Shown here one piece after another: positions 1 through 64,000 of a stretch of DNA of 64,000 nucleotides. Origin of the DNA: Vibrio echinoideorum. GTDB taxonomy: Bacteria; Pseudomonadota; Gammaproteobacteria; Enterobacterales; Vibrionaceae. A program made the translations under genes and the position numbers. Every line of letters starts with the position of its first letter. The first letter of the stretch is position 1. The stretch is taken from NCBI RefSeq assembly GCF_024347455.1, contig NZ_AP025483.1, positions 806,001-870,000 on the forward strand, given 5' to 3'. Below the pieces are notes generated by a model. The model was not told where the DNA came from, ran no database searches, and saw nothing but the letters and a program-made list of their open reading frames with translations.

Positions 1-1036
1 GCAGCTCTAGGCCAACAGGGCCAAGTGAACCAGGACCAGCACCAACAAGTGCGCGGATCTCTTCTTCAGAAGCCATCTCTAGCGGAGAAGCAACTTGTGG
101 AAGATTTTCTGCTTTCACTTCGTTAAGCTCGTGATCACCACGGATGATCAGTGCAATGATATCTGCATCTACTTCATCAGACGCTTTAACGAATAGAGTC
201 TTAACTGTCTTCTCGATTGCTAGACCGTGTTGCTCTACAAGTTCTGCGATTGTTTTAGCGTTTGGCGTATCAACCAGTTCCATCTCTTGAGTTGGTGCTG
301 CAACTTCTTCAGTAGGAGCTAGTGCTTCTGCTTTCTCGATGTTCGCTGCGTAATCAGATTCAGAAGAGAATGCGATTAGGTCTTCGCCGCTTTCAGCAAG
401 AACGTGGAACTCTTGAGAGCCGCTGCCGCCGATTGCGCCAGAGTCTGCCAATACTGGACGGTACTCAAGGCCCATGCGGTCAAATGCTTTACAGTAAGCA
501 TCGTGCATCGCTTGGTAAGACTTTTCTAAGCCTTCTTTATCGAGATCAAAGCTGTACGCATCCATCATAGAGAATTCACGTGCACGCATTACGCCAAAAC
601 GAGGGCGGCGTTCATCACGGAATTTAGTCTGGATTTGGTACAGGTTTAGAGGTAGCTGTTTGTAAGAGCTGATCTCATTACGTACTAGGCTCGTTACCAC
701 TTCTTCTGCTGTTGGGCTAAGAACGAATGGACGAGAGTGACGGTCTGTGAAACGAAGTAGCTCAGGACCCATCTTTTCAGAACGGCCAGTCTCTTCCCAA
801 AGCTCAAACGGTTGAACTACGGGCATCAAGATTTCAACGGCACCTGCATTATCGATCTCTTGGCGAACGATATTTTCGACTTTACGCAGTACACGTAGAC
901 CAGTAGGTAGCCAAGTATATAAACCTGAAGCTAGCTTACGGATCATACCTGCACGTAGCATCAGCTGGTGGCTGATAACTTCTGCGTCGTTTGGAGTCTC
1001 TTTCAGAGTAGAAAGAAGGTAGTTACTGGTACGCAT
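1..1036 (-). CDS. proS: Prolyl-tRNA synthetase, N-terminal part (cut by the window edge)
   Basis: Charges tRNA-Pro with proline in the cytoplasm. About 345 N-terminal residues are visible, against roughly 570 in bacterial ProS. The start is ATG ([20 protein letters not shown]), the usual ProS opening. The class II catalytic core follows, with a motif 2 region reading [20 protein letters not shown] at about residues 139-158. The proline editing (INS) domain begins near residue 220 and runs off the left edge, so motif 3 and the anticodon-binding domain are not seen. trmO lies 101 bases upstream on the same strand, so the two may be cotranscribed. In E. coli proS and trmO (tsaA) are also neighbours. 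Identification is secure; only the truncation limits it. Confidence 0.97.
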
Positions 1037-1137
1037 TCTATGGTATCCGTTTCATCATTGATAAAAGAAAATTTGCTGCAGTGAGTGACGACAGCAAATC
1101 TGATATAGCCGCATATAATATCAGCCTATTTGGGATC

Positions 1138-1833
1138 TCAAAAGCGTTCAATGTCGGTAACATTGATGAAAAGCGTTTCAACAACGAATTTCACGTTAAG
1201 ATCGAACAAATTTACCGCATATTCCTTGCTGTCTGGCTTGCCTTTCTTATAAGCGGGCCTTGGATCTTGGCCTAGCACTTCTTTGATCACCTGAATGATA
1301 TGGCGCGCCTGTGGGTGACCAGACAGCTTACTTTGGGCTTGCTGCGAGAAGTTCACATCTAACACTTCAGGTTCATCGGCGGCAAACCCTCCTAGTGCAT
1401 CGGGAATTGAATCTGAGTAGGGGATATAAGGTTTGATATCGATAATAGGCGTGCCGTCGACGAGATCAACGCTGCCTAGCTCTAACCAAGTTTGTCCCTT
1501 TTCTTGAGATACACCTTTGAGCTCAACTGCAGACATGCCTATTCCATTCGGCCTAAAAGTGGCACGCGATGCGAAGACACCAATGCGTTCATTACCGCCA
1601 AGTCGAGGTGGCCTTACTGTTGGTTTCCAGCCTGCTTCAAGGTTCTTATCGAACAGAAACAGCAGCCACACATGGCTAAATTGCTCAATACCACGAACGG
1701 ATTCAAGACAGTTTGCTGCGTCAGCAAGCCTAACTCTTGAGCTAGATGTTGGTACCAACCTAGGCTGCCTTGGTACTGCAAACTTCTCTTTATAGGGAGA
1801 CTCTATAAAGCCAATAGGTTCAATGGAGTACAT
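1138..1833 (-). CDS. trmO: tRNA (N6-threonylcarbamoyl-A37)-N6-methyltransferase TrmO (TsaA/YaeB)
   Basis: 231 residues, the usual length for TrmO, which methylates the t6A base at position 37 of certain threonine tRNAs using S-adenosylmethionine. The N-terminal half has the UPF0066/TsaA signature: a start like YSIEPIGFIESPYKEKFAVPRQP, then RPNGIGMSAVEL at about residues 94-105 and VDLVDGTPIIDIKPYIPY near residues 123-140. The C-terminal half is the smaller gammaproteobacterial extension, with a typical DPRPAYKKG segment. The gene lies upstream of proS on the same strand. Its promoter probably shares the 124-base divergent region with rpmE2, where the Fur-type and Zur-type sites lie. Both neighbour and sequence support the call. 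Confidence 0.93.
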   Translation of the reverse strand: MYSIEPIGFIESPYKEKFAVPRQPRLVPTSSSRVRLADAANCLESVRGIEQFSHVWLLFLFDKNLEAGWKPTVRPPRLGGNERIGVFASRATFRPNGIGMSAVELKGVSQEKGQTWLELGSVDLVDGTPIIDIKPYIPYSDSIPDALGGFAADEPEVLDVNFSQQAQSKLSGHPQARHIIQVIKEVLGQDPRPAYKKGKPDSKEYAVNLFDLNVKFVVETLFINVTDIERF

Positions 1834-1897
1834 GAGGGAAGGTTCTCGGATTACAATCTATGGCTGAAAAATATCATAAAATCGCTTGTTTTTCTTT

Positions 1898-1912
1898 TGA
1901 TAATAATTATCA
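1898..1912. promoter_or_regulatory. Fur-type 7-1-7 inverted repeat
   Basis: The 15 bases tgataataattatca form a perfect 7-1-7 inverted repeat. They match the Fur core consensus TGATAATnATTATCA at every defined position. The repeat lies 46 bases upstream of the rpmE2 start and 65 bases upstream of the divergent trmO start. Fur and Zur sites resemble each other, so this could be a second Zur dimer site rather than a Fur site. Sequence match only. Confidence 0.6.
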
Positions 1913-1913
1913 T

Positions 1914-1935
1914 TTGATACGTTATAACGTATCAA
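1914..1935. promoter_or_regulatory. Zur operator upstream of rpmE2-rpmJ2
   Basis: A perfect 22-base palindrome with core gatacgttataacgtatc, ending 22 bases before the rpmE2 start. It resembles gammaproteobacterial Zur boxes, which have a GTTATAAC-like core. A TATAAC at 1923-1928 inside the palindrome could be the -10 element, so a bound repressor would block transcription. C-minus L31 and L36 paralogues are classic Zur-repressed genes, which makes the assignment strong although it rests on sequence alone. Confidence 0.8.
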
Positions 1936-1957
1936 TTTAAATCTTTAGGGAAATACA

Positions 1958-2218
1958 ATGAAACCGAATATCCACCCTGACTACCGCACAGTGGTGTTCC
2001 ATGACACCAGTGTTGATGAATACTTCTTGATTGGCTCAACGTTGAAAACAGAACGTACTATCGAATGGGAAGATGGCAATACTTACCCTTATTTCACGAT
2101 TGAAGTGTCTGCAAAATCGCATCCTTTCTATACGGGTAAACAGAGAGTGCTACATAAAGAGGGACGCGTTGCTAACTTCACTCGTCGCTTTGGTCAATTA
2201 GGTAAGGGAGCTAAATAA
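1958..2218 (+). CDS. rpmE2: Zinc-independent ribosomal protein L31 type B
   Basis: 86 residues, matching YkgM/L31B. It substitutes for the zinc-binding L31 (RpmE) on the large ribosomal subunit when zinc is short, which frees zinc for other uses. The sequence contains no cysteine at all, so it is the C-minus form. Typical L31B features are the opening [18 protein letters not shown], the central [16 protein letters not shown] motif (here [13 protein letters not shown]) and the ending [10 protein letters not shown]. The ribosome-binding site AGGG is at 1947-1950. The stop overlaps the rpmJ2 start by one base, so translation of the pair is probably coupled. Repression by Zur under zinc-replete conditions is inferred from the palindrome just upstream. 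Confidence 0.96.
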
Positions 2219-2343
2219 TGAAAGTTGTTAAATCACTTAAAAGTGCGAAAAGCCGTCACCCTGATTGCCAGATAGTTAAGCGTAGAGGGCGTCACTATGT
2301 GATCTGTAAATCCAATCCAAGATTTAAAGCGGTTCAAAAATAA
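2218..2343 (+). CDS. rpmJ2: Zinc-independent ribosomal protein L36 type B
   Basis: A 41-residue protein homologous to E. coli YkgO. It starts [20 protein letters not shown] and continues [21 protein letters not shown]. Zinc-binding L36 uses three cysteines and one histidine; here only two cysteines remain (positions 17 and 30) and the others are lost, as in other C-minus paralogues. The protein is about five residues shorter than E. coli YkgO because it lacks the basic C-terminal tail. It overlaps rpmE2 by one base (TAATG), so it is very likely in the same operon and under the same zinc control. Confidence 0.94.
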
Positions 2344-2731
2344 CCGTCAATATGATGTGACACGTGTGTAAAAACGAGGGGAAAGTCAAACTTCATTCAT
2401 TTGTCTGTTTTTCTTTTCCTTCGAGAGGAACCTTGCTGAATATTGAGTGCTTATTTAAAGTACGCTGTGCTTTGTTTTTAAATGAATCAATGAGTTATAT
2501 CATCAGTTATATCTGTAGTGAATGTGTAATTGTGAATTATAAATCTAGTTTTTGTATTTAATGTAGATTTATTTGCTAATTAATTGTTCAAATAGAGTTG
2601 AAAGTCGTCGTTTGTTACACATCTTGTAACATTTTGAATTTCTAATTGATAATTTTGTCGCGTACCCTTCGCTGGCAATTTGAACATTTTTGTCACAATT
2701 GCACAGGAATCACTACACAAGGAGGGAACAG
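2344..2731. other. Intergenic region, rpmJ2 to abgT
   Basis: 388 bases without a convincing gene. The open reading frames here are short, AT-rich and resemble nothing I recognise. I see no clean terminator for the L31/L36 operon. The right half carries a plausible promoter for the transporter gene. Confidence 0.6.
2624..2653 (+). promoter_or_regulatory. Putative sigma-70 promoter of the abgT gene
   Basis: TTGTAA at 2624-2629 and GATAAT at 2648-2653 are separated by 18 bases, about 80 bases before the start codon. This is pattern matching in an AT-rich region and has moderate value only. Confidence 0.4.
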
Positions 2732-4318
2732 ATGAGTTCATCTGCTTCAATAAAAAACAACGCACCAAAGAAACCTATTTTCACACGCTTTTTAGACAGC
2801 GTTGAATATTTGGGGAACCTTTTACCCCACCCAATCACTCTTTTTGCAATCTTCTGTGTCGCAATCCTAGTTTCTTCAGGTATTGCTGGTTACTTTGAAG
2901 TGTCTGTAATGGACCCTCGCCCCGAAGGTGCTAGTGGTCGTGCTGCTGATGGTATGATCCACGTTGTAAGCCTGCTTAATGCAGAAGGCCTACAACTTAT
3001 CGTTACAAATCTCGTTACAAATTTTGTTGGCTTTGCTCCTTTAGGCACCGTGCTTGTTGCCATGCTAGGTGTAGCCATTGCTGAACATTCTGGTCTTTTA
3101 TCTGCTGCAATGCGCGGCATGGTAATGGGCGCATCTCAGCGCATGGTGACAGTAACTGTCGTCTTTGCAGGTATTATTTCGAATACTGCATCTGAGCTTG
3201 GTTATGTAGTTCTTATCCCACTTGCAGCGATGCTTTTCCATTCTTTAGGTCGTCACCCTCTTGCAGGTTTAGCGGCTGCATTTGCTGGTGTCTCTGGTGG
3301 TTATTCTGCCAACCTACTTATCGGTACGGTTGATCCACTGCTTTCGGGTATTACCGAAACTGCAGCACAAATGCTTGATCCATCTTACTCTGTTGGTCCT
3401 GAATCAAACTGGTACTTCATGTTTGTTTCGACCTTCTTTATCTCGATTGCAGGTGCATTTGTAACAGAGAAGATTGTTGAACCTAAGCTGGGTAAATACA
3501 ACGACGAAGACGCGTCTGAAGACCTTTCAAATGACTCAATGGGTAAGCTCAATGATACTGAGAAGAAAGGCCTTAAGTTTGCGGGTGTTGCAGTATTAAT
3601 CGTCAGTGCGCTTTTAGCTTGGACTGTTGTTCCTGCTGACGGTGTTCTGCGTTCAGAGGCGGGCACGATTTCAGGCTCTCCATTCCTGAAAAGTATCGTC
3701 GCGTTTATCTTTGTATTCTTTGCTATTCCTGGTTTTGTTTACGGTAAAGTTACCGGTTCAATGAAGAATGACCGTGATGTGATTAATGCAATGGCGACGT
3801 CTATGTCTTCAATGGGCATGTACATTGTTCTTGTCTTCTTTGCTGCACAGTTTGTTGCTTTCTTTAAGTGGACGAACTTTGGTCAAGTCGTTGCTGTAGG
3901 TGGCGCTAGCTTCTTACAAGATATTGGCTTAACGGGTCCAATGTTGTTCTTCGCATTTATCTTAATGTGTGGCTTCATTAACCTGATGATCGGTTCAGCG
4001 TCTGCACAGTGGGCAGTAACAGCGCCAATCTTCGTTCCAATGCTTATGCTAGTAGGCTATGCACCAGAAACGATTCAAGCGGCTTACCGTATCGGTGATT
4101 CAACAACGAACATCATTACACCAATGATGAGCTATTTCGGTCTTATCCTTGCAGTAGCGACTCGTTACATGAAGAACCTAGGTATTGGTACACTGATTGC
4201 GACAATGCTGCCTTACTCAATGGTATTCATGTTCGGTTGGAGTATCTTGTTCTACTTATGGGTATTCGTATTTGGTCTACCAGTAGGTCCAGGTGCTGCA
4301 ACTTTCTACACGCCTTAG
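2732..4318 (+). CDS. abgT: AbgT-family transporter (p-aminobenzoyl-glutamate type)
   Basis: 528-residue inner-membrane protein of the AbgT family. E. coli AbgT imports p-aminobenzoyl-glutamate, a folate breakdown product; the related MtrF and YdaH export sulfonamides. The opening FLDSVEYLGNLLPHPITLFAIFC, the stretch GYSANLLIGTVDPLLSGITE and the late motif YRIGDSTTNIITPMMSYF are family hallmarks. There are about a dozen hydrophobic segments. I chose the ATG at 2732 because a strong AGGAGG lies at 2720-2725; an upstream in-frame start would place that site inside the coding region. The gene stands alone and ends in a terminator hairpin. The substrate cannot be decided from sequence, and no abgA or abgB hydrolase gene is nearby. 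Confidence 0.85.
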   Translation: MSSSASIKNNAPKKPIFTRFLDSVEYLGNLLPHPITLFAIFCVAILVSSGIAGYFEVSVMDPRPEGASGRAADGMIHVVSLLNAEGLQLIVTNLVTNFVGFAPLGTVLVAMLGVAIAEHSGLLSAAMRGMVMGASQRMVTVTVVFAGIISNTASELGYVVLIPLAAMLFHSLGRHPLAGLAAAFAGVSGGYSANLLIGTVDPLLSGITETAAQMLDPSYSVGPESNWYFMFVSTFFISIAGAFVTEKIVEPKLGKYNDEDASEDLSNDSMGKLNDTEKKGLKFAGVAVLIVSALLAWTVVPADGVLRSEAGTISGSPFLKSIVAFIFVFFAIPGFVYGKVTGSMKNDRDVINAMATSMSSMGMYIVLVFFAAQFVAFFKWTNFGQVVAVGGASFLQDIGLTGPMLFFAFILMCGFINLMIGSASAQWAVTAPIFVPMLMLVGYAPETIQAAYRIGDSTTNIITPMMSYFGLILAVATRYMKNLGIGTLIATMLPYSMVFMFGWSILFYLWVFVFGLPVGPGAATFYTP

Positions 4319-4379
4319 TTAACAGTGATGGGCGAACATTTTGATTCGCTTATTAACTGAATAAAAGATGATATACCCA

Positions 4380-4407
4380 AGAGCCTGCATTGATGCAGGC
4401 TCTTTTT
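4380..4407 (+). terminator. Intrinsic terminator after abgT
   Basis: A 10-base-pair stem (agagcctgca with tgcaggctct), a four-base loop and a run of five T. It lies between the convergent abgT and mipA-like genes and may also serve the minus strand. Confidence 0.85.
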
Positions 4408-4423
4408 GTATGAGCCAGTAAAT

Positions 4424-5170
4424 TTACAATCCTGCAAACCGATAGGTGACGCCAAACTCCAATGACCAGCCCAAATCTTGTTGTATTAATGCGCTGTCGC
4501 TGTCGTGATGAATTAAGTCTGCGCGTGCGATACCAATCCAGGTTGGCGTGAACTCATAAAGCCCGATTAACCCTGCTTGATAAACAAGCGTCGATCCCGC
4601 ATCAAACTGGTTTAACCCTGAGGCAGAAGATTCGGTGTTAGAAATACCATACAGGTGATTGGACAGTTTCTTATCACGATAATCGACTTCTAGGTAGGGC
4701 GTAATGGTGAATGGTTGCGTCCAGGTTTCTAATGTTCTGCCTAAGTGAAGCTGAACTTCGTAGCCGTCATGTTCTGAAGTCACATCGTGTAAGTAGGTGA
4801 GGCGTGCCCCTACCGTGCCTAAAGTTATCCCCAGCTCTCCATTACCATCTCGGTCTTGAATGCCGTTAGGTAGGTCAACAACGGTGTCTGATACTTCAGC
4901 AAAGCGCCAGTTTCCAGATAGCCCAACATAGGGTAACAGCTGCCAATTGGCTAGGCTGCCATCGATGAAACCTTTTGGACCTGAGTAGAATAGGTTTGGT
5001 GTCGCGCCAAATTGAGGGGCACTTTTAGTCGAGAAAACACTTTCACCATAGGTGATGCTGCCTCCGATGATTCCGTACTCTTGATCAGCAAAGCCTTCAT
5101 CAGCAAAAGAAAGTTGGGTGCTGCCAAAAACAATGGATAGCGAGAGGGCGATTCGACGAATCATAAGCAA
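4424..5170 (-). CDS. MipA/OmpV-family outer-membrane protein
   Basis: 248 residues. An N-terminal signal peptide (about residues 1-23, ending FGSTQLSFA before DEG) is followed by alternating beta-barrel-like segments. The last residues, FGVTYRFAGL, are close to a typical outer-membrane C-terminal strand. Early GIIGGSITYGESVF and central YVGLSGNWRF segments fit the MipA/OmpV family. E. coli MipA is linked to MltA and PBP1B; Vibrio OmpV is an immunogenic outer-membrane protein. The specific role cannot be told. The ATG at 5170 is followed two codons later by another ATG, either of which could be used. The gene is monocistronic and convergent with abgT. Confidence 0.78.
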   Translation of the reverse strand: MLMIRRIALSLSIVFGSTQLSFADEGFADQEYGIIGGSITYGESVFSTKSAPQFGATPNLFYSGPKGFIDGSLANWQLLPYVGLSGNWRFAEVSDTVVDLPNGIQDRDGNGELGITLGTVGARLTYLHDVTSEHDGYEVQLHLGRTLETWTQPFTITPYLEVDYRDKKLSNHLYGISNTESSASGLNQFDAGSTLVYQAGLIGLYEFTPTWIGIARADLIHHDSDSALIQQDLGWSLEFGVTYRFAGL

Positions 5171-5282
5171 TACTCCGTTATTGTAATAAATATCAAGAAC
5201 GGAGTAGGTCGATTAAAATTTCATCGGGGCTGTATTGACTAAGTGACGACTTCTAAAGCTGTCGTCATTAGAAAGACTGCGT

Positions 5283-5726
5283 TTAGCGTTTAGCTAGCAG
5301 GCGATCGAGGTGGTTTGCGAACTCACGACGGTCGGTTTGAGAAAGGGTGCTTGGTCCGCCAGTTTGAATGCCACTTGAACGCATGGTATCCATAAAGTCA
5401 CGAATGTTGAGACGCGCTTTGATGGTCTCTTTGGTGTAAAGCTCGCCGCGAGAGCTTAAAGCAAGCGCACCTTTGGTGATCACTTCGTCAGCCAGAGGTA
5501 TATCGGATGTAATCACCAGATCGCCCGGTTCAGTGCGTTTTACGATTTCATCATCTGCAATATCAAATCCACTCGGCACTTGAATTGAATGTATGTTGTT
5601 GCGCTTGGGAACGGGAACCAAATGGTTTGCGACAAAGGTGCATTCCACACCCGTGCGCTCAGCTGCGCGTACAATTGTTTCACGGATAACCTTGGGACAA
5701 GCGTCCGCATCAACCCATATCTTCAT
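5283..5726 (-). CDS. yaiI: YaiI/YqxD-family protein (UPF0178, PIN-like)
   Basis: 147 residues, the standard length of UPF0178 proteins. Conserved family features are the opening [15 protein letters not shown], the [13 protein letters not shown] segment and the [12 protein letters not shown] motif, with acidic residues spaced as in PIN-like nuclease folds. The C-terminal [20 protein letters not shown] stretch is also typical. The biochemical activity is unknown; the fold suggests metal-dependent RNA binding or cleavage. It lies downstream of the small KfrA-like gene on the same strand with an 85-base gap. Family membership is secure, function is not. Confidence 0.88.
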
Positions 5727-5811
5727 AGTGTTCTATTTCTCTGTTGGCTTATTATCTGTAAATTTATTGCTCTGTTGCCTTATTGACCAGTTAGCCTATT
5801 GCGCCGTTAAC

Positions 5812-6099
5812 TTATTGTTCAGTTAATTTGGCTTCAAGCGTGGCAACGCGAGCGGTAAGTTCGAGAATTTGCTTTTCTAGTTGGCTAACACGATCGAGTG
5901 CTGGCGCTTCTTGTGTCGCAACTTCCACTTTAGGGACGCGATTGGCTGTTTTCCAGCTCTTGATGGTTGTGATTAAAGCGGGCATAGGAACGGATGTACT
6001 CATGCGAGCCTTAACTAAAGCAACTGTCGGCTCTTTCCCTTGTGCTTGTAGTCCTTCAAGCACCGATTTTAACTCTTCAGACACATCTTTAGTGAGCAT
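5812..6099 (-). CDS. Small KfrA_N-like putative DNA-binding protein
   Basis: 95 residues from the ATG at 6099. I prefer this start because GGAGGT (complement of 6104-6109) lies four bases before it, whereas an ATG four codons further upstream has no ribosome-binding site and would swallow this one. Residues 1-55 contain the pattern GKEPTVALVKARM..PMPALITTIKSWK, which resembles the N-terminal DNA-binding region of KfrA plasmid proteins (GxxPTxxxVR followed by a helix). Residues 70-95 form a short leucine-rich coiled coil (LEKQILELTARVATLEAKL). A chromosomal protein of this size without the long KfrA coiled coil is not one I can name. It may be a nucleoid-associated or regulatory protein; this is inference. 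Confidence 0.65.
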   Translation of the reverse strand: MLTKDVSEELKSVLEGLQAQGKEPTVALVKARMSTSVPMPALITTIKSWKTANRVPKVEVATQEAPALDRVSQLEKQILELTARVATLEAKLTEQ

Positions 6100-6176
6100 G
6101 CTGACCTCCATTTTTAGTCTTTTTCTATTTTACTCGCTCGAGTGAATGATAGCGAATCATAAAAGCGCCTATGGCT

Positions 6177-6194
6177 TGTGAGAGATCTCTTACA
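6177..6194 (+). promoter_or_regulatory. GacA/UvrY/VarA-type upstream activating site
   Basis: TGTGAG-agatct-CTTACA matches the response-regulator consensus TGTAAG-N6-CTTACA with one mismatch. It lies about 166 bases upstream of the predicted start of the CsrB-type RNA, the kind of distance at which GacA/UvrY sites act on csrB and rsm genes. In Vibrio the cognate regulator is VarA. Confidence 0.75.
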
Positions 6195-6317
6195 AAGGTT
6201 GTGAGATAACACGAATATATCTTTAGAGAGATTGATGTGCATATGGTTAAGGCTCTGATTTTTAGTTGTTTTATTTAATTAACAACTTGGTTGAATTAAA
6301 AGTGTGATGCAAATCTA

Positions 6318-6345
6318 TTGTCCAAAATCTTAAATCGCGTAAATT
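6318..6345 (+). promoter_or_regulatory. Putative promoter of the CsrB-type RNA
   Basis: TTGTCC at 6318-6323 and TAAATT at 6340-6345 with 16 bases between them place transcription start near 6352. That is just before the first GGA motif of the RNA. Confidence 0.5.
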
Positions 6346-6351
6346 AAACCT

Positions 6352-6760
6352 TGTCGGAAGGATTCTGACACGGAACAGGAAAGCACCAAGGATTTGGTTA
6401 TCTTCAGGATGAAGATTTGGTTACTTAGGATTGAGTGATCAAGCATGGAGCGTAAGGACATTGTAGGGATACAGACAGTTAACAGGAAGTTAGCTGCAAC
6501 GGAATGACAATGGACACCTTTAGGACAAAGGGTTGGATTAGCATCAGGATGATGTAAAGGACACCGCTCACGGAACAAGTGATGTGCGCTAACTAGGATT
6601 GTTAGCTTTCAGGATGATTGGGACACCGCTAGGACGGCGAAGTAAAGGAAAGAGCTGAAGGATTACAGCCACTATTATGGATGATGCATGGAGCATTAAT
6701 TAGTAGCCGGACTGCTGCGAGTAAGACCCTAGCCCTGACACTTCGGTGTCGGGGCTTTTC
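6352..6760 (+). ncRNA. csrB: CsrB-family regulatory RNA that sequesters CsrA
   Basis: A stretch of about 410 bases with no credible protein gene but some 27 GGA trinucleotides on the plus strand, most as AGGA, CGGA or TGGA in hairpin-loop-like contexts. The sequence CAGGATGA occurs three times (near 6405, 6545 and 6611). This is the hallmark of CsrB/CsrC/RsmZ RNAs, each of which binds many CsrA dimers through GGA loops and so relieves CsrA repression or activation of target mRNAs. The RNA ends in a strong terminator. The GacA-type site upstream completes the BarA/UvrY (VarS/VarA) picture. Vibrios usually carry several CsrB copies; which number this is cannot be told. The 5' end is predicted from the promoter only. 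Confidence 0.9.
6731..6760 (+). terminator. Intrinsic terminator of the CsrB-type RNA
   Basis: An 11-base-pair stem (agccctgacac with gtgtcggggct, one G-U pair) capped by a stable TTCG tetraloop and followed by TTTT. Confidence 0.9.
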
Positions 6761-6863
6761 TTTATCTAGGCACTTTGTTACCTGGGCGCTTTTTATCTAA
6801 GAGATTTTTATCTAAAAGCCTTGCATCTGCTTTCCTGCTAATGGTCAACACAAGGAGTGTTTT

Positions 6864-7382
6864 ATGACAATAGCAACTTCAAGAACGCTGTTGGTACCTT
6901 ATACCGAGCAGTTAGAACATGACTTTATCAAGTTGAATTGCAGCCCCATTAATCGTGCTGAAATGAATGGGCCGCACTCGATCACTTCTGCAAAACACTT
7001 ATTTCAAGACATATTGAACGATAATGTTGGTTTTTGTCGGGCTATTATCCATAACCAAACCCGGGAGTACCTTGGGCATCTGTTTATTTCATCTGAAGGT
7101 GAGAAACATGAACTGGGTTTTATTCTGGATAAAGAACATTGGCATCAAGGGCTAGCGAGTGAGGTGTTGAAGCCATTTTTTGGTTTGGCTTGTTTTGAAA
7201 AGCACTTAACGAGTGTTATTGCGACGGTCAATGTTGGTCATAACCCATCCATTAAGTTACTCGAAAAGTTAGGCTTTGCATTTAAAGAGACCAAACAAGA
7301 TCAGTTTGGCCCCTATCATGAATATCGTTATACCAATTATTGTGATGTTACATTCTATGAGGCTGTAGCTCAAAGCGCATAG
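6864..7382 (+). CDS. GNAT-family N-acetyltransferase (RimJ/RimL-like)
   Basis: 172 residues with the layout of a GCN5-related acetyltransferase using acetyl-CoA. An early TSRTLLVPYTEQ strand is followed by ELGFILDKEHWHQGLASEVLKPFFGLACFE at about residues 86-115, which is the strand 4, acetyl-CoA loop and helix region. VNVGHNPSIKLLEKLGFAFKET then gives the classic N-xxS-xxLxxKxGF motif near residues 123-144. The closest type is RimJ/RimL, which acetylate ribosomal protein N-termini, but many of these modify other amines. The substrate is unknown. Start ATG has AAGGAG at 6852-6857. The 3' end overlaps the convergent DUF3301 gene by 35 bases. Confidence 0.85.
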   Translation: MTIATSRTLLVPYTEQLEHDFIKLNCSPINRAEMNGPHSITSAKHLFQDILNDNVGFCRAIIHNQTREYLGHLFISSEGEKHELGFILDKEHWHQGLASEVLKPFFGLACFEKHLTSVIATVNVGHNPSIKLLEKLGFAFKETKQDQFGPYHEYRYTNYCDVTFYEAVAQSA

Positions 7383-7656
7383 AGCGAAACCCCACCATTG
7401 TCAGTTGCCCTTTATAACAGTCGTCTCCTAAAGCCGAAAACTCAAATTGGTACACCGTGTGCCAGCGCCAAATTGTGGTCAACTCATGGCGCATCTTAAG
7501 CTTATGACCACTGAAGGCAACATTTAATAACTGCAAGTCGAGCTCTTTACATTTTCTCGCAATGGCCGTTTTTGCTAGTTCGGATTGCCTGCGCTGTTGC
7601 CAAAATAAAAAGCAAAAGAAGCACAAAAACAAAATAGCCAATAAGTTATCCATCAT
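7348..7656 (-). CDS. DUF3301 membrane-anchored protein
   Basis: 102 residues. An N-terminal hydrophobic helix (LLAILFLCFFCFLFW, about residues 5-19) is followed by a basic QQRRQSELAKTAIARKCKELDLQLL stretch and a beta-rich cytoplasmic domain ending RSMRFELQPHRM. This fits DUF3301, a family of small gammaproteobacterial proteins of unknown function. Two consecutive ATG codons (7656, 7653) could start it; AAGGAAG lies upstream. Its 3' end overlaps the convergent acetyltransferase gene by 35 bases. The DUF3549 gene follows upstream-to-downstream convention in the opposite sense: it ends 57 bases before this gene's upstream side does not begin, so the two minus-strand genes are adjacent but with DUF3301 downstream position nearer the acetyltransferase. 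Confidence 0.75.
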   Translation of the reverse strand: MMDNLLAILFLCFFCFLFWQQRRQSELAKTAIARKCKELDLQLLNVAFSGHKLKMRHELTTIWRWHTVYQFEFSALGDDCYKGQLTMVGFRSMRFELQPHRM

Positions 7657-7713
7657 TTAATCGATACTTCCTTTTTATCTCTTAATCTCAATCGTGATTA
7701 TTAAGCTATTAAC

Positions 7714-8754
7714 TTATTGAGCTTTTGCCGCTTGTTGTAACTCAACAAGTGCGTTGGCGAGTTCTGGTGATGGGTTCGAGTTCAATAGCGGTAAAAATAC
7801 CATTCTTAACGCTGGAATCATCACTAAATCAGCAAATAATTGATTGAATAGGTTTTGATTGCCTGTTTGTGCGAGACGCAGCAAGAATTGCTCAGCAATG
7901 ACCGGATCTTGTAAGGCGCTCCAACTGCGGCCTGCTATACCAATCAACACCTCTTGGTGGCTTAAGCGTGGACTAGCCAAAATTTTGTTAATCACGGCAT
8001 TCGTTGTACTTTGCTTTGCGCCAGAAAGGGCACGTATCAATGCTGAAAGTAAGAACAGATCTGGCTCTTTACTTGTGATTTCATTCTCTGCCATTTCTTG
8101 TAATTGCTGAGCGAGCTTGTCATTGATTTGCGTATGCTCAAGCGCGCATAACGTTGCGTAAAGAGGTTCTGATGGCAGCTTATGAAGTGCTTTGCGAATC
8201 GCTACACCGTTTTGTTTGTGGCTTAAGCGAGCGCACATATCTGTGATGCCTTGAAGACCAACGGTTTTCCAGTTGTTCCAATCTAGCTCACCCGTGAAGT
8301 AATGTTGAGCGTGTTCATAGTATTGGCTGGTCGTAAGGTCTAATCCTGCTCTTACCTGGCTATGGAATACTGCCATTTTGTCTTCTGAAGGCTTGAAAGT
8401 GTATGGGTTGTTTGACAGCTTTTGTTGTTGCTCTTCGCTGATCTCGCCGTTCAAACGAGTGCCCATTGCTTCGATAACAAACTTTAAGAAATTACCAACA
8501 TCACCCTGATGTAATAGGCCTCTTTCATCGAGTTTGAATTTTAGGAACCAAATCCACGGCTGCTTGTGTTCATTCCAGTAGCTAATCGCTAAGTGAGCCT
8601 GTTTCTGCAGTGGGAATGGGTATGGCTGTTTCCCTTGCTCAACATCAGAGAATAGGGTGTTGTCGATTTTCTGGATACGGCGACCGAGGTCGTAGATATC
8701 GTATTGGCAAGCGCTATTTTTCAGCAACTGAGTGAGCGTGTGAATCGTTTCCAT
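7714..8754 (-). CDS. DUF3549-family protein
   Basis: 346 residues, no signal peptide or membrane segment, so probably cytoplasmic. The opening IHTLTQLLKNSACQYDIYDLGRRIQKID and the segment PFPLQKQAHLAISYWNEHKQPWIWFLKFKLDERGLL are the conserved core of DUF3549, a Vibrio/Shewanella-type family. The C-terminal two thirds is alpha-helical and leucine/alanine-rich, suggestive of a helical-repeat scaffold. The function is unknown. It is divergent from yqcC-truC (86 bases apart) and upstream of DUF3301 on the same strand, 57 bases away. Confidence 0.8.
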   Translation of the reverse strand: METIHTLTQLLKNSACQYDIYDLGRRIQKIDNTLFSDVEQGKQPYPFPLQKQAHLAISYWNEHKQPWIWFLKFKLDERGLLHQGDVGNFLKFVIEAMGTRLNGEISEEQQQKLSNNPYTFKPSEDKMAVFHSQVRAGLDLTTSQYYEHAQHYFTGELDWNNWKTVGLQGITDMCARLSHKQNGVAIRKALHKLPSEPLYATLCALEHTQINDKLAQQLQEMAENEITSKEPDLFLLSALIRALSGAKQSTTNAVINKILASPRLSHQEVLIGIAGRSWSALQDPVIAEQFLLRLAQTGNQNLFNQLFADLVMIPALRMVFLPLLNSNPSPELANALVELQQAAKAQ

Positions 8755-8840
8755 AGTAATAAGCTCCTAACTTTCTTTCCTCAATAGATGGTACTCTATG
8801 CCCCAATTTCAAGGTCACTAGATAAATAACTTGGTGAAAA

Positions 8841-9155
8841 ATGACAGTTGCCACAAAGTTACCTCTTTTACTTCAACAATTAGAACGACAAATGCGCCAG
8901 TGTTCTTTATGGAGCAGTTCTCCTCCATCGGAAGAAGCGTTGGCGAGCGTTGAACCTTTTGCTATTGATTTGTTACCACCTGAAGAGTGGTTGCAGTGGA
9001 TCTTTATCGTTAAGATCAACGCAATGATGGATGCGCAAATGAATTTACCAAAAGGTTTTGCTATCTATCCTTATTTTAGTGAAGTGTGGAAAAATGAGGC
9101 AGACAAAGCCGAATTGCTAGTGACAATTCAGAGCATTGATGAGGTATGTGCGTAA
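8841..9155 (+). CDS. yqcC: YqcC-family protein
   Basis: 104 residues of the YqcC (DUF446) family. Typical features are LLLQQLERQMRQCSLWSSSPPSEEALASVEPFAIDLLPPEEWLQWIFIVKINAMMD, in which the PF-x-x-D and EWLQWIF motifs are conserved. The structure of such proteins is a helical bundle; the function is not established. As in E. coli it is followed directly by truC: its TAA overlaps the truC ATG by one base, so expression is coupled. This constant linkage hints at a role near tRNA modification, but that is inference. Confidence 0.88.
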   Translation: MTVATKLPLLLQQLERQMRQCSLWSSSPPSEEALASVEPFAIDLLPPEEWLQWIFIVKINAMMDAQMNLPKGFAIYPYFSEVWKNEADKAELLVTIQSIDEVCA

Positions 9156-9904
9156 TGCTAGAGATCATTTATCAAGATGAGTATTTTGTCGCAGTGAACA
9201 AGCCTGCGGGCATGTTGGTCCATCGCTCATGGTTGGATAAACATGAGACACAATTTGTGATGCAAACACTGCGTGACCAAATTGGTCAGCACGTATTTCC
9301 ACTGCACCGTTTAGATCGCCCAACATCCGGTGTGTTGGTGTTTGCGTTGTCGAGCGAGGTTGCTTCACAGGTGATGCCGATGTTCGCGAACCATGAGATG
9401 CAAAAAACATATCATGCGATTGTTCGTGGCTGGATAGAAGAGGGTGACACTTTAGATTACGCACTCAAGGTAGAGCTAGATAAGATTGCAGACAAATTTG
9501 CAAAAGAAGATAAAGAACCACAAGAAGCGGTAACCGTTTACGAGCCGCTAGCAAAAGTTGAAGTGCCATACTCAACAGGCCGTTTTCCTACCAGTCGCTA
9601 CTGTTTGGTTGAGATGATGCCAAAGACAGGGCGAAAACATCAATTACGTCGCCATATGGCACACCTAAGACACCCTATCGTTGGTGATACTTCACATGGT
9701 GACGGCAAACACAATCGACTGTTCCGTGATGATTTAGACTCGCACCGTCTGTTATTGCACGCCTCTGAGTTGCGCTTCATCCACCCTTTTACAAAAAAAG
9801 AGTTAGTGATGAAGGCTAACCTAGATGAAACGTGGTTAAGATTATTTGAAACCTTTGAGTGGAATATAGATTTACTTAATGCTGAATTTCGCTGTTTCAA
9901 GTAA
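9155..9904 (+). CDS. truC: tRNA pseudouridine(65) synthase TruC
   Basis: 249 residues from the ATG at 9155. It converts uridine 65 in the T stem of some tRNAs to pseudouridine. It belongs to the RluA-type synthases, with the catalytic motif HRLDRPTSGVLVFA (about residues 51-64), whose aspartate is the nucleophile. KPAGMLVHRS precedes it and PKTGRKHQLRRHMAHLRHPIVGD follows. I chose this start rather than one three codons earlier because the one-base overlap with yqcC (TAATG) is the usual arrangement and the TruC family starts MLEIIYQDEYFVAVNKP. It is followed by a strong hairpin. Confidence 0.95.
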   Translation: MLEIIYQDEYFVAVNKPAGMLVHRSWLDKHETQFVMQTLRDQIGQHVFPLHRLDRPTSGVLVFALSSEVASQVMPMFANHEMQKTYHAIVRGWIEEGDTLDYALKVELDKIADKFAKEDKEPQEAVTVYEPLAKVEVPYSTGRFPTSRYCLVEMMPKTGRKHQLRRHMAHLRHPIVGDTSHGDGKHNRLFRDDLDSHRLLLHASELRFIHPFTKKELVMKANLDETWLRLFETFEWNIDLLNAEFRCFK

Positions 9905-9928
9905 GAGATCAAAATAGAAAGTAGAACA

Positions 9929-9964
9929 AAAAAAAAGGGCTGATAGTGATATCAGCCCTTTTTT
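9929..9964. terminator. Bidirectional intrinsic terminator between truC and yaeH
   Basis: aagggctgat pairs with atcagccctt around a six-base loop, flanked by A-run and T-run, so it can end both convergent transcripts. Confidence 0.88.
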
Positions 9965-10025
9965 GATTTCTGTGCAATTTGAATGAAATAGCTAGAATTT
10001 AATAGCGATTTCGTTTATCGCAGGA

Positions 10026-10409
10026 TCATTTCAGCTTTGCTAGATCCGCTTCGATCTCGGAGATCTTGCTCGAAACCACTTTCTCTAAGTGGCGCAAGTC
10101 GGTGAGGATCTTCTGCTTCACATCCACCTCAGTGGTTGGCGTAGGTTTGGTAATCTTATTTAGCTCATCAATCACAAGAGTGAGGTTGCGGTTTATCTCA
10201 GTCACTTCTTTGTATTGATTATTGCCACCACTAACAAGCACACTTTTCACTTGTCGTGGGTACTTGAACTTGACGCTTTTCGCGAACAATTCGCCTTTCT
10301 GTTTACGAAAGTAAATCTTGAGAATATCTTTATGTGCTTCTTGGCGAAGGGAGTAACGTTCAATCTGTTTAGGTTCGTGGATACCTAAGCCAGTGAGGTT
10401 TGGATACAT
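10026..10409 (-). CDS. yaeH: YaeH, UPF0325 (DUF3461) family protein
   Basis: 127 residues, nearly collinear with E. coli YaeH (128). It starts [25 protein letters not shown], contains [26 protein letters not shown], and ends with a helical [24 protein letters not shown] coiled coil. The function is unknown. It lies 239 bases downstream of glnD on the same strand. In E. coli dapD is beside glnD and yaeH is close by, so the neighbourhood is partly kept, with dapD missing here. Confidence 0.93.
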
Positions 10410-10648
10410 AAGCGACCTCTAGTTTATGAATGTAATACTTTTATGTAATTGACTTAATCAATGTAGCAGCCTAATGACGAGCTAGATAGTTGATATATGG
10501 GAATTGATTGTAAGTTGTGGGCAAGATCGCTCTCTATCTTTACCCACACTTACTCGGCTATTAAACCTGTTATATAAGGTCAAACTTATTTTCTAGATCT
10601 GAATGTATTTCCCTGATCTAAATTGATTTCTATCGCCAAATCCTTTTT

Positions 10649-13270
10649 CTAGGGCGCGAGTTCAGAAACATGCTCAGTTAACCTTTCTCTTAACGCTTGT
10701 TCCTGTTCCTCTGAAAGCCTTCCTCCAGCTTCACTGGTTAGAATAAATAAATCTTCTGCACGTTCACCTATGGTGGTGATTTTCGCACCATGTAAATTAA
10801 TGTCCAATTCAGCAAAGGTCGCACCTACTTGAGCCAGCAGCCCCGGTGTGTCGAGCGCTCTTAACTCCATCAAGGTGCGTTTTTTACTCTTGGTTGGTAG
10901 AAATTCAACCAAAGTCTTCACTTTGAAATGCTGTAAGTTACGAGGTGTGCGACGTGTTTTGATCTTAGTTGGGCGACCATCGGCTAGAACATGGGTCAGG
11001 TGTTTGGCGACGGCTTTATGCCTTGCTTCATCAATCGCTTTACCATGTTGGTCTAGAACAATAAAAGTATCCAAAACATGTCCGTCTTTACTGACCATCA
11101 CCTGCGCATCATGAACGTTAAAGTTACGTCGATCGAGTTCGGCAACCACAGTCGCGAACAGTGCGGCTTGGTCTTTACAGTAAACAAAGACTTCAGTACC
11201 GCCACGAGTGGCTTTCTTACTGATCAGTACTAAAGGTTGGCTTGGGTCTTCTAAGCGAAGCAGATGTTCACAATGCCAAGCAATTTGCTTGTGTGTATGA
11301 CGTAAGAAGTAGTCAGCTTTGAAACGCTGCCAAAGCACTTCAATTTCACGCGCAGTGAAGCCTTCTTTACGTAGCAATGCTGAGGCCATTTGTTGGTTGT
11401 GGCGAATACGGTCTCTTACATCGACCGGGTTTTCTAAACCACGGCGCAGTGCTCTTTGTGTTGAATGAAACAATTCAGCCAACAAAGTGCGCTTCCAGCT
11501 GTTCCATAGTTCAGGGTTGGTTGCACAAATGTCTGCAACGGTTAGGCAAACGAGCAGCTCCAACGACTCTTCATCGCGAACTTTCTTGGCGAATTCGGTG
11601 ATCACTTCTGGGTCATGGATATCACGGCGCTGAGCGGTAACAGACATTAACAGGTGATTTTGTACCAACCATGATACTTGTTTGGCTTCTGGTTTCGATA
11701 ATCCATGCTCAATACAGAAAGAGTAAGCCTCGACGGCGCCAATTTCTGAGTGGTCTCCACCACGGCCTTTACCGATGTCATGAAAGATAGCCGCAAGAAT
11801 CAGTAATTCTTTCTTCTGAACGCGTGGATACACTTCACAACAAATAGGGTGTTTGTCGTGGTTTTCTATTTGGCCGAAACGGTTAATATGCTTGAGAAGA
11901 CGAATACTGTGCTCATCAACGGTGTAAGCGTGGAAAAGGTCAAATTGCATCTGACCAACAATTTGGCTCCACTGCGGCAAATACGCTGATAGCACGCCTA
12001 ACTTGTGCATCAAGCTAAAGGCTTTGTGCAGAGCATTCGGGTGGCGAACCAGTGCCATGAATTTGTCACGTGCTTCAGGGATGGTATGCAGGAAGCGGTT
12101 TAATCGGCGACGTGCCGTACGCAGTTGTCGCAAGGTTGGTGGGCTGACCCCTTCGATGGAAGAGTCGTTAGCGATATGGATAAACATATCGAGAATTGTT
12201 TCCGGACGAGCTTGGAATAGGGCGGGCTTACGGGCTTCGATCAGTGAACCTCGACGCTGGAAGTCGTTATCGAGAATTTCCGCTTCTTGCGTCTCACCGC
12301 CATTGATGATCGCTTGATCAAACAACTTAAGCAGCATCTTATTGAGCTCTGCTACGCGACGAAGTGTTCGGTAGAATTCCTTCATCATCATTTCAACGCC
12401 ACGGTTTCCTTCACCGGTATAACCTAGATGTTCGGCGACTTGAGCTTGGTGTGCGAACGTTAAACGGTTGTCGTAACGGCGCAGTTCAATATGCAATGCA
12501 AAGCGAACACGCCATAGGAAATCTTGGCATTCAACTAACTCACGATACTCGGCATCGGTAAGAAAGCCGTACTTACTCATCTCTAGTAAAGATGTCGCAC
12601 CGAAGTGTCGACGTGCTACCCAGCTTAACGTGTGGATGTCTCGTAAGCCGCCAGGGGTTGATTTGATATCAGGTTCTAGATTGTAAGTGGTGTCGTGGTA
12701 GCGAGCATGACGCTCTCTTTGTTCTTGAATCTTAGCTTTGTAGAAGGTCTCACTTGGCCAAAATGAATCAGAATGGATTTTTAGCTTAAGTTCTTGAAAG
12801 GTGTCTTCGCTGCCACACAATAAGCGTGACTCTTGCAGGTTAGTGGCAACGGTTAAATCATCGGTGCCGATATCAAGACACTCTGCAATGGTACGCACGG
12901 CGTGACCAACTTCGAGTTTCAAGTCCCAGAGTAGGGTAATGAATTGACTGACCTTTTCGCCTAGTGCTGGTGGTAGTGTTTTTTGCGAGACGATTAAAAT
13001 ATCAATGTCAGATAGAGGATGAAGCTCACCTCGACCATAACCACCTACCGCGACAAGGGCAATATGAGGCAGTTTGTTGAATCCTAAGTGCTCCCATAAT
13101 CGATTGAGAAGTAAGTCCATGTATTCGGACCGCAGCAGTACCAGGTCGGTAACTGGGTGATGATTCAGAAATTCACTTTTTTGATACTGCGTGAAGATTT
13201 CGAGCTGATTTTTTAATTCGCAGATTTCAATTTGTTCGTCATTGAACGTAAGAGGGCATTGATAAGGCAT
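10649..13270 (-). CDS. glnD: [Protein-PII] uridylyltransferase / uridylyl-removing enzyme GlnD
   Basis: 873 residues, the usual GlnD length. It senses glutamine and adds or removes UMP on the PII protein, thereby controlling glutamine synthetase and NtrB. Domains in order: nucleotidyltransferase with VGGYGRGELHPLSDIDILI (about residues 75-93, catalytic D88 and D90); a helical linker with PGGLRDIHTLSWVARR; an HD hydrolase domain with FHDIGKGRGGDHSEIG near residue 495; and two C-terminal ACT domains (about residues 690-770 and 800-870) that bind glutamine. Its substrate GlnB is encoded in this same window at 36.3 kb. It follows map on the minus strand but a terminator separates them. Confidence 0.98.
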   Translation of the reverse strand: MPYQCPLTFNDEQIEICELKNQLEIFTQYQKSEFLNHHPVTDLVLLRSEYMDLLLNRLWEHLGFNKLPHIALVAVGGYGRGELHPLSDIDILIVSQKTLPPALGEKVSQFITLLWDLKLEVGHAVRTIAECLDIGTDDLTVATNLQESRLLCGSEDTFQELKLKIHSDSFWPSETFYKAKIQEQRERHARYHDTTYNLEPDIKSTPGGLRDIHTLSWVARRHFGATSLLEMSKYGFLTDAEYRELVECQDFLWRVRFALHIELRRYDNRLTFAHQAQVAEHLGYTGEGNRGVEMMMKEFYRTLRRVAELNKMLLKLFDQAIINGGETQEAEILDNDFQRRGSLIEARKPALFQARPETILDMFIHIANDSSIEGVSPPTLRQLRTARRRLNRFLHTIPEARDKFMALVRHPNALHKAFSLMHKLGVLSAYLPQWSQIVGQMQFDLFHAYTVDEHSIRLLKHINRFGQIENHDKHPICCEVYPRVQKKELLILAAIFHDIGKGRGGDHSEIGAVEAYSFCIEHGLSKPEAKQVSWLVQNHLLMSVTAQRRDIHDPEVITEFAKKVRDEESLELLVCLTVADICATNPELWNSWKRTLLAELFHSTQRALRRGLENPVDVRDRIRHNQQMASALLRKEGFTAREIEVLWQRFKADYFLRHTHKQIAWHCEHLLRLEDPSQPLVLISKKATRGGTEVFVYCKDQAALFATVVAELDRRNFNVHDAQVMVSKDGHVLDTFIVLDQHGKAIDEARHKAVAKHLTHVLADGRPTKIKTRRTPRNLQHFKVKTLVEFLPTKSKKRTLMELRALDTPGLLAQVGATFAELDINLHGAKITTIGERAEDLFILTSEAGGRLSEEQEQALRERLTEHVSELAP

Positions 13271-13349
13271 AGTCTGCTATCCGTGCAAGCAAATGAGAAT
13301 AGTAAACAATTTAACAGATGCTGATGGAAAATCGAAATTGAGCAGATAA

Positions 13350-13381
13350 AAAAATATCCTCGACAATGCGAGGATATTTTT
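13350..13381 (-). terminator. Intrinsic terminator after map
   Basis: A 13-base-pair stem (aaaaatatcctcg with cgaggatattttt) around a six-base loop, between map and glnD on the minus strand. Confidence 0.82.
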
Positions 13382-13409
13382 AAAAGGCTGATGCGTTCAG
13401 TTTGATGAA

Positions 13410-14288
13410 CTAAGCGTTCTTCATGATACGTGGAATAGTATCATCGCTGCGCAGGGTTAGTACTTCACAACCAGTATCGGTAACAACCAATGTGTGTTCC
13501 CATTGTGCAGAGTTCTTGCTGTCTGCTGTGTATACTGTCCAGCTATCTTCGTCATCTAGACGACAGCCAAACTTACCAGCGTTGATCATTGGCTCAATAG
13601 TGAAACACATTCCCGATTTTAGCACTGTGCGGTCGTTGTTCTTGTAGTGTACGACTTGTGGATCTTCGTGGAACTCAGAACCAATGCCGTGGCCACAGTA
13701 ATCTTTTACAATCGAGAACTTAGCGCGTGGGTTGTTCTTGTTGTTTGTCTTGATGTACTTCTCGATAGCAGTACCGATCTGACCAAGTTGAACCCCAGGC
13801 TTAACTTGACGCATACCTTCGTAAAGTGCTTCTTGAGCAACCATACATAGACGCTTGTTTGCAGGTGAAACTTCACCAACAAGGAACATCTTAGAAGTGT
13901 CACCGTGGTAACCTTGTGGGCGAACGCTTAGGTCTGCGTTTTCGTCATCAGGAACAATCACAGTGATATCAACATTCAGAATGTCGCCGTCTTTTAGTAC
14001 TGCAGGTTTGAATTGACCTGTGCTGCCAGTCTCATCTTGTGATGCTGGAATACCATGACACACGATGTGGTTGATAGACGTACAGATTGACTTAGGGAAA
14101 CCGTGGTAATCAAGTGGTGCTGAATATGCGCCTCTTTCTAGAGCGTACTCGTGACAGATTTTGTTCAGTTCTTCTGTCGTTGTACCTACTTGGATGTGAG
14201 GTTCAATCATCTCTAGAATTTCAGAAGCCAGCTTGCCGGCAACGCGCATTTTTTCAATTTCTTCAGCAGTTTTAATTTTTACAGCCAT
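13410..14288 (-). CDS. map: Type I methionine aminopeptidase
   Basis: 292 residues from the ATG at 14288 (MAVKIKTAEEIEKMRVAGKLASEIL), the standard MetAP opening. An upstream frame extension of 31 codons is not credible. It removes the initiator methionine from nascent proteins. The metal ligands of the pita-bread fold are visible in NVDITV, HGDTSKMF, GHGIGSEFHEDPQV, CFTIEPM and WEHTLVV. The protein is about 28 residues longer than E. coli Map (264). The extra residues lie in a segment after the first metal ligand (VPDDENADLSVRPQG), near TNNKNNPRAKF, and in the DSWTVYTADSKNSAQ loop. It is divergent from rpsB, as in E. coli. Confidence 0.97.
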   Translation of the reverse strand: MAVKIKTAEEIEKMRVAGKLASEILEMIEPHIQVGTTTEELNKICHEYALERGAYSAPLDYHGFPKSICTSINHIVCHGIPASQDETGSTGQFKPAVLKDGDILNVDITVIVPDDENADLSVRPQGYHGDTSKMFLVGEVSPANKRLCMVAQEALYEGMRQVKPGVQLGQIGTAIEKYIKTNNKNNPRAKFSIVKDYCGHGIGSEFHEDPQVVHYKNNDRTVLKSGMCFTIEPMINAGKFGCRLDDEDSWTVYTADSKNSAQWEHTLVVTDTGCEVLTLRSDDTIPRIMKNA

Positions 14289-14518
14289 TGCATATCTCTT
14301 AATTTGGTAGCACCTAAGTGTGCATATTGGGGCTATTCTATCAGTGCAGCATTTTAGCGCAACATTCCCATGTCCGTACAATGTTGGTGGATACTGCTCA
14401 ATCTGAGTAGATAATGTTCGGTTTAATGACGCAGACGCGATTTGAATAGGACACTATTTTATAGAGAAAATTCACCGCTAGGGATCAGTATAGCAGTCGC
14501 CATTTGTAGATTTTTTTC

Positions 14519-14548
14519 TAGCCATAGATAGACAAAATATGGTATAAA
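14519..14548 (+). promoter_or_regulatory. Putative stringent-type promoter of rpsB-tsf
   Basis: TATAAA at 14543-14548 is followed at once by the GC-rich stretch gcgcgccgg, the discriminator typical of ribosomal promoters under ppGpp control. The -35 (about 14519-14524) is weak. It leaves a leader of about 190 bases before rpsB. Confidence 0.5.
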
Positions 14549-14639
14549 GCGCGCCGGACATCAGGACTGTTTTCTCCATTTGGCGAAACAAGCTTTGTGT
14601 CTACTAACTTATTTCTTTAAATCACACACATTCCGACAC

Positions 14640-14746
14640 ATGTTCCGGGGTGCCTCAACAACACAGATAACGGCTGAAAAGTGGTTAGTTGTTAGGGGTC
14701 GGATTCATGGGGAGTGTGGAGGCCTAACCCCATAGAGGATTTTAAA
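14640..14746 (+). promoter_or_regulatory. rpsB leader (t44-type, S2 autoregulatory element)
   Basis: The conserved gammaproteobacterial rpsB leader. gttagg (14691-14696) can pair with cctaac (14723-14728), and atgggg (14707-14712) with ccccat (14728-14733). The two downstream partners abut and sit just before the ribosome-binding site AGAGGA (14734-14739), giving the pseudoknot-like fold known from Rfam t44/rpsB leaders. In E. coli S2 represses rpsB-tsf translation through this region. Exact 5' limit is not known. The rest of the 458-base map-rpsB gap holds the two divergent promoters and nothing else I recognise. Confidence 0.8.
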
Positions 14747-15481
14747 ATGGCAACTGTATCAATGCGCGATATGCTTAAAGCTGGTGTTCACTTCGGTCAC
14801 CAAACTCGTTACTGGAACCCAAAAATGAAGCCATTCATCTTTGGTGCTCGTAGCAAAGTTCATATCATCAACTTAGAAAAAACTGTACCAATGTTCAACG
14901 AAGCTCTAGCTGAAATTGCTAAAGTTGGCGAGAAGAAAGGTAAAGTTCTTTTTGTTGGTACTAAGCGTGCTGCATCTGAAGCTGTTAAAGAAGCTGCTAT
15001 CAACAGCAACCAGTTCTACGTTAACAACCGCTGGTTAGGCGGTATGCTAACGAACTACAAAACTGTTCGTCAGTCTATCAAGCGTCTGAAAGAACTTGAA
15101 GCGCAAGCTCAAGACGGTACTTTCGACAAGCTTACTAAGAAAGAAGCTCTAATGCGTACTCGCGAAATGGAGAAGCTAGAGAAATCTCTTGGTGGTATCA
15201 AGAACATGGGCGGCCTACCTGACGCTCTATTCGTAATCGATGCTGATCACGAACACATCGCAGTTAAAGAAGCTAACAACCTAGGTATCCCAGTTTACGC
15301 TGTAGTTGATACTAACTCTAACCCAGACGGCATTGACTTCATCATTCCTGGTAATGACGATGCAATCCGTGCAGTACAGCTTTACCTTAACGCTGCTGCT
15401 GACGCGGTTAAAGAAGGCCGTAACAAAGACGTTGTTATCGCTGCTGCTGCTGAAAAAGACGGTTTCGTAGAAGCTGAATAA
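14747..15481 (+). CDS. rpsB: 30S ribosomal protein S2
   Basis: 244 residues from the ATG at 14747, preceded by AGAGGA. An in-frame start 33 bases upstream would lie in the leader structure and is rejected. It is an essential small-subunit protein needed for S1 binding. Opening [33 protein letters not shown] and the later [19 protein letters not shown] are diagnostic. The C-terminal acidic helix is normal. Codon choice is strongly biased toward GGT, GCT and CTT/CTA codons, as expected for a highly expressed gene. It heads the rpsB-tsf operon, with an attenuator hairpin before tsf. Confidence 0.99.
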
Positions 15482-15557
15482 TAGCGGCTCTGAGCCATAT
15501 TTAGTTCATATTCAGGTGTCATATTGATATTTGAAGCAAGCTAAATACAGTCAATAT

Positions 15558-15587
15558 CAGGGGCCATTTAATGAGGCCCCTGTTTTT
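15558..15587 (+). terminator. Attenuator/terminator between rpsB and tsf
   Basis: caggggcc pairs with ggcccctg around a nine-base loop and is followed by six T. It probably lets only part of the transcripts reach tsf, which sets the S2 to EF-Ts ratio. Confidence 0.85.
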
Positions 15588-15619
15588 TATCTTTTTTAGA
15601 ATTAACTGAGGAATAGAGA

Positions 15620-16465
15620 ATGGCAACTGTAACTGCAGCTCTAGTTAAAGAACTTCGTGAACGCACAGCTGCGGGCATGATGGAATGTAAAAAAGCGCTT
15701 GTTGCTGCTGAAGGCGACATCGAGCTAGCAATTGAAAATATGCGTAAATCTGGCGCAGCGAAAGCAGCTAAAAAAGCTGGTAACGTTGCTGCAGAAGGCA
15801 CAATCGTTATTAAAGAAGACGCTGGCGTTGCTGCTCTTCTTGAAGTTAACTGCCAAACTGATTTCGTAGCTAAAGATGCAGGTTTCCTTGCATTCGCTAA
15901 CGAAGTTGCTGAAGCTGCTCTAGCAGAGCGTTTAGATATCGTTGCACTTCAAGCTAAGTTTGAAGACGCACGTATTGCGCTAGTAACTAAAATCGGTGAA
16001 AACATCAGCATCCGTCGCGTTGAGCTAATCGAAGGTGTTGCACTTGCTTCTTACCGTCACGGCGAGAAAATCGGTGTTGTTGTTGCTGGTGAAGGCGAAG
16101 CTGAAACGCTTAAGCACATCGCTATGCACGTTGCTGCTTCTAAGCCTGAGTACGTTAACCCATCTGACGTACCTGCTGACGTAGTAGAAAAAGAAAAAGC
16201 TGTTCAAGTTGAAATCGCTATGAACGAAGGCAAGCCTCAAGAGATCGCTGAGAAAATGGTTATCGGCCGTATGAAGAAATTCACGGGCGAAGTATCTCTT
16301 ACTGGTCAAGCTTTCATCATGGAACCTAAGAAAACTGTTGCTGACATTCTTAAAGAAAAAGGCGCATCAGTTACTACCTTCGTTCGTTTAGAAGTTGGTG
16401 AAGGTATCGAGAAAGCTGCTGAAATGAGCTTCGCAGACGAAGTTGCAGCGGTACAACAAGGTTAA
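15620..16465 (+). CDS. tsf: Elongation factor Ts
   Basis: 281 residues, about the length of E. coli EF-Ts (283). It exchanges GDP for GTP on EF-Tu. The N-terminal UBA-like domain reads [31 protein letters not shown]; the core contains the TDFVAKD motif that contacts EF-Tu (residues about 79-85). Two subdomains and the coiled-coil follow, ending in [28 protein letters not shown] is preceded by GAGGAA (15608-15613). It is followed by a terminator, which separates it from pyrH. Confidence 0.99.
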
Positions 16466-16484
16466 TCCTTAGCGTATTGATTGA

Positions 16485-16516
16485 AAAAAGACCGTGGCAA
16501 ATGCTGCGGTCTTTTT
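16485..16516 (+). terminator. Intrinsic terminator after tsf
   Basis: aaaaagaccg pairs with cggtcttttt around a 12-base loop; the T-run is inside and after the right arm. Confidence 0.82.
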
Positions 16517-16620
16517 ATGAATAGTGAATTATTTTTGGCTTTAGCTGTTATGAATGCGAACTGAACTAATCAGTTTTTATCCATGACTGTTAATCATCAA
16601 CTCTTTGGAAGGTAAACTCC

Positions 16621-17352
16621 ATGACTACGAACCCTAAACCGGCGTATCAACGTATTCTGTTAAAACTTAGCGGCGAAGCACTACAAGGCGAAGAAGGTTT
16701 TGGTATTGACGCGACGGTCCTTGATCGTATGGCTCAAGAAGTAAAAGAATTGGTTGAACTAGGTGTTCAAGTAGGTGTTGTTATCGGTGGCGGTAACCTT
16801 TTCCGCGGTGCAGGTCTTGCTGAAGCAGGCATGAACCGCGTTGTTGGTGACCATATGGGTATGCTTGCAACGGTAATGAATGGCCTTGCAATGCGTGACG
16901 CTCTACACCGTGCTTACGTAAACGCACGTGTAATGTCAGCAATTCCTCTTAAAGGTGTGTGTGACGACTACAACTGGGCAGATGCAATCAGCCAACTACG
17001 TCAAGGTCGCGTTGTGATCTTCTCTGCTGGTACTGGTAACCCATTCTTTACAACGGATTCTGCTGCATGTCTACGTGGTATCGAAATCGAAGCTGACGTA
17101 GTTCTAAAAGCGACAAAAGTAGATGGTGTATTTACTGCAGACCCAGTAGCAAACCCAGACGCAGAGCTGTATGATACTTTGTCTTACAACACAATTCTTG
17201 AGAAAGAATTGAAAGTAATGGACTTGGCTGCATTTACGCTAGCACGTGATCACAAAATGCCAATCCGCGTATTTAACATGAATAAGCCAGGCGCATTGCG
17301 TCGCGTGGTTATGGGTGAAACTGAAGGTACATTAATCAGCGACGCTGACTAA
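16621..17352 (+). CDS. pyrH: Uridylate (UMP) kinase
   Basis: 243 residues. It phosphorylates UMP to UDP and belongs to the amino acid kinase fold, forming hexamers activated by GTP and inhibited by UTP. Visible motifs: [20 protein letters not shown] (ATP-binding start), [14 protein letters not shown] (about residues 52-65), [35 protein letters not shown] (UMP and ATP sites) and [23 protein letters not shown] is preceded by GGAAGG at 16606-16611. It lies between tsf and frr as in E. coli. Confidence 0.99.
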
Positions 17353-17450
17353 TTTTTCGGGCTTACTGAGGCTTCGTGCTTTGGTAAGCTTATCCTTATC
17401 ACTCCAAATAAAAAGCTTTCTTGAAGAAAGAACATAATCAAGGTGAAATT

Positions 17451-18008
17451 GTGATTAACGAAATCAAAAAAGACGCTCAAGAGCGCATGGTAAAAAGTGT
17501 TGATGCACTAAAAAACAGCCTACAAAAAATTCGTACAGGCCGTGCTCACCCGAGCCTACTTTCTGGTCTTACTGTTGAGTACTACGGTGCGCCAACGCCT
17601 TTGACTCAAGTAGCTAACGTTATCGCTGAAGACGCGCGTACACTAGCAATTACAGTGTTTGATAAAACACTGACTCCTCTAGTTGAAAAAGCAATCATGA
17701 CGTCTGACCTAGGTCTAAACCCAATGTCTGCTGGTACGGTTATCCGCGTTCCACTTCCGCCGCTAACGGAAGAGCGTCGTAAAGACCTAGTTAAAATCGT
17801 TCGTGGCGAAGCTGAAGGTGGCCGTGTTGCTATCCGTAACATCCGTCGTGACGCGAATGGCGATCTAAAAGCGCTTCTTAAAGATAAAGAAATCTCAGAA
17901 GACGAAGATCGTAAAGCACAAGATGAAATTCAAAAGCTGACTGACACTGCGGTTAAGAACGTAGATGAAGTTTTAGCAGTTAAAGAAAAAGAGTTGATGG
18001 AAGTTTAA
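17451..18008 (+). CDS. frr: Ribosome recycling factor
   Basis: 185 residues from a GTG at 17451, exactly the E. coli RRF length. I chose GTG because AAGGTG lies at 17440-17445 and the protein then begins (M)[21 protein letters not shown], aligned with the family. A longer frame from 17421 has no ribosome-binding site and would be ten residues too long. RRF with EF-G splits terminated ribosomes. Motifs include [26 protein letters not shown], the interdomain [31 protein letters not shown] and [22 protein letters not shown] terminator follows. Confidence 0.97.
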
Positions 18009-18032
18009 TTTTCCATATTCTTTTCTTTCCGG

Positions 18033-18065
18033 AAAAACGCTGTACTCACTGTTCAGCGTTTTTTT
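18033..18065 (+). terminator. Intrinsic terminator after frr
   Basis: aaaaacgctg pairs with cagcgttttt around an 11-base loop, followed by a T-run. Confidence 0.82.
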
Positions 18066-18106
18066 ATGCTACTCTGTTCGACTATTAGAATTTGATTCAC
18101 TCTTTT

Positions 18107-18859
18107 ATGCATAATTCTCAAGCGTTCACAGACTCTCTTCCTAAACACATTGCTATCATTATGGATGGTAATGGTCGCTGGGCAAAAGCTCAGGGCAAGC
18201 CTCGCGTATTTGGCCATAAAAACGGTGTTCAAGCCGTCCGAAAAACCATCTCTTCTGCAGCCAGACTTGGCATTAAAGCCGTGACACTTTTTGCGTTTAG
18301 TAGTGAGAACTGGCGTCGTCCTGAAGAAGAAGTCGGTATCTTGATGGAACTGTTTATTTCAGTCCTTTCGAGTGAAGTAAAAAAACTTCATAAAAATAAT
18401 CTACAGCTTCGTGTTATTGGTGACAAAAGTCGTTTTAATGATCGACTACAAAAGAAGATAGAAGAAGCGGAAGCTTTAACTCGCACCAATACCGGTATGG
18501 TTATTAATATTGCGGCTAACTACGGCGGCAAGTGGGATATTCAGCAAGCTATGACTTCGATTGCTCAACAGGTAAAGTCTGGTGATATTAATGTAGAAGA
18601 CATTGATGAAGCTATGATTACACAACACCTGACTATGGCAGATATCCCTGAAGTCGACCTATTGATCCGCACTAGTGGTGAGTGTCGCATTAGTAACTTT
18701 ATGCTTTGGCAGTTGGCTTACGCCGAAATGTATTTCACTGAACAATTCTGGCCAGACTTTAATGAAGACAGCTTAGTAGAAGCTGTGACTTGGTTTGTAA
18801 ATCGTGAGCGTCGTTTTGGATGCACCGGTGAGCAAATTAAAGCTCTGATGGACAGTTAA
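18107..18859 (+). CDS. uppS: Undecaprenyl diphosphate synthase (cis-prenyltransferase)
   Basis: 250 residues from the ATG at 18107; a TTG five codons earlier is possible but not needed. It makes the C55 lipid carrier precursor for peptidoglycan and O antigen from farnesyl diphosphate and isopentenyl diphosphate. Conserved regions: [20 protein letters not shown] (catalytic Asp and diphosphate-binding), [29 protein letters not shown] and [27 protein letters not shown]. No strong ribosome-binding site is visible. cdsA follows after 15 bases, so the two form an operon. Confidence 0.98.
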
Positions 18860-18874
18860 TAAGGATTTCTTGGT

Positions 18875-19717
18875 TTGAAACAACGAATTATTACGGCGTT
18901 GATTTTGGCTCCCCTAGTTATTCTAGGTATTTTTGAGTTATCACTTCCCACGTTTATTCTTTCATTGGCGGTAATCACTCTGCTTGGTTTTTGGGAGTGG
19001 ACTCAGTTTATTGAAAGTAAATCGCGTTATTTGGCATTGATTCCAACGGTTGTGGTCAGTGCTGCAAGCTTTGCTGTTATCCCTTTTGATGCATTTAGTC
19101 TTAATAACCTATCTAGCGTTCACTATGCCATTCTGAGCATCGGTTCAATTTGGTGGGTTATCGCGAGTGGTATGGCTGTGACTTATCCTAAGTCGATGCC
19201 TGCATGGAAAGACTCTTCTATTCTTCGTCACGCATTTGGCGTTCTGACTCTGTTACCATTCTTTTGGAGTGTCGTTATTCTGCGTGCTAATGGTATCGAT
19301 GCTGATCCTTACCATGGTGCAAAGCTCGTAATGTTTGTTTGCTTGCTAGTGTGGGCTGCAGATAGCGGTGCATATTTCTCAGGTAAGATCTTTGGTAAGC
19401 GTAAAATGGCGCCAGCGGTAAGCCCCAATAAGACGATTGAAGGTCTCATTGGTGGAATTATTACTGCGGTGATCGTGGCTTGGATCTTTGCTGACTTGTT
19501 TGATATCCAATTTACAAGTCCTCTTCACATGATTGTTATTACTCTTGTGACCGTCGTTATCTCTGTTCTTGGAGACCTTGTTGAAAGCATGTTTAAGCGT
19601 GTTTCTGGGGTGAAAGACAGTAGTAATCTGATTCCTGGTCATGGTGGTATACTTGATAGAATAGATAGCTTAACGGCTGCATTCCCTGTCTTTGCTCTGC
19701 TTTATTTAGCATTCTAA
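18875..19717 (+). CDS. cdsA: Phosphatidate cytidylyltransferase CdsA
   Basis: 280 residues from a TTG start at 18875, with AAGGAT 15 bases before it. It makes CDP-diacylglycerol from phosphatidic acid and CTP at the inner membrane, the branch point for all phospholipids. Eight or so hydrophobic segments are visible. The family signature lies near the C-terminus: [26 protein letters not shown] (about residues 244-270), and [18 protein letters not shown] with NKTIEG lies in the middle. The start is close to the E. coli one (MLKYRLISAFVLIP type). Confidence 0.97.
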
Positions 19718-19720
19718 TAA

Positions 19721-19743
19721 AAAGGGCAGTGATTCTGCCCTTT
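19721..19743 (+). terminator. Terminator-like hairpin between cdsA and ispC
   Basis: aaagggcag pairs with ctgcccttt around a five-base loop. The T-run after it is short (tttatta), so it may be a weak attenuator inside the operon rather than a full terminator. It ends 25 bases before the ispC ATG. Confidence 0.5.
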
Positions 19744-19767
19744 ATTACATTTCTACGGTCATATGTG

Positions 19768-20976
19768 ATGCGAAATCTAACTATCCTTGGCGCTACCGGC
19801 TCAATTGGTGCAAGTACACTAAAAGTCGTTGAGCAAAACCCAGCTTTATATTCAGTCTTTGCACTGGCTGCGGGTTCAAATGTTGAAAAGATGCTGGCGT
19901 TAGTTGAAAAGTGGCGACCGAATTATGTTGCTATGGCATGCCCAGATGCGGCGTCCCAACTGGCTGAAGTGTTGTCAGTTAATTACCCAGAAATTCAGGT
20001 GCTTTCAGGTTCTGAAGGTATGTGTCAGGTCGCTTCTCTAAAAGAAGTTGATACGGTAATGGCTGCTATTGTTGGTGCTGCCGGTTTACTTCCAACGATG
20101 TCAGCGGTTAAGGCTGGTAAGCGTATTTTGCTTGCGAACAAAGAAGCCTTGGTGATGTCTGGGCAGTTGTTTATTGATGCTGTAGAAAAGTACGGTGCTG
20201 AGCTACTTCCTGTTGACAGTGAACACAATGCTATCTTTCAATGCCTGCCTAAAAACGTACAAACTAATTTAGGCCGTTGTGAGCTTGAAGCTAACGGTAT
20301 TAACCATATTCTTTTGACTGGCTCTGGCGGTCCTTTTCGCTATAGCGACGTTGCAGAACTCGATTCAGTGACCCCTGAGCGTGCCATTGCTCATCCTAAT
20401 TGGTCTATGGGTCCTAAAATCTCGGTCGACTCAGCAACAATGATGAATAAAGGCCTAGAGTATATTGAAGCGAAATGGTTGTTCAATGCTTCTGAAGAAC
20501 AGTTAAAAGTCATTATTCATCCTCAATCTGTTATTCATTCAATGGTGCAGTACAAGGATGGCTCCGTGCTTGCTCAAATGGGCGAGCCTGATATGGCGAC
20601 GCCAATTGCGCTGACCATGTCTTACCCTGAGCGTATTGAAGCGGGTGTTAAGCCTCTGGATTTCACTAAAGTAGGTGAACTTACCTTTTTGGAACCAGAC
20701 TTTAGCCGTTACCCATGTTTAAGATTAGCGATTGAAGCATGCTACCTAGGTCAGCATGCAACCACTGCAATTAACGCTGCAAACGAAATTGCAGTCGATG
20801 CTTTCTTGAACAATCGAGTGAAGTTTACCGATATTGCTGTCATTAACGAACATGTTATGAGCAAAGTATGTGAACAACATAACTCTGAGGGCCTAGATAG
20901 CTTGGAAAGCCTTCTCGAGCTAGATAATATGTCACGTCAAATAGCCATTCAATTTATTAAAGAGCAGCTAACATGA
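19768..20976 (+). CDS. ispC: 1-deoxy-D-xylulose 5-phosphate reductoisomerase
   Basis: 402 residues from the ATG at 19768; a GTG one codon earlier is equally in frame. It converts DXP to 2-C-methylerythritol 4-phosphate with NADPH, the committed step of non-mevalonate isoprenoid synthesis. Motifs: [19 protein letters not shown] (NADPH binding), [26 protein letters not shown] (metal-binding Asp and Glu), [36 protein letters not shown] and [11 protein letters not shown]. The upstream frame extension overlaps the hairpin and is rejected. Its stop overlaps the rseP start (ATGA). Confidence 0.98.
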
Positions 20977-22331
20977 GTGGAATCCTGTGGAACTTCGCAT
21001 CTTTTATCGTAGCGCTTGGCATTCTGGTCGCTGTTCATGAGTTTGGACACTTCTGGGTTGCTCGTCGTTGTGGTGTGAAAGTTGAAAAATTCTCGATTGG
21101 TTTTGGTAAATCAATCTGGAGCAAAATTGGTCGTGATGGCACGGAATATAGTCTGTCAATGATTCCACTGGGCGGCTACGTTAAAATGCTCGATGGTCGT
21201 GTTGACGATATCACTGAAGAACAGCAACAATATGCTTTTGACAAGAAGCCGTTGTGGAAACGAACGGCGATTGTAGGTGCTGGCCCAGCATTTAACTTTA
21301 TCTTTGCCGTCTTTGCATATTGGTTGGTGTTTTTGATTGGTGTACCGGCGGTCAAACCCGTTATTGGTGAAGTCACTCCGCAATCTATTGCTGCACAAGC
21401 CGGAATTGAAAGTGGGATGGAACTTAAATCTGTTTCAGGAATCAAAACCGCAGATTGGGAATCCGTTAATATGGGTTTGATATCCCATATTGGTGACCAA
21501 TCCATGACAGTAACGGTTTCTTCTCAAGACGATATCGGCTTTGAACAAAAAATGACATTGGATATTTCAGACTGGTCGTTTAATCCAGAAACTGAATCTG
21601 CAATGACAACGCTTGGTTTTAGGCCTTACTCTCCAGAGATATCGACAGTGCTTGCTCAAGTGATTGACGACGGTGCTGCATACTCTGCAGGGCTAGAAGC
21701 TGGCGATAAAATTATTGAGATTAATGGTCAGTCCATTGAACAGTGGCTGTCGGTTGTTGAGTTAATTCGTGCAAACCCGGAGACATCATTAGACCTAGTC
21801 GTCTTACGAAATGGTCTTGAACAGTCCTTGGTGATGACGCCAAAAAGTCGAGAGCTTTCTGATGGTTCTACAATTGGCTACGCGGGTATTGCTCCAGAAG
21901 TCGCAGAATGGCCAGAAGACTATCGCTTTGAGTTACAATTTGGTGTAATTGAGTCTGTAGGAAAAGCATTTGATAAAACAGGTCAAATCATTGGTTTGAC
22001 GCTGACAATGCTTAAAAAGCTCATCGTTGGTGATGTAGGCTTAAATAACTTGAGTGGCCCTATTTCAATAGCGAAAGGCGCAGGTACAACCGCTGATTAC
22101 GGTCTGGTTTACTTCTTAGGCTTTTTGGCTCTGATTAGTGTTAACTTAGGTATTATTAATTTGGTTCCGCTGCCTATGCTTGATGGCGGACATTTGCTCT
22201 TTTTCGCTATTGAAGCTGTTACTCGCAAACCTGTCCCTGAGAAAATTCAGGAGATTGGATATAGAGTGGGAGGGGCAATCCTCTTCTCTTTGATGGCTCT
22301 GGCAATATTTAATGATTTTACTCGTCTGTAA
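20973..22331 (+). CDS. rseP: Site-2 protease RseP
   Basis: 452-residue inner-membrane metalloprotease that cuts RseA and so releases sigma-E in the envelope stress response. The zinc motif HEFGH is at residues 22-26 in the first transmembrane helix. Two periplasmic PDZ domains occupy about residues 120-310 ([13 protein letters not shown] and [17 protein letters not shown] are their ligand-binding loops). The third zinc ligand is in [15 protein letters not shown] near residue 400. It overlaps ispC by four bases and is followed 48 bases later by bamA. Confidence 0.98.
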
Positions 22332-22379
22332 ATGGTTTCTTACAGGCATTGGTAGTAGCAAGGAATAATTAGAATAAGT

Positions 22380-24785
22380 ATGGCGATTAAGCAAATTCTG
22401 TTCGCAAGTCTATTGGCCACTAGTGTGGCTGCGAACGGGGCACAAAACTTTGTGGTTCAAGATATCAAGATCGAAGGTTTACAGCGTGTTGCACTAGGTG
22501 CAGCTCTACTGAAAATGCCAGTGCGTATTGGCGATGAAGTGGATGAAGGCGATGTATCTGAGATCATTCGTGCATTATATGCTTCAGGTAACTTTGAGGA
22601 CGTTAAAGTACTTCGCGATGAGGGTGTATTGGTTGTTCAAGTTAAAGAGCGTCCAACTATCGCAAGCATCTCATTCTCAGGGAATAAAGCGATCAAAGAA
22701 GAACAACTTCAACAAAACCTAGATGCGTCTGGTGTTCGTGAAGGTGAAGCTCTTGACCGTACAACGCTGAGCAACATTGAGAAAGGTCTTGAAGATTTTT
22801 ACTACAGTGTTGGTAAGTACAACGCGACAGTAAAAGCCGTTGTTACGCCTTTGCCGCGTAACCGTTCTGACCTTAAGTTTGTATTTACTGAAGGCGTATC
22901 CGCCAAGATTCAGCAAATCAACTTTATCGGCAACAAAGTTTTCTCTGATGCTGAACTGCTTAGCCGCTTTAACCTAAACGTAGATGTTGCGTGGTGGAAC
23001 TTCCTTGCGGATGAAAAGTATCAGAAGCAAGTATTGGCTGGCGATATTGAAGCACTGAAATCTTACTACCTTGATCGTGGTTACCTTAAGTTTAAGGTTG
23101 ATTCAACACAAGTAGCGATCTCTCCAGACAAGAAAGGCGTTTACATCACGCTTGGTATTGATGAAGGCGAAGCTTACACAGTTAAAGATGTGGCGTTTCG
23201 TGGTGAGTTAATCGGTCGTGAAGCTGATTTTGAAGCATTAGTTCCTTTTGAAGATGGCGATACTTATAACGGTTCTTCGGTGACTTCACTGGAAGAGAAC
23301 GTTAAACGAATTCTTGGTGAAGCAGGTTATGCCTACCCGCAAGTTCGTACTATCCCTGAATTTGATGATGAAACGAAAGAAGTTTCGTTAGTCATTAATG
23401 TAGAAGCGGGCAGTCGTATTTACGTTCGAGATATTCGCTTTACGGGTAACAACTCGACTAAAGATGAAGTATTACGTCGTGAAATGCGTCAGATGGAAGG
23501 TAGCTGGCTTAACTCGAAATCAATAGATACGGGTAAGAGTCGCCTGAACCGTTTAGGTTACTTCGAAACTGTGGACGTACAAACGGTCCGTGTTCCAGGC
23601 AGTGACGACCAAGTTGATTTGGTCTACAACGTTAAAGAAGCGAACTCGGGCAGTATTAACTTTGGTGTTGGTTACGGTACTGAGTCTGGTGTTAGTTTCC
23701 AAGTTGGTTTGCAACAGGATAACTTCGCCGGTTCAGGTAACCGTGTTGGCGTTAGTGCCATGATGAACGATTACCAGAAGAACGTGAGCTTAGACTACCG
23801 TGACCCATACTGGAACCTTGATGGTGTGAGTTTAGGCGGTAAGATCTTCTATAACGAATTCGAAGCATCTGAAGCGGGTATCGTCGACTATACCAACCAA
23901 AGTTATGGTACCAGCCTTACATGGGGTTTCCCTGTGGATGAGCTGAATCGTCTGGAATTTGGTTTTGGTTATACGCACAACAAAATCGGTAACGTTCCGA
24001 CCTATATTCAAGTTGAGCAGTTCGCGAGAAGTATTGACCAATATGGTGACGAACATATCTTAACTGATGATTTCGATATCAATATTTCTTGGACACGTAA
24101 CAATCTTAACCGTGGTTTCTTCCCAACTGAGGGTAACCACCAACGTGCTTTCGCTAAAATAACGGTACCAGGTTCTGATGCCAAGTACTTCAAAGCGCAA
24201 TACGACGTAAAACATTACATCCCGCTGACCAAAAAGCATGAGTTCACTCTATTGATGCGTGGCCGATTAGGCTATGGTAATGGTTATGGTCAAACAGATG
24301 GTAACGATAACTTGTTCCCATTCTATGAAAACTACTATGCGGGTGGTTTCACTACGCTGCGTGGTTTTGGTTCTAACTCGGCAGGTCCAAAAGCCGTTTA
24401 CGGAAGCAGCACGGGTAATAACCCAACTTACAGCTCCGCAACTGATGATTCAGTTGGTGGTAACGCGGTTGCTTTGGCTAGTTTAGAACTGATTGTACCG
24501 ACGCCGTTTGCTTCTGATGAAGCGCGCAGTCAGATTCGAACCAGTGTCTTCTTCGACATGGCAAGTGTATGGGATACCGAGTTCGTAGACCGCAATCAAC
24601 CGAGCAGCGGCAGTCAGTATTACTACGATTATTCTGATCCAACAAATTATCGTTCATCTTATGGTGCCGCTCTTCAATGGATGTCGCCAATGGGCCCACT
24701 GGTTTTCTCTCTAGCGAAACCAATTAAAGTTTACGAAGGTGATGATGAAGAGTTCTTCACATTCACCATTGGTAGAACCTTCTAA
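22380..24785 (+). CDS. bamA: Outer-membrane protein assembly factor BamA
   Basis: 801 residues. It is the central barrel of the BAM complex that inserts outer-membrane proteins. A signal peptide (about residues 1-20, ending VAANGAQ) leads to five POTRA domains (about 22-420; [31 protein letters not shown] opens POTRA 1). The Omp85 barrel begins near 425, with [16 protein letters not shown] carrying the conserved RGF-type motif around residues 658-673. It ends GRTF with C-terminal Phe. The ribosome-binding AAGGA lies at 22360-22364, a long 15 bases before the ATG. The partner lipoprotein BamC is encoded at 61.4 kb. Confidence 0.99.
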
Positions 24786-24803
24786 TATTTAAAGGACAAT
24801 ATT

Positions 24804-25313
24804 TTGAAAAATATGATTAAAGCAGCAGGTTTAGGCCTTGTAGTTATTAGCTCTTCTTTCTTTGCTACTGCTGCAGAAGCTGCACAAAAAGTGGGTTATG
24901 TAAACACTGCACAAGTATTCCAGGCTCTACCTCAGCGTGAAGTTGTTCTTCAAAAAATGCAGGAAGAGTTCAAAGATAAAGCGGCTGAGCTACAAAGCAT
25001 TCAAGCAGAAGCTAAAACTAAGATTGAAAAGCTTAAGCGTGATGGCGAATTGCTAGGCCCTGATGAAGTTGAGAAGCTTCGTATTGAGGTAGGTCAACTA
25101 GACAGCAAATACAAAATCAAAGCTCAAGCACTAGAAAAAGCAAGCCAACGTCGTGAAGCACAAGAGAAGCAGAAGCTGTTCAAAGTGATTCAAGATGCTG
25201 TAACAAAAGTTGCAGAGAAAGAAGGCTACGACATGATTGTTGATATTCAAGCTCTGCAATACGGTAAGCCTGAATACAATATCTCTGAGCAAGTAATTAA
25301 ATCACTGAAATAA
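24804..25313 (+). CDS. skp: Periplasmic chaperone Skp (OmpH)
   Basis: 169 residues from a TTG start with AAAGGA at 24791-24796; a later ATG (24813) is possible but would shorten the signal peptide. Skp is a trimer that holds unfolded outer-membrane proteins in the periplasm for BamA. A signal peptide (about residues 1-26, ATAAEA before AQKVGYV) is followed by long charged helices (residues 40-135, [13 protein letters not shown] and so on) that form the jellyfish tentacles, then the C-terminal part of the trimerisation domain. It lies directly between bamA and lpxD, as usual. Confidence 0.96.
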
Positions 25314-25318
25314 GTTTT

Positions 25319-26350
25319 ATGAAGAACCTGACTTTAGCCGAATTGGCAACAATTACCGGGGGAGAGTTACACGGAGACGGTACGATTACTGTTTCAGCTG
25401 TTGCCCCTATGGATAAAGCGCAAGAAGGTAACATTACGTTCCTTTCTAACGTTAAGTACAGCAAGCACCTAGGTGACTGTAAAGCATCCGCTATTATGGT
25501 TAAAGAGAGTGAACGTGAACTGTGTAAAACCAATGTAATAGTGGTTAATGACCCTTATGTTGCTTTTGCTAAAGTTGCTCAAGCGTTGGATATTACTCCT
25601 GCACCGGCTTCGGCTATTGAGGCTTCAGCTTCAATTTCAGGTGATGCGACCATTGGACAAAACGTGTCTATTGGTGCAAATGCTGTGATTGAATCTGGTG
25701 TGGTCCTTGGTGATGATGTGATCATTGGTGCTGGTTGTTTTATCGGCAAAAATGCTCAAATTGGCGCTGGTACTAAGCTATGGGCTAATGTCAGCATTTA
25801 TCATGAAGTGGTTATTGGCACCGCGTGTTTGATTCAATCGAGCACAGTGATTGGTTCTGATGGCTTTGGTTATGCGAACGAAAAAGGCGAGTGGGTTAAG
25901 ATCCCTCAAGTTGGTTCGGTTCGCATTGGTAATCGTGTAGAAATTGGTGCATGTACTACTATCGACCGTGGTGCATTAGACGATACAGTCATTGAAGATA
26001 ACGTTATCTTAGATAACCAACTTCAAATTGCTCACAATGTTCACATCGGATATGGTTCAGCGATTGCTGGTGGTACTATTATTGCTGGCAGCACGACGAT
26101 AGGTAAGTACTGTATTATTGGTGGTGGCTGTGTGATTAATGGTCACATTGAAGTTGTCGATGGCGTTACAATCACCGGTATGGGGATGGTAATGCGCAGC
26201 ATCACTGAGAAAGGTATGTATTCCTCTGGTATTCCTTTACAGCCAAACAAAGATTGGCGTAAAACAGCGACGCGTGTTCATCGCATTGATGAAATGAACA
26301 AGCGTCTGAAAACCGTTGAAAAACTTATCGAGAAGAGCGCGGAATCATAA
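25319..26350 (+). CDS. lpxD: UDP-3-O-acyl-glucosamine N-acyltransferase LpxD
   Basis: 343 residues. It adds the second hydroxyacyl chain in lipid A synthesis, using acyl-ACP. Start ATG is six bases after the skp stop. The N-terminal uridine-binding domain (residues 1-100) opens [17 protein letters not shown] left-handed beta helix of hexapeptide repeats follows (about residues 100-295). The catalytic histidine is in [15 protein letters not shown] (about residue 240). A C-terminal helical extension ends [18 protein letters not shown]. Confidence 0.98.
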
Positions 26351-26367
26351 TTCCAGCATTTCTAATA

Positions 26368-26395
26368 AAAGGCTCGCGTACAGCGAGTCTTTTTC
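26368..26395 (+). terminator. Terminator-like hairpin between lpxD and fabZ
   Basis: aaaggctcgc pairs with gcgagtcttt (one G-U pair) around a five-base loop, then TTTT. It probably gives partial termination inside the lipid A operon. Confidence 0.65.
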
Positions 26396-26443
26396 GTTTA
26401 TAATCCTTCTAATTAAATAAAGAATACATATAGGAATACGACT

Positions 26444-26896
26444 TTGACTACTGAACAGACAACGATGAACATTACTGAAATTCAGGAACTATTACCTCAT
26501 CGCTACCCATTCTTAATGGTTGATCGTGTGACTAGCTTTGAAAAAGAAAAAACATTGACCGCGATTAAGAATGTTTCTGTCAATGAACCTCAGTTCACAG
26601 GCCATTTCCCACAACTTCCTGTATTTCCGGGTGTGTTGATTTTAGAAGCAATGGCGCAAGCAACAGGTCTCCTAGCATTTAAATCTTTTGGTGCACCTTC
26701 TGGCAATGAGCTTTACTATTTTGCAAGCGTAGATAAAGCAAAATTCCGTAAGCCAGTTATCCCTGGTGACCAATTAGTTATCGAAGTTGAATTCTTGAAA
26801 GAACGCCGTGGTATCGCATCATTTAATGGCGTAGCTAAAGTTGACGGCGTTGTAGTTTGTTCAGCTGAACTTAAATGTGCTCGTAGAGAGTTTTAA
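26444..26896 (+). CDS. fabZ: 3-hydroxyacyl-ACP dehydratase FabZ
   Basis: 150 residues from a TTG at 26444, seven bases after AGGAA; an ATG at 26465 would give the shorter E. coli-like form. It dehydrates 3-hydroxyacyl-ACP in fatty acid elongation. The hot-dog fold motifs are [14 protein letters not shown] (catalytic His) and [25 protein letters not shown] (catalytic Glu). It sits between the two lipid A acyltransferases LpxD and LpxA, which compete with it for hydroxymyristoyl-ACP. Confidence 0.97.
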
Positions 26897-26897
26897 T

Positions 26898-27686
26898 ATG
26901 ATTCATGAAACAGCGAAAATTCACCCGGCAGCAGTAATCGAAGGTGATGTAACTATCGGTGCTAACGTGACGGTTGGGCCTTTCACTTACATTGCTGGTA
27001 ACGTGACAATTGGTGACGACACTGAAGTGATGTCGCATGTTGTGATCAAAGGTCACACAACCATTGGTAAAGAAAATCGCATCTTTCCACACGCTGTTAT
27101 CGGTGAAGAAAACCAAGATAAGAAATACGGTGGCGAACATACGACAGTAGTGATCGGTGATCGCAACGTGATTCGTGAAGCGGTTCAAATCCACCGTGGC
27201 ACGGTTCAAGATAAAGCAACCACAGTGATTGGTGATGACAACCTACTTTGTGTTAATGCTCACGTAGCACACGATGTTGTTGTTGGTAACCACACTCACA
27301 TCGGTAACAACGCTATCCTTGGTGGTCACGTAACGGTTGGTGACTACGCTGGTGTAATGGCACTTTCTGCGATTCACCCATTCTGTTCAATTGGCGCTTA
27401 TGCTTACATTGGCGGCTGTTCTGCTGTTGTTCAAGATGTACTGCCGTACGTACTTGCACAGGGAAACCATGCGGCGCCATTTGGCCTTAACCTAGTGGGC
27501 TTGAAGCGTAACGGATTTGAGAAACCAGAAATTCGTGCACTACAGAAAGCGTACAAAGAGTTATACCGTTCAGGTAAAACACTTGAAGAAGCTAAAGCAG
27601 CTTTAGTTGAAATGGCGAAAGAGTTTACTTCAGTTGCACCTATGCTAGAAATGCTAGAGAACTCTGAGCGCGGCATTATTCGTTAA
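26898..27686 (+). CDS. lpxA: UDP-N-acetylglucosamine acyltransferase LpxA
   Basis: 262 residues (E. coli 262) from the ATG at 26898, one base after the fabZ stop. A frame extension upstream overlaps fabZ and is rejected. It carries out the first step of lipid A synthesis. Hexapeptide repeats ([24 protein letters not shown]) form the beta helix. The catalytic His is in [22 protein letters not shown] (about residue 125). The C-terminal helical bundle follows from about residue 195 ([26 protein letters not shown]). Confidence 0.98.
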
Positions 27687-27754
27687 TACTTGATGTGGTT
27701 ATGTACCAATCAACGTGAGTATGACCAATAATTACTTCATCAGATTGGTATAAC

Positions 27755-27787
27755 AAAAAGATCGCTACTTGTTAGGCGATCTTTTTT
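27755..27787 (+). terminator. Intrinsic terminator between lpxA and lpxB
   Basis: aaaaagatcgc pairs with gcgatcttttt around a ten-base loop with a T-run. lpxB may therefore have its own promoter in the 130-base gap. Confidence 0.78.
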
Positions 27788-27816
27788 GTTTTAGGTAAGA
27801 AGGGAATTGGAAGAAT

Positions 27817-29013
27817 ATGGCACAGCAAGAAACACAAACCAATAACTCGGACTTTGTTTCGAATGAACCACTACGCGTAGGTATCGTTGTCGGAGAACTT
27901 TCTGGTGACACGCTTGGTGAGGGCTTTATTAAAGCGATTAAGTCACAGTACCCGAATGCTGAATTCGTTGGTATTGGTGGGCCAAAAATGAAGGCTCTGG
28001 GTTGTGAATCTCTTTTCGAAATGGAAGAGCTTGCCGTAATGGGGTTAGTGGAAGTGCTGGGCCGTTTGCCTCGCTTGTTAAAAGTGAAAGCGGAGCTGGT
28101 TAAATATTTCACTCAAAACCCGCCAGATGTCTTTGTTGGTATTGATGCTCCTGACTTCAACCTGAGGCTTGAGTTAGATCTTAAGAAAGCAGGTATTAAA
28201 ACCGTTCATTATGTTAGTCCTTCAGTTTGGGCTTGGCGTCCAAAACGTATCTTTAAAATCGACAAGGCAACCGATTTGGTATTGGCCTTTCTACCATTTG
28301 AAAAAGCGTTTTACGATAAGTACAACGTTGCCTGTGAATTTGTTGGCCACACATTGGCAGACGCGATTCCCTTGGAACCAAGTCAAAAAGAAGCTCGTGA
28401 TCTTTTAGGTTTAGAGCAAGACAAGCCGTGGTTAGCTGTATTACCGGGTAGCCGTGGTGGTGAAATGAGTTTGATTGCTCAACCATTTATTGAAACTTGT
28501 CAGCGCATTAAGCAGAAATACCCTGATATCAATTTTGTTGTTGCGCTCGTTAATGAACAGCGTAAAAAACAGTTCACTGAAATTTGGCAATCAACGGCGC
28601 CTGAACTTGAATTCACCTTAGTGGAAGATACTGCGAGAAACGTGATTACAGCTGCCGACTCTGTGCTATTAGCTTCAGGGACCGTCGCTCTTGAGTGTAT
28701 GTTGCTGAAACGTCCGATGGTCGTTGGCTATAAAGTAAATAAGCTGACGGGCTATATTGTGAAGAAGTTGTCGATTACCGAGTTCGTCTCACTGCCTAAC
28801 ATTTTGGCAGGTGAAGAAATCGTAAAAGAACATATCCTTGAAGAGTGTCACCCAGACTTTTTGTTCCCCTCTGTCGATAAGATGCTCTCAGCGGACAACA
28901 GTGCGTTGATCGAGCGCTTTACTGAGATGCATCACTGGATCCGTAAGGATGCGGACAAACAAGCCGCCAACGCTGTCCTGAACCTAATTGATAGACCGTT
29001 TGTTGAAGCGTAA
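27817..29013 (+). CDS. lpxB: Lipid-A-disaccharide synthase LpxB
   Basis: 398 residues. It is a membrane-associated GT-B glycosyltransferase that joins UDP-2,3-diacylglucosamine and lipid X. Motifs: VGIVVGELSGDTLGEGFIKAI, FVGIDAPDFNLRLE, HYVSPSVWAWRPKRIFKID (conserved CDM-type region), LPGSRGGEMSLI, ASGTVALECMLLKRPMVVGYK and VSLPNILAG. The N-terminal 17 residues (MAQQETQTNNSDFVSNE) are an extra hydrophilic lead compared with E. coli. The upstream GAAGGGA is the likely ribosome-binding site. rnhB follows after 39 bases. Confidence 0.97.
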   Translation: MAQQETQTNNSDFVSNEPLRVGIVVGELSGDTLGEGFIKAIKSQYPNAEFVGIGGPKMKALGCESLFEMEELAVMGLVEVLGRLPRLLKVKAELVKYFTQNPPDVFVGIDAPDFNLRLELDLKKAGIKTVHYVSPSVWAWRPKRIFKIDKATDLVLAFLPFEKAFYDKYNVACEFVGHTLADAIPLEPSQKEARDLLGLEQDKPWLAVLPGSRGGEMSLIAQPFIETCQRIKQKYPDINFVVALVNEQRKKQFTEIWQSTAPELEFTLVEDTARNVITAADSVLLASGTVALECMLLKRPMVVGYKVNKLTGYIVKKLSITEFVSLPNILAGEEIVKEHILEECHPDFLFPSVDKMLSADNSALIERFTEMHHWIRKDADKQAANAVLNLIDRPFVEA

Positions 29014-29052
29014 TACGCGCATATAGATTTACAGAGTACTAAGAGAATAATT

Positions 29053-29673
29053 ATGGCAGTAAAAGAGAAAAAAGAGCTTCCTCCTTTTGAGTATCCTCAA
29101 GGTTACCAATTATTTGCTGGTGTGGATGAAGTCGGGCGTGGGCCATTAGTTGGTGATGTCGTGACGGCTGCGGTTATCCTAGATCCCAGCAATCCGATTA
29201 AAGGCTTAAATGACTCAAAAAAACTGTCTGAAAAAAAGCGTCTTGCACTGCTGCCTGAAATCAAAGAAAAAGCACTGGCGTGGTCAGTGGGTCGTTGCTC
29301 GCCACAAGAAATTGATGAATTGAATATTCTGCAAGCGACCATGGTCGCCATGCAGCGTGCTATTGCTGGTCTTAGCATTCAACCTGATATGGCATTGATC
29401 GATGGAAACCGTGTTCCTGAATTGCCGATGGACGGTCTTGCTATCGTGAAAGGGGACTTGCGAGTCGCTGAAATCAGTGCGGCGTCTATTATTGCTAAAG
29501 TAGTTCGTGACCAAGAAATGGAAGAGCTTGATAAGATTCATCCTGAATTTGGTTTTGCTAAACACAAAGGTTACCCGACGAAAGCACATTTCGAAGCGAT
29601 TGAAAAACATGGTGTGACCGAGCATTATCGTAAAAGCTTTAAACCCGTAAAGCGGATCCTTGGTATCGATTAA
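29053..29673 (+). CDS. rnhB: Ribonuclease HII
   Basis: 206 residues. It cuts RNA in RNA-DNA hybrids and at single ribonucleotides in DNA. Motifs: [23 protein letters not shown] (first two catalytic acidic residues, Asp and Glu of DEVGRG), [21 protein letters not shown] (third Asp) and [25 protein letters not shown]. It lies between lpxB and dnaE, as in E. coli. The second RNase H, rnhA, is also in this window at 41.7 kb. Confidence 0.98.
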
Positions 29674-29832
29674 AGCGAATCGATTAAACTTTATATTGCC
29701 TTGGCTTCTTATTGATAGTGGCTTCCTATTGATTGGAACCGGCTATCGAATAAAGTTGCCTACTTGCGGTAGATAAAAATAAAATACACCCAGTTGTAAC
29801 CCTAGGCTCAAACCTAGAACTCAGGAAAAATA

Positions 29833-32800
29833 ATGTCAGATCCAAAATTTGTTCACCTACGCGTACACAGTGATTTTTCGATGGTGGATGGCCTCTCTAA
29901 GGTGCCACCATTAGTTAAGAAAGTCGCTGAAATGGGTATGCCTGCTCTAGCACTTACCGATTTTACCAACCTTTGTGGCTTGGTTAAATTTTACGGTACG
30001 GCTCATGGGTGCGGGGTTAAACCAATTATTGGTGCTGACTTCTTGATGCAGTCTTTAGAATTCGGTGATGAGCTGACTAGGCTCACCGTCATTACCACGA
30101 ACAACAAAGGTTATAACAACCTTACACTGCTTATCTCAAAAGCTTACCTTCGAGGTCATGTGCAACATCAGCCTGTCATTGATAAAGAGTGGCTAATTGA
30201 GCATGCAGAAGGCCTGATTATTTTATCGGGTGCAAAAGAAGGTGAGATAGGCAAAGCGTTGCTGAAAGGTAATCGTGAATTGGTCGCAAGCAGCGTTGAG
30301 TTTTACAAAACGTATTTCGCAGATCGTTTCTATCTTGAGTTGATTCGAACTGGACGCCCGGATGAAGAATCTTACCTGCACTTTGCTTTAGAGCTTGCTG
30401 AGCAAGAAGACCTGCCAGTTGTCGCGACCAACGAAGTAGTATTCCTGACCGAAGACCTGTTTGACGCTCATGAAATTCGCGTAGCGATTCATGATGGTTT
30501 TACGATGGTCGATCCTCGTCGTCCTAAAAACTACAGCGCGCAACAGTACCTTCGCAGTGAAGAAGAGATGTGCGAGTTGTTCTCGGATATCCCTGAAGCA
30601 CTAGAAAACAGCGTCGAGATTGCTAAGCGATGTAACGTAACCGTTCGTTTGGGTGAATACTTCCTACCTAACTTTCCAACCGAAGGTTTAGCGATTGAAG
30701 ATTTCCTGATTAAGAAATCAGAAGAAGGTCTTGAGCGTCGTTTGGCGTTCCTATTCCCTGACGAGAAAGTAAGAGCTGAGCGCAGGCCTGAATACGACGA
30801 TCGACTAAAAATCGAACTCGAAGTTGTCAATAATATGGGTTTTCCCGGTTATTTCTTGATCGTAATGGAGTTCATCCAGTGGTCAAAAGATAACGATGTA
30901 CCTGTAGGTCCTGGTCGTGGTTCTGGTGCTGGTTCTTTGGTGGCTTATGCGCTTGATATCACCGATCTTGACCCACTTGAATATGACCTGCTTTTCGAAC
31001 GTTTCTTGAATCCAGAACGTGTATCGATGCCCGATTTCGATATCGATTTCTGTATGGATAAGCGTGATCAAGTTATTGACCACGTTGCTGAAATGTATGG
31101 CCGTGATGCCGTGTCTCAGATCATCACCTTTGGTACCATGGCGGCAAAAGCCGTAATTCGCGACGTAGGCCGTGTACTTGGTCACCCATTTGGTTTCGTT
31201 GATCGTATTTCTAAGCTTGTCCCACCTGATCCTGGCATGACCTTAGAGAAAGCTTTCCTTGCTGAACCAGCATTGCCAGAGCTTTACGATGGTGATGAAG
31301 AAGTTCGTGAGCTGATTGATAAATGTCGAATCTTAGAAGGTTGTACGCGAAATGCAGGTAAGCACGCGGGTGGTGTTGTAATTTCACCAACCACGATTAC
31401 CGATTTTGCGCCAATTTATGCCGATGCGGAAGGTAACTTCCCGGTAACGCAATTTGATAAAAATGACGTTGAGACGGCCGGTTTGGTTAAGTTTGACTTC
31501 TTGGGGTTACGTACCCTGACTATCATCGACTGGGCGTTGGGTTTAGTGAACCCACGTTTGGCAAAAGAGGGTAAAGCTCCGATTCGCATCGACTCGATTC
31601 CTCTGGATGATCAAGCGTCATTTAACTTATTACAAAATTCTGAAACGACGGCGGTATTCCAGCTGGAATCACGTGGTATGAAAGACCTGATCAAGCGTCT
31701 ACAACCTGACAGCTTTGAAGATATTATCGCATTGGTAGCTCTGTTCCGTCCGGGGCCTCTGCAATCAGGCATGGTAGATAACTTTATCGACCGTAAACAC
31801 GGACGAGAGGCAGTATCTTACCCTGATGAAACGTGGCAACACGAATCGCTAAAAGAAACACTAGAACCGACTTACGGCATCATCCTGTATCAAGAACAGG
31901 TAATGCAAATCGCTCAGATCCTTGCGGGTTATACGCTTGGTGGCGCCGATATGCTGCGTCGTGCGATGGGTAAGAAAAAGCCTGAAGAGATGGCAAAACA
32001 GCGCGGTACCTTCAAGGAAGGTGCTGAAGCCAATGGTGTTGATGGCGAACTGTCTATGAAGATCTTTGACTTGGTAGAGAAGTTTGCGGGCTACGGCTTT
32101 AACAAATCTCACTCGGCTGCATACGCACTGGTTTCTTATCAAACACTATGGTTGAAAACGCACTATCCAGCTGAGTTCATGGCGGCGGTAATGACCGCAG
32201 ACATGGATAACACTGAAAAAGTTATTGGCCTTGTTGATGAGTGTCTCCGTATGAAGCTCAAGCTTCTTCCACCAGACATTAACTCAGGCTTATACCGTTT
32301 TAATGTGGATGAAGATGGTGCCATTGTTTATGGTATCGGTGCAATTAAAGGGGTTGGTGAAGGTCCTATTGAAGCGATCATTGAAGCGCGAAATAAGGGG
32401 GGGCACTTTAAAGACTTATTCGACTTTTGTGCGCGCCTTGATCTGAAAAAAGTAAACAAACGTGTTATCGAAAAGTTGATTCTATCTGGAGCCTTAGATA
32501 GATTAGGTCCTCACCGAGCTGCAATGATGGCATCATTGAAAGATGCGGTTAAGGCTGCAAGCCAACATCATCATGCCGAATCTTTTGGTCAATCAGATAT
32601 GTTTGGTGTGTTGACTGACGCTCCAGAAGAGGTTGAGCACAAGTATACTCAAGTGCCTAAATGGCCTGAAAAGGTTTGGCTTGAAGGTGAGCGTGAAACG
32701 CTAGGCTTGTATTTAACGGGTCACCCGGTTAATGCTTATATTAAAGAGTTAGCTAAATACACCAGCTGTCGTTTGAAAGATGCCACACCAACACGTCGTG

Positions 32801-33312
32801 ACCAATCATTAACGATTGCAGGTTTAGTGATTGCTGCTAGGGTAATGACCACGAAACGTGGCACACGAATTGGTTTGATGACGCTTGATGACCGATCAGG
32901 CCGGATGGAAGTGATGTTGTTCTCGGATGCACTCGATCGCTACGCAGAATTGCTCGAAAAAGATAAAATTGTGGTTGTTTCTGGACAGGTCAGCTTTGAT
33001 GATTTCAATGGTGGGCTTAAAATGTCCGCGCGTGAGGTCATGGACTTAGGAAGCGCCCGTGAGAAATATGCTCGTGGGGTGTCGATATCTATTGAACAAT
33101 CCCAAATTAATGGTCAATTTTTTGAACGCTTTAGTCAAATCTTAGAACCTTATAGAGCAGGAACGGTCCCAGTCAATGTATACTACCAACGTGCCGACGC
33201 CAGAGCGCGGTTAACATTGGGCACAGAATGGCGTGTGACGCCAAGTGATACATTACTAGACGAATTAAAACAGCTGCTTGGAAATAGCCAAGTAGAACTC
33301 GAATTTAACTAA
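29833..33312 (+). CDS. dnaE: DNA polymerase III alpha subunit
   Basis: 1159 residues (E. coli 1160). It is the replicative polymerase. A PHP domain (residues 1-270, opening [19 protein letters not shown]) is followed by the C-family polymerase core. The core carries [18 protein letters not shown] (about 357-374) and the catalytic aspartates in [13 protein letters not shown] (about 400-412). Later come the helix-hairpin-helix region and a C-terminal OB fold (about 985-1070, [18 protein letters not shown]) and tau-binding tail. The proofreading partner dnaQ is encoded at 42.2 kb. AGGAAA is close to the ATG. accA follows after 45 bases. Confidence 0.99.
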
Positions 33313-33357
33313 AATTTAGCTCCATGACTGTGGAGCTGAATCAACAAGGATTCATAG

Positions 33358-34317
33358 ATGAGCCTGAACTTTCTAGAATTTGAAAAGCCTATCGCTGAAC
33401 TTGAAGCAAAAATCGAAGCGCTACGTGACGTTTCGCGTCACGGTGGTGATACCGCGATAGATCTAGGCAAAGAAATTGAACAGCTAGAGAAAAAAAGCTT
33501 AGAGCTTAAACAGAAAATCTTTAGTGACCTAGGTGCGTGGCAGGTAGCTCAACTTGCTCGCCACCCTCAACGTCCGTACACCAAAGATTACCTGGAGCAT
33601 GCATTCACAGAGTTTGAAGAGTTAGCGGGCGATCGCGCTTACGCTGACGATAAAGCAATTGTGGGTGGTATGGCTCGTCTAAATGGTCGTCCTGTTATGG
33701 TTATTGGTCACCAAAAAGGTCGTGAGACTAAAGAAAAAGTGATCCGTAACTTTGGTATGCCAAAGCCAGAAGGTTACCGTAAGGCACTTCGCCTAATGGA
33801 AACGGCTGAGCGTTTCAACATGCCAATCATTACTTTCATCGATACAGCGGGTGCATACCCAGGTGTTGGTGCTGAAGAGCGCGGCCAGTCTGAAGCTATC
33901 GCGAAAAACCTAAAAGTAATGGCAGGCCTATCTGTGCCAGTTATCTGTAACGTTGTCGGCGAAGGCGGTTCTGGTGGTGCACTAGCAATCGGTGTTGGCG
34001 ACTACGTGAACATGCTTCAGTACTCTACGTACTCAGTAATCTCTCCAGAAGGTTGTGCTTCAATCTTATGGCGTGATTCAGATAAAGCGCCACAAGCTGC
34101 GGAAGCTATGGGCTTAGTTGCTCCTCGTCTTAAAGAGCTAGAGCTTATTGATGAAATCATTCCTGAGCCTTTAGGTGGTGCACACCGCGATCCAGTACAA
34201 ACTGCTCAGAATATGAAAGACATGCTAGTTAAACAGCTAGAAGAACTAGAGCAGTTTGATAACGAAGCGCTTCTAGAGCGTCGTTACCAGCGCCTAATGA
34301 GCTACGGTTACTGCTGA
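33358..34317 (+). CDS. accA: Acetyl-CoA carboxylase carboxyltransferase alpha subunit
   Basis: 319 residues (E. coli 319). It transfers carboxyl from biotin to acetyl-CoA together with AccD, the first step of fatty acid synthesis. Opening [21 protein letters not shown] and the core [26 protein letters not shown] and [16 protein letters not shown] (oxyanion-type glycines) are diagnostic. AAGGA precedes the ATG. It follows dnaE, as in E. coli, and ends with a terminator, so tilS is separate. Confidence 0.99.
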
Positions 34318-34360
34318 TAAATTTGCCTGCATAAGGTCAGCTTTGAGTAACAAGATGATG

Positions 34361-34391
34361 AAAGGGTTGGACTCAGTGCCAACCCTTTTTT
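34361..34391 (+). terminator. Intrinsic terminator after accA
   Basis: aaagggttgg pairs with ccaacccttt around an eight-base loop, followed by T-run. Confidence 0.85.
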
Positions 34392-34425
34392 ATTATTAAA
34401 ATATTCTCCCTTCAAACCTACTCTC

Positions 34426-35787
34426 ATGGTTCACTCGCTCATGACTCACTTAATCGAAACCTTCACATCTGTACTTCATCAAAGCGCACTCAAGCCATGC
34501 CGACTGATCGTTGCTTTCAGTGGCGGTGTCGATTCCCGAGTGTTGTTGGAGTTGGCTGCTCAATATTCCAAACAACATGACATTGAGTGCCTTGCGGTAC
34601 ATGTTCATCACGGCCTAAGTGACAATGCTGACGACTGGGCAAATCAATGTAAAGTATGGTGCGATGCTTTATCTGTGTCTCTAGCAGTAGAAAGAGTATC
34701 TTTGGATATCAATAGCGGTGAGAGCATTGAAAAGTTGGCTCGAGATGCTCGATATCAAGCTTTTAAGCAACATGTAAGACAGGGTGATGTTTTGGTTACG
34801 GGTCAGCATATAGATGACCAACTTGAAACGTTCTTACTTGCGTTAAAGCGTGGAAGCGGCCCGAAAGGACTCTCCTCTATGGCGAGATTTATGCCGTTTG
34901 GAGAAGCTTTTATCGTTCGTCCTATGCTGTCAATAACTCGACCGGATATTGAAGCAGCTGCTTGCGATATGGGCTTAACCTGGGTTGAAGATGAGAGTAA
35001 TCAGGATCTTCGCTTTGACCGTAATTTTATTCGACACCAGGTGACTCCAACATTAATCAATCGTTGGCCTAGTTTCCGTGAATCGGTCAGTCGTAGCGCG
35101 TTACTGTGTGCAGAGCAAGAGTCGTTACTTGATGAATTGATTGAGCCTCACTTTCTCAAAGCTTTAGGTGGCAGTGAGATCAAGAGCCAAAGCCTAAGCA
35201 TTGAGGTGTTATCTGAGTATTCTGTTTTATTGCGTGCACGCTTGTTAAGAATGTGGCTGAGTTATTGTGGGCAATCGATGCCGAGCCAAAAACAACTTAA
35301 GTTGATTTGGGATGAAGTCGCATGCGCTCAAGCAGACGCTAACCCTAAGCTGGTGTTGGATAATGCCGAAGTTCGACGCTTTAATCATCAGCTCTATCTC
35401 GTGAAAGAGACCAAAGACTTGTCGAACTGGCAAAGTGATATCTCGATGGGTCAGAGCTTGGTTCTGCCTGATGGTTTAGGGGATCTACACTTAAATTCAG
35501 CGCTGAGTGATGGCGTATCTAACAACCGTGATGTGCAAAGCTTTAGTTTGTCGGATACAAGCGAAACACTACGAGTTATCTTTAATCCTGAAGGGTTATC
35601 TGCGCATCCTGTTGGGCGTGGGCATAGCAGAAAACTCAAAAAGCTCTTCCAGGAATATCAGGTGCCAAGTTGGCTAAGGCGCAGAACACCCATATTGATG
35701 GAGGGCGATCGAGTGATCGCTGTTTTGGGCTTATTCGTAGATAAAAACTACGAAGGTCAAGATTGTGAAGCGCTTTGGAGCAAGTAG
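34426..35787 (+). CDS. tilS: tRNA(Ile)-lysidine synthase
   Basis: 453 residues. It attaches lysine to C34 of the AUA-reading isoleucine tRNA, changing both codon and amino acid identity. The PP-loop ATP site is SGGVDSR (about residues 29-35), followed by VHVHHGLSDNADDWANQC and TGQHIDDQLETFLLALKRGSGPKGLSSM, the family signature. Linker and C-terminal tRNA-binding domains follow, ending LFQEYQVPSWLRRRTPILMEGDRVIAVLGLF. Start is uncertain: ATGs at 34426 and 34441 both lack a clear ribosome-binding site. In E. coli ldcC and yaeR lie between accA and tilS; here they are absent. Confidence 0.96.
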   Translation: MVHSLMTHLIETFTSVLHQSALKPCRLIVAFSGGVDSRVLLELAAQYSKQHDIECLAVHVHHGLSDNADDWANQCKVWCDALSVSLAVERVSLDINSGESIEKLARDARYQAFKQHVRQGDVLVTGQHIDDQLETFLLALKRGSGPKGLSSMARFMPFGEAFIVRPMLSITRPDIEAAACDMGLTWVEDESNQDLRFDRNFIRHQVTPTLINRWPSFRESVSRSALLCAEQESLLDELIEPHFLKALGGSEIKSQSLSIEVLSEYSVLLRARLLRMWLSYCGQSMPSQKQLKLIWDEVACAQADANPKLVLDNAEVRRFNHQLYLVKETKDLSNWQSDISMGQSLVLPDGLGDLHLNSALSDGVSNNRDVQSFSLSDTSETLRVIFNPEGLSAHPVGRGHSRKLKKLFQEYQVPSWLRRRTPILMEGDRVIAVLGLFVDKNYEGQDCEALWSK

Positions 35788-35844
35788 AAAAAGTTTGTGT
35801 CACAATTTAGGCTACTTTAATAAAAATAATCAATGGAATATGCA

Positions 35845-36156
35845 ATGAAGAAAATTACACTAGGATTAGTTCTTGGCTTGGGACTATTGAGTGGTAACGC
35901 GTTGGCGGGTGATGTTGCTGCAGGTCAAGCAAAAGCAGCAATCTGTGCAGCATGTCATGGTGCAGATGGAATCGCGGTGATCCCTGGTTACCCAAACCTC
36001 AAAGGTCAGAACGAGCAGTACATTGTTTCGTCAATTAATGCTTACAAAACAAAGCAGCGTAATGGTGGCTTAGCTGCTGTGATGCAAGCTCAAGCTTCAA
36101 TGCTGAGTGACGAAGATATCGCTAATCTAGCTGCTTATTACGCAAGCCTTAAGTAA
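35845..36156 (+). CDS. Small periplasmic monoheme cytochrome c
   Basis: 103 residues from the ATG at 35845, preferred over one four codons upstream because GGAA at 35836-35839 fits as ribosome-binding site and a normal signal peptide results. The signal peptide (residues 1-22, ending SGNALA) is followed by one heme site CAACH (about residues 35-39). The distal methionine is probably the one in [20 protein letters not shown]. This is the single-domain c553/c4-like type (COG2863) that shuttles electrons in the periplasm. The partner oxidase cannot be told. A perfect hairpin follows. Confidence 0.9.
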
Positions 36157-36197
36157 AACCTTCTTAAAGCGCTGATTAAACAAGATGATAAATTACG

Positions 36198-36227
36198 AGC
36201 CAGAGCTTTAAAGCTCTGGCTTTTTTC
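36198..36227 (+). terminator. Intrinsic terminator after the cytochrome c gene
   Basis: A near-continuous 24-base palindrome with arms agccagagcttt and aaagctctggct, followed by six T. Confidence 0.88.
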
Positions 36228-36277
36228 ATTGAATGTTTACAATAGCTAGCCGATAATGAGCTATTCGCACAGTTTAA

Positions 36278-36625
<348 letters not shown>

Positions 36626-36640
36626 AAAAACTATTACCCT

Positions 36641-36666
36641 AAAAGGAGCGTTTATCGCTCCTTTTT
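36641..36666 (+). terminator. Intrinsic terminator after glnB
   Basis: aaaaggagcg pairs with cgctcctttt around a five-base loop, with T-run. It lies 20 bases before the yafD start. Confidence 0.85.
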
Positions 36667-36686
36667 CATTTCTGGTAGGGTGCTGT

Positions 36687-37529
36687 ATGTTTAAGAAAAC
36701 CATTTTTGTTATCGCCTTATTGATAACGCTCGCGGTTGCTAGCTTTCATATTATCTTCGTGATCCCTCAGAAACCAAGCCTGATCACATCTTCTCAAAAC
36801 ACCAGTAATGATATCTATAGTTGCTACCAAAATTCAGCACCAAAAGCGATTGACGTTTCAGACGGATTAAGTCTTACAGTGTGGAATATCTACAAGCAAA
36901 ACCGCAGTAACTGGCAGAGCGAACTGAATCAAGTATCCGCGGGAAGCGATTTAGTCTTGTTGCAAGAAGCAAGTATGACTGAAGGGCTTAGGCGGTGGGT
37001 GACAAGTGGCCAGTGGGGCAGCACTCGTGTTAATGCATTTGAAGCCTTTAAACAAAGTGCGGGTGTACTCAATCTAGCGACCCATTTGCCGATCGAAGCT
37101 TGTGCTTATACTCATGAAGAGCCTTGGCTTCAATTGCCAAAATCAGCACTTTGGTCTCGTTACCAGTTGAGTAATGGGGAAGAATTGGCAGTCATCAATA
37201 TTCATGCGGTGAACTTTACGTTTGGTACCGAAGATTACGAATCACAACTTAAGAGCTTAACTGATAATTTGCAGAAATATCGTGGGCCTATCATCTTTGC
37301 TGGTGACTTTAACAGTTGGAGCGAAGCTCGTTTTTCAGTGTTAAAAAGTGCGTTGGAAAAGGTTGGTTTGAATGAGGTTGCTTTTGAACCTGATAATCGA
37401 ACTCAGTTTATGACAGGGTTAGTGCTCGACCACGTGTTTTATCGAGGGTTAGAAGTAGAAAAAGCAAAAGCGCCCATTACGGACGCTTCTGATCATAATC
37501 CAATGTTAGTTACCTTTAAGGCTAAATAG
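36687..37529 (+). CDS. yafD: YafD, UPF0294 endonuclease/exonuclease/phosphatase-fold protein
   Basis: 280 residues from the ATG at 36687, with AGGG at 36677-36680. A longer frame from 36543 would run back through glnB and is rejected. An N-terminal transmembrane anchor (about residues 4-26, TIFVIALLITLAVASFHIIFVI) is followed by an EEP fold: LTVWNIYKQNRSNW, LVLLQEASM (metal-binding Glu), VINIHAVNFTFG, GDFNSWS (catalytic Asp and Asn) and DHVFYRGL..SDHNPMLV (His). These match E. coli YafD, including the NIYKQ and HAVNF motifs. The substrate is not known. yafD is part of the gloB-mltD neighbourhood in E. coli as well. Confidence 0.9.
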   Translation: MFKKTIFVIALLITLAVASFHIIFVIPQKPSLITSSQNTSNDIYSCYQNSAPKAIDVSDGLSLTVWNIYKQNRSNWQSELNQVSAGSDLVLLQEASMTEGLRRWVTSGQWGSTRVNAFEAFKQSAGVLNLATHLPIEACAYTHEEPWLQLPKSALWSRYQLSNGEELAVINIHAVNFTFGTEDYESQLKSLTDNLQKYRGPIIFAGDFNSWSEARFSVLKSALEKVGLNEVAFEPDNRTQFMTGLVLDHVFYRGLEVEKAKAPITDASDHNPMLVTFKAK

Positions 37530-37626
37530 TAATAAGCCAGTAGCTGCTAACATTTTGGTTACTCTGAATAAATAAGCTAATGGAATAAATAGGCGAGTGA
37601 ATGTTCGCTAGCCTTATTTCTTCAGC

Positions 37627-38313
37627 TTAAAATATTAAAATGTAGAGTGCCCAGATTAGATAATAGCCAACCCATGGCAAACCCGAAATGACGAGGGCTT
37701 GGCCGCGTTCAAATTCGGTCCACGTTAGCACTGCTGCATAACCGAGTACGATGTACCAAGGTAGCAGTAGCGGTAATGAGCTTGCAAACTGTGACCAGTC
37801 ATTGGTTAGCGGTAACTTGATTAAGCCGTTTAAGCTGTTCAAGTCAGCAGCGTAGCTCATCACTTGTCCGTGTTTTAGTATTAGGCTCGCGTAGCTCGCT
37901 ACATCACCTAAAACAGCAGGAAACATCACGACCGATGAGGCTGCAAACCATCTCCAGTAACTGTGTTGATGTTGGCTTGGTTTTGTTGCGAGGTTAAACC
38001 AGAATGCCAGTAGGGCGATGCTTAGCGTGCGACCAAACACATCGCTGATGATTTCGCTCGCGAGTAGGGTATCGCTGTCAAGTAACGCCAATTGGTCAGG
38101 GTTAGTTTGAGCCAGTTGTTGTGACAACTCAGCACTTAACCATGCAAAATCTACATTCGAAAAATAGGCACCCCAAAATAAGAACGGGCTCAGAATTAAT
38201 ACGACGTAGGGTTGCCACCCCCAAGCGCTTCGTTCGTAAAGCGCTAAGAAACAAGCTGTTGGTGATCGGAAAATATCCAACAGCATGACGAGTGGGTTAC
38301 TTGACGGGTTCAT
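37627..38313 (-). CDS. Yip1-domain inner-membrane protein
   Basis: 228 residues with about five or six hydrophobic helices (for example WQPYVVLILSPFLFWGAYF and WVGYYLIWALYILIF). The opening NPLVMLLDIFRSPTACFLALYERSAWGWQPYV resembles the start of bacterial YIP1-family proteins, and a conserved WTEFERGQAL lies before the last helices. The function is unknown. The start overlaps the mltD stop by four bases (ATGA), so it is translationally coupled to the lytic transglycosylase, which hints at an envelope role. Confidence 0.75.
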   Translation of the reverse strand: MNPSSNPLVMLLDIFRSPTACFLALYERSAWGWQPYVVLILSPFLFWGAYFSNVDFAWLSAELSQQLAQTNPDQLALLDSDTLLASEIISDVFGRTLSIALLAFWFNLATKPSQHQHSYWRWFAASSVVMFPAVLGDVASYASLILKHGQVMSYAADLNSLNGLIKLPLTNDWSQFASSLPLLLPWYIVLGYAAVLTWTEFERGQALVISGLPWVGYYLIWALYILIF

Positions 38314-39881
38314 ACACTTACCTTAGTTACATCAACATACAGCTTCAGTTTTTGTCCTGGCTGCAGGTATTTTTTGTTCTGCAAAGTGTTCCATTTTACA
38401 ACATCTGCACTTTTTACTTTGAACTTTGATGCAATACCGCTGACTGTGTCACCTGATCTGACGTTATAAAAGATAGTGCGGATGATGGCACCATCTGAAC
38501 CGTTCTTCCAGATGACCAGTTCTTGACCGATTCGAAGTGTGTCACGTGGTCCCATACCGTTCCACTTAGCCAGTGATTGGTGGGATACTTTATTTGCACG
38601 TGCAATCGTCCATAGACTGTCACCACTTTTTACTGTATGACTGAGCTTATATTGACCACGACTCTTCGATTGTGTGCTGGCTAGGCGATTTGAAGCGCTT
38701 AGTGCATACGTCTTGTCATCTTTGGTTGATGTTGGAATAAATAGGTGCTGACCAATACGAATGTTGTTGTTGCTTAAACCGTTTGCAGAGCGGATTACTT
38801 TGCTGGTGGTATTATATTTACTTGCCAGTACGCTGATGCTGTCGCCAGACTGAACCTTGTAACGAACCAACTTCATACCTTTGCCTTTGTTGGCCGCCAC
38901 TTCTTTGTTGAATTTCTCAACAGCGCTTAGAGGTAGTAATAATTGTTGGTGTTTTTCTGGTGCCGTTGCCCATTGATTATAAGCCGGGTTGTAACCTTGC
39001 AGTTCTTTAACTGGAATTCCCGCGTAGCTAGCGGCAATGGCTAGATCTAGCTGCTCATTTGGGTTCACCAGAGTTAATACGGGTTTGTTCGGAATCGCTG
39101 GAATGTCGATGCCATACTTCTCTTGATTTGCAATCACGTCAGCCAATGCTAGTAGCTTAGGTACATAGCTGCTGGTCTCTTTTGGCAAATCCAGAGAGAA
39201 GAAGTCGATTGGTTTACCTAGTTTTTTGTTCTTACGAATTGCGCTGTTTACTCGGCCTCCGCCACTGTTATAGGCAGCAATGGCATGGTTCCAATCACCG
39301 TCGAAACGTCTGTTGAGATCTGATAGGAAATCCAATGCGGCGTCAGTTGAGGCGGCAACATCACGGCGACCGTCGTACCAGAAGTTCTGTTCTAGCCCGT
39401 AGTCTTTGCCTGTGCCAGAAATGAATTGCCATAGACCTGCAGCGCTACCATGGGAGTAGGCAAACGCATCGAAAGAACTTTCTACAACAGGCAGTAGTGC
39501 TAATTCTAACGGCAAGCCTTTTTCTTCAATCTTAGTCGTGATCAGATAAAGGAAAGGTTCAGCACGTTGTGAGACAGTTTTTAGATGGCTAGGATGTTTT
39601 AGATACCAAGTTCGGTAGTAGTCGACTTTCTTTTGGTCGGGCACTTCCATTTCAAGTTGCATCGCAATGCGTTTCCAAACGTCTTCTTGTGCTTGTGGCG
39701 TAACGACAGGTGCGTCAACTTTGGGTTCTTCTTTGGTCGCTTCTGATGAAACGTTCGCTTGAGAAACTTCTTTAGTAGGAGATGTGTTGGTTTGCTCGGA
39801 AGCTTGGTCTGGATTCTCTGACTGAGTTAATTGGCAACCAGAAAGTAGTAGTACCAAAGCCCAGCTGTACTTAACTCGCAT
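38310..39881 (-). CDS. mltD: Membrane-bound lytic murein transglycosylase D
   Basis: 523-residue lipoprotein that cleaves peptidoglycan glycan strands with formation of anhydromuropeptides. The lipobox LLSGC puts the acylated Cys at residue 16. A low-complexity linker (20-65) leads to the SLT domain with the catalytic Glu134 in PVVESSFDAFAYSHGSAAGLWQF and the DGRRD and AYNSGGGRV motifs. Three LysM repeats follow (about 343-392, 403-452, 468-517), each with a SGDS or SGDT core. E. coli MltD has two. The Yip1 gene overlaps its end. gloB lies upstream on the same strand, as in E. coli. Confidence 0.96.
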   Translation of the reverse strand: MRVKYSWALVLLLSGCQLTQSENPDQASEQTNTSPTKEVSQANVSSEATKEEPKVDAPVVTPQAQEDVWKRIAMQLEMEVPDQKKVDYYRTWYLKHPSHLKTVSQRAEPFLYLITTKIEEKGLPLELALLPVVESSFDAFAYSHGSAAGLWQFISGTGKDYGLEQNFWYDGRRDVAASTDAALDFLSDLNRRFDGDWNHAIAAYNSGGGRVNSAIRKNKKLGKPIDFFSLDLPKETSSYVPKLLALADVIANQEKYGIDIPAIPNKPVLTLVNPNEQLDLAIAASYAGIPVKELQGYNPAYNQWATAPEKHQQLLLPLSAVEKFNKEVAANKGKGMKLVRYKVQSGDSISVLASKYNTTSKVIRSANGLSNNNIRIGQHLFIPTSTKDDKTYALSASNRLASTQSKSRGQYKLSHTVKSGDSLWTIARANKVSHQSLAKWNGMGPRDTLRIGQELVIWKNGSDGAIIRTIFYNVRSGDTVSGIASKFKVKSADVVKWNTLQNKKYLQPGQKLKLYVDVTKVSV

Positions 39882-39951
39882 GTTACAGCCTTTTTAATAA
39901 ACGGCCGATGATAATACTTGCCACCCCCTATGAGTGACAAGTCTGTATTTG

Positions 39952-40710
39952 TTAAAATTCGTTCTTCCACGCACGTAAAGCGGTAAAGACTGATAAAGGA
40001 TCGGTCTGTTCGGTACGATTAGACACTGATTTAACTACACTTGGTTCGGTGTAGCGCAAGAAAGGATTAACAAACTTCTCTTGTCTCAAATTTGTGGGAA
40101 TGGTCGACTTATTTTGAGCGCGCAGTCGATTCACTTGGTCACGATATTGCTTTAGGTGTTGGTTATCCGGCTCAACTGCAAGTGCGAAAGCGATATTGGC
40201 AGCTGTGTACTCATGTGCACAATAGACTTCTGTTTCTTGGGGGAGCGCAGTGATTTTGTTCAACGCATCAAACATTTGTTGTGGTGTGCCTTCCATAATT
40301 CGGCCACAACCTGCTGAGAACAATACATCGCCACAAAATAGTTTTGCATCACCAACATAACCGATGTGGCCTGCAGTGTGCCCGCTGAGTCCTAGCACTA
40401 AAAAGACTTCACCAAACAGTTCTAATTGGTCACCGTCGTCGACAGGGTGAGTCAGAGTGGGGATAGGTTCGTTCTTTGGACCGACCACATCAACACCAGG
40501 ATGTTGCCTTACTAATTCTGGAACGCCACCAATGTGATCATGGTGGTGGTGTGTAATCAAGATTGCATCTAAAGTTAGCTCATGATGTGCTAAGTACTCT
40601 AATACTGGAGCGGCATCACCAGGGTCGACGACAGCACAACGGCGATCGCTATTTTCAATCAGCCAGATGTAATTATCGTTAAATGCAGGTATGCTTTTGA
40701 TATGTAACAT
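39952..40710 (-). CDS. gloB: Hydroxyacylglutathione hydrolase (glyoxalase II)
   Basis: 252 residues from the ATG at 40710 ([20 protein letters not shown]). A 35-codon extension upstream would overlap the yafS gene and is rejected. It hydrolyses S-lactoylglutathione to lactate and glutathione, the second step of methylglyoxal removal. The metallo-beta-lactamase motif is [14 protein letters not shown] (about residues 53-66); [24 protein letters not shown] and [13 protein letters not shown] supply the other metal and substrate ligands. It is divergent from yafS with 53 bases between. Confidence 0.97.
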
Positions 40711-40763
40711 TATTGGATCTCCAGTCACTTTTAGTGAGACAGAATAAGTGAGATAGATTATTG

Positions 40764-41546
40764 ATGAAGCCAGCGCGTAGCAGAAAGAAGTTTGAGCGTC
40801 CTTATACTTGGGCACAGTTGCACAATGGGGACTGGTTGAGAGAATCTATTCAAACTCGACTCGATGAGTGGTGCCCAAAGCTTTTTGGTTACCACATGCT
40901 CAAGCTCGGTGGCCTCAGTAGTGAGATTTCTAGCTGCACATGCAACATTCAACATCAAGTAAACCTAGATATCCAGAACCCATTACATAATGTGATAGCG
41001 GATGGTTATAATTTACCCTTTTTGGAGAAAAGTTTTGATGTTGTAGTGCTCAGTCATCAATTAGATTATAGCAATGACCCGCATAGGTTATTGAGAGAAG
41101 TCGACAGAGTGATGATGGACGATGGCTATATTATCATCACCGGTTTTAATCCGTTTAGTGTGACAGGCTTGGCGAGTTTATTGCCTTGGCGTAAGAACAG
41201 CTTACCCTGGAGTGGTCGTATGTACACGACAAGTCGAATAAAAGACTGGTTAGGTGTACTGAACTATGAAGTTATTCATTGCGATACCTATGCGCTGTTC
41301 CCGATGAGTAAATATCAAGCGATGTGGACATGGTTGGAAAACAGCTTAGGTGGTTGTGCATCCTTTGCCGGAAGTCAGTATTTTATTGTCGCTCGCAAGC
41401 GCACCTACCCGCTGAAGCCTATCAAGCCACATTGGCACCTTAAACGACGTTTCTCTCCTGTTGGAGCCAGTTTTAGAACCAACAGCCGTTGTACGCTGAA
41501 TTCTATTAAGGCTATATACCCGTTAAAAACAGAAAAAACCGACTAA
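40764..41546 (+). CDS. yafS: YafS, SAM-dependent methyltransferase
   Basis: 260 residues, start ATG at 40764 (a TTG one codon earlier is in frame). Class I methyltransferase fold. The SAM-binding region is less canonical ([15 protein letters not shown]), followed by [57 protein letters not shown], a typical motif II-III region of the Methyltransf_11 type. E. coli YafS sits in the same place between gloB and rnhA. The substrate is unknown. It is convergent with rnhA. Confidence 0.9.
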
Positions 41547-41658
41547 CTAGTGGGCGGCTTTTCATTTTTAGCTCGGGTTTAGAAGCGTATATAACGAGAA
41601 CTCTAAACTCAAAAACTTACTTCAGATTCAAATCTTACTTCTTGTTTAAAAAAGATCG

Positions 41659-42123
41659 TTAACTTGGTTGGTAACCAGTATCTTCTTTCGTTGGGTTTTC
41701 GGCTGCGGTACGCGCGAGATCATCACACATTTCATTTTCTCTGTGTCCTGCGTGTCCTTTTACCCAGCGCCAATCAACGGTGTGGCGCGCGGTTTCTTTA
41801 TCTAACCTTTGCCAGAGGTCGGCGTTTTTAACCGGTTTCTTATCAGCTGTTTTCCAATCACGCTTTTTCCAGTTATGGATCCACTGGGTGATACCTTGAC
41901 GTACGTATTGGCTGTCTGTTGTTAGAATCACAGAGCATGGTTCTTTGAGTGCTTGAAGCGCAATGACTGCGGCGAGCATTTCCATTCGATTGTTGGTCGT
42001 TAGTGTGAAGCCTTCTGCAAGTGTCTTTTCGACTTTTTTATAGCGAAGTACGATGCCATAGCCACCAGGACCTGGATTGCCTAAACAAGAACCATCAGTG
42101 AAAATTTCAACTTGTTTCGTCAT
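41659..42123 (-). CDS. rnhA: Ribonuclease HI
   Basis: 154 residues (E. coli 155). It degrades the RNA strand of RNA-DNA hybrids. Catalytic acidic residues are visible: Asp in [18 protein letters not shown], Glu in [15 protein letters not shown], Asp in [13 protein letters not shown] and Asp late in CDDLARTAA; the His flexible loop is in [10 protein letters not shown]. It is divergent from dnaQ with 56 bases between, which must hold both promoters, as in E. coli where the overlap is well known. Confidence 0.98.
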
Positions 42124-42179
42124 GATTTGATACTATTATCCCAAGCACATTATCGGCATAGTCTGACACAGATATCCTT

Positions 42180-42968
42180 ATGAATACCAGTAGCACTCCA
42201 GAACAAAGCGTTGACGCAGCAGCGAACTCCAAATCAGAAAATGGGGCGAACGCAGAAAACAAGCGCATCATTGTACTCGATACCGAAACAACAGGTATGA
42301 ATACGGAAGGTGGCCCTCACTACATGGGTCATCGCATCGTAGAAATCGGCGCAGTCGAGATCATCAACCGTAGATTGACAGGGCGCCATTTTCACGCCTA
42401 CATTAAGCCCGATCGTGCCATTCAAGAAGAGGCGATTGGCGTTCACGGTATCACCGATGAGTTCTTGGTGGACAAGCCTGAGTATCAAGATATCCATCAA
42501 GAGTTTCTCGACTTTATCAAAGGTGCTGAGCTGGTGGCTCACAACGCGCCCTTCGATACTGGCTTCATGGACTATGAGTTTGAGAAGCTTAACCCAGCGA
42601 TTGGTAAGACGGATGACTACTGTAAAGTTACCGATACCTTGGCGATGGCTAAGAAGATATTTCCAGGTAAGAGAAATAACCTCGATATCTTATGTGATCG
42701 TTATGGTATTGATAACTCACACCGTACTCTCCATGGCGCATTACTCGATGCCGAGATCCTAGCCGACGTCTACTTATTGATGACGGGTGGCCAAACTTCG
42801 CTGCAATTTAACGCAGGCCAAAAGGAAGGTGAAGGCGAAAGTATACGAAGAGCAGAAAGTGGCAGAAAATCCCTAAAGGTTTTACGAGCTACGGCCGATG
42901 AAGTAGAAGCGCATCAAAGTCGTTTAGATCTCGTCGAGAAAAGCGGAAGCTGCCTCTGGCGTCAGTAG
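42180..42968 (+). CDS. dnaQ: DNA polymerase III epsilon subunit (proofreading exonuclease)
   Basis: 262 residues. It is the 3'-5' exonuclease of the replicase and binds DnaE and theta. The DEDDh motifs are IIVLDTETTGMN (Asp, Glu), HNAPFDTGFMDYEF (Asp), and HRTLHGALLDAEILADVYLLMTGGQ (His and last Asp). Compared with E. coli the N-terminus has about 20 extra polar residues before the first motif (STPEQSVDAAANSKSENGAN). The C-terminal alpha-binding segment (about 190-262) is present. It is divergent from rnhA. Confidence 0.98.
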   Translation: MNTSSTPEQSVDAAANSKSENGANAENKRIIVLDTETTGMNTEGGPHYMGHRIVEIGAVEIINRRLTGRHFHAYIKPDRAIQEEAIGVHGITDEFLVDKPEYQDIHQEFLDFIKGAELVAHNAPFDTGFMDYEFEKLNPAIGKTDDYCKVTDTLAMAKKIFPGKRNNLDILCDRYGIDNSHRTLHGALLDAEILADVYLLMTGGQTSLQFNAGQKEGEGESIRRAESGRKSLKVLRATADEVEAHQSRLDLVEKSGSCLWRQ

Positions 42969-42977
42969 GGAGAAAGT

Positions 42978-44225
42978 ATGTTAAGGGTATTGGCTACCGG
43001 TTACTTATTGTTGTTGAGCTTTAGCTTACACGCAGCAACAGAGTCCGTAATGAGTTTATTGGACAACCGATTTCGAGTTGATCCCAGCATTGAACAAGTC
43101 ACCTTTGTGATTTATCGAGCCGATAACTCTAAACCCGTCGTCTTGGTTCGTCCTGACGGTAAGAAATATTACTCTTGGCGCAATGCTGATAATGTCCGTT
43201 GGTATGAAGAATCCTCAATGGACATTATCTCTATCGACAAGCCGATGCCAGGCCCTTGGCAAGCGGTAGGCAAAGTCTCACCTAAGAACAACATTAAACT
43301 CTTATCGCATCTTGTTTTGGACGCCAATGAATTTCCGAACAAGTTGTACCAAACAGAACACATCAAATTCACCGCTCGTTTGACATCAGATGGTAAGCCT
43401 CTCGTACTGCGTGATTTTCTTGATCGCGTGAAACTTAAAGTCACGTTTACTAAGTTTGTGGAAAACGAAGAGTCTTTAGTAAGAGAAGCGCGCCCGGGTC
43501 CTGTTGTGATGGGCGAGTTTGCTGACGATGGCGCAGACTTTGATGAAAAAGCCGGAGATGGCGTGTTCACAGTATCGTTACCTATTGATATTGAGCCGGG
43601 TAAATACCGAGCTCGTATAACCTCTGGTAATGGCGTGTTTTTGAGAGCACAAGAGCAAGAAGTCTTGGTGTACCCCACGCCAATCACCACCACCTTCATT
43701 CAGTCTCGCAAAGAAGGTTTACCTCATACCATAGTGGTGTCAGGTGAGCAGGGCATGATTGCACAGAGTTCTTTGGCGGTTCATGTTGAGCACAAGGCTC
43801 CTGATGATTACGTCATGTACAAGCAAGGCCAAGCCGAAGTCGATGCGATGAAAGTGTCTTTAGAGGTGCCTTATAATGGTGAATTGGGTATTTATAACTG
43901 GTCGGGGATGATTTATGCCACTGATGCTTCAAGCCAACGTCCACTGATTTTTCCAATTACAGAGCAGTCGTACAGTGTTGTTGAAGATATCGATTTAGCG
44001 GAGTCACGACGCCTTCAAGAGCAAGCACTTGCGGAACAGAAGCGGATCGCAGCAGAATTAATGATACTTCAGAAGCGTGAGGATGATAGGCAACGCAGCA
44101 TTATCATTATCGCGGTGGGTAACGTGGTCGCAATTTTATTGGGCTTATTGATCTGGTTTGTGATTCGTAAAGTGACGGCGAAGAAAAAAGCTCAACCAGA
44201 GATGCAACTTAAGGCGCCAAAGTAA
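42978..44225 (+). CDS. TIGR03503 family protein (membrane-anchored, periplasmic)
   Basis: 415 residues. An N-terminal signal peptide (residues 1-19, ending SLHA) is followed by a beta-rich periplasmic part with internal Ig-like or von Willebrand-type segments (GEFADDGADFDEKAGDGVFTVSLPIDIEPGKYRARITSGNGVFLRAQEQEV). A helical stretch (350-375) leads to one transmembrane helix near the C-terminus (about residues 376-396, SIIIIAVGNVVAILLGLLIWFVI) and a basic cytoplasmic tail. This architecture and the opening fit the TIGR03503 family of Vibrio and Shewanella. Function unknown. It is nine bases after dnaQ, so cotranscription is likely. Confidence 0.8.
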   Translation: MLRVLATGYLLLLSFSLHAATESVMSLLDNRFRVDPSIEQVTFVIYRADNSKPVVLVRPDGKKYYSWRNADNVRWYEESSMDIISIDKPMPGPWQAVGKVSPKNNIKLLSHLVLDANEFPNKLYQTEHIKFTARLTSDGKPLVLRDFLDRVKLKVTFTKFVENEESLVREARPGPVVMGEFADDGADFDEKAGDGVFTVSLPIDIEPGKYRARITSGNGVFLRAQEQEVLVYPTPITTTFIQSRKEGLPHTIVVSGEQGMIAQSSLAVHVEHKAPDDYVMYKQGQAEVDAMKVSLEVPYNGELGIYNWSGMIYATDASSQRPLIFPITEQSYSVVEDIDLAESRRLQEQALAEQKRIAAELMILQKREDDRQRSIIIIAVGNVVAILLGLLIWFVIRKVTAKKKAQPEMQLKAPK

Positions 44226-44310
44226 CTCGCCTATATAATTAGAGTTGTCTTGAGAGAACAAACTTCAAGATAGCAAGCTATAGAGTTTGTGATAACGATG
44301 TCATGAACAA

Positions 44311-44346
44311 AAAAAACGGGACTCATAGGAGCCCCGTTTTTGTTTC
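44311..44346. terminator. Bidirectional terminator between the TIGR03503 gene and fadE
   Basis: aaaaacggg pairs with cccgttttt; ctc and gag extend the stem beyond one mismatch around an atag loop. A-run and T-run flank it, fitting the convergent arrangement. Confidence 0.85.
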
Positions 44347-44357
44347 TTTTTCTGACC

Positions 44358-46823
44358 TTAAGCGACGTTCTCAATCGATTGGTCTGGATACTCAGACTTT
44401 GCTGCTAGCTCCTCTGGAGAGAAGTCGTCAACGTTGATCGTGTACAGTCTGTGTTGCTCGGCGCTAACCAGCAGGTCTGCCTCTTCTTGCATCAAGATGC
44501 CTTTCTCTAGCCCTAATTGAGCAACAAGATCTAGTCGTAAGAAAGCGCGTTTTTGGTGCGTTTCTTTGCAGACTTTGTCGAATAGCGGTTCAGCTTGAAG
44601 AATGACTTCTAGTGCTTTCTCTATCTTACCTACTGGATTGTATTCGGTTGCTTCTAAATATTGACCACGGCCAATACGTGAACGTGTCTCGCTTGGCGTT
44701 TGTAGAATATGAGCAACTTGACTATCTAGTTTGTCATTTGGTGCGCGGCGAATACGACCAAATGGCATCAACACAACTCGAAGTAAACGACCAATCACAG
44801 GGTTAGGGAAATTTGCTAAGAACTCATCAATAGCGACTTCAGTTTGGCGCAAGCTGTCTTGCATACCCCAATGAACTAACGGTAGATCTTCAGCATGGCT
44901 GCCTTCGCTTTCAAAGCGTTTTAGTGTTGCCGAACCTAAATACAGTTGACTTAAGATATCACCTAATCTTGCTGATAGGCGTTCTCTGCGTTTCAGTGAG
45001 CCACCTAGAACGGCCATTGAAATATCAGAAAGTAGCGCTAGGTTTGCACTGTAGCGATTAAGTTTCTGGTAGTAGCGCTTAGTTTGTTGATCAGTTTTAC
45101 TTGCTGGAGTTGGAGTATCAGAACCTCGGCCATCGGTTAAACCGAACCAGAAGCTACGAACTAAGTTACTTAGTGTAAAGCTAACATGTCCAGCTAACGC
45201 AGAATCAAACTTATCCAGTGCATCGCTGCTTTCTGAATAAGCGGCTTCCATTTCATTTAGAACATATGGGTGACAGCGAATTGCGCCTTGCCCATAGATG
45301 ATCATCGAACGAGTTAGGATGTTAGCACCTTCCACGGTAATCGCGATTGGTGCGCCTTGGTAGCTACGAGCTAAGAAGTTTGATGGACCTAAACAGATGC
45401 CTTTACCACCGACGATATCCATCGCATCAATGATGCTGCGTTGGCCACGATGAGTACAATGGTATTTTACGATTGCAGAGATAACTGAAGGTTTTTCGCC
45501 AAGGTCGATGCCAGCAACGGTTAGGTTACTTGCCGCGTCCATTACGTAAGCATTCCCGGCTAGGCGTGCAAGTGGTTCTTCCACCCCTTCCATACGACCA
45601 ATTGGTTGTTTGAATTGACGACGGATACGAGCATATGCCCCCGTCGCTAATGCTGCCGACTTGATACCACCCGTCGAGTTTGAAGGAAGTGTGATACCAC
45701 GCCCAACCGATAAACATTCAACTAGCATGCGCCAGCCTTGTCCTGCCATTTTCTGGCCACCAATGATGAAATCGATAGGGACGAAGAGGTCATCACCTTG
45801 GGTTGGGCCATTTTGGAACGGTACGTTAAGTGGTGAGTGACGATTACCAATCTTCACGCCTTTTAAATCGGTAGGGATAAGCGCACAAGTGATACCGAGC
45901 TCTTGCTTGTCGCCAAGCAGGCCGTCTGGATCTCGTAATTTAAACGCAAGCCCCAATACTGTTGCGACAGGTGCAAGGGTAATGTAGCGCTTGTTCCAAG
46001 TGAGGCGCATACCTAAGACTTCTTCGCCTTGCCATTCGCCTTTACATACAATGCCGTAATCAGGGATTGAGCCTGCATCTGAGCCAGCTTCCGGGCTAGT
46101 TAGGGCAAAACAAGGGATCTCTTTACCTTCTGCTAAGCGGGGTAGGTAGTGGTTTCTTTGTTCTTCTGTACCGTAGTGCTGCAATAGCTCACCGGGGCCT
46201 AACGAGTTAGGTACGCCAACGGTTGATGACAATACGCTAGAAACGCCAGTTAGCTTCTGTAGCACTAAAGACTGAGCGTAAGCCGAGAATTCTAAGCCAC
46301 CGTATTTTTTCTTGATGATCATGGCGAAGAATTTTTGGTCTTTCAGGTATTGCCATACTTCTGGTGGCAAGTCGGCAAGTTCATGTGTCACTTGGTAATC
46401 GTTAACCATTTCACAAACCTGATTAACCGGACCATCTAAAAAGGCTTGCTCAGCTTCAGACAACTTAGGGTCTGCAATGTCTTGCAGCTTCTTCCATTCT
46501 GGTTTGCCTTTGAACAGCTCGGCTTCCCACCATACGGTACCAGCTTCCAATGCTTCTTTTTCTGTCTGAGACATTGCTGGTAGGACTTTCTTAAATAAAG
46601 ACAGTGCTTTTTGACTGATGATGGTTTGGCGGATGGCAGGTACAGCAAGCAATGCAACGGCCAATAGGTAACAAAGCCAGCCAGTGACAGCGACGCCGCC
46701 AAACAATGTCAGTACAACCATTGAACCGGTAAGGATGACTAAAGCGCGTACCAGACTAACTCTATGGTAAAGGCAGACACCAAAGATAGTTGTCATGGCA
46801 AGTAGGGAGAGCAATATGTTCAT
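44358..46823 (-). CDS. fadE: Acyl-CoA dehydrogenase FadE
   Basis: 821 residues, typical of the long gammaproteobacterial FadE (E. coli 814), not the 380-residue type. It carries out the first, FAD-dependent step of beta-oxidation. N-terminal hydrophobic segments (about residues 1-70) suggest membrane association. The dehydrogenase core contains [65 protein letters not shown] and [14 protein letters not shown], and the [27 protein letters not shown] stretch holds the catalytic region. The DUF1974 C-terminal domain follows from about residue 530. AAGGAAA precedes the ATG. A FadR-like operator lies 46 bases upstream. Confidence 0.97.
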
Positions 46824-47148
46824 GATCGATTTCCTTTTCAGAGATCACTTATTGTTATGAATTTAGGTAAGAGGTCTAACCAGTTAAGTGTAAACAAAAT
46901 ATTAAATATTTGTAAAACTCTAAATTGGGTAAAAAGTGATCTTAATAGAGTTAAAATTCTAATTGTGAGAGGTTGGTGGTGAATAATTGGACGGTTCTGC
47001 CATGAGATATTAATTAAGGTGGCAATCTTTTGGCTTAAGTATCGACACTATTTCATGTTTGTGGGTAAACTCAGGTAAAAGAGGGGGGAAACCTCAGTTC
47101 TCATTTCACGTACTTTAAGTTGCGTAAAAAATATAAGAGATAAGCCTT
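46824..47148. other. Divergent intergenic region, fadE to gmhA
   Basis: 325 bases. The part next to fadE holds the FadR-like site and a possible -35 (TTTACA on the minus strand, 46890-46895). The rest is AT-rich with no gene, no hairpin and no repeat that I can support. Confidence 0.6.
46869..46885 (-). promoter_or_regulatory. FadR operator upstream of fadE
   Basis: On the minus strand the 17 bases AACTGGTTAGACCTCTT match the FadR pattern AnCTGGTCnGACnTGTT at all but two defined positions. The site is 46-62 bases before the fadE start, between a possible -35 and -10. FadR bound there would repress fadE until long-chain acyl-CoA releases it, as for E. coli fad genes. Confidence 0.75.
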
Positions 47149-47727
47149 ATGTACCAAGACCTAATCAAAAGTGAATTGAACGAAGCTGCTGACGTTCTTA
47201 ACAAGTTTTTGAGCGATGACCATAACATCGCTCAGATCGAAGCTGCGGCAAAAATGATTGCTGACTCATTTAAACAAGAAGGCAAAGTGCTTTCTTGTGG
47301 TAACGGTGGTTCGCACTGTGATGCGATGCATTTTGCGGAAGAGCTTACTGGCCGTTACCGAGAAAATCGCCCAGGTTATGCTGGTATTGCGATTTCAGAC
47401 CCTAGCCACTTATCTTGTGTGAGTAATGATTTTGGTTATGATCACGTATTTTCTCGTTATGTAGAAGCCGTGGGTCGCAAGGGCGATGTGTTGTTTGGTC
47501 TGTCGACTTCTGGCAACTCTGGCAATATTCTAAAAGCGATTGAAGCAGCTCAAGCAAAAGGCATGAAGACCATTGCATTGACCGGCAAAGATGGCGGTAA
47601 AATGGCAGGTTGTGCTGATATCGAAATTCGAGTGCCTCACTTTGGTTACGCTGACCGTATTCAAGAGGTTCACATTAAGATCATTCATATTGTGATTCAG
47701 CTTGTTGAAAAAGAGATGGAAGAATAG
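47149..47727 (+). CDS. gmhA: Sedoheptulose 7-phosphate isomerase GmhA (LpcA)
   Basis: 192 residues (E. coli 192). It isomerises sedoheptulose 7-phosphate to glycero-manno-heptose 7-phosphate, the first step toward the LPS core heptose. SIS-domain motifs: [38 protein letters not shown] (Ser and zinc/active-site His, Glu), [19 protein letters not shown] and the late HxxxH region [19 protein letters not shown] weak hairpin (47741-47761) follows. Next to fadE and yafJ, exactly as in E. coli. Confidence 0.98.
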
Positions 47728-47740
47728 TTTTACAGATATT

Positions 47741-47768
47741 TGGAGCCTTGATTAGGCTCCATGGGTTT
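47741..47768 (+). terminator. Weak terminator-like hairpin after gmhA
   Basis: tggagcc pairs with ggctcca around a seven-base loop, followed by tggg and four T. Probably partial termination before yafJ. Confidence 0.45.
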
Positions 47769-47789
47769 TAATAGGGAGTAGATTAAACC

Positions 47790-48635
47790 ATGTGTGAATT
47801 GCTTGGTATGAGCGCGAATGTGCCAACTGATATTTGTTTTAGTTTCACCGGCCTGATGCAGCGTGGAGGGAATACCGGTCCGCATCGTGATGGATGGGGA
47901 ATTACCTTTTATGAAGGGAAGGGCTTTCGAACATTCAAAGATCCTAACCCTAGCTGTGAATCAAAGATTGCCGAGTTGGTTCAAAACTACCCAATTAAAA
48001 GCCAAGCTGTTGTCAGTCATATCCGCCAAGCTAACCGTGGTGGCGTTAATCTAGAAAATACCCACCCTTTTACGCGTGAACTCTGGGGGCGATATTGGAC
48101 TTTCGCTCATAACGGCCAATTGACGGATTACGATGACCTACACAGTGGACGTTTTAGACCCGTAGGAGAAACAGACAGCGAGTTATCGTTCTGTTGGTTA
48201 GTGAAGCAGCTCGAAGACCGTTTTCCTGAGCCGCCTCAAGACATGGAAGGGATGTTTCGCTATGTTGCGGAATGTTGTGACCAGCTACGAGAAAAAGGTG
48301 TCTTCAACATGTTGTTGAGTGATGGTGAGTATGTGATGACTTACTGTACTAACCACTTGTATTGGATAACAAGACGCGCTCCTTTTGGGAATGCGAGCTT
48401 AATTGATGAAGACGTTGAGATTAACTTCCAAGAAGAAACAACGCCCAATGATGTGGTTACGGTAGTGGCAACTCAACCTCTAACATGCAATGAAGAGTGG
48501 TTTAGAATGAAGCCGGGCGAATACGCGCTGTTTCATTTTGGTGAGTTGATTGGCAATAACCATCAAGAGCTGGAAGATGTCGCTTACGCACCGAAAAAGG
48601 TCGCAAGTCAGGCGCCGACAGAGGCTTTGAGCTAA
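47790..48635 (+). CDS. yafJ: Class II glutamine amidotransferase-like protein YafJ
   Basis: 281 residues. The N-terminal nucleophile Cys2 follows the start Met (MCELLGMSANVP), which must be removed to expose it. Further Ntn hydrolase features: RGGNTGPHRDGWGITFYEG, VVSHIRQANRGGVNLENTHPF (Arg that binds the glutamine carboxylate), FAHNGQL and ETDSELSFCWLV. There is no synthase domain, so the ammonia acceptor is unknown. GGGAG at 47774-47778 fits the start. The gene follows gmhA as in E. coli and is convergent with purN. Confidence 0.92.
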   Translation: MCELLGMSANVPTDICFSFTGLMQRGGNTGPHRDGWGITFYEGKGFRTFKDPNPSCESKIAELVQNYPIKSQAVVSHIRQANRGGVNLENTHPFTRELWGRYWTFAHNGQLTDYDDLHSGRFRPVGETDSELSFCWLVKQLEDRFPEPPQDMEGMFRYVAECCDQLREKGVFNMLLSDGEYVMTYCTNHLYWITRRAPFGNASLIDEDVEINFQEETTPNDVVTVVATQPLTCNEEWFRMKPGEYALFHFGELIGNNHQELEDVAYAPKKVASQAPTEALS

Positions 48636-48671
48636 AGCGACCAAATAATACTATTTTGAACCGGACAAACG

Positions 48672-48717
48672 AAAGGCCGCTTACTGTACTGATACTAAGT
48701 CAGTTAGCGGCCTTTTT
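48672..48717. terminator. Bidirectional terminator between yafJ and purN
   Basis: aaaggccgct pairs with agcggccttt; the long loop can pair further (actg with cagt). A-run left and T-run right. Confidence 0.82.
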
Positions 48718-48783
48718 GTTTTCTGATTTTGTGTTTGACGACTTGTTTTTCAGCGATCTGTTTAGCGAGAACGGTCTGAAGAT

Positions 48784-49470
48784 CTATTCCTCTGCGTAAC
48801 CGTGCTTACCTAATATCTTATCATCTAAGATCGCTTGCCCGTTGACCATTGATAGACGATTTTCAGCGAACCACTTGCAGACCATAGGGTAAATATAGTG
48901 TTCTTGGGTGAGAACTCGGCTTGCTAGTATATCGGCATCATCCCCTTCAAATACAGGTACCTTAGCTTGCAAGATCACAGGGCCGCCATCGAGTTCTTCG
49001 GTAACAAAGTGAACACTGGTTCCGTGTTCTTCATCTTGCGCGTCAATAGCACGTTGGTGAGTGTGCAGACCTGGGTATTTAGGTAACAACGAAGGATGGA
49101 TGTTGACCATTTTTCCCGCGTAATGACGAACAAACTCTGAACTCAGAATTCGCATATAGCCAGCGAGTACAATCAGGTCTGGTTGGTAAGTATCGATCTG
49201 AAGCATCAATTCATGATCAAACTCTTCACGCGAGTTAAATTCTTTGGGATTCACCGAGTGAGCGTCAACACCGGCTAATTTTGCTCTCTCTAGACCAAAA
49301 GCATCCGCTTTGTTTGAGAAGACAGCGTTAACAGAAGCATCAATCATACTGTTATCGCAAGCATCTAAAATTGCCTGTAAGTTGCTTCCGCTTCCTGAAA
49401 CTAACACAACGATGTTTTTCTTAGATTGACTGATTTTCTTCGATTGATTGTTTTTCATAGAGTGGGTCAT
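48784..49470 (-). CDS. purN: Phosphoribosylglycinamide formyltransferase (GAR transformylase)
   Basis: 228 residues from the ATG at 49470; a second ATG at 49458 is possible. Neither has a clear ribosome-binding site. It formylates GAR with 10-formyl-THF, the third step of purine synthesis. Motifs: IVVLVSGSGSNLQAILDAC, VFSNKADAFGLERA, LAGYMRILSSEFV and VNIHPSLLPKYPGLHTHQRAIDAQDEEHGTSVHFV, which includes the catalytic His and the loop Asp. The N-terminus carries a Lys/Ser/Asn-rich lead of about 16 residues not in E. coli PurN. purM lies upstream, so PurR control is likely shared. Confidence 0.97.
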   Translation of the reverse strand: MTHSMKNNQSKKISQSKKNIVVLVSGSGSNLQAILDACDNSMIDASVNAVFSNKADAFGLERAKLAGVDAHSVNPKEFNSREEFDHELMLQIDTYQPDLIVLAGYMRILSSEFVRHYAGKMVNIHPSLLPKYPGLHTHQRAIDAQDEEHGTSVHFVTEELDGGPVILQAKVPVFEGDDADILASRVLTQEHYIYPMVCKWFAENRLSMVNGQAILDDKILGKHGYAEE

Positions 49471-49537
49471 GCGGTTGATTAACGAGAGAGTTTACAATTT
49501 ACCTACATAAACTAAGGTTTTCTGCGGGCTAAATAGC

Positions 49538-49566
49538 AAAATGAGGACCAATAGGTCCTCATTTAT
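49538..49566 (-). terminator. Hairpin between purM and purN
   Basis: aaatgaggacc pairs with ggtcctcattt around a four-base loop. On the minus strand it is followed by only a short T-run, so it is probably an attenuator or mRNA stabiliser that lowers purN expression relative to purM. Confidence 0.55.
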
Positions 49567-49590
49567 TAACTAAGTCAGTGAGCGTATCAC

Positions 49591-50631
49591 TTATTTGATT
49601 TCTACTTGCTCTTCACCTGCTTCAGCGTTTGCGATCTCACCGATAACCCAAGCATTTTCGCCTTCAGCTTTCAGTAGTTCAACAGCAGCATCTGCTTGAT
49701 CTTTAGGTAGAGCAACAACTAGGCCAACACCACAGTTGAAAGTGCGGTACATTTCAAATGTTTCCACGTTGCCTTTCTCTTGTAGCCAGCTGAAGATAGC
49801 AGGCCATTCCCAGCTCTTGCCATCAATCACTGCTTTAGTGCCTTCAGGAAGTACGCGTGGGATGTTTTCCCAGAAACCACCACCTGTGATGTGCGAAATA
49901 GCATGAATATCATGCTCAGCGATCATCTTAAGTGCTGACTTTATGTAAATCTTAGTTGGTTCTAGTAGGTGTTCACCGATAGTGCGACCTTCTAGCTCTT
50001 CACTCTTATCGGCACCAGAAACTTCGAGTACCTTACGAATGAGAGAATAACCATTTGAGTGTGGACCACTTGAGCCAACAGCGATAAGTGCGTTACCTGC
50101 TGCTACTTTAGTACCATCAATAATGTCAGCTTTTTCTACAACACCAACACAGAAGCCAGCAACATCGTAGTCGTCGCCTTCGTACATGCCTGGCATTTCA
50201 GCCGTTTCGCCACCGATTAGTGCACAACCAGCTTGAACACAACCTTCAGCGATACCCGAAACAACGTCTGCAGCTGTATCTACATCTAGCTTACCTGTTG
50301 CGTAGTAGTCTAGGAAGAATAACGGCTCACCACCTTGAACGATTAGGTCGTTCACACACATTGCCACTAGGTCGATACCAATGGTGTCGTGTTTTTTCAG
50401 ATCCAAGGCAAGGCGAAGTTTAGTACCAACACCATCAGTACCTGAAACAAGTACTGGCTCTTTGTATTTCGTTGGAAGTTCACATAGGGCGCCAAAGCCA
50501 CCAATACCGCCCATTACTTCAGGGCGACGAGTGCGTTTAACTGCACCTTTAATACGGTCTACTAGTGCATTACCTGCGTCGATATCAACACCAGCGTCTT
50601 TGTAGCTTAGAGAAGAAGTATTACCACTCAC
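49591..50631 (-). CDS. purM: Phosphoribosylformylglycinamidine cyclo-ligase (AIR synthetase)
   Basis: 346 residues (E. coli 345) from a GTG start at 50631, with AGGA eight bases before it. It closes the imidazole ring to make AIR with ATP. Motifs: [97 protein letters not shown] and [16 protein letters not shown]. It heads purM-purN and is divergent from upp, with a PurR box at its promoter. Confidence 0.98.
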
Positions 50632-50672
50632 GGGATAGTCCTCGAACTTAAGTTGGATGTGAAAACGGCGCT

Positions 50673-50702
50673 ATTCTAACAGGGCTTGATTACCAAGAGC
50701 AA
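50673..50702 (-). promoter_or_regulatory. Putative purM promoter
   Basis: On the minus strand TTGCTC (complement of 50697-50702) and TAGAAT (complement of 50673-50678) are 18 bases apart. The -35 overlaps the PurR palindrome, which fits repression by steric block. Confidence 0.6.
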
Positions 50703-50710
50703 ACGTTTGC
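50699..50710. promoter_or_regulatory. PurR operator between purM and upp
   Basis: The perfect palindrome gcaaacgtttgc is the core of the PurR consensus ACGCAAACGTTTGCGT. It lies 68 bases upstream of purM on its -35 element. PurR with hypoxanthine or guanine would repress purMN; effect on upp is less certain because its TATAAT lies 51 bases away. Confidence 0.88.
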
Positions 50711-50760
50711 GCGGTTTTTTTTATTAGAATAAAGATTCTGAAATAACCACACAGTTCGTG

Positions 50761-50766
50761 TATAAT
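50761..50766 (+). promoter_or_regulatory. Putative upp -10 element
   Basis: A consensus TATAAT 35 bases before the upp ATG. The matching -35 is weak (near 50736-50741). Confidence 0.5.
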
Positions 50767-50800
50767 CTACAGGTTTGTTTAAATATTGCCGGAGTTGGAA

Positions 50801-51427
50801 ATGAAAGTTGTTGAAGTGAAACACCCGCTAGTAAAACATAAAATTGGCCTGATGCGTGAAGGTGACATTAGCACTAAGCGTTTTCGTGAGCTAGCGACAG
50901 AAGTGGGTAGCCTTCTAACATACGAAGCGACATCAGACTTTGAAACTGAGCGTGTAACTATTAATGGTTGGAACGGTCCAGTAGAAGTTGACCAAATTAA
51001 GGGTAAAAAAGTAACAGTAGTGCCAATTCTACGTGCTGGTTTAGGCATGATGGACGGTGTTCTAGAGCACATCCCAAGTGCGCGTATCAGCGTCGTGGGT
51101 ATCTACCGTGACGAAGAAACGCTTGAACCAGTACCATACTTCAACAAGCTTGCATCTAACATCGACGAGCGTATTGCTCTCGTTGTAGACCCAATGCTTG
51201 CGACGGGTGGTTCTATGATTGCTACTATCGATCTTATGAAAGAGAAAGGTTGTAAGCACTTTAAGATTCTTGTGCTTGTTGCTGCGCCTGAAGGTATTGC
51301 TGCTCTAGAAAAAGCGCACCCAGACGTTGAGCTATACACGGCTGCAATCGATGAGAAGCTAAACGACAAGGGCTACATTGTTCCTGGTCTTGGCGATGCT
51401 GGTGATAAGATCTTCGGTACTAAGTAA
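50801..51427 (+). CDS. upp: Uracil phosphoribosyltransferase
   Basis: 208 residues (E. coli 208) from the ATG at 50801, with GGAG at 50791-50794. A TTG-based extension of five codons is rejected. It salvages uracil to UMP with PRPP. Motifs: [56 protein letters not shown], the PRPP loop [11 protein letters not shown] (about residues 130-140) and [18 protein letters not shown]. The permease gene uraA is next to it, convergent. Confidence 0.99.
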
Positions 51428-51494
51428 TTAGGTTTCGGTTTAAGTTCATTTAAATAGTGATTTAAACTTTACCTGCTTAATTAGCCGTATAAAT

Positions 51495-51527
51495 AAAAGG
51501 GAGAGCATTCGATGCTCTCCCTTTTTT
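51495..51527. terminator. Bidirectional terminator between upp and uraA
   Basis: aaaagggagagcat pairs with atgctctccctttt around a three-base loop, with T-run on both strands. Confidence 0.9.
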
Positions 51528-51573
51528 GATCTTGTTAGGTTGTGATTCTTTTGAATCCAGCCTTATCGATAAA

Positions 51574-52812
51574 TTAATCGATTTGAGCTTTGTCTACTAC
51601 GGTGTTGTCGCCTAATTCTTCAGGAAGGACTAGGTTAAGTAGAATCGCTACGATACCGCACAAGCTTACGCCTTGTAGGCTAAAGTCGCCGATGCCAAAT
51701 GCCATGCCGCCGATACCGAAGACCAACGTAATACCCACAATCACAAGGTTGCGTGATTTGTGTAGGTCAACTTTATTCTGAATTAGCGTGTTTAAGCCTA
51801 CCGTTGCGATTGAACCAAACAGTAGAATCATGATACCGCCCATTACAGGAACTGGGATCGTTTGAAGTAGTGCGCCTAGCTTACCAACCAATGCTAAAAC
51901 AATGGCTGTTACCGCAGCCCAAGTCATGATCACAGGGTTGAATGCTTTAGTCAGCATTACAGCACCTGTTACTTCACTGTAAGTTGTATTGGGTGGCGCA
52001 CCCAGCATAGAAGCTGCAATCGTTGCTACACCGTCGCCAGCAATAGTGCGGTGTAAACCTGGTTTCTTAAGGTAGTCTTTACCGGTTACGTTAGAGATAG
52101 CAAGCATATCGCCCACGTGCTCAACGGCTGGCGCAATTGCAACAAACACCATAAAGAAGATAGCGTTGATGTTGAATTCTGGTGCAGTGAAGTTTGGTAG
52201 TGCTAACCAAGCTGCTTGAGCTACGGGGGTAAAATCAACTACGCCGTATACCAAGCTCGTTACATAACCCGCTACAATGCCACCAAAGATTGGTAATAGT
52301 TTAAGGAAGCCTTTCGAGAATACACTGATGACAATAGTCACTAGTAATGAAATAGACGAGATCCATAACGCTGCGTCTGCATCGATAAGTTGAACCGCAC
52401 CATCGCCAGTTTTACCTAGCGCCATGTTTACCGCAACAGGTGCAAGGCCTAAACCGATCACCATAATCACAGGGCCAACCACGACGGGTGGAAGCAGTTT
52501 ATGGATGAAGGCTACACCACGCACTTTAATCAATACACCCATTAACACATACACAACACCTGCTGCCATTAGGCCGCCCATGGTTGCACCTACACCCCAA
52601 GTTTGAATACCAAACATGATAGGCGCGATGAATGCAAAAGAAGACGCTAAGAAGATTGGCACTGAACGGCGTGTAATAAGTTGAAATAAAAGGGTACCGA
52701 TACCCGCGCCAAAGAGTGCAACGTTGGGATCGAGCCCAGTCAGTAGCGGCACTAATACAAGTGCACCAAAAGCTACAAACAGCATTTGCGCACCTTGCAG
52801 AGCATTCTTCAT
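51574..52812 (-). CDS. uraA: Uracil permease
   Basis: 412 residues of the nucleobase-ascorbate transporter (NCS2) family with about 12-14 hydrophobic helices. It imports uracil with protons. Motifs: ALQGAQMLFVAFGALVLVPLLTGLDPNVALFGAGIGTLLFQLIT, VGPVIMVIGLGLAPVAVNMAL, the substrate-site FVAIAPAVEHVGDMLAISNVTGKDYLKKPGLHRTIAGDGVATI with the conserved Glu-His, and GAPPNTTYSEVTGAVMLTKAFNP (NAT signature region). Context with upp confirms pyrimidine salvage. Confidence 0.95.
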   Translation of the reverse strand: MKNALQGAQMLFVAFGALVLVPLLTGLDPNVALFGAGIGTLLFQLITRRSVPIFLASSFAFIAPIMFGIQTWGVGATMGGLMAAGVVYVLMGVLIKVRGVAFIHKLLPPVVVGPVIMVIGLGLAPVAVNMALGKTGDGAVQLIDADAALWISSISLLVTIVISVFSKGFLKLLPIFGGIVAGYVTSLVYGVVDFTPVAQAAWLALPNFTAPEFNINAIFFMVFVAIAPAVEHVGDMLAISNVTGKDYLKKPGLHRTIAGDGVATIAASMLGAPPNTTYSEVTGAVMLTKAFNPVIMTWAAVTAIVLALVGKLGALLQTIPVPVMGGIMILLFGSIATVGLNTLIQNKVDLHKSRNLVIVGITLVFGIGGMAFGIGDFSLQGVSLCGIVAILLNLVLPEELGDNTVVDKAQID

Positions 52813-53090
52813 GTTATGTCCTTAAAAATGGTCGTTATATGAAAAGTGAAAAATAAAATTCGCGGGATTCTATCACTTAGCAATCGATTGCCACACCAAA
52901 TAGATCAAATTTATTTATCTTAGTGATGTTTTATCTCTTTCAAAGCAAGAAAAATTCAGTTTTGAAGTGAACGAATTATCATGGCTAGGTGATATTTTGT
53001 GGTTATTAAACACAGTGAGCGCTATCGACCTTGCCCCACAATCCATAGTTGCTTATCATCTAGGCACAAGATTTGAATATTAGGATCAGT

Positions 53091-54377
53091 ATGCGCTACA
53101 TAGCATTGTTGTTAATGGCACTATTAGCCTCTCCGAGTTATGCATTAACTCAAGTAGATATCTTTAGTGCTGAAGTTGCGATTAACGCTGAAAACAAACA
53201 GCCAGAACAAGTGGCAAGAAATACCGGTATGGAACAGGTGTTGATTCGAGCGACTGGCCAAACCGATGTTGCTTCGAATGAAACCATTCAAAAGGCGATG
53301 CGTAAAAGTTCGCAGTACATGTCTCAAATGAGTTTTGGTGAAAGCAATGACCAAGCAACATTGCGCATGCGTTTTAACGGTGCTCAAATCCGTTCTCTAT
53401 TGACCCAAGCACAATTACCGTACTGGCCTGATACTCGTTCAAACATTCTTGTTTGGCTGGTAGAAGAGGATAACTACGACAAGAATATAGTATGGGAACA
53501 CTCTAACTCTCAGTTGGCTTCTGGCTTACAAGCGAATGCAAAAGAGCGAGGTTTACCACTGACACTACCTGTTGGGGATTTTGACGATATTACGGGTATT
53601 GCGACGTCTGATTTGTGGGGCAGCTTCGTCACGCCAATCAGCAAAGCGAGTCAACGTTACCCTGTTGATGCCGTATTGGTGATAAAAGCTCAATCTTCAG
53701 GATTGCGTTGGACTTTGTATGATCAAAAGCCAAGTCAATTGACGAGTGCACCAACATCACCAGTAAGTGGTTCTTTATCGGGTAACAGCGCGACGACTTC
53801 TAAGAAGTTAGTTGACCAAATCAGTAACTACTACGCAGGTAAGAGTGCTGTCACTGTAGCCAGTGAATCATCAGAGTCTATTTTAACGCAGTTTATTAGC
53901 CTGAATAACGCTCAGGACTTCTTCAAACTGGAGAATTCACTTAAGCGTCTAAATTCAGTTGCAAGCTTAGATATTCTGAAGATTCAAAATAATGAAGTTA
54001 CGTTCCGAATTCACTTATTGTCGACTCAACAAGAGTTTGAGCAAGAGGTTGAAAGCATTCGTCAAATAGCGAAGGTTGAAGAGTCTTACATTGAACCTGA
54101 AGTGAGCCCTGAATTTGAAACGCAAGACAACACCATGTCTGTAGGCGATGATTCAGCAGCTGCTACTGATGCGACAGTGAACAATGACGCAGAAGCGACG
54201 GCTAACGAAGCGGACTCAAGTATTCAAGTCATCAAAGGTAGCGAGTTATCAACTGAAGCGGATGTTGAGCTAACGAACACGTCTGACGTAACGCTAGAAG
54301 AATCTGACGCTGTAGAACTAACAGCTACTGCACCAGTGCATGCTAAGCCAAGCTTAGTATACGAATGGGTTCGCTAG
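53091..54377 (+). CDS. DUF2066 domain protein (exported)
   Basis: 428 residues from the ATG at 53091, with AGGA six bases before it; a TTG six codons upstream is rejected. A signal peptide (about residues 1-19, ASPSYA before LTQVD) precedes the DUF2066 region (about 20-330), with VDIFSAEVAINAENKQPEQVARNTGMEQVLIRATGQTDVASNETI, LPYWPDTRSNILVWLVEED and a later low-complexity Ser/Thr segment. Residues 340-415 are highly acidic and low complexity. The C-terminus LVYEWVR is abrupt. Function unknown. It is divergent from uraA and convergent with DUF2069. Confidence 0.85.
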   Translation: MRYIALLLMALLASPSYALTQVDIFSAEVAINAENKQPEQVARNTGMEQVLIRATGQTDVASNETIQKAMRKSSQYMSQMSFGESNDQATLRMRFNGAQIRSLLTQAQLPYWPDTRSNILVWLVEEDNYDKNIVWEHSNSQLASGLQANAKERGLPLTLPVGDFDDITGIATSDLWGSFVTPISKASQRYPVDAVLVIKAQSSGLRWTLYDQKPSQLTSAPTSPVSGSLSGNSATTSKKLVDQISNYYAGKSAVTVASESSESILTQFISLNNAQDFFKLENSLKRLNSVASLDILKIQNNEVTFRIHLLSTQQEFEQEVESIRQIAKVEESYIEPEVSPEFETQDNTMSVGDDSAAATDATVNNDAEATANEADSSIQVIKGSELSTEADVELTNTSDVTLEESDAVELTATAPVHAKPSLVYEWVR

Positions 54378-54417
54378 TGATTGTCTTCTGACATGACCGA
54401 TTGAAATGAATTTATGA

Positions 54418-54455
54418 AAAAAAGCCCTGCTAGAGTAATCTCGCAGGGCTTTTTG
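54418..54455. terminator. Bidirectional terminator between DUF2066 and DUF2069 genes
   Basis: aaaaagccctgc pairs with gcagggcttttt around a 12-base loop; A-run and T-run flank it. Confidence 0.88.
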
Positions 54456-54506
54456 TTTATTGTCACTATTTTCTATTGGTACTAGCTCAGGACAACCTAA
54501 TCTAGG

Positions 54507-55540
<1,034 letters not shown>

Positions 55541-55891
55541 TTACAGGATCTCTAATACTTGCTCTGGTGGACGACCAATCTTTGCTTTGTTGTTAGCAAC
55601 AACAACTGGGCGTTCAAACAGTTTTGGATTAGTAGCCATTGCTGAGAAAAGATCCTCATCAGTCACCGATGCATCGCCAAGGTTTGCGTCTTTGTAATCC
55701 GCTTCTTTGGTGCGCATCATGTCTCGAACGCTGTCAAAACCTAGTTGAGAGAAAAGTACTTTAAGTTGCTCAACAGTGAGTGGAGTGTGTAGGTACTTGA
55801 TAACCTCTGGCTGTACGCCGTTTGCTTCAAGTAGTTCTAGGGTTTGACGGCTTTTTGAGCAGCGTGGGTTATGGTAAATCACGACAGACAT
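55541..55891 (-). CDS. yfgD: ArsC/YfgD-family reductase-like protein
   Basis: 116 residues with thioredoxin-fold ArsC layout: VIYHNPRCSKSRQTLELLEANGVQPEVIKYLHTPLTVEQLKVLFSQLG and later MATNPKLFERPVVVANNKAKIGRPPEQVLEIL. The motif is NPRCSKSR, where true arsenate reductases have NPxCGTSR. It therefore fits the YfgD subgroup next to bepA, of which the role is not firmly known, better than a real arsenate detoxification enzyme; no ars operon is near. Catalytic Cys at residue 11. It lies downstream of the bepA-like gene, as yfgD does in E. coli. Confidence 0.88.
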   Translation of the reverse strand: MSVVIYHNPRCSKSRQTLELLEANGVQPEVIKYLHTPLTVEQLKVLFSQLGFDSVRDMMRTKEADYKDANLGDASVTDEDLFSAMATNPKLFERPVVVANNKAKIGRPPEQVLEIL

Positions 55892-56015
55892 GGTTCTTCC
55901 TCATTATTATTTTTTATTTAAATTTTTAGTTGAAGCCATCCGAGTGGCTTTTCCACTGTTTAATGTTGAGCTTTCTTTCTTATTTCAATGACAGAGTTAC
56001 TGCTAGCAAATAGAT

Positions 56016-57470
56016 TTATTGCAGCGACAAGAAACGCTCGCGCTGAATCATTAACTGATCAATTCGTGCGTCGTAACGTGCTTGTTTCAGGCTGCCTAGT
56101 TCTGCGATTTGACTAGCCTGCGTATAGTACTGAATCGCTTTGTTCCAATTGGCTTGCAGTGCCAAGATTTCTGCGCGAGCGGCAAGATCTTCGTCGCTAT
56201 TACCAAGGCTAGTATTTACCTTTGAAAGTAGGTGCCAGCCATTGGTGTCGTTCGGGTTATCGTGTGTGTAACGTTGCAACACGCGAACGGCTTCTTGTAG
56301 ATCTTCGTTTTCAATCAGTGCGTTGGCGTAGTTGATGGTCAGTACCGAGTTATTTGGTTGACGACTCAGTGCAGACTTTAGTTCTTTAATCGCAATTTCA
56401 GGTTGTTTCTGTTCAATGTGCAGATCCGAAATCGCATCCAAATAAAACAGATTGGTCGGGTCGCTATTGATGAGCTTGGTCAGAATAGGTTCTGCTTTAT
56501 CCAGTTTTTTGGAATCTAGGTAAACCAACGCCTGGCCATACTCTAGTGATGGTACTAGTGCTTTAGGTGCTTTCTTTAGTTGGCGTGCAAACCAGTCGAG
56601 AGCAGCATCGTTATTAATGCCGGCATACCGCGCGACAATGCGGGCTCTCGCTAGGTGGTAGTCTAGCGAAGGTGCCAGTTTAAGTGGCGGATAGCTACGA
56701 GCACGAGCACGTGAATCTGTGATTCGATCTTCTGGTAATGGGTGAGTGAGCAGCATTGGTGGTGGTGTGCTGGCATAACGGTATTCATCAGCTAGGCGAC
56801 CGAAGAAGCGTGGCATGGCATTCACATCAAATCCTGCCTTTGCAAGGGTGTTGATGCCAAAGCGATCCGCTTCTTTTTCATTGCTACGAGTGTAGTTGAT
56901 CTGGCTCTGCATGTTACCTGCGGTTGTGGCCGTTAGAGCTGCAATACCGGCTTCAGGTGCTGCAATAGCCAATAATACAGAGGCCGCTAGCGCTGCGATG
57001 GTCGCTGGAGAACGACGCGCTTGATCTTCCATACTACGCGCTAAGTGACGCTGCGTAACGTGTGCGATTTCGTGCGCCAATACCGAAGCCAGTTCACTTT
57101 CAGATTGTGCATGGAGGAAGAGTCCTGAGTGCAACGCAACATAACCACCAAAGAAAGCGAAGGCGTTGATATTGCGGTCTCGAATCATAAAGAACTGAAA
57201 GGGGGTCTTTACGTCGTTGGCATTCGCCACAAGGCGATGGCCAAGTGTATCAATATACTGGTTTAATACAGGGTCGTTAACGATGGGCTGGCTGCTTCTA
57301 ATGATGCGCATATAGGCATCACCATAGATAAGTTCTTGGTCGATAGTGAGTGTGCCGCCAGCAGCGGTTCCGATATCCGGTAGCTCCAAACCATTGGTGT
57401 TTGCCAAGGTTGGGGTACTTAATGTAGCTGCGATGCATAAGCAAGCAATTGAACGAGCGCGTTTAAACAT
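56016..57470 (-). CDS. bepA: BepA-like periplasmic M48 metalloprotease with TPR repeats
   Basis: 484 residues from the ATG at 57470. Extending the frame by 17 codons gives no ribosome-binding site and an odd N-terminus; GGAGT is 14 bases before the chosen ATG. A signal peptide (about residues 1-24) precedes the M48 domain. The zinc motif HEIAH is in SELASVLAHEIAHVTQRHLARS (about 118-139) with the third ligand Glu in NEKEADRFGINTL. TPR-like helices (about 290-480; FYLDAISDLHIEQKQPEIAI and so on) form the C-terminal half. BepA cuts stalled LptD and BAM substrates and helps LptD disulfide exchange in the outer-membrane quality control, normally under sigma-E. Confidence 0.94.
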   Translation of the reverse strand: MFKRARSIACLCIAATLSTPTLANTNGLELPDIGTAAGGTLTIDQELIYGDAYMRIIRSSQPIVNDPVLNQYIDTLGHRLVANANDVKTPFQFFMIRDRNINAFAFFGGYVALHSGLFLHAQSESELASVLAHEIAHVTQRHLARSMEDQARRSPATIAALAASVLLAIAAPEAGIAALTATTAGNMQSQINYTRSNEKEADRFGINTLAKAGFDVNAMPRFFGRLADEYRYASTPPPMLLTHPLPEDRITDSRARARSYPPLKLAPSLDYHLARARIVARYAGINNDAALDWFARQLKKAPKALVPSLEYGQALVYLDSKKLDKAEPILTKLINSDPTNLFYLDAISDLHIEQKQPEIAIKELKSALSRQPNNSVLTINYANALIENEDLQEAVRVLQRYTHDNPNDTNGWHLLSKVNTSLGNSDEDLAARAEILALQANWNKAIQYYTQASQIAELGSLKQARYDARIDQLMIQRERFLSLQ

Positions 57471-57648
57471 ATTAGTCAGTAATACTCCGTTTCTTCTGAC
57501 AGTAAGACAAGTGCAATGCAAATTGGTTCTTGATCTGATTTAACCTTTGCCAAGTACGTGCGCTATCATAAAGGAAGATGAATGAATGATGGCGCGTTTT
57601 GAAAAACAGATTACAATACGACCCTTATAATAAGCATCGAGCTCCAGA

Positions 57649-57888
57649 ATGACACCTAATATTCTAGATTTACGCCAAGAGCGATGTCCAATGGCATTAT
57701 TATTAGCCAAGCGTCACAGTGTAAAGTTAGAAGTAGGGCAATCATTGTCAATTTATGTCTCTGACCACAGCTCGATGAAAGATATTGTTAGTTTTTTGTC
57801 TAAGCAAGCTTACGTCGTCGTTATAGATGCTTGTTCTAGTTATCATCACCTCCTCGTCACTAAAAAGGAATTGCAGTCAGATGCTTGA
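57649..57888 (+). CDS. TusA/SirA-like protein with altered CPxP motif
   Basis: 79 residues with the TusA fold (alpha/beta sandwich), opening NILDLRQERCPMALLLAKRHSV. Typical TusA proteins have RCPEPV in this place: a CPxP motif that carries a persulfide. Here it is CPMA, so the cysteine (residue 14) is kept and the second proline lost. The role is uncertain: it may be a sulfur carrier or just structural. Its stop overlaps the start of the permease-like gene by eight bases (ATGCTTGA), as in many gammaproteobacteria. Confidence is good for family and low for activity. Confidence 0.82.
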   Translation: MTPNILDLRQERCPMALLLAKRHSVKLEVGQSLSIYVSDHSSMKDIVSFLSKQAYVVVIDACSSYHHLLVTKKELQSDA

Positions 57889-58957
57889 AATGGTCAATCG
57901 TTGGTATAAACGACGTTTCTCTGATCCCGATGCTGTCAGTTTGGTTGCCATCATTCTCTTCGGCTTTATTACGATCTATTTCTTCGGTCATTTAATTGCG
58001 CCACTCTTGGTTGCGATTGTATTGGCGTATTTATTAGAGTGGCCCGTTACCCAACTTCAACGACTTGGTGTGCCAAGAACGCCTTCGGTGATGTTGGTTA
58101 TCATGATGTTCTTTAGCCTGATGTTGTTTGCGTTGTTTGGTTTAGTACCAACGATTTGGGAACAAGTGGGTAACCTTATTAATGACATTCCGAGTATGTA
58201 CGGGAGTTTGCAAAAATTCATTGCGACGATTCCAGATCGTTACCCAGAATTAGCTAATCTACAGATTGTTGAATCGGTGATGTCGAACGCGAAAAACAAA
58301 GCTCTAGGCTTTGGTGAAAGTGTTGTTAAAGGTTCTTTAGCTTCATTAGTGAGTTTGGCTACGCTTGCGGTTTATCTGATTCTTGTACCTCTGCTGATCT
58401 TCTTCTTACTGAAAGATAAAGAAGAGATGATCAACATGGCGAGTGGCGTACTACCAAAGAACCGACGTTTAGCGACTAAGGTTTGGGTTGAGATGAACCA
58501 ACAAATCTCTAACTACATTCGCGGTAAAGTGTTAGAGATTCTAATCGTCGGTGGTGTCAGCTACGTGACCTTCGCGATTCTGGATTTACGTTATTCTGCA
58601 TTGCTGGCTGTAGCGGTTGGTTTCTCGGTGTTGATCCCGTATATCGGTGCTGCTGCGGTGACTGTACCTGTCGCCATTGTGGGCTTGTTCCAATGGGGGC
58701 TTGAGCCTCAATTCTACTGGCTACTAGTTTCATACGGCATAATTCAAGCGCTAGATGGCAACGTGTTAGTGCCTGTTCTGTTCTCTGAAGCGGTGAACCT
58801 TCATCCTGTCGCAATTATTGTTGCGGTATTAGTCTTTGGTGGATTGTGGGGATTCTGGGGCGTATTCTTTGCCATCCCACTTGCGACCTTAGTGAAAGCG
58901 GTTTGGAATGCTTTGCCAAGCCACGCACTAGACGATGACCTCGAACATCAATCGTAG
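57881..58957 (+). CDS. perM: PerM/YfgO, AI-2E (UPF0118) family membrane protein
   Basis: 358 residues from the ATG at 57881 with AAGGAA at 57865-57870; an earlier in-frame start lies inside the TusA-like gene. About eight hydrophobic segments. Family features include HLIAPLLVAIVLAYLLEWPVTQLQRLGVPRTPSVMLVIMMF in the N-terminal part and GVSYVTFAILDLRYSALLAVAVGFSVLIPYIGAAAVTVPVAIVGL and LVPVLFSEAVNLHPVAIIVAVLVFGGLWGFWGVFFAIPLATL near the C-terminus. Members are linked with AI-2 export (TqsA), Na+/H+ exchange or, in E. coli, as the permease PerM. The substrate cannot be decided here. It is next to bepA in E. coli too (yfgO). Confidence 0.9.
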   Translation: MLEMVNRWYKRRFSDPDAVSLVAIILFGFITIYFFGHLIAPLLVAIVLAYLLEWPVTQLQRLGVPRTPSVMLVIMMFFSLMLFALFGLVPTIWEQVGNLINDIPSMYGSLQKFIATIPDRYPELANLQIVESVMSNAKNKALGFGESVVKGSLASLVSLATLAVYLILVPLLIFFLLKDKEEMINMASGVLPKNRRLATKVWVEMNQQISNYIRGKVLEILIVGGVSYVTFAILDLRYSALLAVAVGFSVLIPYIGAAAVTVPVAIVGLFQWGLEPQFYWLLVSYGIIQALDGNVLVPVLFSEAVNLHPVAIIVAVLVFGGLWGFWGVFFAIPLATLVKAVWNALPSHALDDDLEHQS

Positions 58958-59015
58958 CCATGAAGCGTAGGCCTGCACACCAATAGCAATTGAACTTGCT
59001 ATCAATTTGAATAAT

Positions 59016-59053
59016 TAAAAAAAGGCCGAATATCCATGATATTCGGCCTTTTG
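59016..59053. terminator. Bidirectional terminator between perM and bcp
   Basis: ggccgaatat pairs with atattcggcc around a five-base loop, with A-run to the left and T-run to the right. Confidence 0.9.
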
Positions 59054-59105
59054 CATTTGTTTTAATTAGTCGTGAATTTAAACAATCAACTCACCAACAT
59101 CGATA

Positions 59106-59576
59106 TTAAGCGTCTTGATTAAAGTAATCTAGAACCACTTCGTGGTGAGTTTTAGTCTTGAACTTGTTGAAAACGTGTTCAATTTGACCTTCTTCATCGA
59201 TCAGGAAGCTAATACGGTGTAGACCGTCATAGACTTTGCCCATGAATTTTTTCTCACCCCAAACCCCAAACTGTTCAGCAACGCTGTGGTCTTCATCAGA
59301 TAGCAGTGTGAAGTTCAGAGATTTCTTCTCAACGAAGTTTGGTAGGCGTTTTACTGGATCAACACTTACACCCAAAACGACAACGTTAAGATCGTCAAGT
59401 TGTGCCTTGATATCACGCAGGCCTTCAGCTTGTACAATACAACCAGGGGTCATTGCTTTTGGGTAAAAGTAGAAAAGTACCTTTTTACCTTTGAAGTCAT
59501 CAAGAGATACGATATTGCCATCTTGATCGGGAAGAGAAAAAGCAGGTGCTGGAACACCAGCTGTCAGCGTATTCAT
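59106..59576 (-). CDS. bcp: Peroxiredoxin Bcp, single-cysteine form
   Basis: 156 residues (E. coli 156). It reduces peroxides and alkyl hydroperoxides by a thiol mechanism. The peroxidatic Cys is residue 46 in YPKAMTPGCIVQAEGLRD. E. coli Bcp has TPGCTVQACGLRD with a resolving Cys five residues on; here it is Glu51. The translated protein has no other cysteine at all. It should therefore act as a one-Cys enzyme that needs an external thiol or glutaredoxin/thioredoxin directly. The rest is normal (APAFSLPDQDG, VLGVSVDPVKRL, FTLLSDEDHSVAEQFGVWGEKKFMGKVYDGLHRISFLID). It is downstream of gcvR with 12 bases between, as in E. coli. Confidence 0.95.
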   Translation of the reverse strand: MNTLTAGVPAPAFSLPDQDGNIVSLDDFKGKKVLFYFYPKAMTPGCIVQAEGLRDIKAQLDDLNVVVLGVSVDPVKRLPNFVEKKSLNFTLLSDEDHSVAEQFGVWGEKKFMGKVYDGLHRISFLIDEEGQIEHVFNKFKTKTHHEVVLDYFNQDA

Positions 59577-59588
59577 GACATTTCCTTT

Positions 59589-60131
59589 TTAAAGACTGTT
59601 TTTAATAAAATTGAGCGAGCCTTGGACTGATAGGCTCTGACACAGCGAATTGAATTCTTCTTGTAGCTGCATCAAGTTACATTCTGATTGCACAGAAGCG
59701 GTAATAGAGATATGGAATTGGTCGTTATCGAGCTGAACCTTGGACTTATTGATGGTTTGTGCGCTCAGTGAGTTGAGGCCGATGTTACGGTCGGCAAAGA
59801 ACTGAGTGAACTGTTCGGTAAGGCCGATTTTATCGTCTGACTCAACGAATACCTCTGCAGTGTAGGAGTTCTCAATAACATCATGAGTTGAGGTTCGCTT
59901 CATTATTGTAATCAAGTCGTGCTCTTGGCCAAGCAAGGGCAGAGTTGTTTCAACGCGGGTGATGTTGTTTGCCTTTCCAGACAGCAGCATGATAAGCGTA
60001 AATTCTTCGCCAAATAGGGCGATACGGCTATCAATAATGTTACAGCCTGATTGGGTGACTAAATGTACCACTTGGTTACAAACACCTGGGCGATCAGTTC
60101 CCACAGCTGTGATTACTAGATGTTGAGTCAT
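59589..60131 (-). CDS. gcvR: Glycine cleavage system regulator GcvR (tandem ACT domains)
   Basis: 180 residues with two ACT domains (about residues 3-80 and 90-172), as in GcvR. In E. coli GcvR binds GcvA and keeps gcvTHP off in the absence of glycine. Motifs: HLVITAVGTDRPGVCNQVVHLVTQSGCNIIDSRIALFGEEFTLIMLLSG and AEVFVESDDKIGLTEQFTQFFADRNIGLNSLSAQTI. No DNA-binding domain. It is followed 12 bases later by bcp and is divergent from dapA, matching E. coli order. Confidence 0.93.
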   Translation of the reverse strand: MTQHLVITAVGTDRPGVCNQVVHLVTQSGCNIIDSRIALFGEEFTLIMLLSGKANNITRVETTLPLLGQEHDLITIMKRTSTHDVIENSYTAEVFVESDDKIGLTEQFTQFFADRNIGLNSLSAQTINKSKVQLDNDQFHISITASVQSECNLMQLQEEFNSLCQSLSVQGSLNFIKNSL

Positions 60132-60504
60132 AAAATCACGTCTCTATATATTCCATTGATGCATGCATGTTAGCACAGTTAGAACGAGGAATAAGCGTGT
60201 GAACGGGGCTTTTTATGAGGCGCTTCGCTTCTAATGCGCCGTAAATGATAGGAATATCTAGAGCGTGAAAAACAAGAAATTGAAGATAGGGCACAGCTTA
60301 CTTGCTACTGACATCTAGCAATGCGGTATCCGCTAGATTGAACGCAGGTTACCCAAATTTTAGGTCGAACGCTGTTATAAGTCGTTTTACCTCAAACATA
60401 CGACAATATTTAATGCAGATGTTGCCAGTAAGCCACTTTAATGTCTTGTGTTTATTGATTGGCTTACAGTAACATGCAAAAAGAATAAATTAAGGGAGAT
60501 AGAC
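60132..60504. other. Divergent intergenic region, gcvR to dapA
   Basis: 373 bases that must contain both promoters. I see short inverted repeats (ggcgc..gcgcc near 60218-60240, and tctagc..gctaga near 60315-60338) but no T-run, so no clear sRNA terminator. No gene is supported. Confidence 0.55.
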
Positions 60505-61383
60505 ATGTTTTCAGGAAGTATCGTTGCGCTAGTTACGCCATTTAATACAGATGGTGAAGTGGATTTCGACAGCCTTAAAAAGCTAGTTGAGTACCATGTT
60601 GCTGCAGGTAGTGATGGTCTGGTTGCGGTTGGCACAACTGGTGAGTCTTCAACACTCACTATTGAAGAGCATGTCAAAGTCGTCAATAAGATCGTTGAAT
60701 TTGCAGATGGTCGTATCCCTGTAATCGCAGGTACTGGCGCGAACGCAACTCACGAGTCAGTGTTATTCAGCCGTTTATTAAATGGTTCTGGTATTGCTGG
60801 TTGCTTGAGCGTAACGCCTTACTACAACAAGCCGACTCAAGAAGGTTTGTACCAACACTACAAAGCAATTGCTGAAGTAAGCGACGTTCCACAGATTCTA
60901 TATAATGTACCGGGTCGTACTGCTGTTGACTTGTTACCAGAAACAGTTGCTCGCCTTGCTAAGATTGAAAACATCGTTGCACTGAAAGATGCGACGGGTG
61001 ATCTCGACAGAATTGCAATTCACCGTGAACTTTGTGGCGAAGATTTTATCTTACTAAGTGGTGATGACTTAACAGGCCTAGAATTTGTTAAGCGTGGTGG
61101 CGATGGTGTGATATCTGTAACGAACAATGTTGCAGCTGCTGATATGGCGACCATGTTTAAGCTAGCGAAAGAAGGTAAGTTTGAAGAAGCTGAAGCGATC
61201 AATGAGCGCTTGATGCCTCTACATAAGAACTTGTTCGTTGAGTCTAACCCTATTCCCGTAAAGTGGGCGGTTCACAAAATGGGTCTGATTGCTGAAGGTG
61301 GCTTACGTCTACCGCTGATTGAATTGTCAGAACCAGCTCGACCTGTTGTTGCTCAAGCAATGACTGAAGCGTGCATTTACTAA
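60505..61383 (+). CDS. dapA: 4-hydroxy-tetrahydrodipicolinate synthase
   Basis: 292 residues (E. coli 292) from the ATG at 60505, which has AAGGGAG upstream; a longer frame of 19 codons has no ribosome-binding site. It condenses pyruvate and aspartate semialdehyde, the first step toward meso-diaminopimelate and lysine. Motifs: [80 protein letters not shown] (catalytic Tyr), [13 protein letters not shown] (Schiff-base Lys) and [27 protein letters not shown]. bamC follows, as in E. coli. Confidence 0.99.
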
Positions 61384-61397
61384 AAACGTATGAAGTG

Positions 61398-61420
61398 ATG
61401 CCGAAGCGAACCTTCGGCAT
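61398..61420 (+). terminator. Hairpin between dapA and bamC
   Basis: atgccgaag pairs with cttcggcat around a five-base loop; only a very short T stretch follows, so it is more likely an RNA stabiliser or weak attenuator than a terminator. Confidence 0.4.
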
Positions 61421-61432
61421 TTAGGAGTGTAA

Positions 61433-62479
61433 ATGAAGTATTCTCACCAGCTAGTGATTGGATCACTGGCTGTTTTCGTTCTTACAGCATGTTCTGGCAG
61501 CCCGACTCAACGTCGCCAAGCCAAAGATGATTTCGAATACTTAGAAACACCTGAGTTTTCACAATGGCAATTGCCTGAAGATGCTCAACCTCAGTTTTAC
61601 CCAAACTTTGATATCCCAAGTGGTGAGTTTAGCGGTGGTACAGGTCGTGAGGTGGATATTCGTCCACCTCAACAGGTGCTTGAACTGATCCCTGGGGCTC
61701 GTGCTGAGCGTCAAAATGGTGAAGTGACTCTGTGGCTCCTTCGTGCAGAAGAAGCCGATCGAGTGTGGCAAACTGCTGTAGATATGTTGGCTCAGCGTGG
61801 TATTGGCATTCGTGAGCAATCAGAGAATGATATTGAGACCGACTGGGTTACTTGGGTTTCTGAAGACGAAGAAGTAGAGATTGGCAGCCGTTATTCTCTC
61901 TCTCGTTTCCAAGCGAACAACCGCCATGGTTTCAAAATTAACCTTATTGATTGGCGTGAAGGTTCTGAAGAGAAACCTGTATCGGCAACCAATAAAGAGC
62001 GTTACAACGCGTTCTTAACTAACTTAGTCATGGCCAAGTACGATGAGAACCTTCGTGCTGAAGCGGCGTTGAAAGCGCAAGAATTGGTGAAACGCATTCC
62101 AATTTCAATGGGTGCGGATCGCAGTGGCTTCCCTGTGATCATTGCTCGTACTCCATACAATGTATTGTGGCAGCGTTTGCCTACCTTGCTACCGACGATG
62201 GGCTTTGAGCTTGAAGAGCGTAACCAGTCTCAAGGTACTGTAAAAGCTAAGTATGCAGCGCCAGATGATGAATTCTGGGAAACAATTGGCCTACAACCCA
62301 TTGATTTGGCTCCAGGTACTTACACCTTCTTGTTTGGTGACCTTGGCAACCGTACGTCAATTAACGTAACGGATGCATCAGGTAAACCAGTAGAAGAAGC
62401 GTTACTTAAGTCTATGGTACCGGTATTGGCACATGTTGCTGACCAAACCAAAGATGACAAAGAAGCTGATGCAGAGTAA
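61433..62479 (+). CDS. bamC: Outer-membrane assembly lipoprotein BamC
   Basis: 348 residues (E. coli 344). It is a lipoprotein subunit of the BAM complex. The lipobox LTAC makes Cys20 the acylated residue. An unstructured lasso follows (about 21-95; DFEYLETPEFSQWQLPEDAQPQFYPNFDIPSG), which in E. coli binds BamD. Two helix-grip domains lie at about 97-210 and 225-340. AGGAG at 61423-61427 is near the ATG. It is downstream of dapA, as in E. coli, and convergent with the DUF2897 gene. Confidence 0.97.
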   Translation: MKYSHQLVIGSLAVFVLTACSGSPTQRRQAKDDFEYLETPEFSQWQLPEDAQPQFYPNFDIPSGEFSGGTGREVDIRPPQQVLELIPGARAERQNGEVTLWLLRAEEADRVWQTAVDMLAQRGIGIREQSENDIETDWVTWVSEDEEVEIGSRYSLSRFQANNRHGFKINLIDWREGSEEKPVSATNKERYNAFLTNLVMAKYDENLRAEAALKAQELVKRIPISMGADRSGFPVIIARTPYNVLWQRLPTLLPTMGFELEERNQSQGTVKAKYAAPDDEFWETIGLQPIDLAPGTYTFLFGDLGNRTSINVTDASGKPVEEALLKSMVPVLAHVADQTKDDKEADAE

Positions 62480-62551
62480 GTAAAACTGAGTGAGCATAGC
62501 TGAAAAACCACAGAGTAAGTCATATCAGCCCTGTGGTTAGCTAAAGCCAAT

Positions 62552-62582
62552 AAAAAAGAGGACACATTGTGTCCTCTTTTTT
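62552..62582. terminator. Bidirectional terminator between bamC and DUF2897 genes
   Basis: aaaaaagaggacac pairs with gtgtcctctttttt around a three-base loop, ending in T-run on both strands. Confidence 0.92.
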
Positions 62583-62646
62583 GTATTCGTTGATTAGTCA
62601 TCAGCGGATTATTAGCAAATTAGATTGACTCCTTAGAGCTACAAAA

Positions 62647-62856
62647 TTAAGCGTCTTTGTTGTCCGTAGACTCATCTTTTTGAGCTTTCTCTTGGTTCTG
62701 TTTATCCAATTGATTGAGCTTGTCTAAGTCTTTCTCTGTTTTGTTACGACCTGTCAGATCCATATTCGCGGTTTGTTTAAGAGCGGCAATGTTACCCACC
62801 ACAACGCTAACCACTATGATGATGATAACCCAAGGGTTTGTAAGCCACTCCAACAT
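62647..62856 (-). CDS. DUF2897 small membrane protein
   Basis: 69 residues. One transmembrane helix (about residues 9-27, VIIIIVVSVVVGNIAALK) is preceded by LEWLTNPW and followed by a charged, Lys/Asp/Gln-rich cytoplasmic tail (LDKLNQLDKQNQEKAQKDE). This matches DUF2897 of Vibrio-like genera. Function unknown. The start has GGAGCG just before it; the upstream M15 peptidase gene ends eight bases away, so the two are cotranscribed. Confidence 0.8.
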   Translation of the reverse strand: MLEWLTNPWVIIIIVVSVVVGNIAALKQTANMDLTGRNKTEKDLDKLNQLDKQNQEKAQKDESTDNKDA

Positions 62857-62864
62857 AAGCGCTC

Positions 62865-63539
62865 CTAATGACTGATATTCGCTACGAAGCGCGCGTAGAT
62901 CTCGTCTAGCTGCTCCACAATAATCTCATACCCTAATATTGGCTTAGATTGCAGTTGCTTGCCAAGTAAAGTGGGAGATAACTGTGATAAACACGACTGT
63001 GAAACTTTACGGTGGCTAATATGCCACGGTTCTATTGCAACACCACCAAGGTCTTGGCTGTACGGAAAGAAGAACCCAAATTGCGAAGCATGAACAGATA
63101 GCCATTGGTAAAACGCCTGCTGGTGGCCAGTAAGGTATTCCCATGGTTCTAATTGAAGCTGTGTGCCTTCAGGTAAGTGATTACGAGCAAAGACATCAAA
63201 GTCACAACCCCAATGGTGACGACTCGCCCCAGGAAGCGCAGACCACCTTAAGATAGCCGACAACTTTTGATGTTCACTGAGTCTTGAAGCATCAAGTGGC
63301 TGGCTTTCTGAGTCTAATATCGGTGCTTCACCAGAAAACTTACGGTTCCAAATCAGAGATTGCCTTTCATAGTCGCGAAAGCCACTGGCAACCTCCATTT
63401 TAAACCCAGCGACTTGAGCAGCTTCAATCAAACTGTTTAGGTCATCTTTAACATCACTGTGAACCAGAAATGTCTTGGTACCTATGAGGCTAGGTTCCAG
63501 ATGAGAATCGGATTGTCCGGTAAGCTGCTCTGGTGTCAT
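62865..63539 (-). CDS. M15-family D-alanyl-D-alanine carboxypeptidase (VanY-like)
   Basis: 224 residues. The zinc-binding motif SxHxxGxDxD is seen as SRHHWGCDFDVF (about residues 106-117), and the second His lies in IEPWHISH (about 171-178), as in VanY-type LD- or DD-carboxypeptidases. The early ASGFRDYERQSLIWNRKF is the family's conserved Arg region. It has no signal peptide in this reading, so it may act in the cytoplasm on peptidoglycan recycling products or use an unrecognised start. The substrate is inferred from family only. It is downstream of dapE with 46 bases between. Confidence 0.85.
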   Translation of the reverse strand: MTPEQLTGQSDSHLEPSLIGTKTFLVHSDVKDDLNSLIEAAQVAGFKMEVASGFRDYERQSLIWNRKFSGEAPILDSESQPLDASRLSEHQKLSAILRWSALPGASRHHWGCDFDVFARNHLPEGTQLQLEPWEYLTGHQQAFYQWLSVHASQFGFFFPYSQDLGGVAIEPWHISHRKVSQSCLSQLSPTLLGKQLQSKPILGYEIIVEQLDEIYARFVANISH

Positions 63540-63585
63540 AACGCGTCTCTCAATAATTAGATGCTATGAATCGCTGATGAAAGAA

Positions 63586-64000
63586 CTATTTAGCGAACAG
63601 GTTCACTAATGTTCTCTCATACATGTCGGTTAGCTTCTCTAAGTCAGCCACTTTCACGCATTCGTTAACCTTGTGAATGGTTGCATTCACAGGGCCGAGT
63701 TCGACGACTTGTCCTTTCATGCGTGCAATAAAGCGTCCGTCAGATGTACCACCTGTGGTCAGTAAGGCTGGTTTTACGTCGTTAACGTGACCAACGGCAT
63801 CAACAATAGCATCAAGCAGTGAGCCTGCGTCTGTTAAGAACGGGTCGCCATTGAATGTCCATTTTAGGTCATATTCGAAATCGTACTTGTCGAGTATTGC
63901 TGTGATTCGTTCAACGATAATATCGTTATTTAGTTCTGTGCTAAAACGCAGGTTAAATTGAACATTAAACTCACCAGGAATTACATTCGAAGCTCCGGTT
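63586..64000 (-). CDS. dapE: Succinyl-diaminopimelate desuccinylase, C-terminal part (cut by the window edge)
   Basis: About 137 C-terminal residues are visible; the N-terminus lies beyond the right edge. It hydrolyses N-succinyl-LL-diaminopimelate in lysine/mDAP synthesis, the same pathway as dapA 2 kb away. Seen: the dimerisation/lid domain end ([19 protein letters not shown]), [44 protein letters not shown] with the catalytic-domain Zn ligand His in ATIHKVNE, and the ending [14 protein letters not shown]. The stop is TAG at 63586-63588. The identification is clear from the TSDGRF and NATIHKVNE motifs. Confidence 0.93.

Follow-up and report, generated by a model that had tools for sequence, protein, structure and literature searches.

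In the established Csr pathway the VarS/VarA system activates csrB genes, and the RNAs made from them sequester CsrA. The RsmX/Y/Z and PrrB RNAs of Pseudomonas have a GacA-type box and GGA motifs, as does the locus described here, and are shorter, with fewer GGA motifs, than CsrB. E. coli csrB sits between syd and yqcC.

CsrB copies in Vibrio set the level of free CsrA and, through it, influence quorum sensing and secreted proteases (PMC6262261). Four of them, csrB1–4, are described in V. tasmaniensis LGP32, and with them the four-copy situation of the Splendidus clade; by synteny the V. cholerae counterpart of csrB1 is csrC and that of csrB2 is csrB, and no shared synteny was found for V. tasmaniensis csrB3 and csrB4 (PMC6262261). 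V. cholerae CsrB, CsrC and CsrD carry 28, 23 and 23 GGA motifs, and all three RNAs need VarA (PMC6550530); V. cholerae CsrB3 lies on chromosome II (PMC6883915). In a V. vulnificus varA mutant, csrB1, csrB2, csrB3 and csrC fall, under names that may be used differently there (PMC4409781). V. cholerae csrC thus needs VarA (PMC6550530), whereas LGP32 csrB1 does not: although it carries a VarA box, mutating varA leaves it unaltered and mutating varS raises it, and its stationary-phase level is only 25% lower without sigma-S, with induction still 3-fold (PMC6262261). Its discoverers left the factor that drives it unidentified (PMC6262261).

Results

We analysed a 64-kb stretch of DNA, in the following called the window. 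On sequence evidence, positions 6353-6764 almost certainly encode a sponge RNA of the CsrB family. Among the CsrB copies of this Splendidus-clade Vibrio it is most likely csrB1, the one of V. cholerae csrC type. The features of the locus are:

5812-6111, minus strand: divergent 99-aa open reading frame, a neighbour outside the RNA gene; its start is 65 bases from the VarA box
6177-6194, no strand assigned: predicted VarA/UvrY (GacA-type) box TGTGAGAGATCTCTTACA, an exact match to TGTG[AC]GAGATCTCT[TC]ACA (PMC6262261)
6200-6206, plus strand: putative second VarA/UvrY half-site TGTGAGA, 23 bases after the box start
6264-6287, no strand assigned: AT-rich inverted repeat AGTTGTT-N10-AACAACT between box and promoter, from sequence and alignments
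6303-6318, plus strand: conserved block TGTGATGCAAATCTAT, a weak CRP-like candidate centred near -42, with TGTGA kept in the clade
6318-6323, plus strand: -35-like TTGTCC, from sequence reading and alignment
6340-6345, plus strand: -10-like TAAATT, from sequence reading and alignment
6353-6764, plus strand: CsrB RNA of about 412 nt with 27 GGA, from RF00018, GGA counts, covariation and the E. coli start GTCGACAGG
6731-6764, plus strand: intrinsic terminator, a UUCG-capped hairpin (6731-6756) with a T-rich tail (TTTCTTT), from sequence reading and alignment
6864-7382, plus strand: GNAT-family gene (Pfam PF13302), the downstream neighbour
8841-9904, plus strand: yqcC (DUF446) and a pseudouridine synthase gene presumed to be truC-like

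An earlier note on this DNA had described an unannotated-looking CsrB-type locus and proposed an Rfam covariance search as a check. When run, the search gave an RF00018 (CsrB) match at 6460-6766 (+) that covers the full model (1-356) and scores 87.4 bits against a gathering score of 71 (E = 7e-22); the PrrB and RsmX/Y/Z families gave none at gathering score in the Rfam scan of the window. The assignment to the CsrB type stands, but the gene is not an unknown one, given that the set is catalogued and that 117 of the 118 Vibrio genomes searched, its own included, have a CsrB match at E <= 0.001 (over the cut-off in 114 of 118). It is a genuine CsrB, ordinary for its kind. That kind is already known, and so, very probably, is this locus. 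The match begins 107 nt inside the RNA as we delimit it and leaves 6353-6459 uncovered, so that an annotation from Rfam alone would lose the 5' quarter.

GGA occurs 27 times on the + strand of 6351-6767 (417 bases) and not once on the opposite strand. Dinucleotide-preserving shuffles (2,000) gave a mean of 13.9 (sd 2.5, maximum 22), and the densest other 417-base stretch of the window holds 12 (both strands, steps of 10). Three copies of CAGGATGA start at 6405, 6545 and 6610, a number found in none of 2,000 shuffles. We place the 5' end at about 6353 because the annotated start of E. coli CsrB is GTCGACAGG and the window reads GTCGGAAGG there, 7 bases past the -10 element. TTGTCC and TAAATT are 16 bases apart and both are preserved among relatives. 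The rho-independent terminator that marks the CsrB/RsmB family is present by reading of sequence and alignment. All of this bears out the earlier note, which had listed about 27 GGA on one strand in about 410 bases, the three repeats, a UUCG-capped terminator, a good promoter and TGTGAG-N6-CTTACA about 166 bases upstream; the centre of the box is about 167 bases before the proposed 5' end. Box, promoter, RNA and terminator also agree in order and spacing with known csrB genes, as it had said.

The same note saw nothing protein-coding that would explain the region, and we concur. A chance purine-rich or coding sequence imitating CsrB could appeal to the single antisense ORF (82 aa, 6330-6578) that overlaps the RNA, but this ORF has no Pfam match, the E-value of the RF00018 match already refutes such imitation, and the GGA shuffles and the covariation reported below speak against it as well. 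A fifth CsrB match in the genome (L005, beside a gene that reads as YceI-like), which we rejected as spurious, serves as a yardstick, with 22.7 bits and 2 GGA. We regard imitation as having a negligible chance of being right.

The structure of the CsrB RNA was examined in 17 of 21 csrB1-type sequences; L050 was omitted as a near-duplicate of L048 and L082-L084 for ill-defined 3' ends, and L070 and L079 had their ends adjusted manually. The RNAalifold consensus has 78 pairs, with 96.1% of cells paired. Both-side changes occur at 27 of the 78 pairs, no shuffle out of 500 reaches these values and slid versions have at most 12 such pairs, although these controls are biased in favour of the structure, which came from the same alignment that it was tested on. 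By eye, consensus hairpins that each enclose a GGA in the window row lie at 55-67, 75-96, 132-152, 173-181 and 199-213, with further ones at 247-265, 287-299, 314-329, 345-355 and 364-379. The terminator hairpin (helix 14) keeps its pairs in all 17 rows, with both-side changes at 6 of its 11 pairs. The window RNA by itself folds better than each of 100 shuffles (z = -3.53).

When the window is aligned with 16 relatives, the core promoter, the 5' part and the terminator prove strongly conserved; the most distant relative, L023, lacks part of the 5' region. The promoter alignment draws on 16 of the 23 loci where the neighbouring gene has a relative; contig ends truncate L018 and L020, and L024-L028 were left out for want of a csrB match. 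L024 and L025 are Vibrio loci in which blastn found no csrB match and which have no box, so csrB is not universal at this place. In a comparison of seven genomes the box is invariant at 18 of 18 positions, the first 50 transcript bases are 98% conserved and the linker 68%. These values bear on the idea that the gene is a decaying copy, kept by descent only and redundant with the other three. The genome does have four copies, and the CsrBs of LGP32 are reported to act redundantly (PMC6262261), but conservation of the box, the core promoter, the RNA and the terminator exceeds that of the linker and the paired positions covary, and we consider decay very improbable.

Four credible CsrB genes were found in the genome, two above and two just below the Rfam threshold, besides the spurious match. 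Genes at the other copies are called uvrD, tpx, ggt and greB from a reading of their translations. L002 (C1:55433-55746) lies beside tpx/ggt-like genes; L003 (C2:2017553-2017834; 69.9 bits, 16 GGA) is on the second large contig and L004 (C1:3426693-3426974; 64.6 bits, 17 GGA) beside a greB-like gene, both below the gathering score. The genome also has one CsrA match and a VarA homologue that is intact: it begins at a TTG, runs to 214 aa and shares 76% identity with E. coli UvrY, and the TAA counted in it agrees with the gene's own stop codon. A sample of the family has a CsrB match in 57 of 61 genomes, and a class-wide RF00018 search with stricter filters gave 1 of 274, the own genome only.

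Neighbouring genes and GGA counts make csrB1, of V. cholerae csrC type, the most likely label for the window copy. Its upstream neighbour, the 99-aa ORF, has no Pfam match and recurs beside many csrB1-type copies; 20 of the 23 loci with a relative of it are Vibrio, including V. tasmaniensis, V. splendidus, V. lentus, V. crassostreae and V. chagasii, and the remaining three match only weakly and come from archaea and a Firmicutes bin. We take these five species to be members of the Splendidus clade. Such membership is in part stated by PMC6262261, and LGP32 csrB1 has in common with the window genome the clade, the four copies and the upstream VarA box (PMC6262261). A literature search for the gene neighbours of V. 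cholerae csrB, csrC and csrD found none, and GGA counts were therefore used for the label, which rests on three genomes taken to be V. cholerae-like (G034, G089 and G058). In these the GGA counts are 29, 28 and 29 for the copy linked to uvrD, 23 throughout for the one that has the window's neighbours, and 23, 21 and 22 for the third copy, which the two genomes with two contigs both carry on their other contig. Type of neighbourhood and the counts of the V. cholerae-like copies together point, indirectly, to csrB1/csrC.

Were the window copy csrB2 (V. cholerae csrB) instead, strong VarA dependence would be expected. The csrB1 label is indirect, and in this genome the copy linked to uvrD has 27 GGA, as many as the window copy, so that counts cannot separate them here. 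In the V. cholerae-like genomes, however, 23 GGA go with the window's neighbours and 28-29 with uvrD, matching CsrC and CsrB, and csrC is the partner of csrB1 (PMC6262261). We judge csrB2 unlikely, though it has to be reckoned with, and retain csrB1 as the label.

E. coli csrB is alike in having an identical 18-base box with a second half-site 5 bp downstream, a GTCG start motif, and yqcC downstream on the same strand. It differs in that 191 bp separate the start of its box from that of the RNA, against about 176 bp in the window, and that in the window GNAT, DUF3301 and DUF3549 genes stand between csrB and yqcC. Since yqcC and the truC-like gene follow on the same strand after these three genes, the window copy may still sit where the ancestral csrB gene did; syd was not found by eye among the ORFs of 9900-16500.

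The box is the sole match to its pattern in the window (+ strand scan of a near-palindromic pattern) and is invariant in all seven genomes compared. An inverted repeat of 18 bases, lying some 170-190 bp upstream, marks genes of the VarA/UvrY/GacA regulon, and this gene has one; measured against the published consensus, the boxes of the genome's four CsrB genes have 0, 0, 1 and 0 mismatches. The distance from box start to the GTC[GA] start motif, sought between 170 and 190, is 175-180 in 42 of 44 non-redundant loci, most often 177.

A half-site similar to TGTGAGA follows 4-5 bases past the box in 41 of 44 non-redundant Vibrio csrB loci (other 4-base windows: mean 0.64, maximum 3), as counted with GT(AAG|GAG|GCG|AGG), a pattern picked after viewing those loci. 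With the stricter, box-derived GT[AG][AC]G the counts are 30 of 38 in Vibrio, 5 of 24 in other genera and 13 of 22 in other families (another choice of representatives gave 5 of 22 and 13 of 22 for the latter two). The looser GT[AG]NG, likewise picked after viewing, matches in 35 of 38, 24 of 24 and 14 of 22 loci. At other positions it averages 0.69, 0.46 and 0.34 matches in the three groups and reaches 4, 4 and 2 at most. Rows without a box of at most one mismatch or with too few GGA downstream were removed before counting (1 of 56 loci for the 41/44 count; 1 of 52, 1 of 30 and 7 of 30 for the later patterns), then near-duplicates; the loci are partly selected by the box itself, and box-less promoters stand outside the count. 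We had considered the half-site as an unreported feature and rejected this, given that PMC4682653 points out TGTAGGAGA at 5 bp past the box in the csrB genes of E. coli and Salmonella. What is added here, as far as sequence comparison goes, is the spread of the half-site through Vibrionaceae; a literature search beyond PMC4682653 found no further mention, which is no proof that the spread is unpublished. Its wide occurrence in the family suggests that the functional VarA/UvrY target may exceed the 18-base box.

Discussion

What we observe directly is the anatomy, family membership, conservation and covariation of this gene, and that its genome has csrA and varA. For its action we draw on published Csr systems: VarA would bind the box at 6177-6194, transcription would start about 176 bp downstream of the box start and end at the UUCG hairpin, the many GGA-loop hairpins of the RNA would bind CsrA dimers, and more CsrB RNA would leave less free CsrA through titration.

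VarA dependence, which the earlier note expected to see as a loss in a varA mutant, is nevertheless not to be assumed, given the apparent orthologue in LGP32. Because that csrB1 is VarA-independent despite its box, a varA-mutant test may fail and the gene be no less a CsrB. There is thus a paradox: the copy is reported to be VarA-independent, yet its VarA box is exact and invariant. The main interest of the locus lies here, in a csrB1 that in the Splendidus clade escapes the usual VarS/VarA switch. The window copy may have a second, VarA-independent activator.

The promoter comparison narrows the hunt for such an activator to one short stretch. TGTGA stands near -42 in 16 of 17 aligned csrB1 rows (the exception is L023) and in all seven genomes of the promoter comparison, but in none of the csrB2 promoters of the same seven, one of which (L156) carries it roughly 9 bases further upstream. 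By eye, it was seen at that place outside the clade in 1 of 17 csrB1-type copies (L052) and in 1 of 17 uvrD-type copies (L037), the latter counting against TGTGA as a mark of csrB1. The three V. cholerae-like csrB1-type copies differ from the window in lacking the block, in having 23 GGA and in a box with one mismatch.

The consensus site of CRP is TGTGA-N6-TCACA, and the right half is poor in TGTGATGCAAATCTAT. CRP effects on csrB and csrC genes are known in enterics (PMC7591399). The TGTGA block is a weak candidate for an activator site of csrB1, because of the poor right half and because close relatives share sequence by descent. A dual-input CsrB, in which the tandem VarA site is intact and a clade-specific activator, possibly CRP, at TGTGATGCAAATCTAT drives the gene alone, would explain the VarA independence of csrB1 in the Splendidus clade; we offer it as a speculative and rather improbable model.

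Some minor observations concern the surroundings of the gene and its relatives. The inverted repeat at 6264-6287 is partly conserved in the clade, with the AACAACT arm kept in the clade's csrB1, and is a possible protein site. E. coli csrB is reported to require an IHF site. Directly before an rpsB-like gene, the window holds an ordinary t44 RNA (rpsB leader; 14605-14728, +, 75.3 bits), which together with CsrB makes up the two Rfam matches above gathering scores in the 64 kb. Several Vibrionaceae genera outside Vibrio have two to four tandem CsrB copies in about 3 kb (for example G624:C34:40856-42693).
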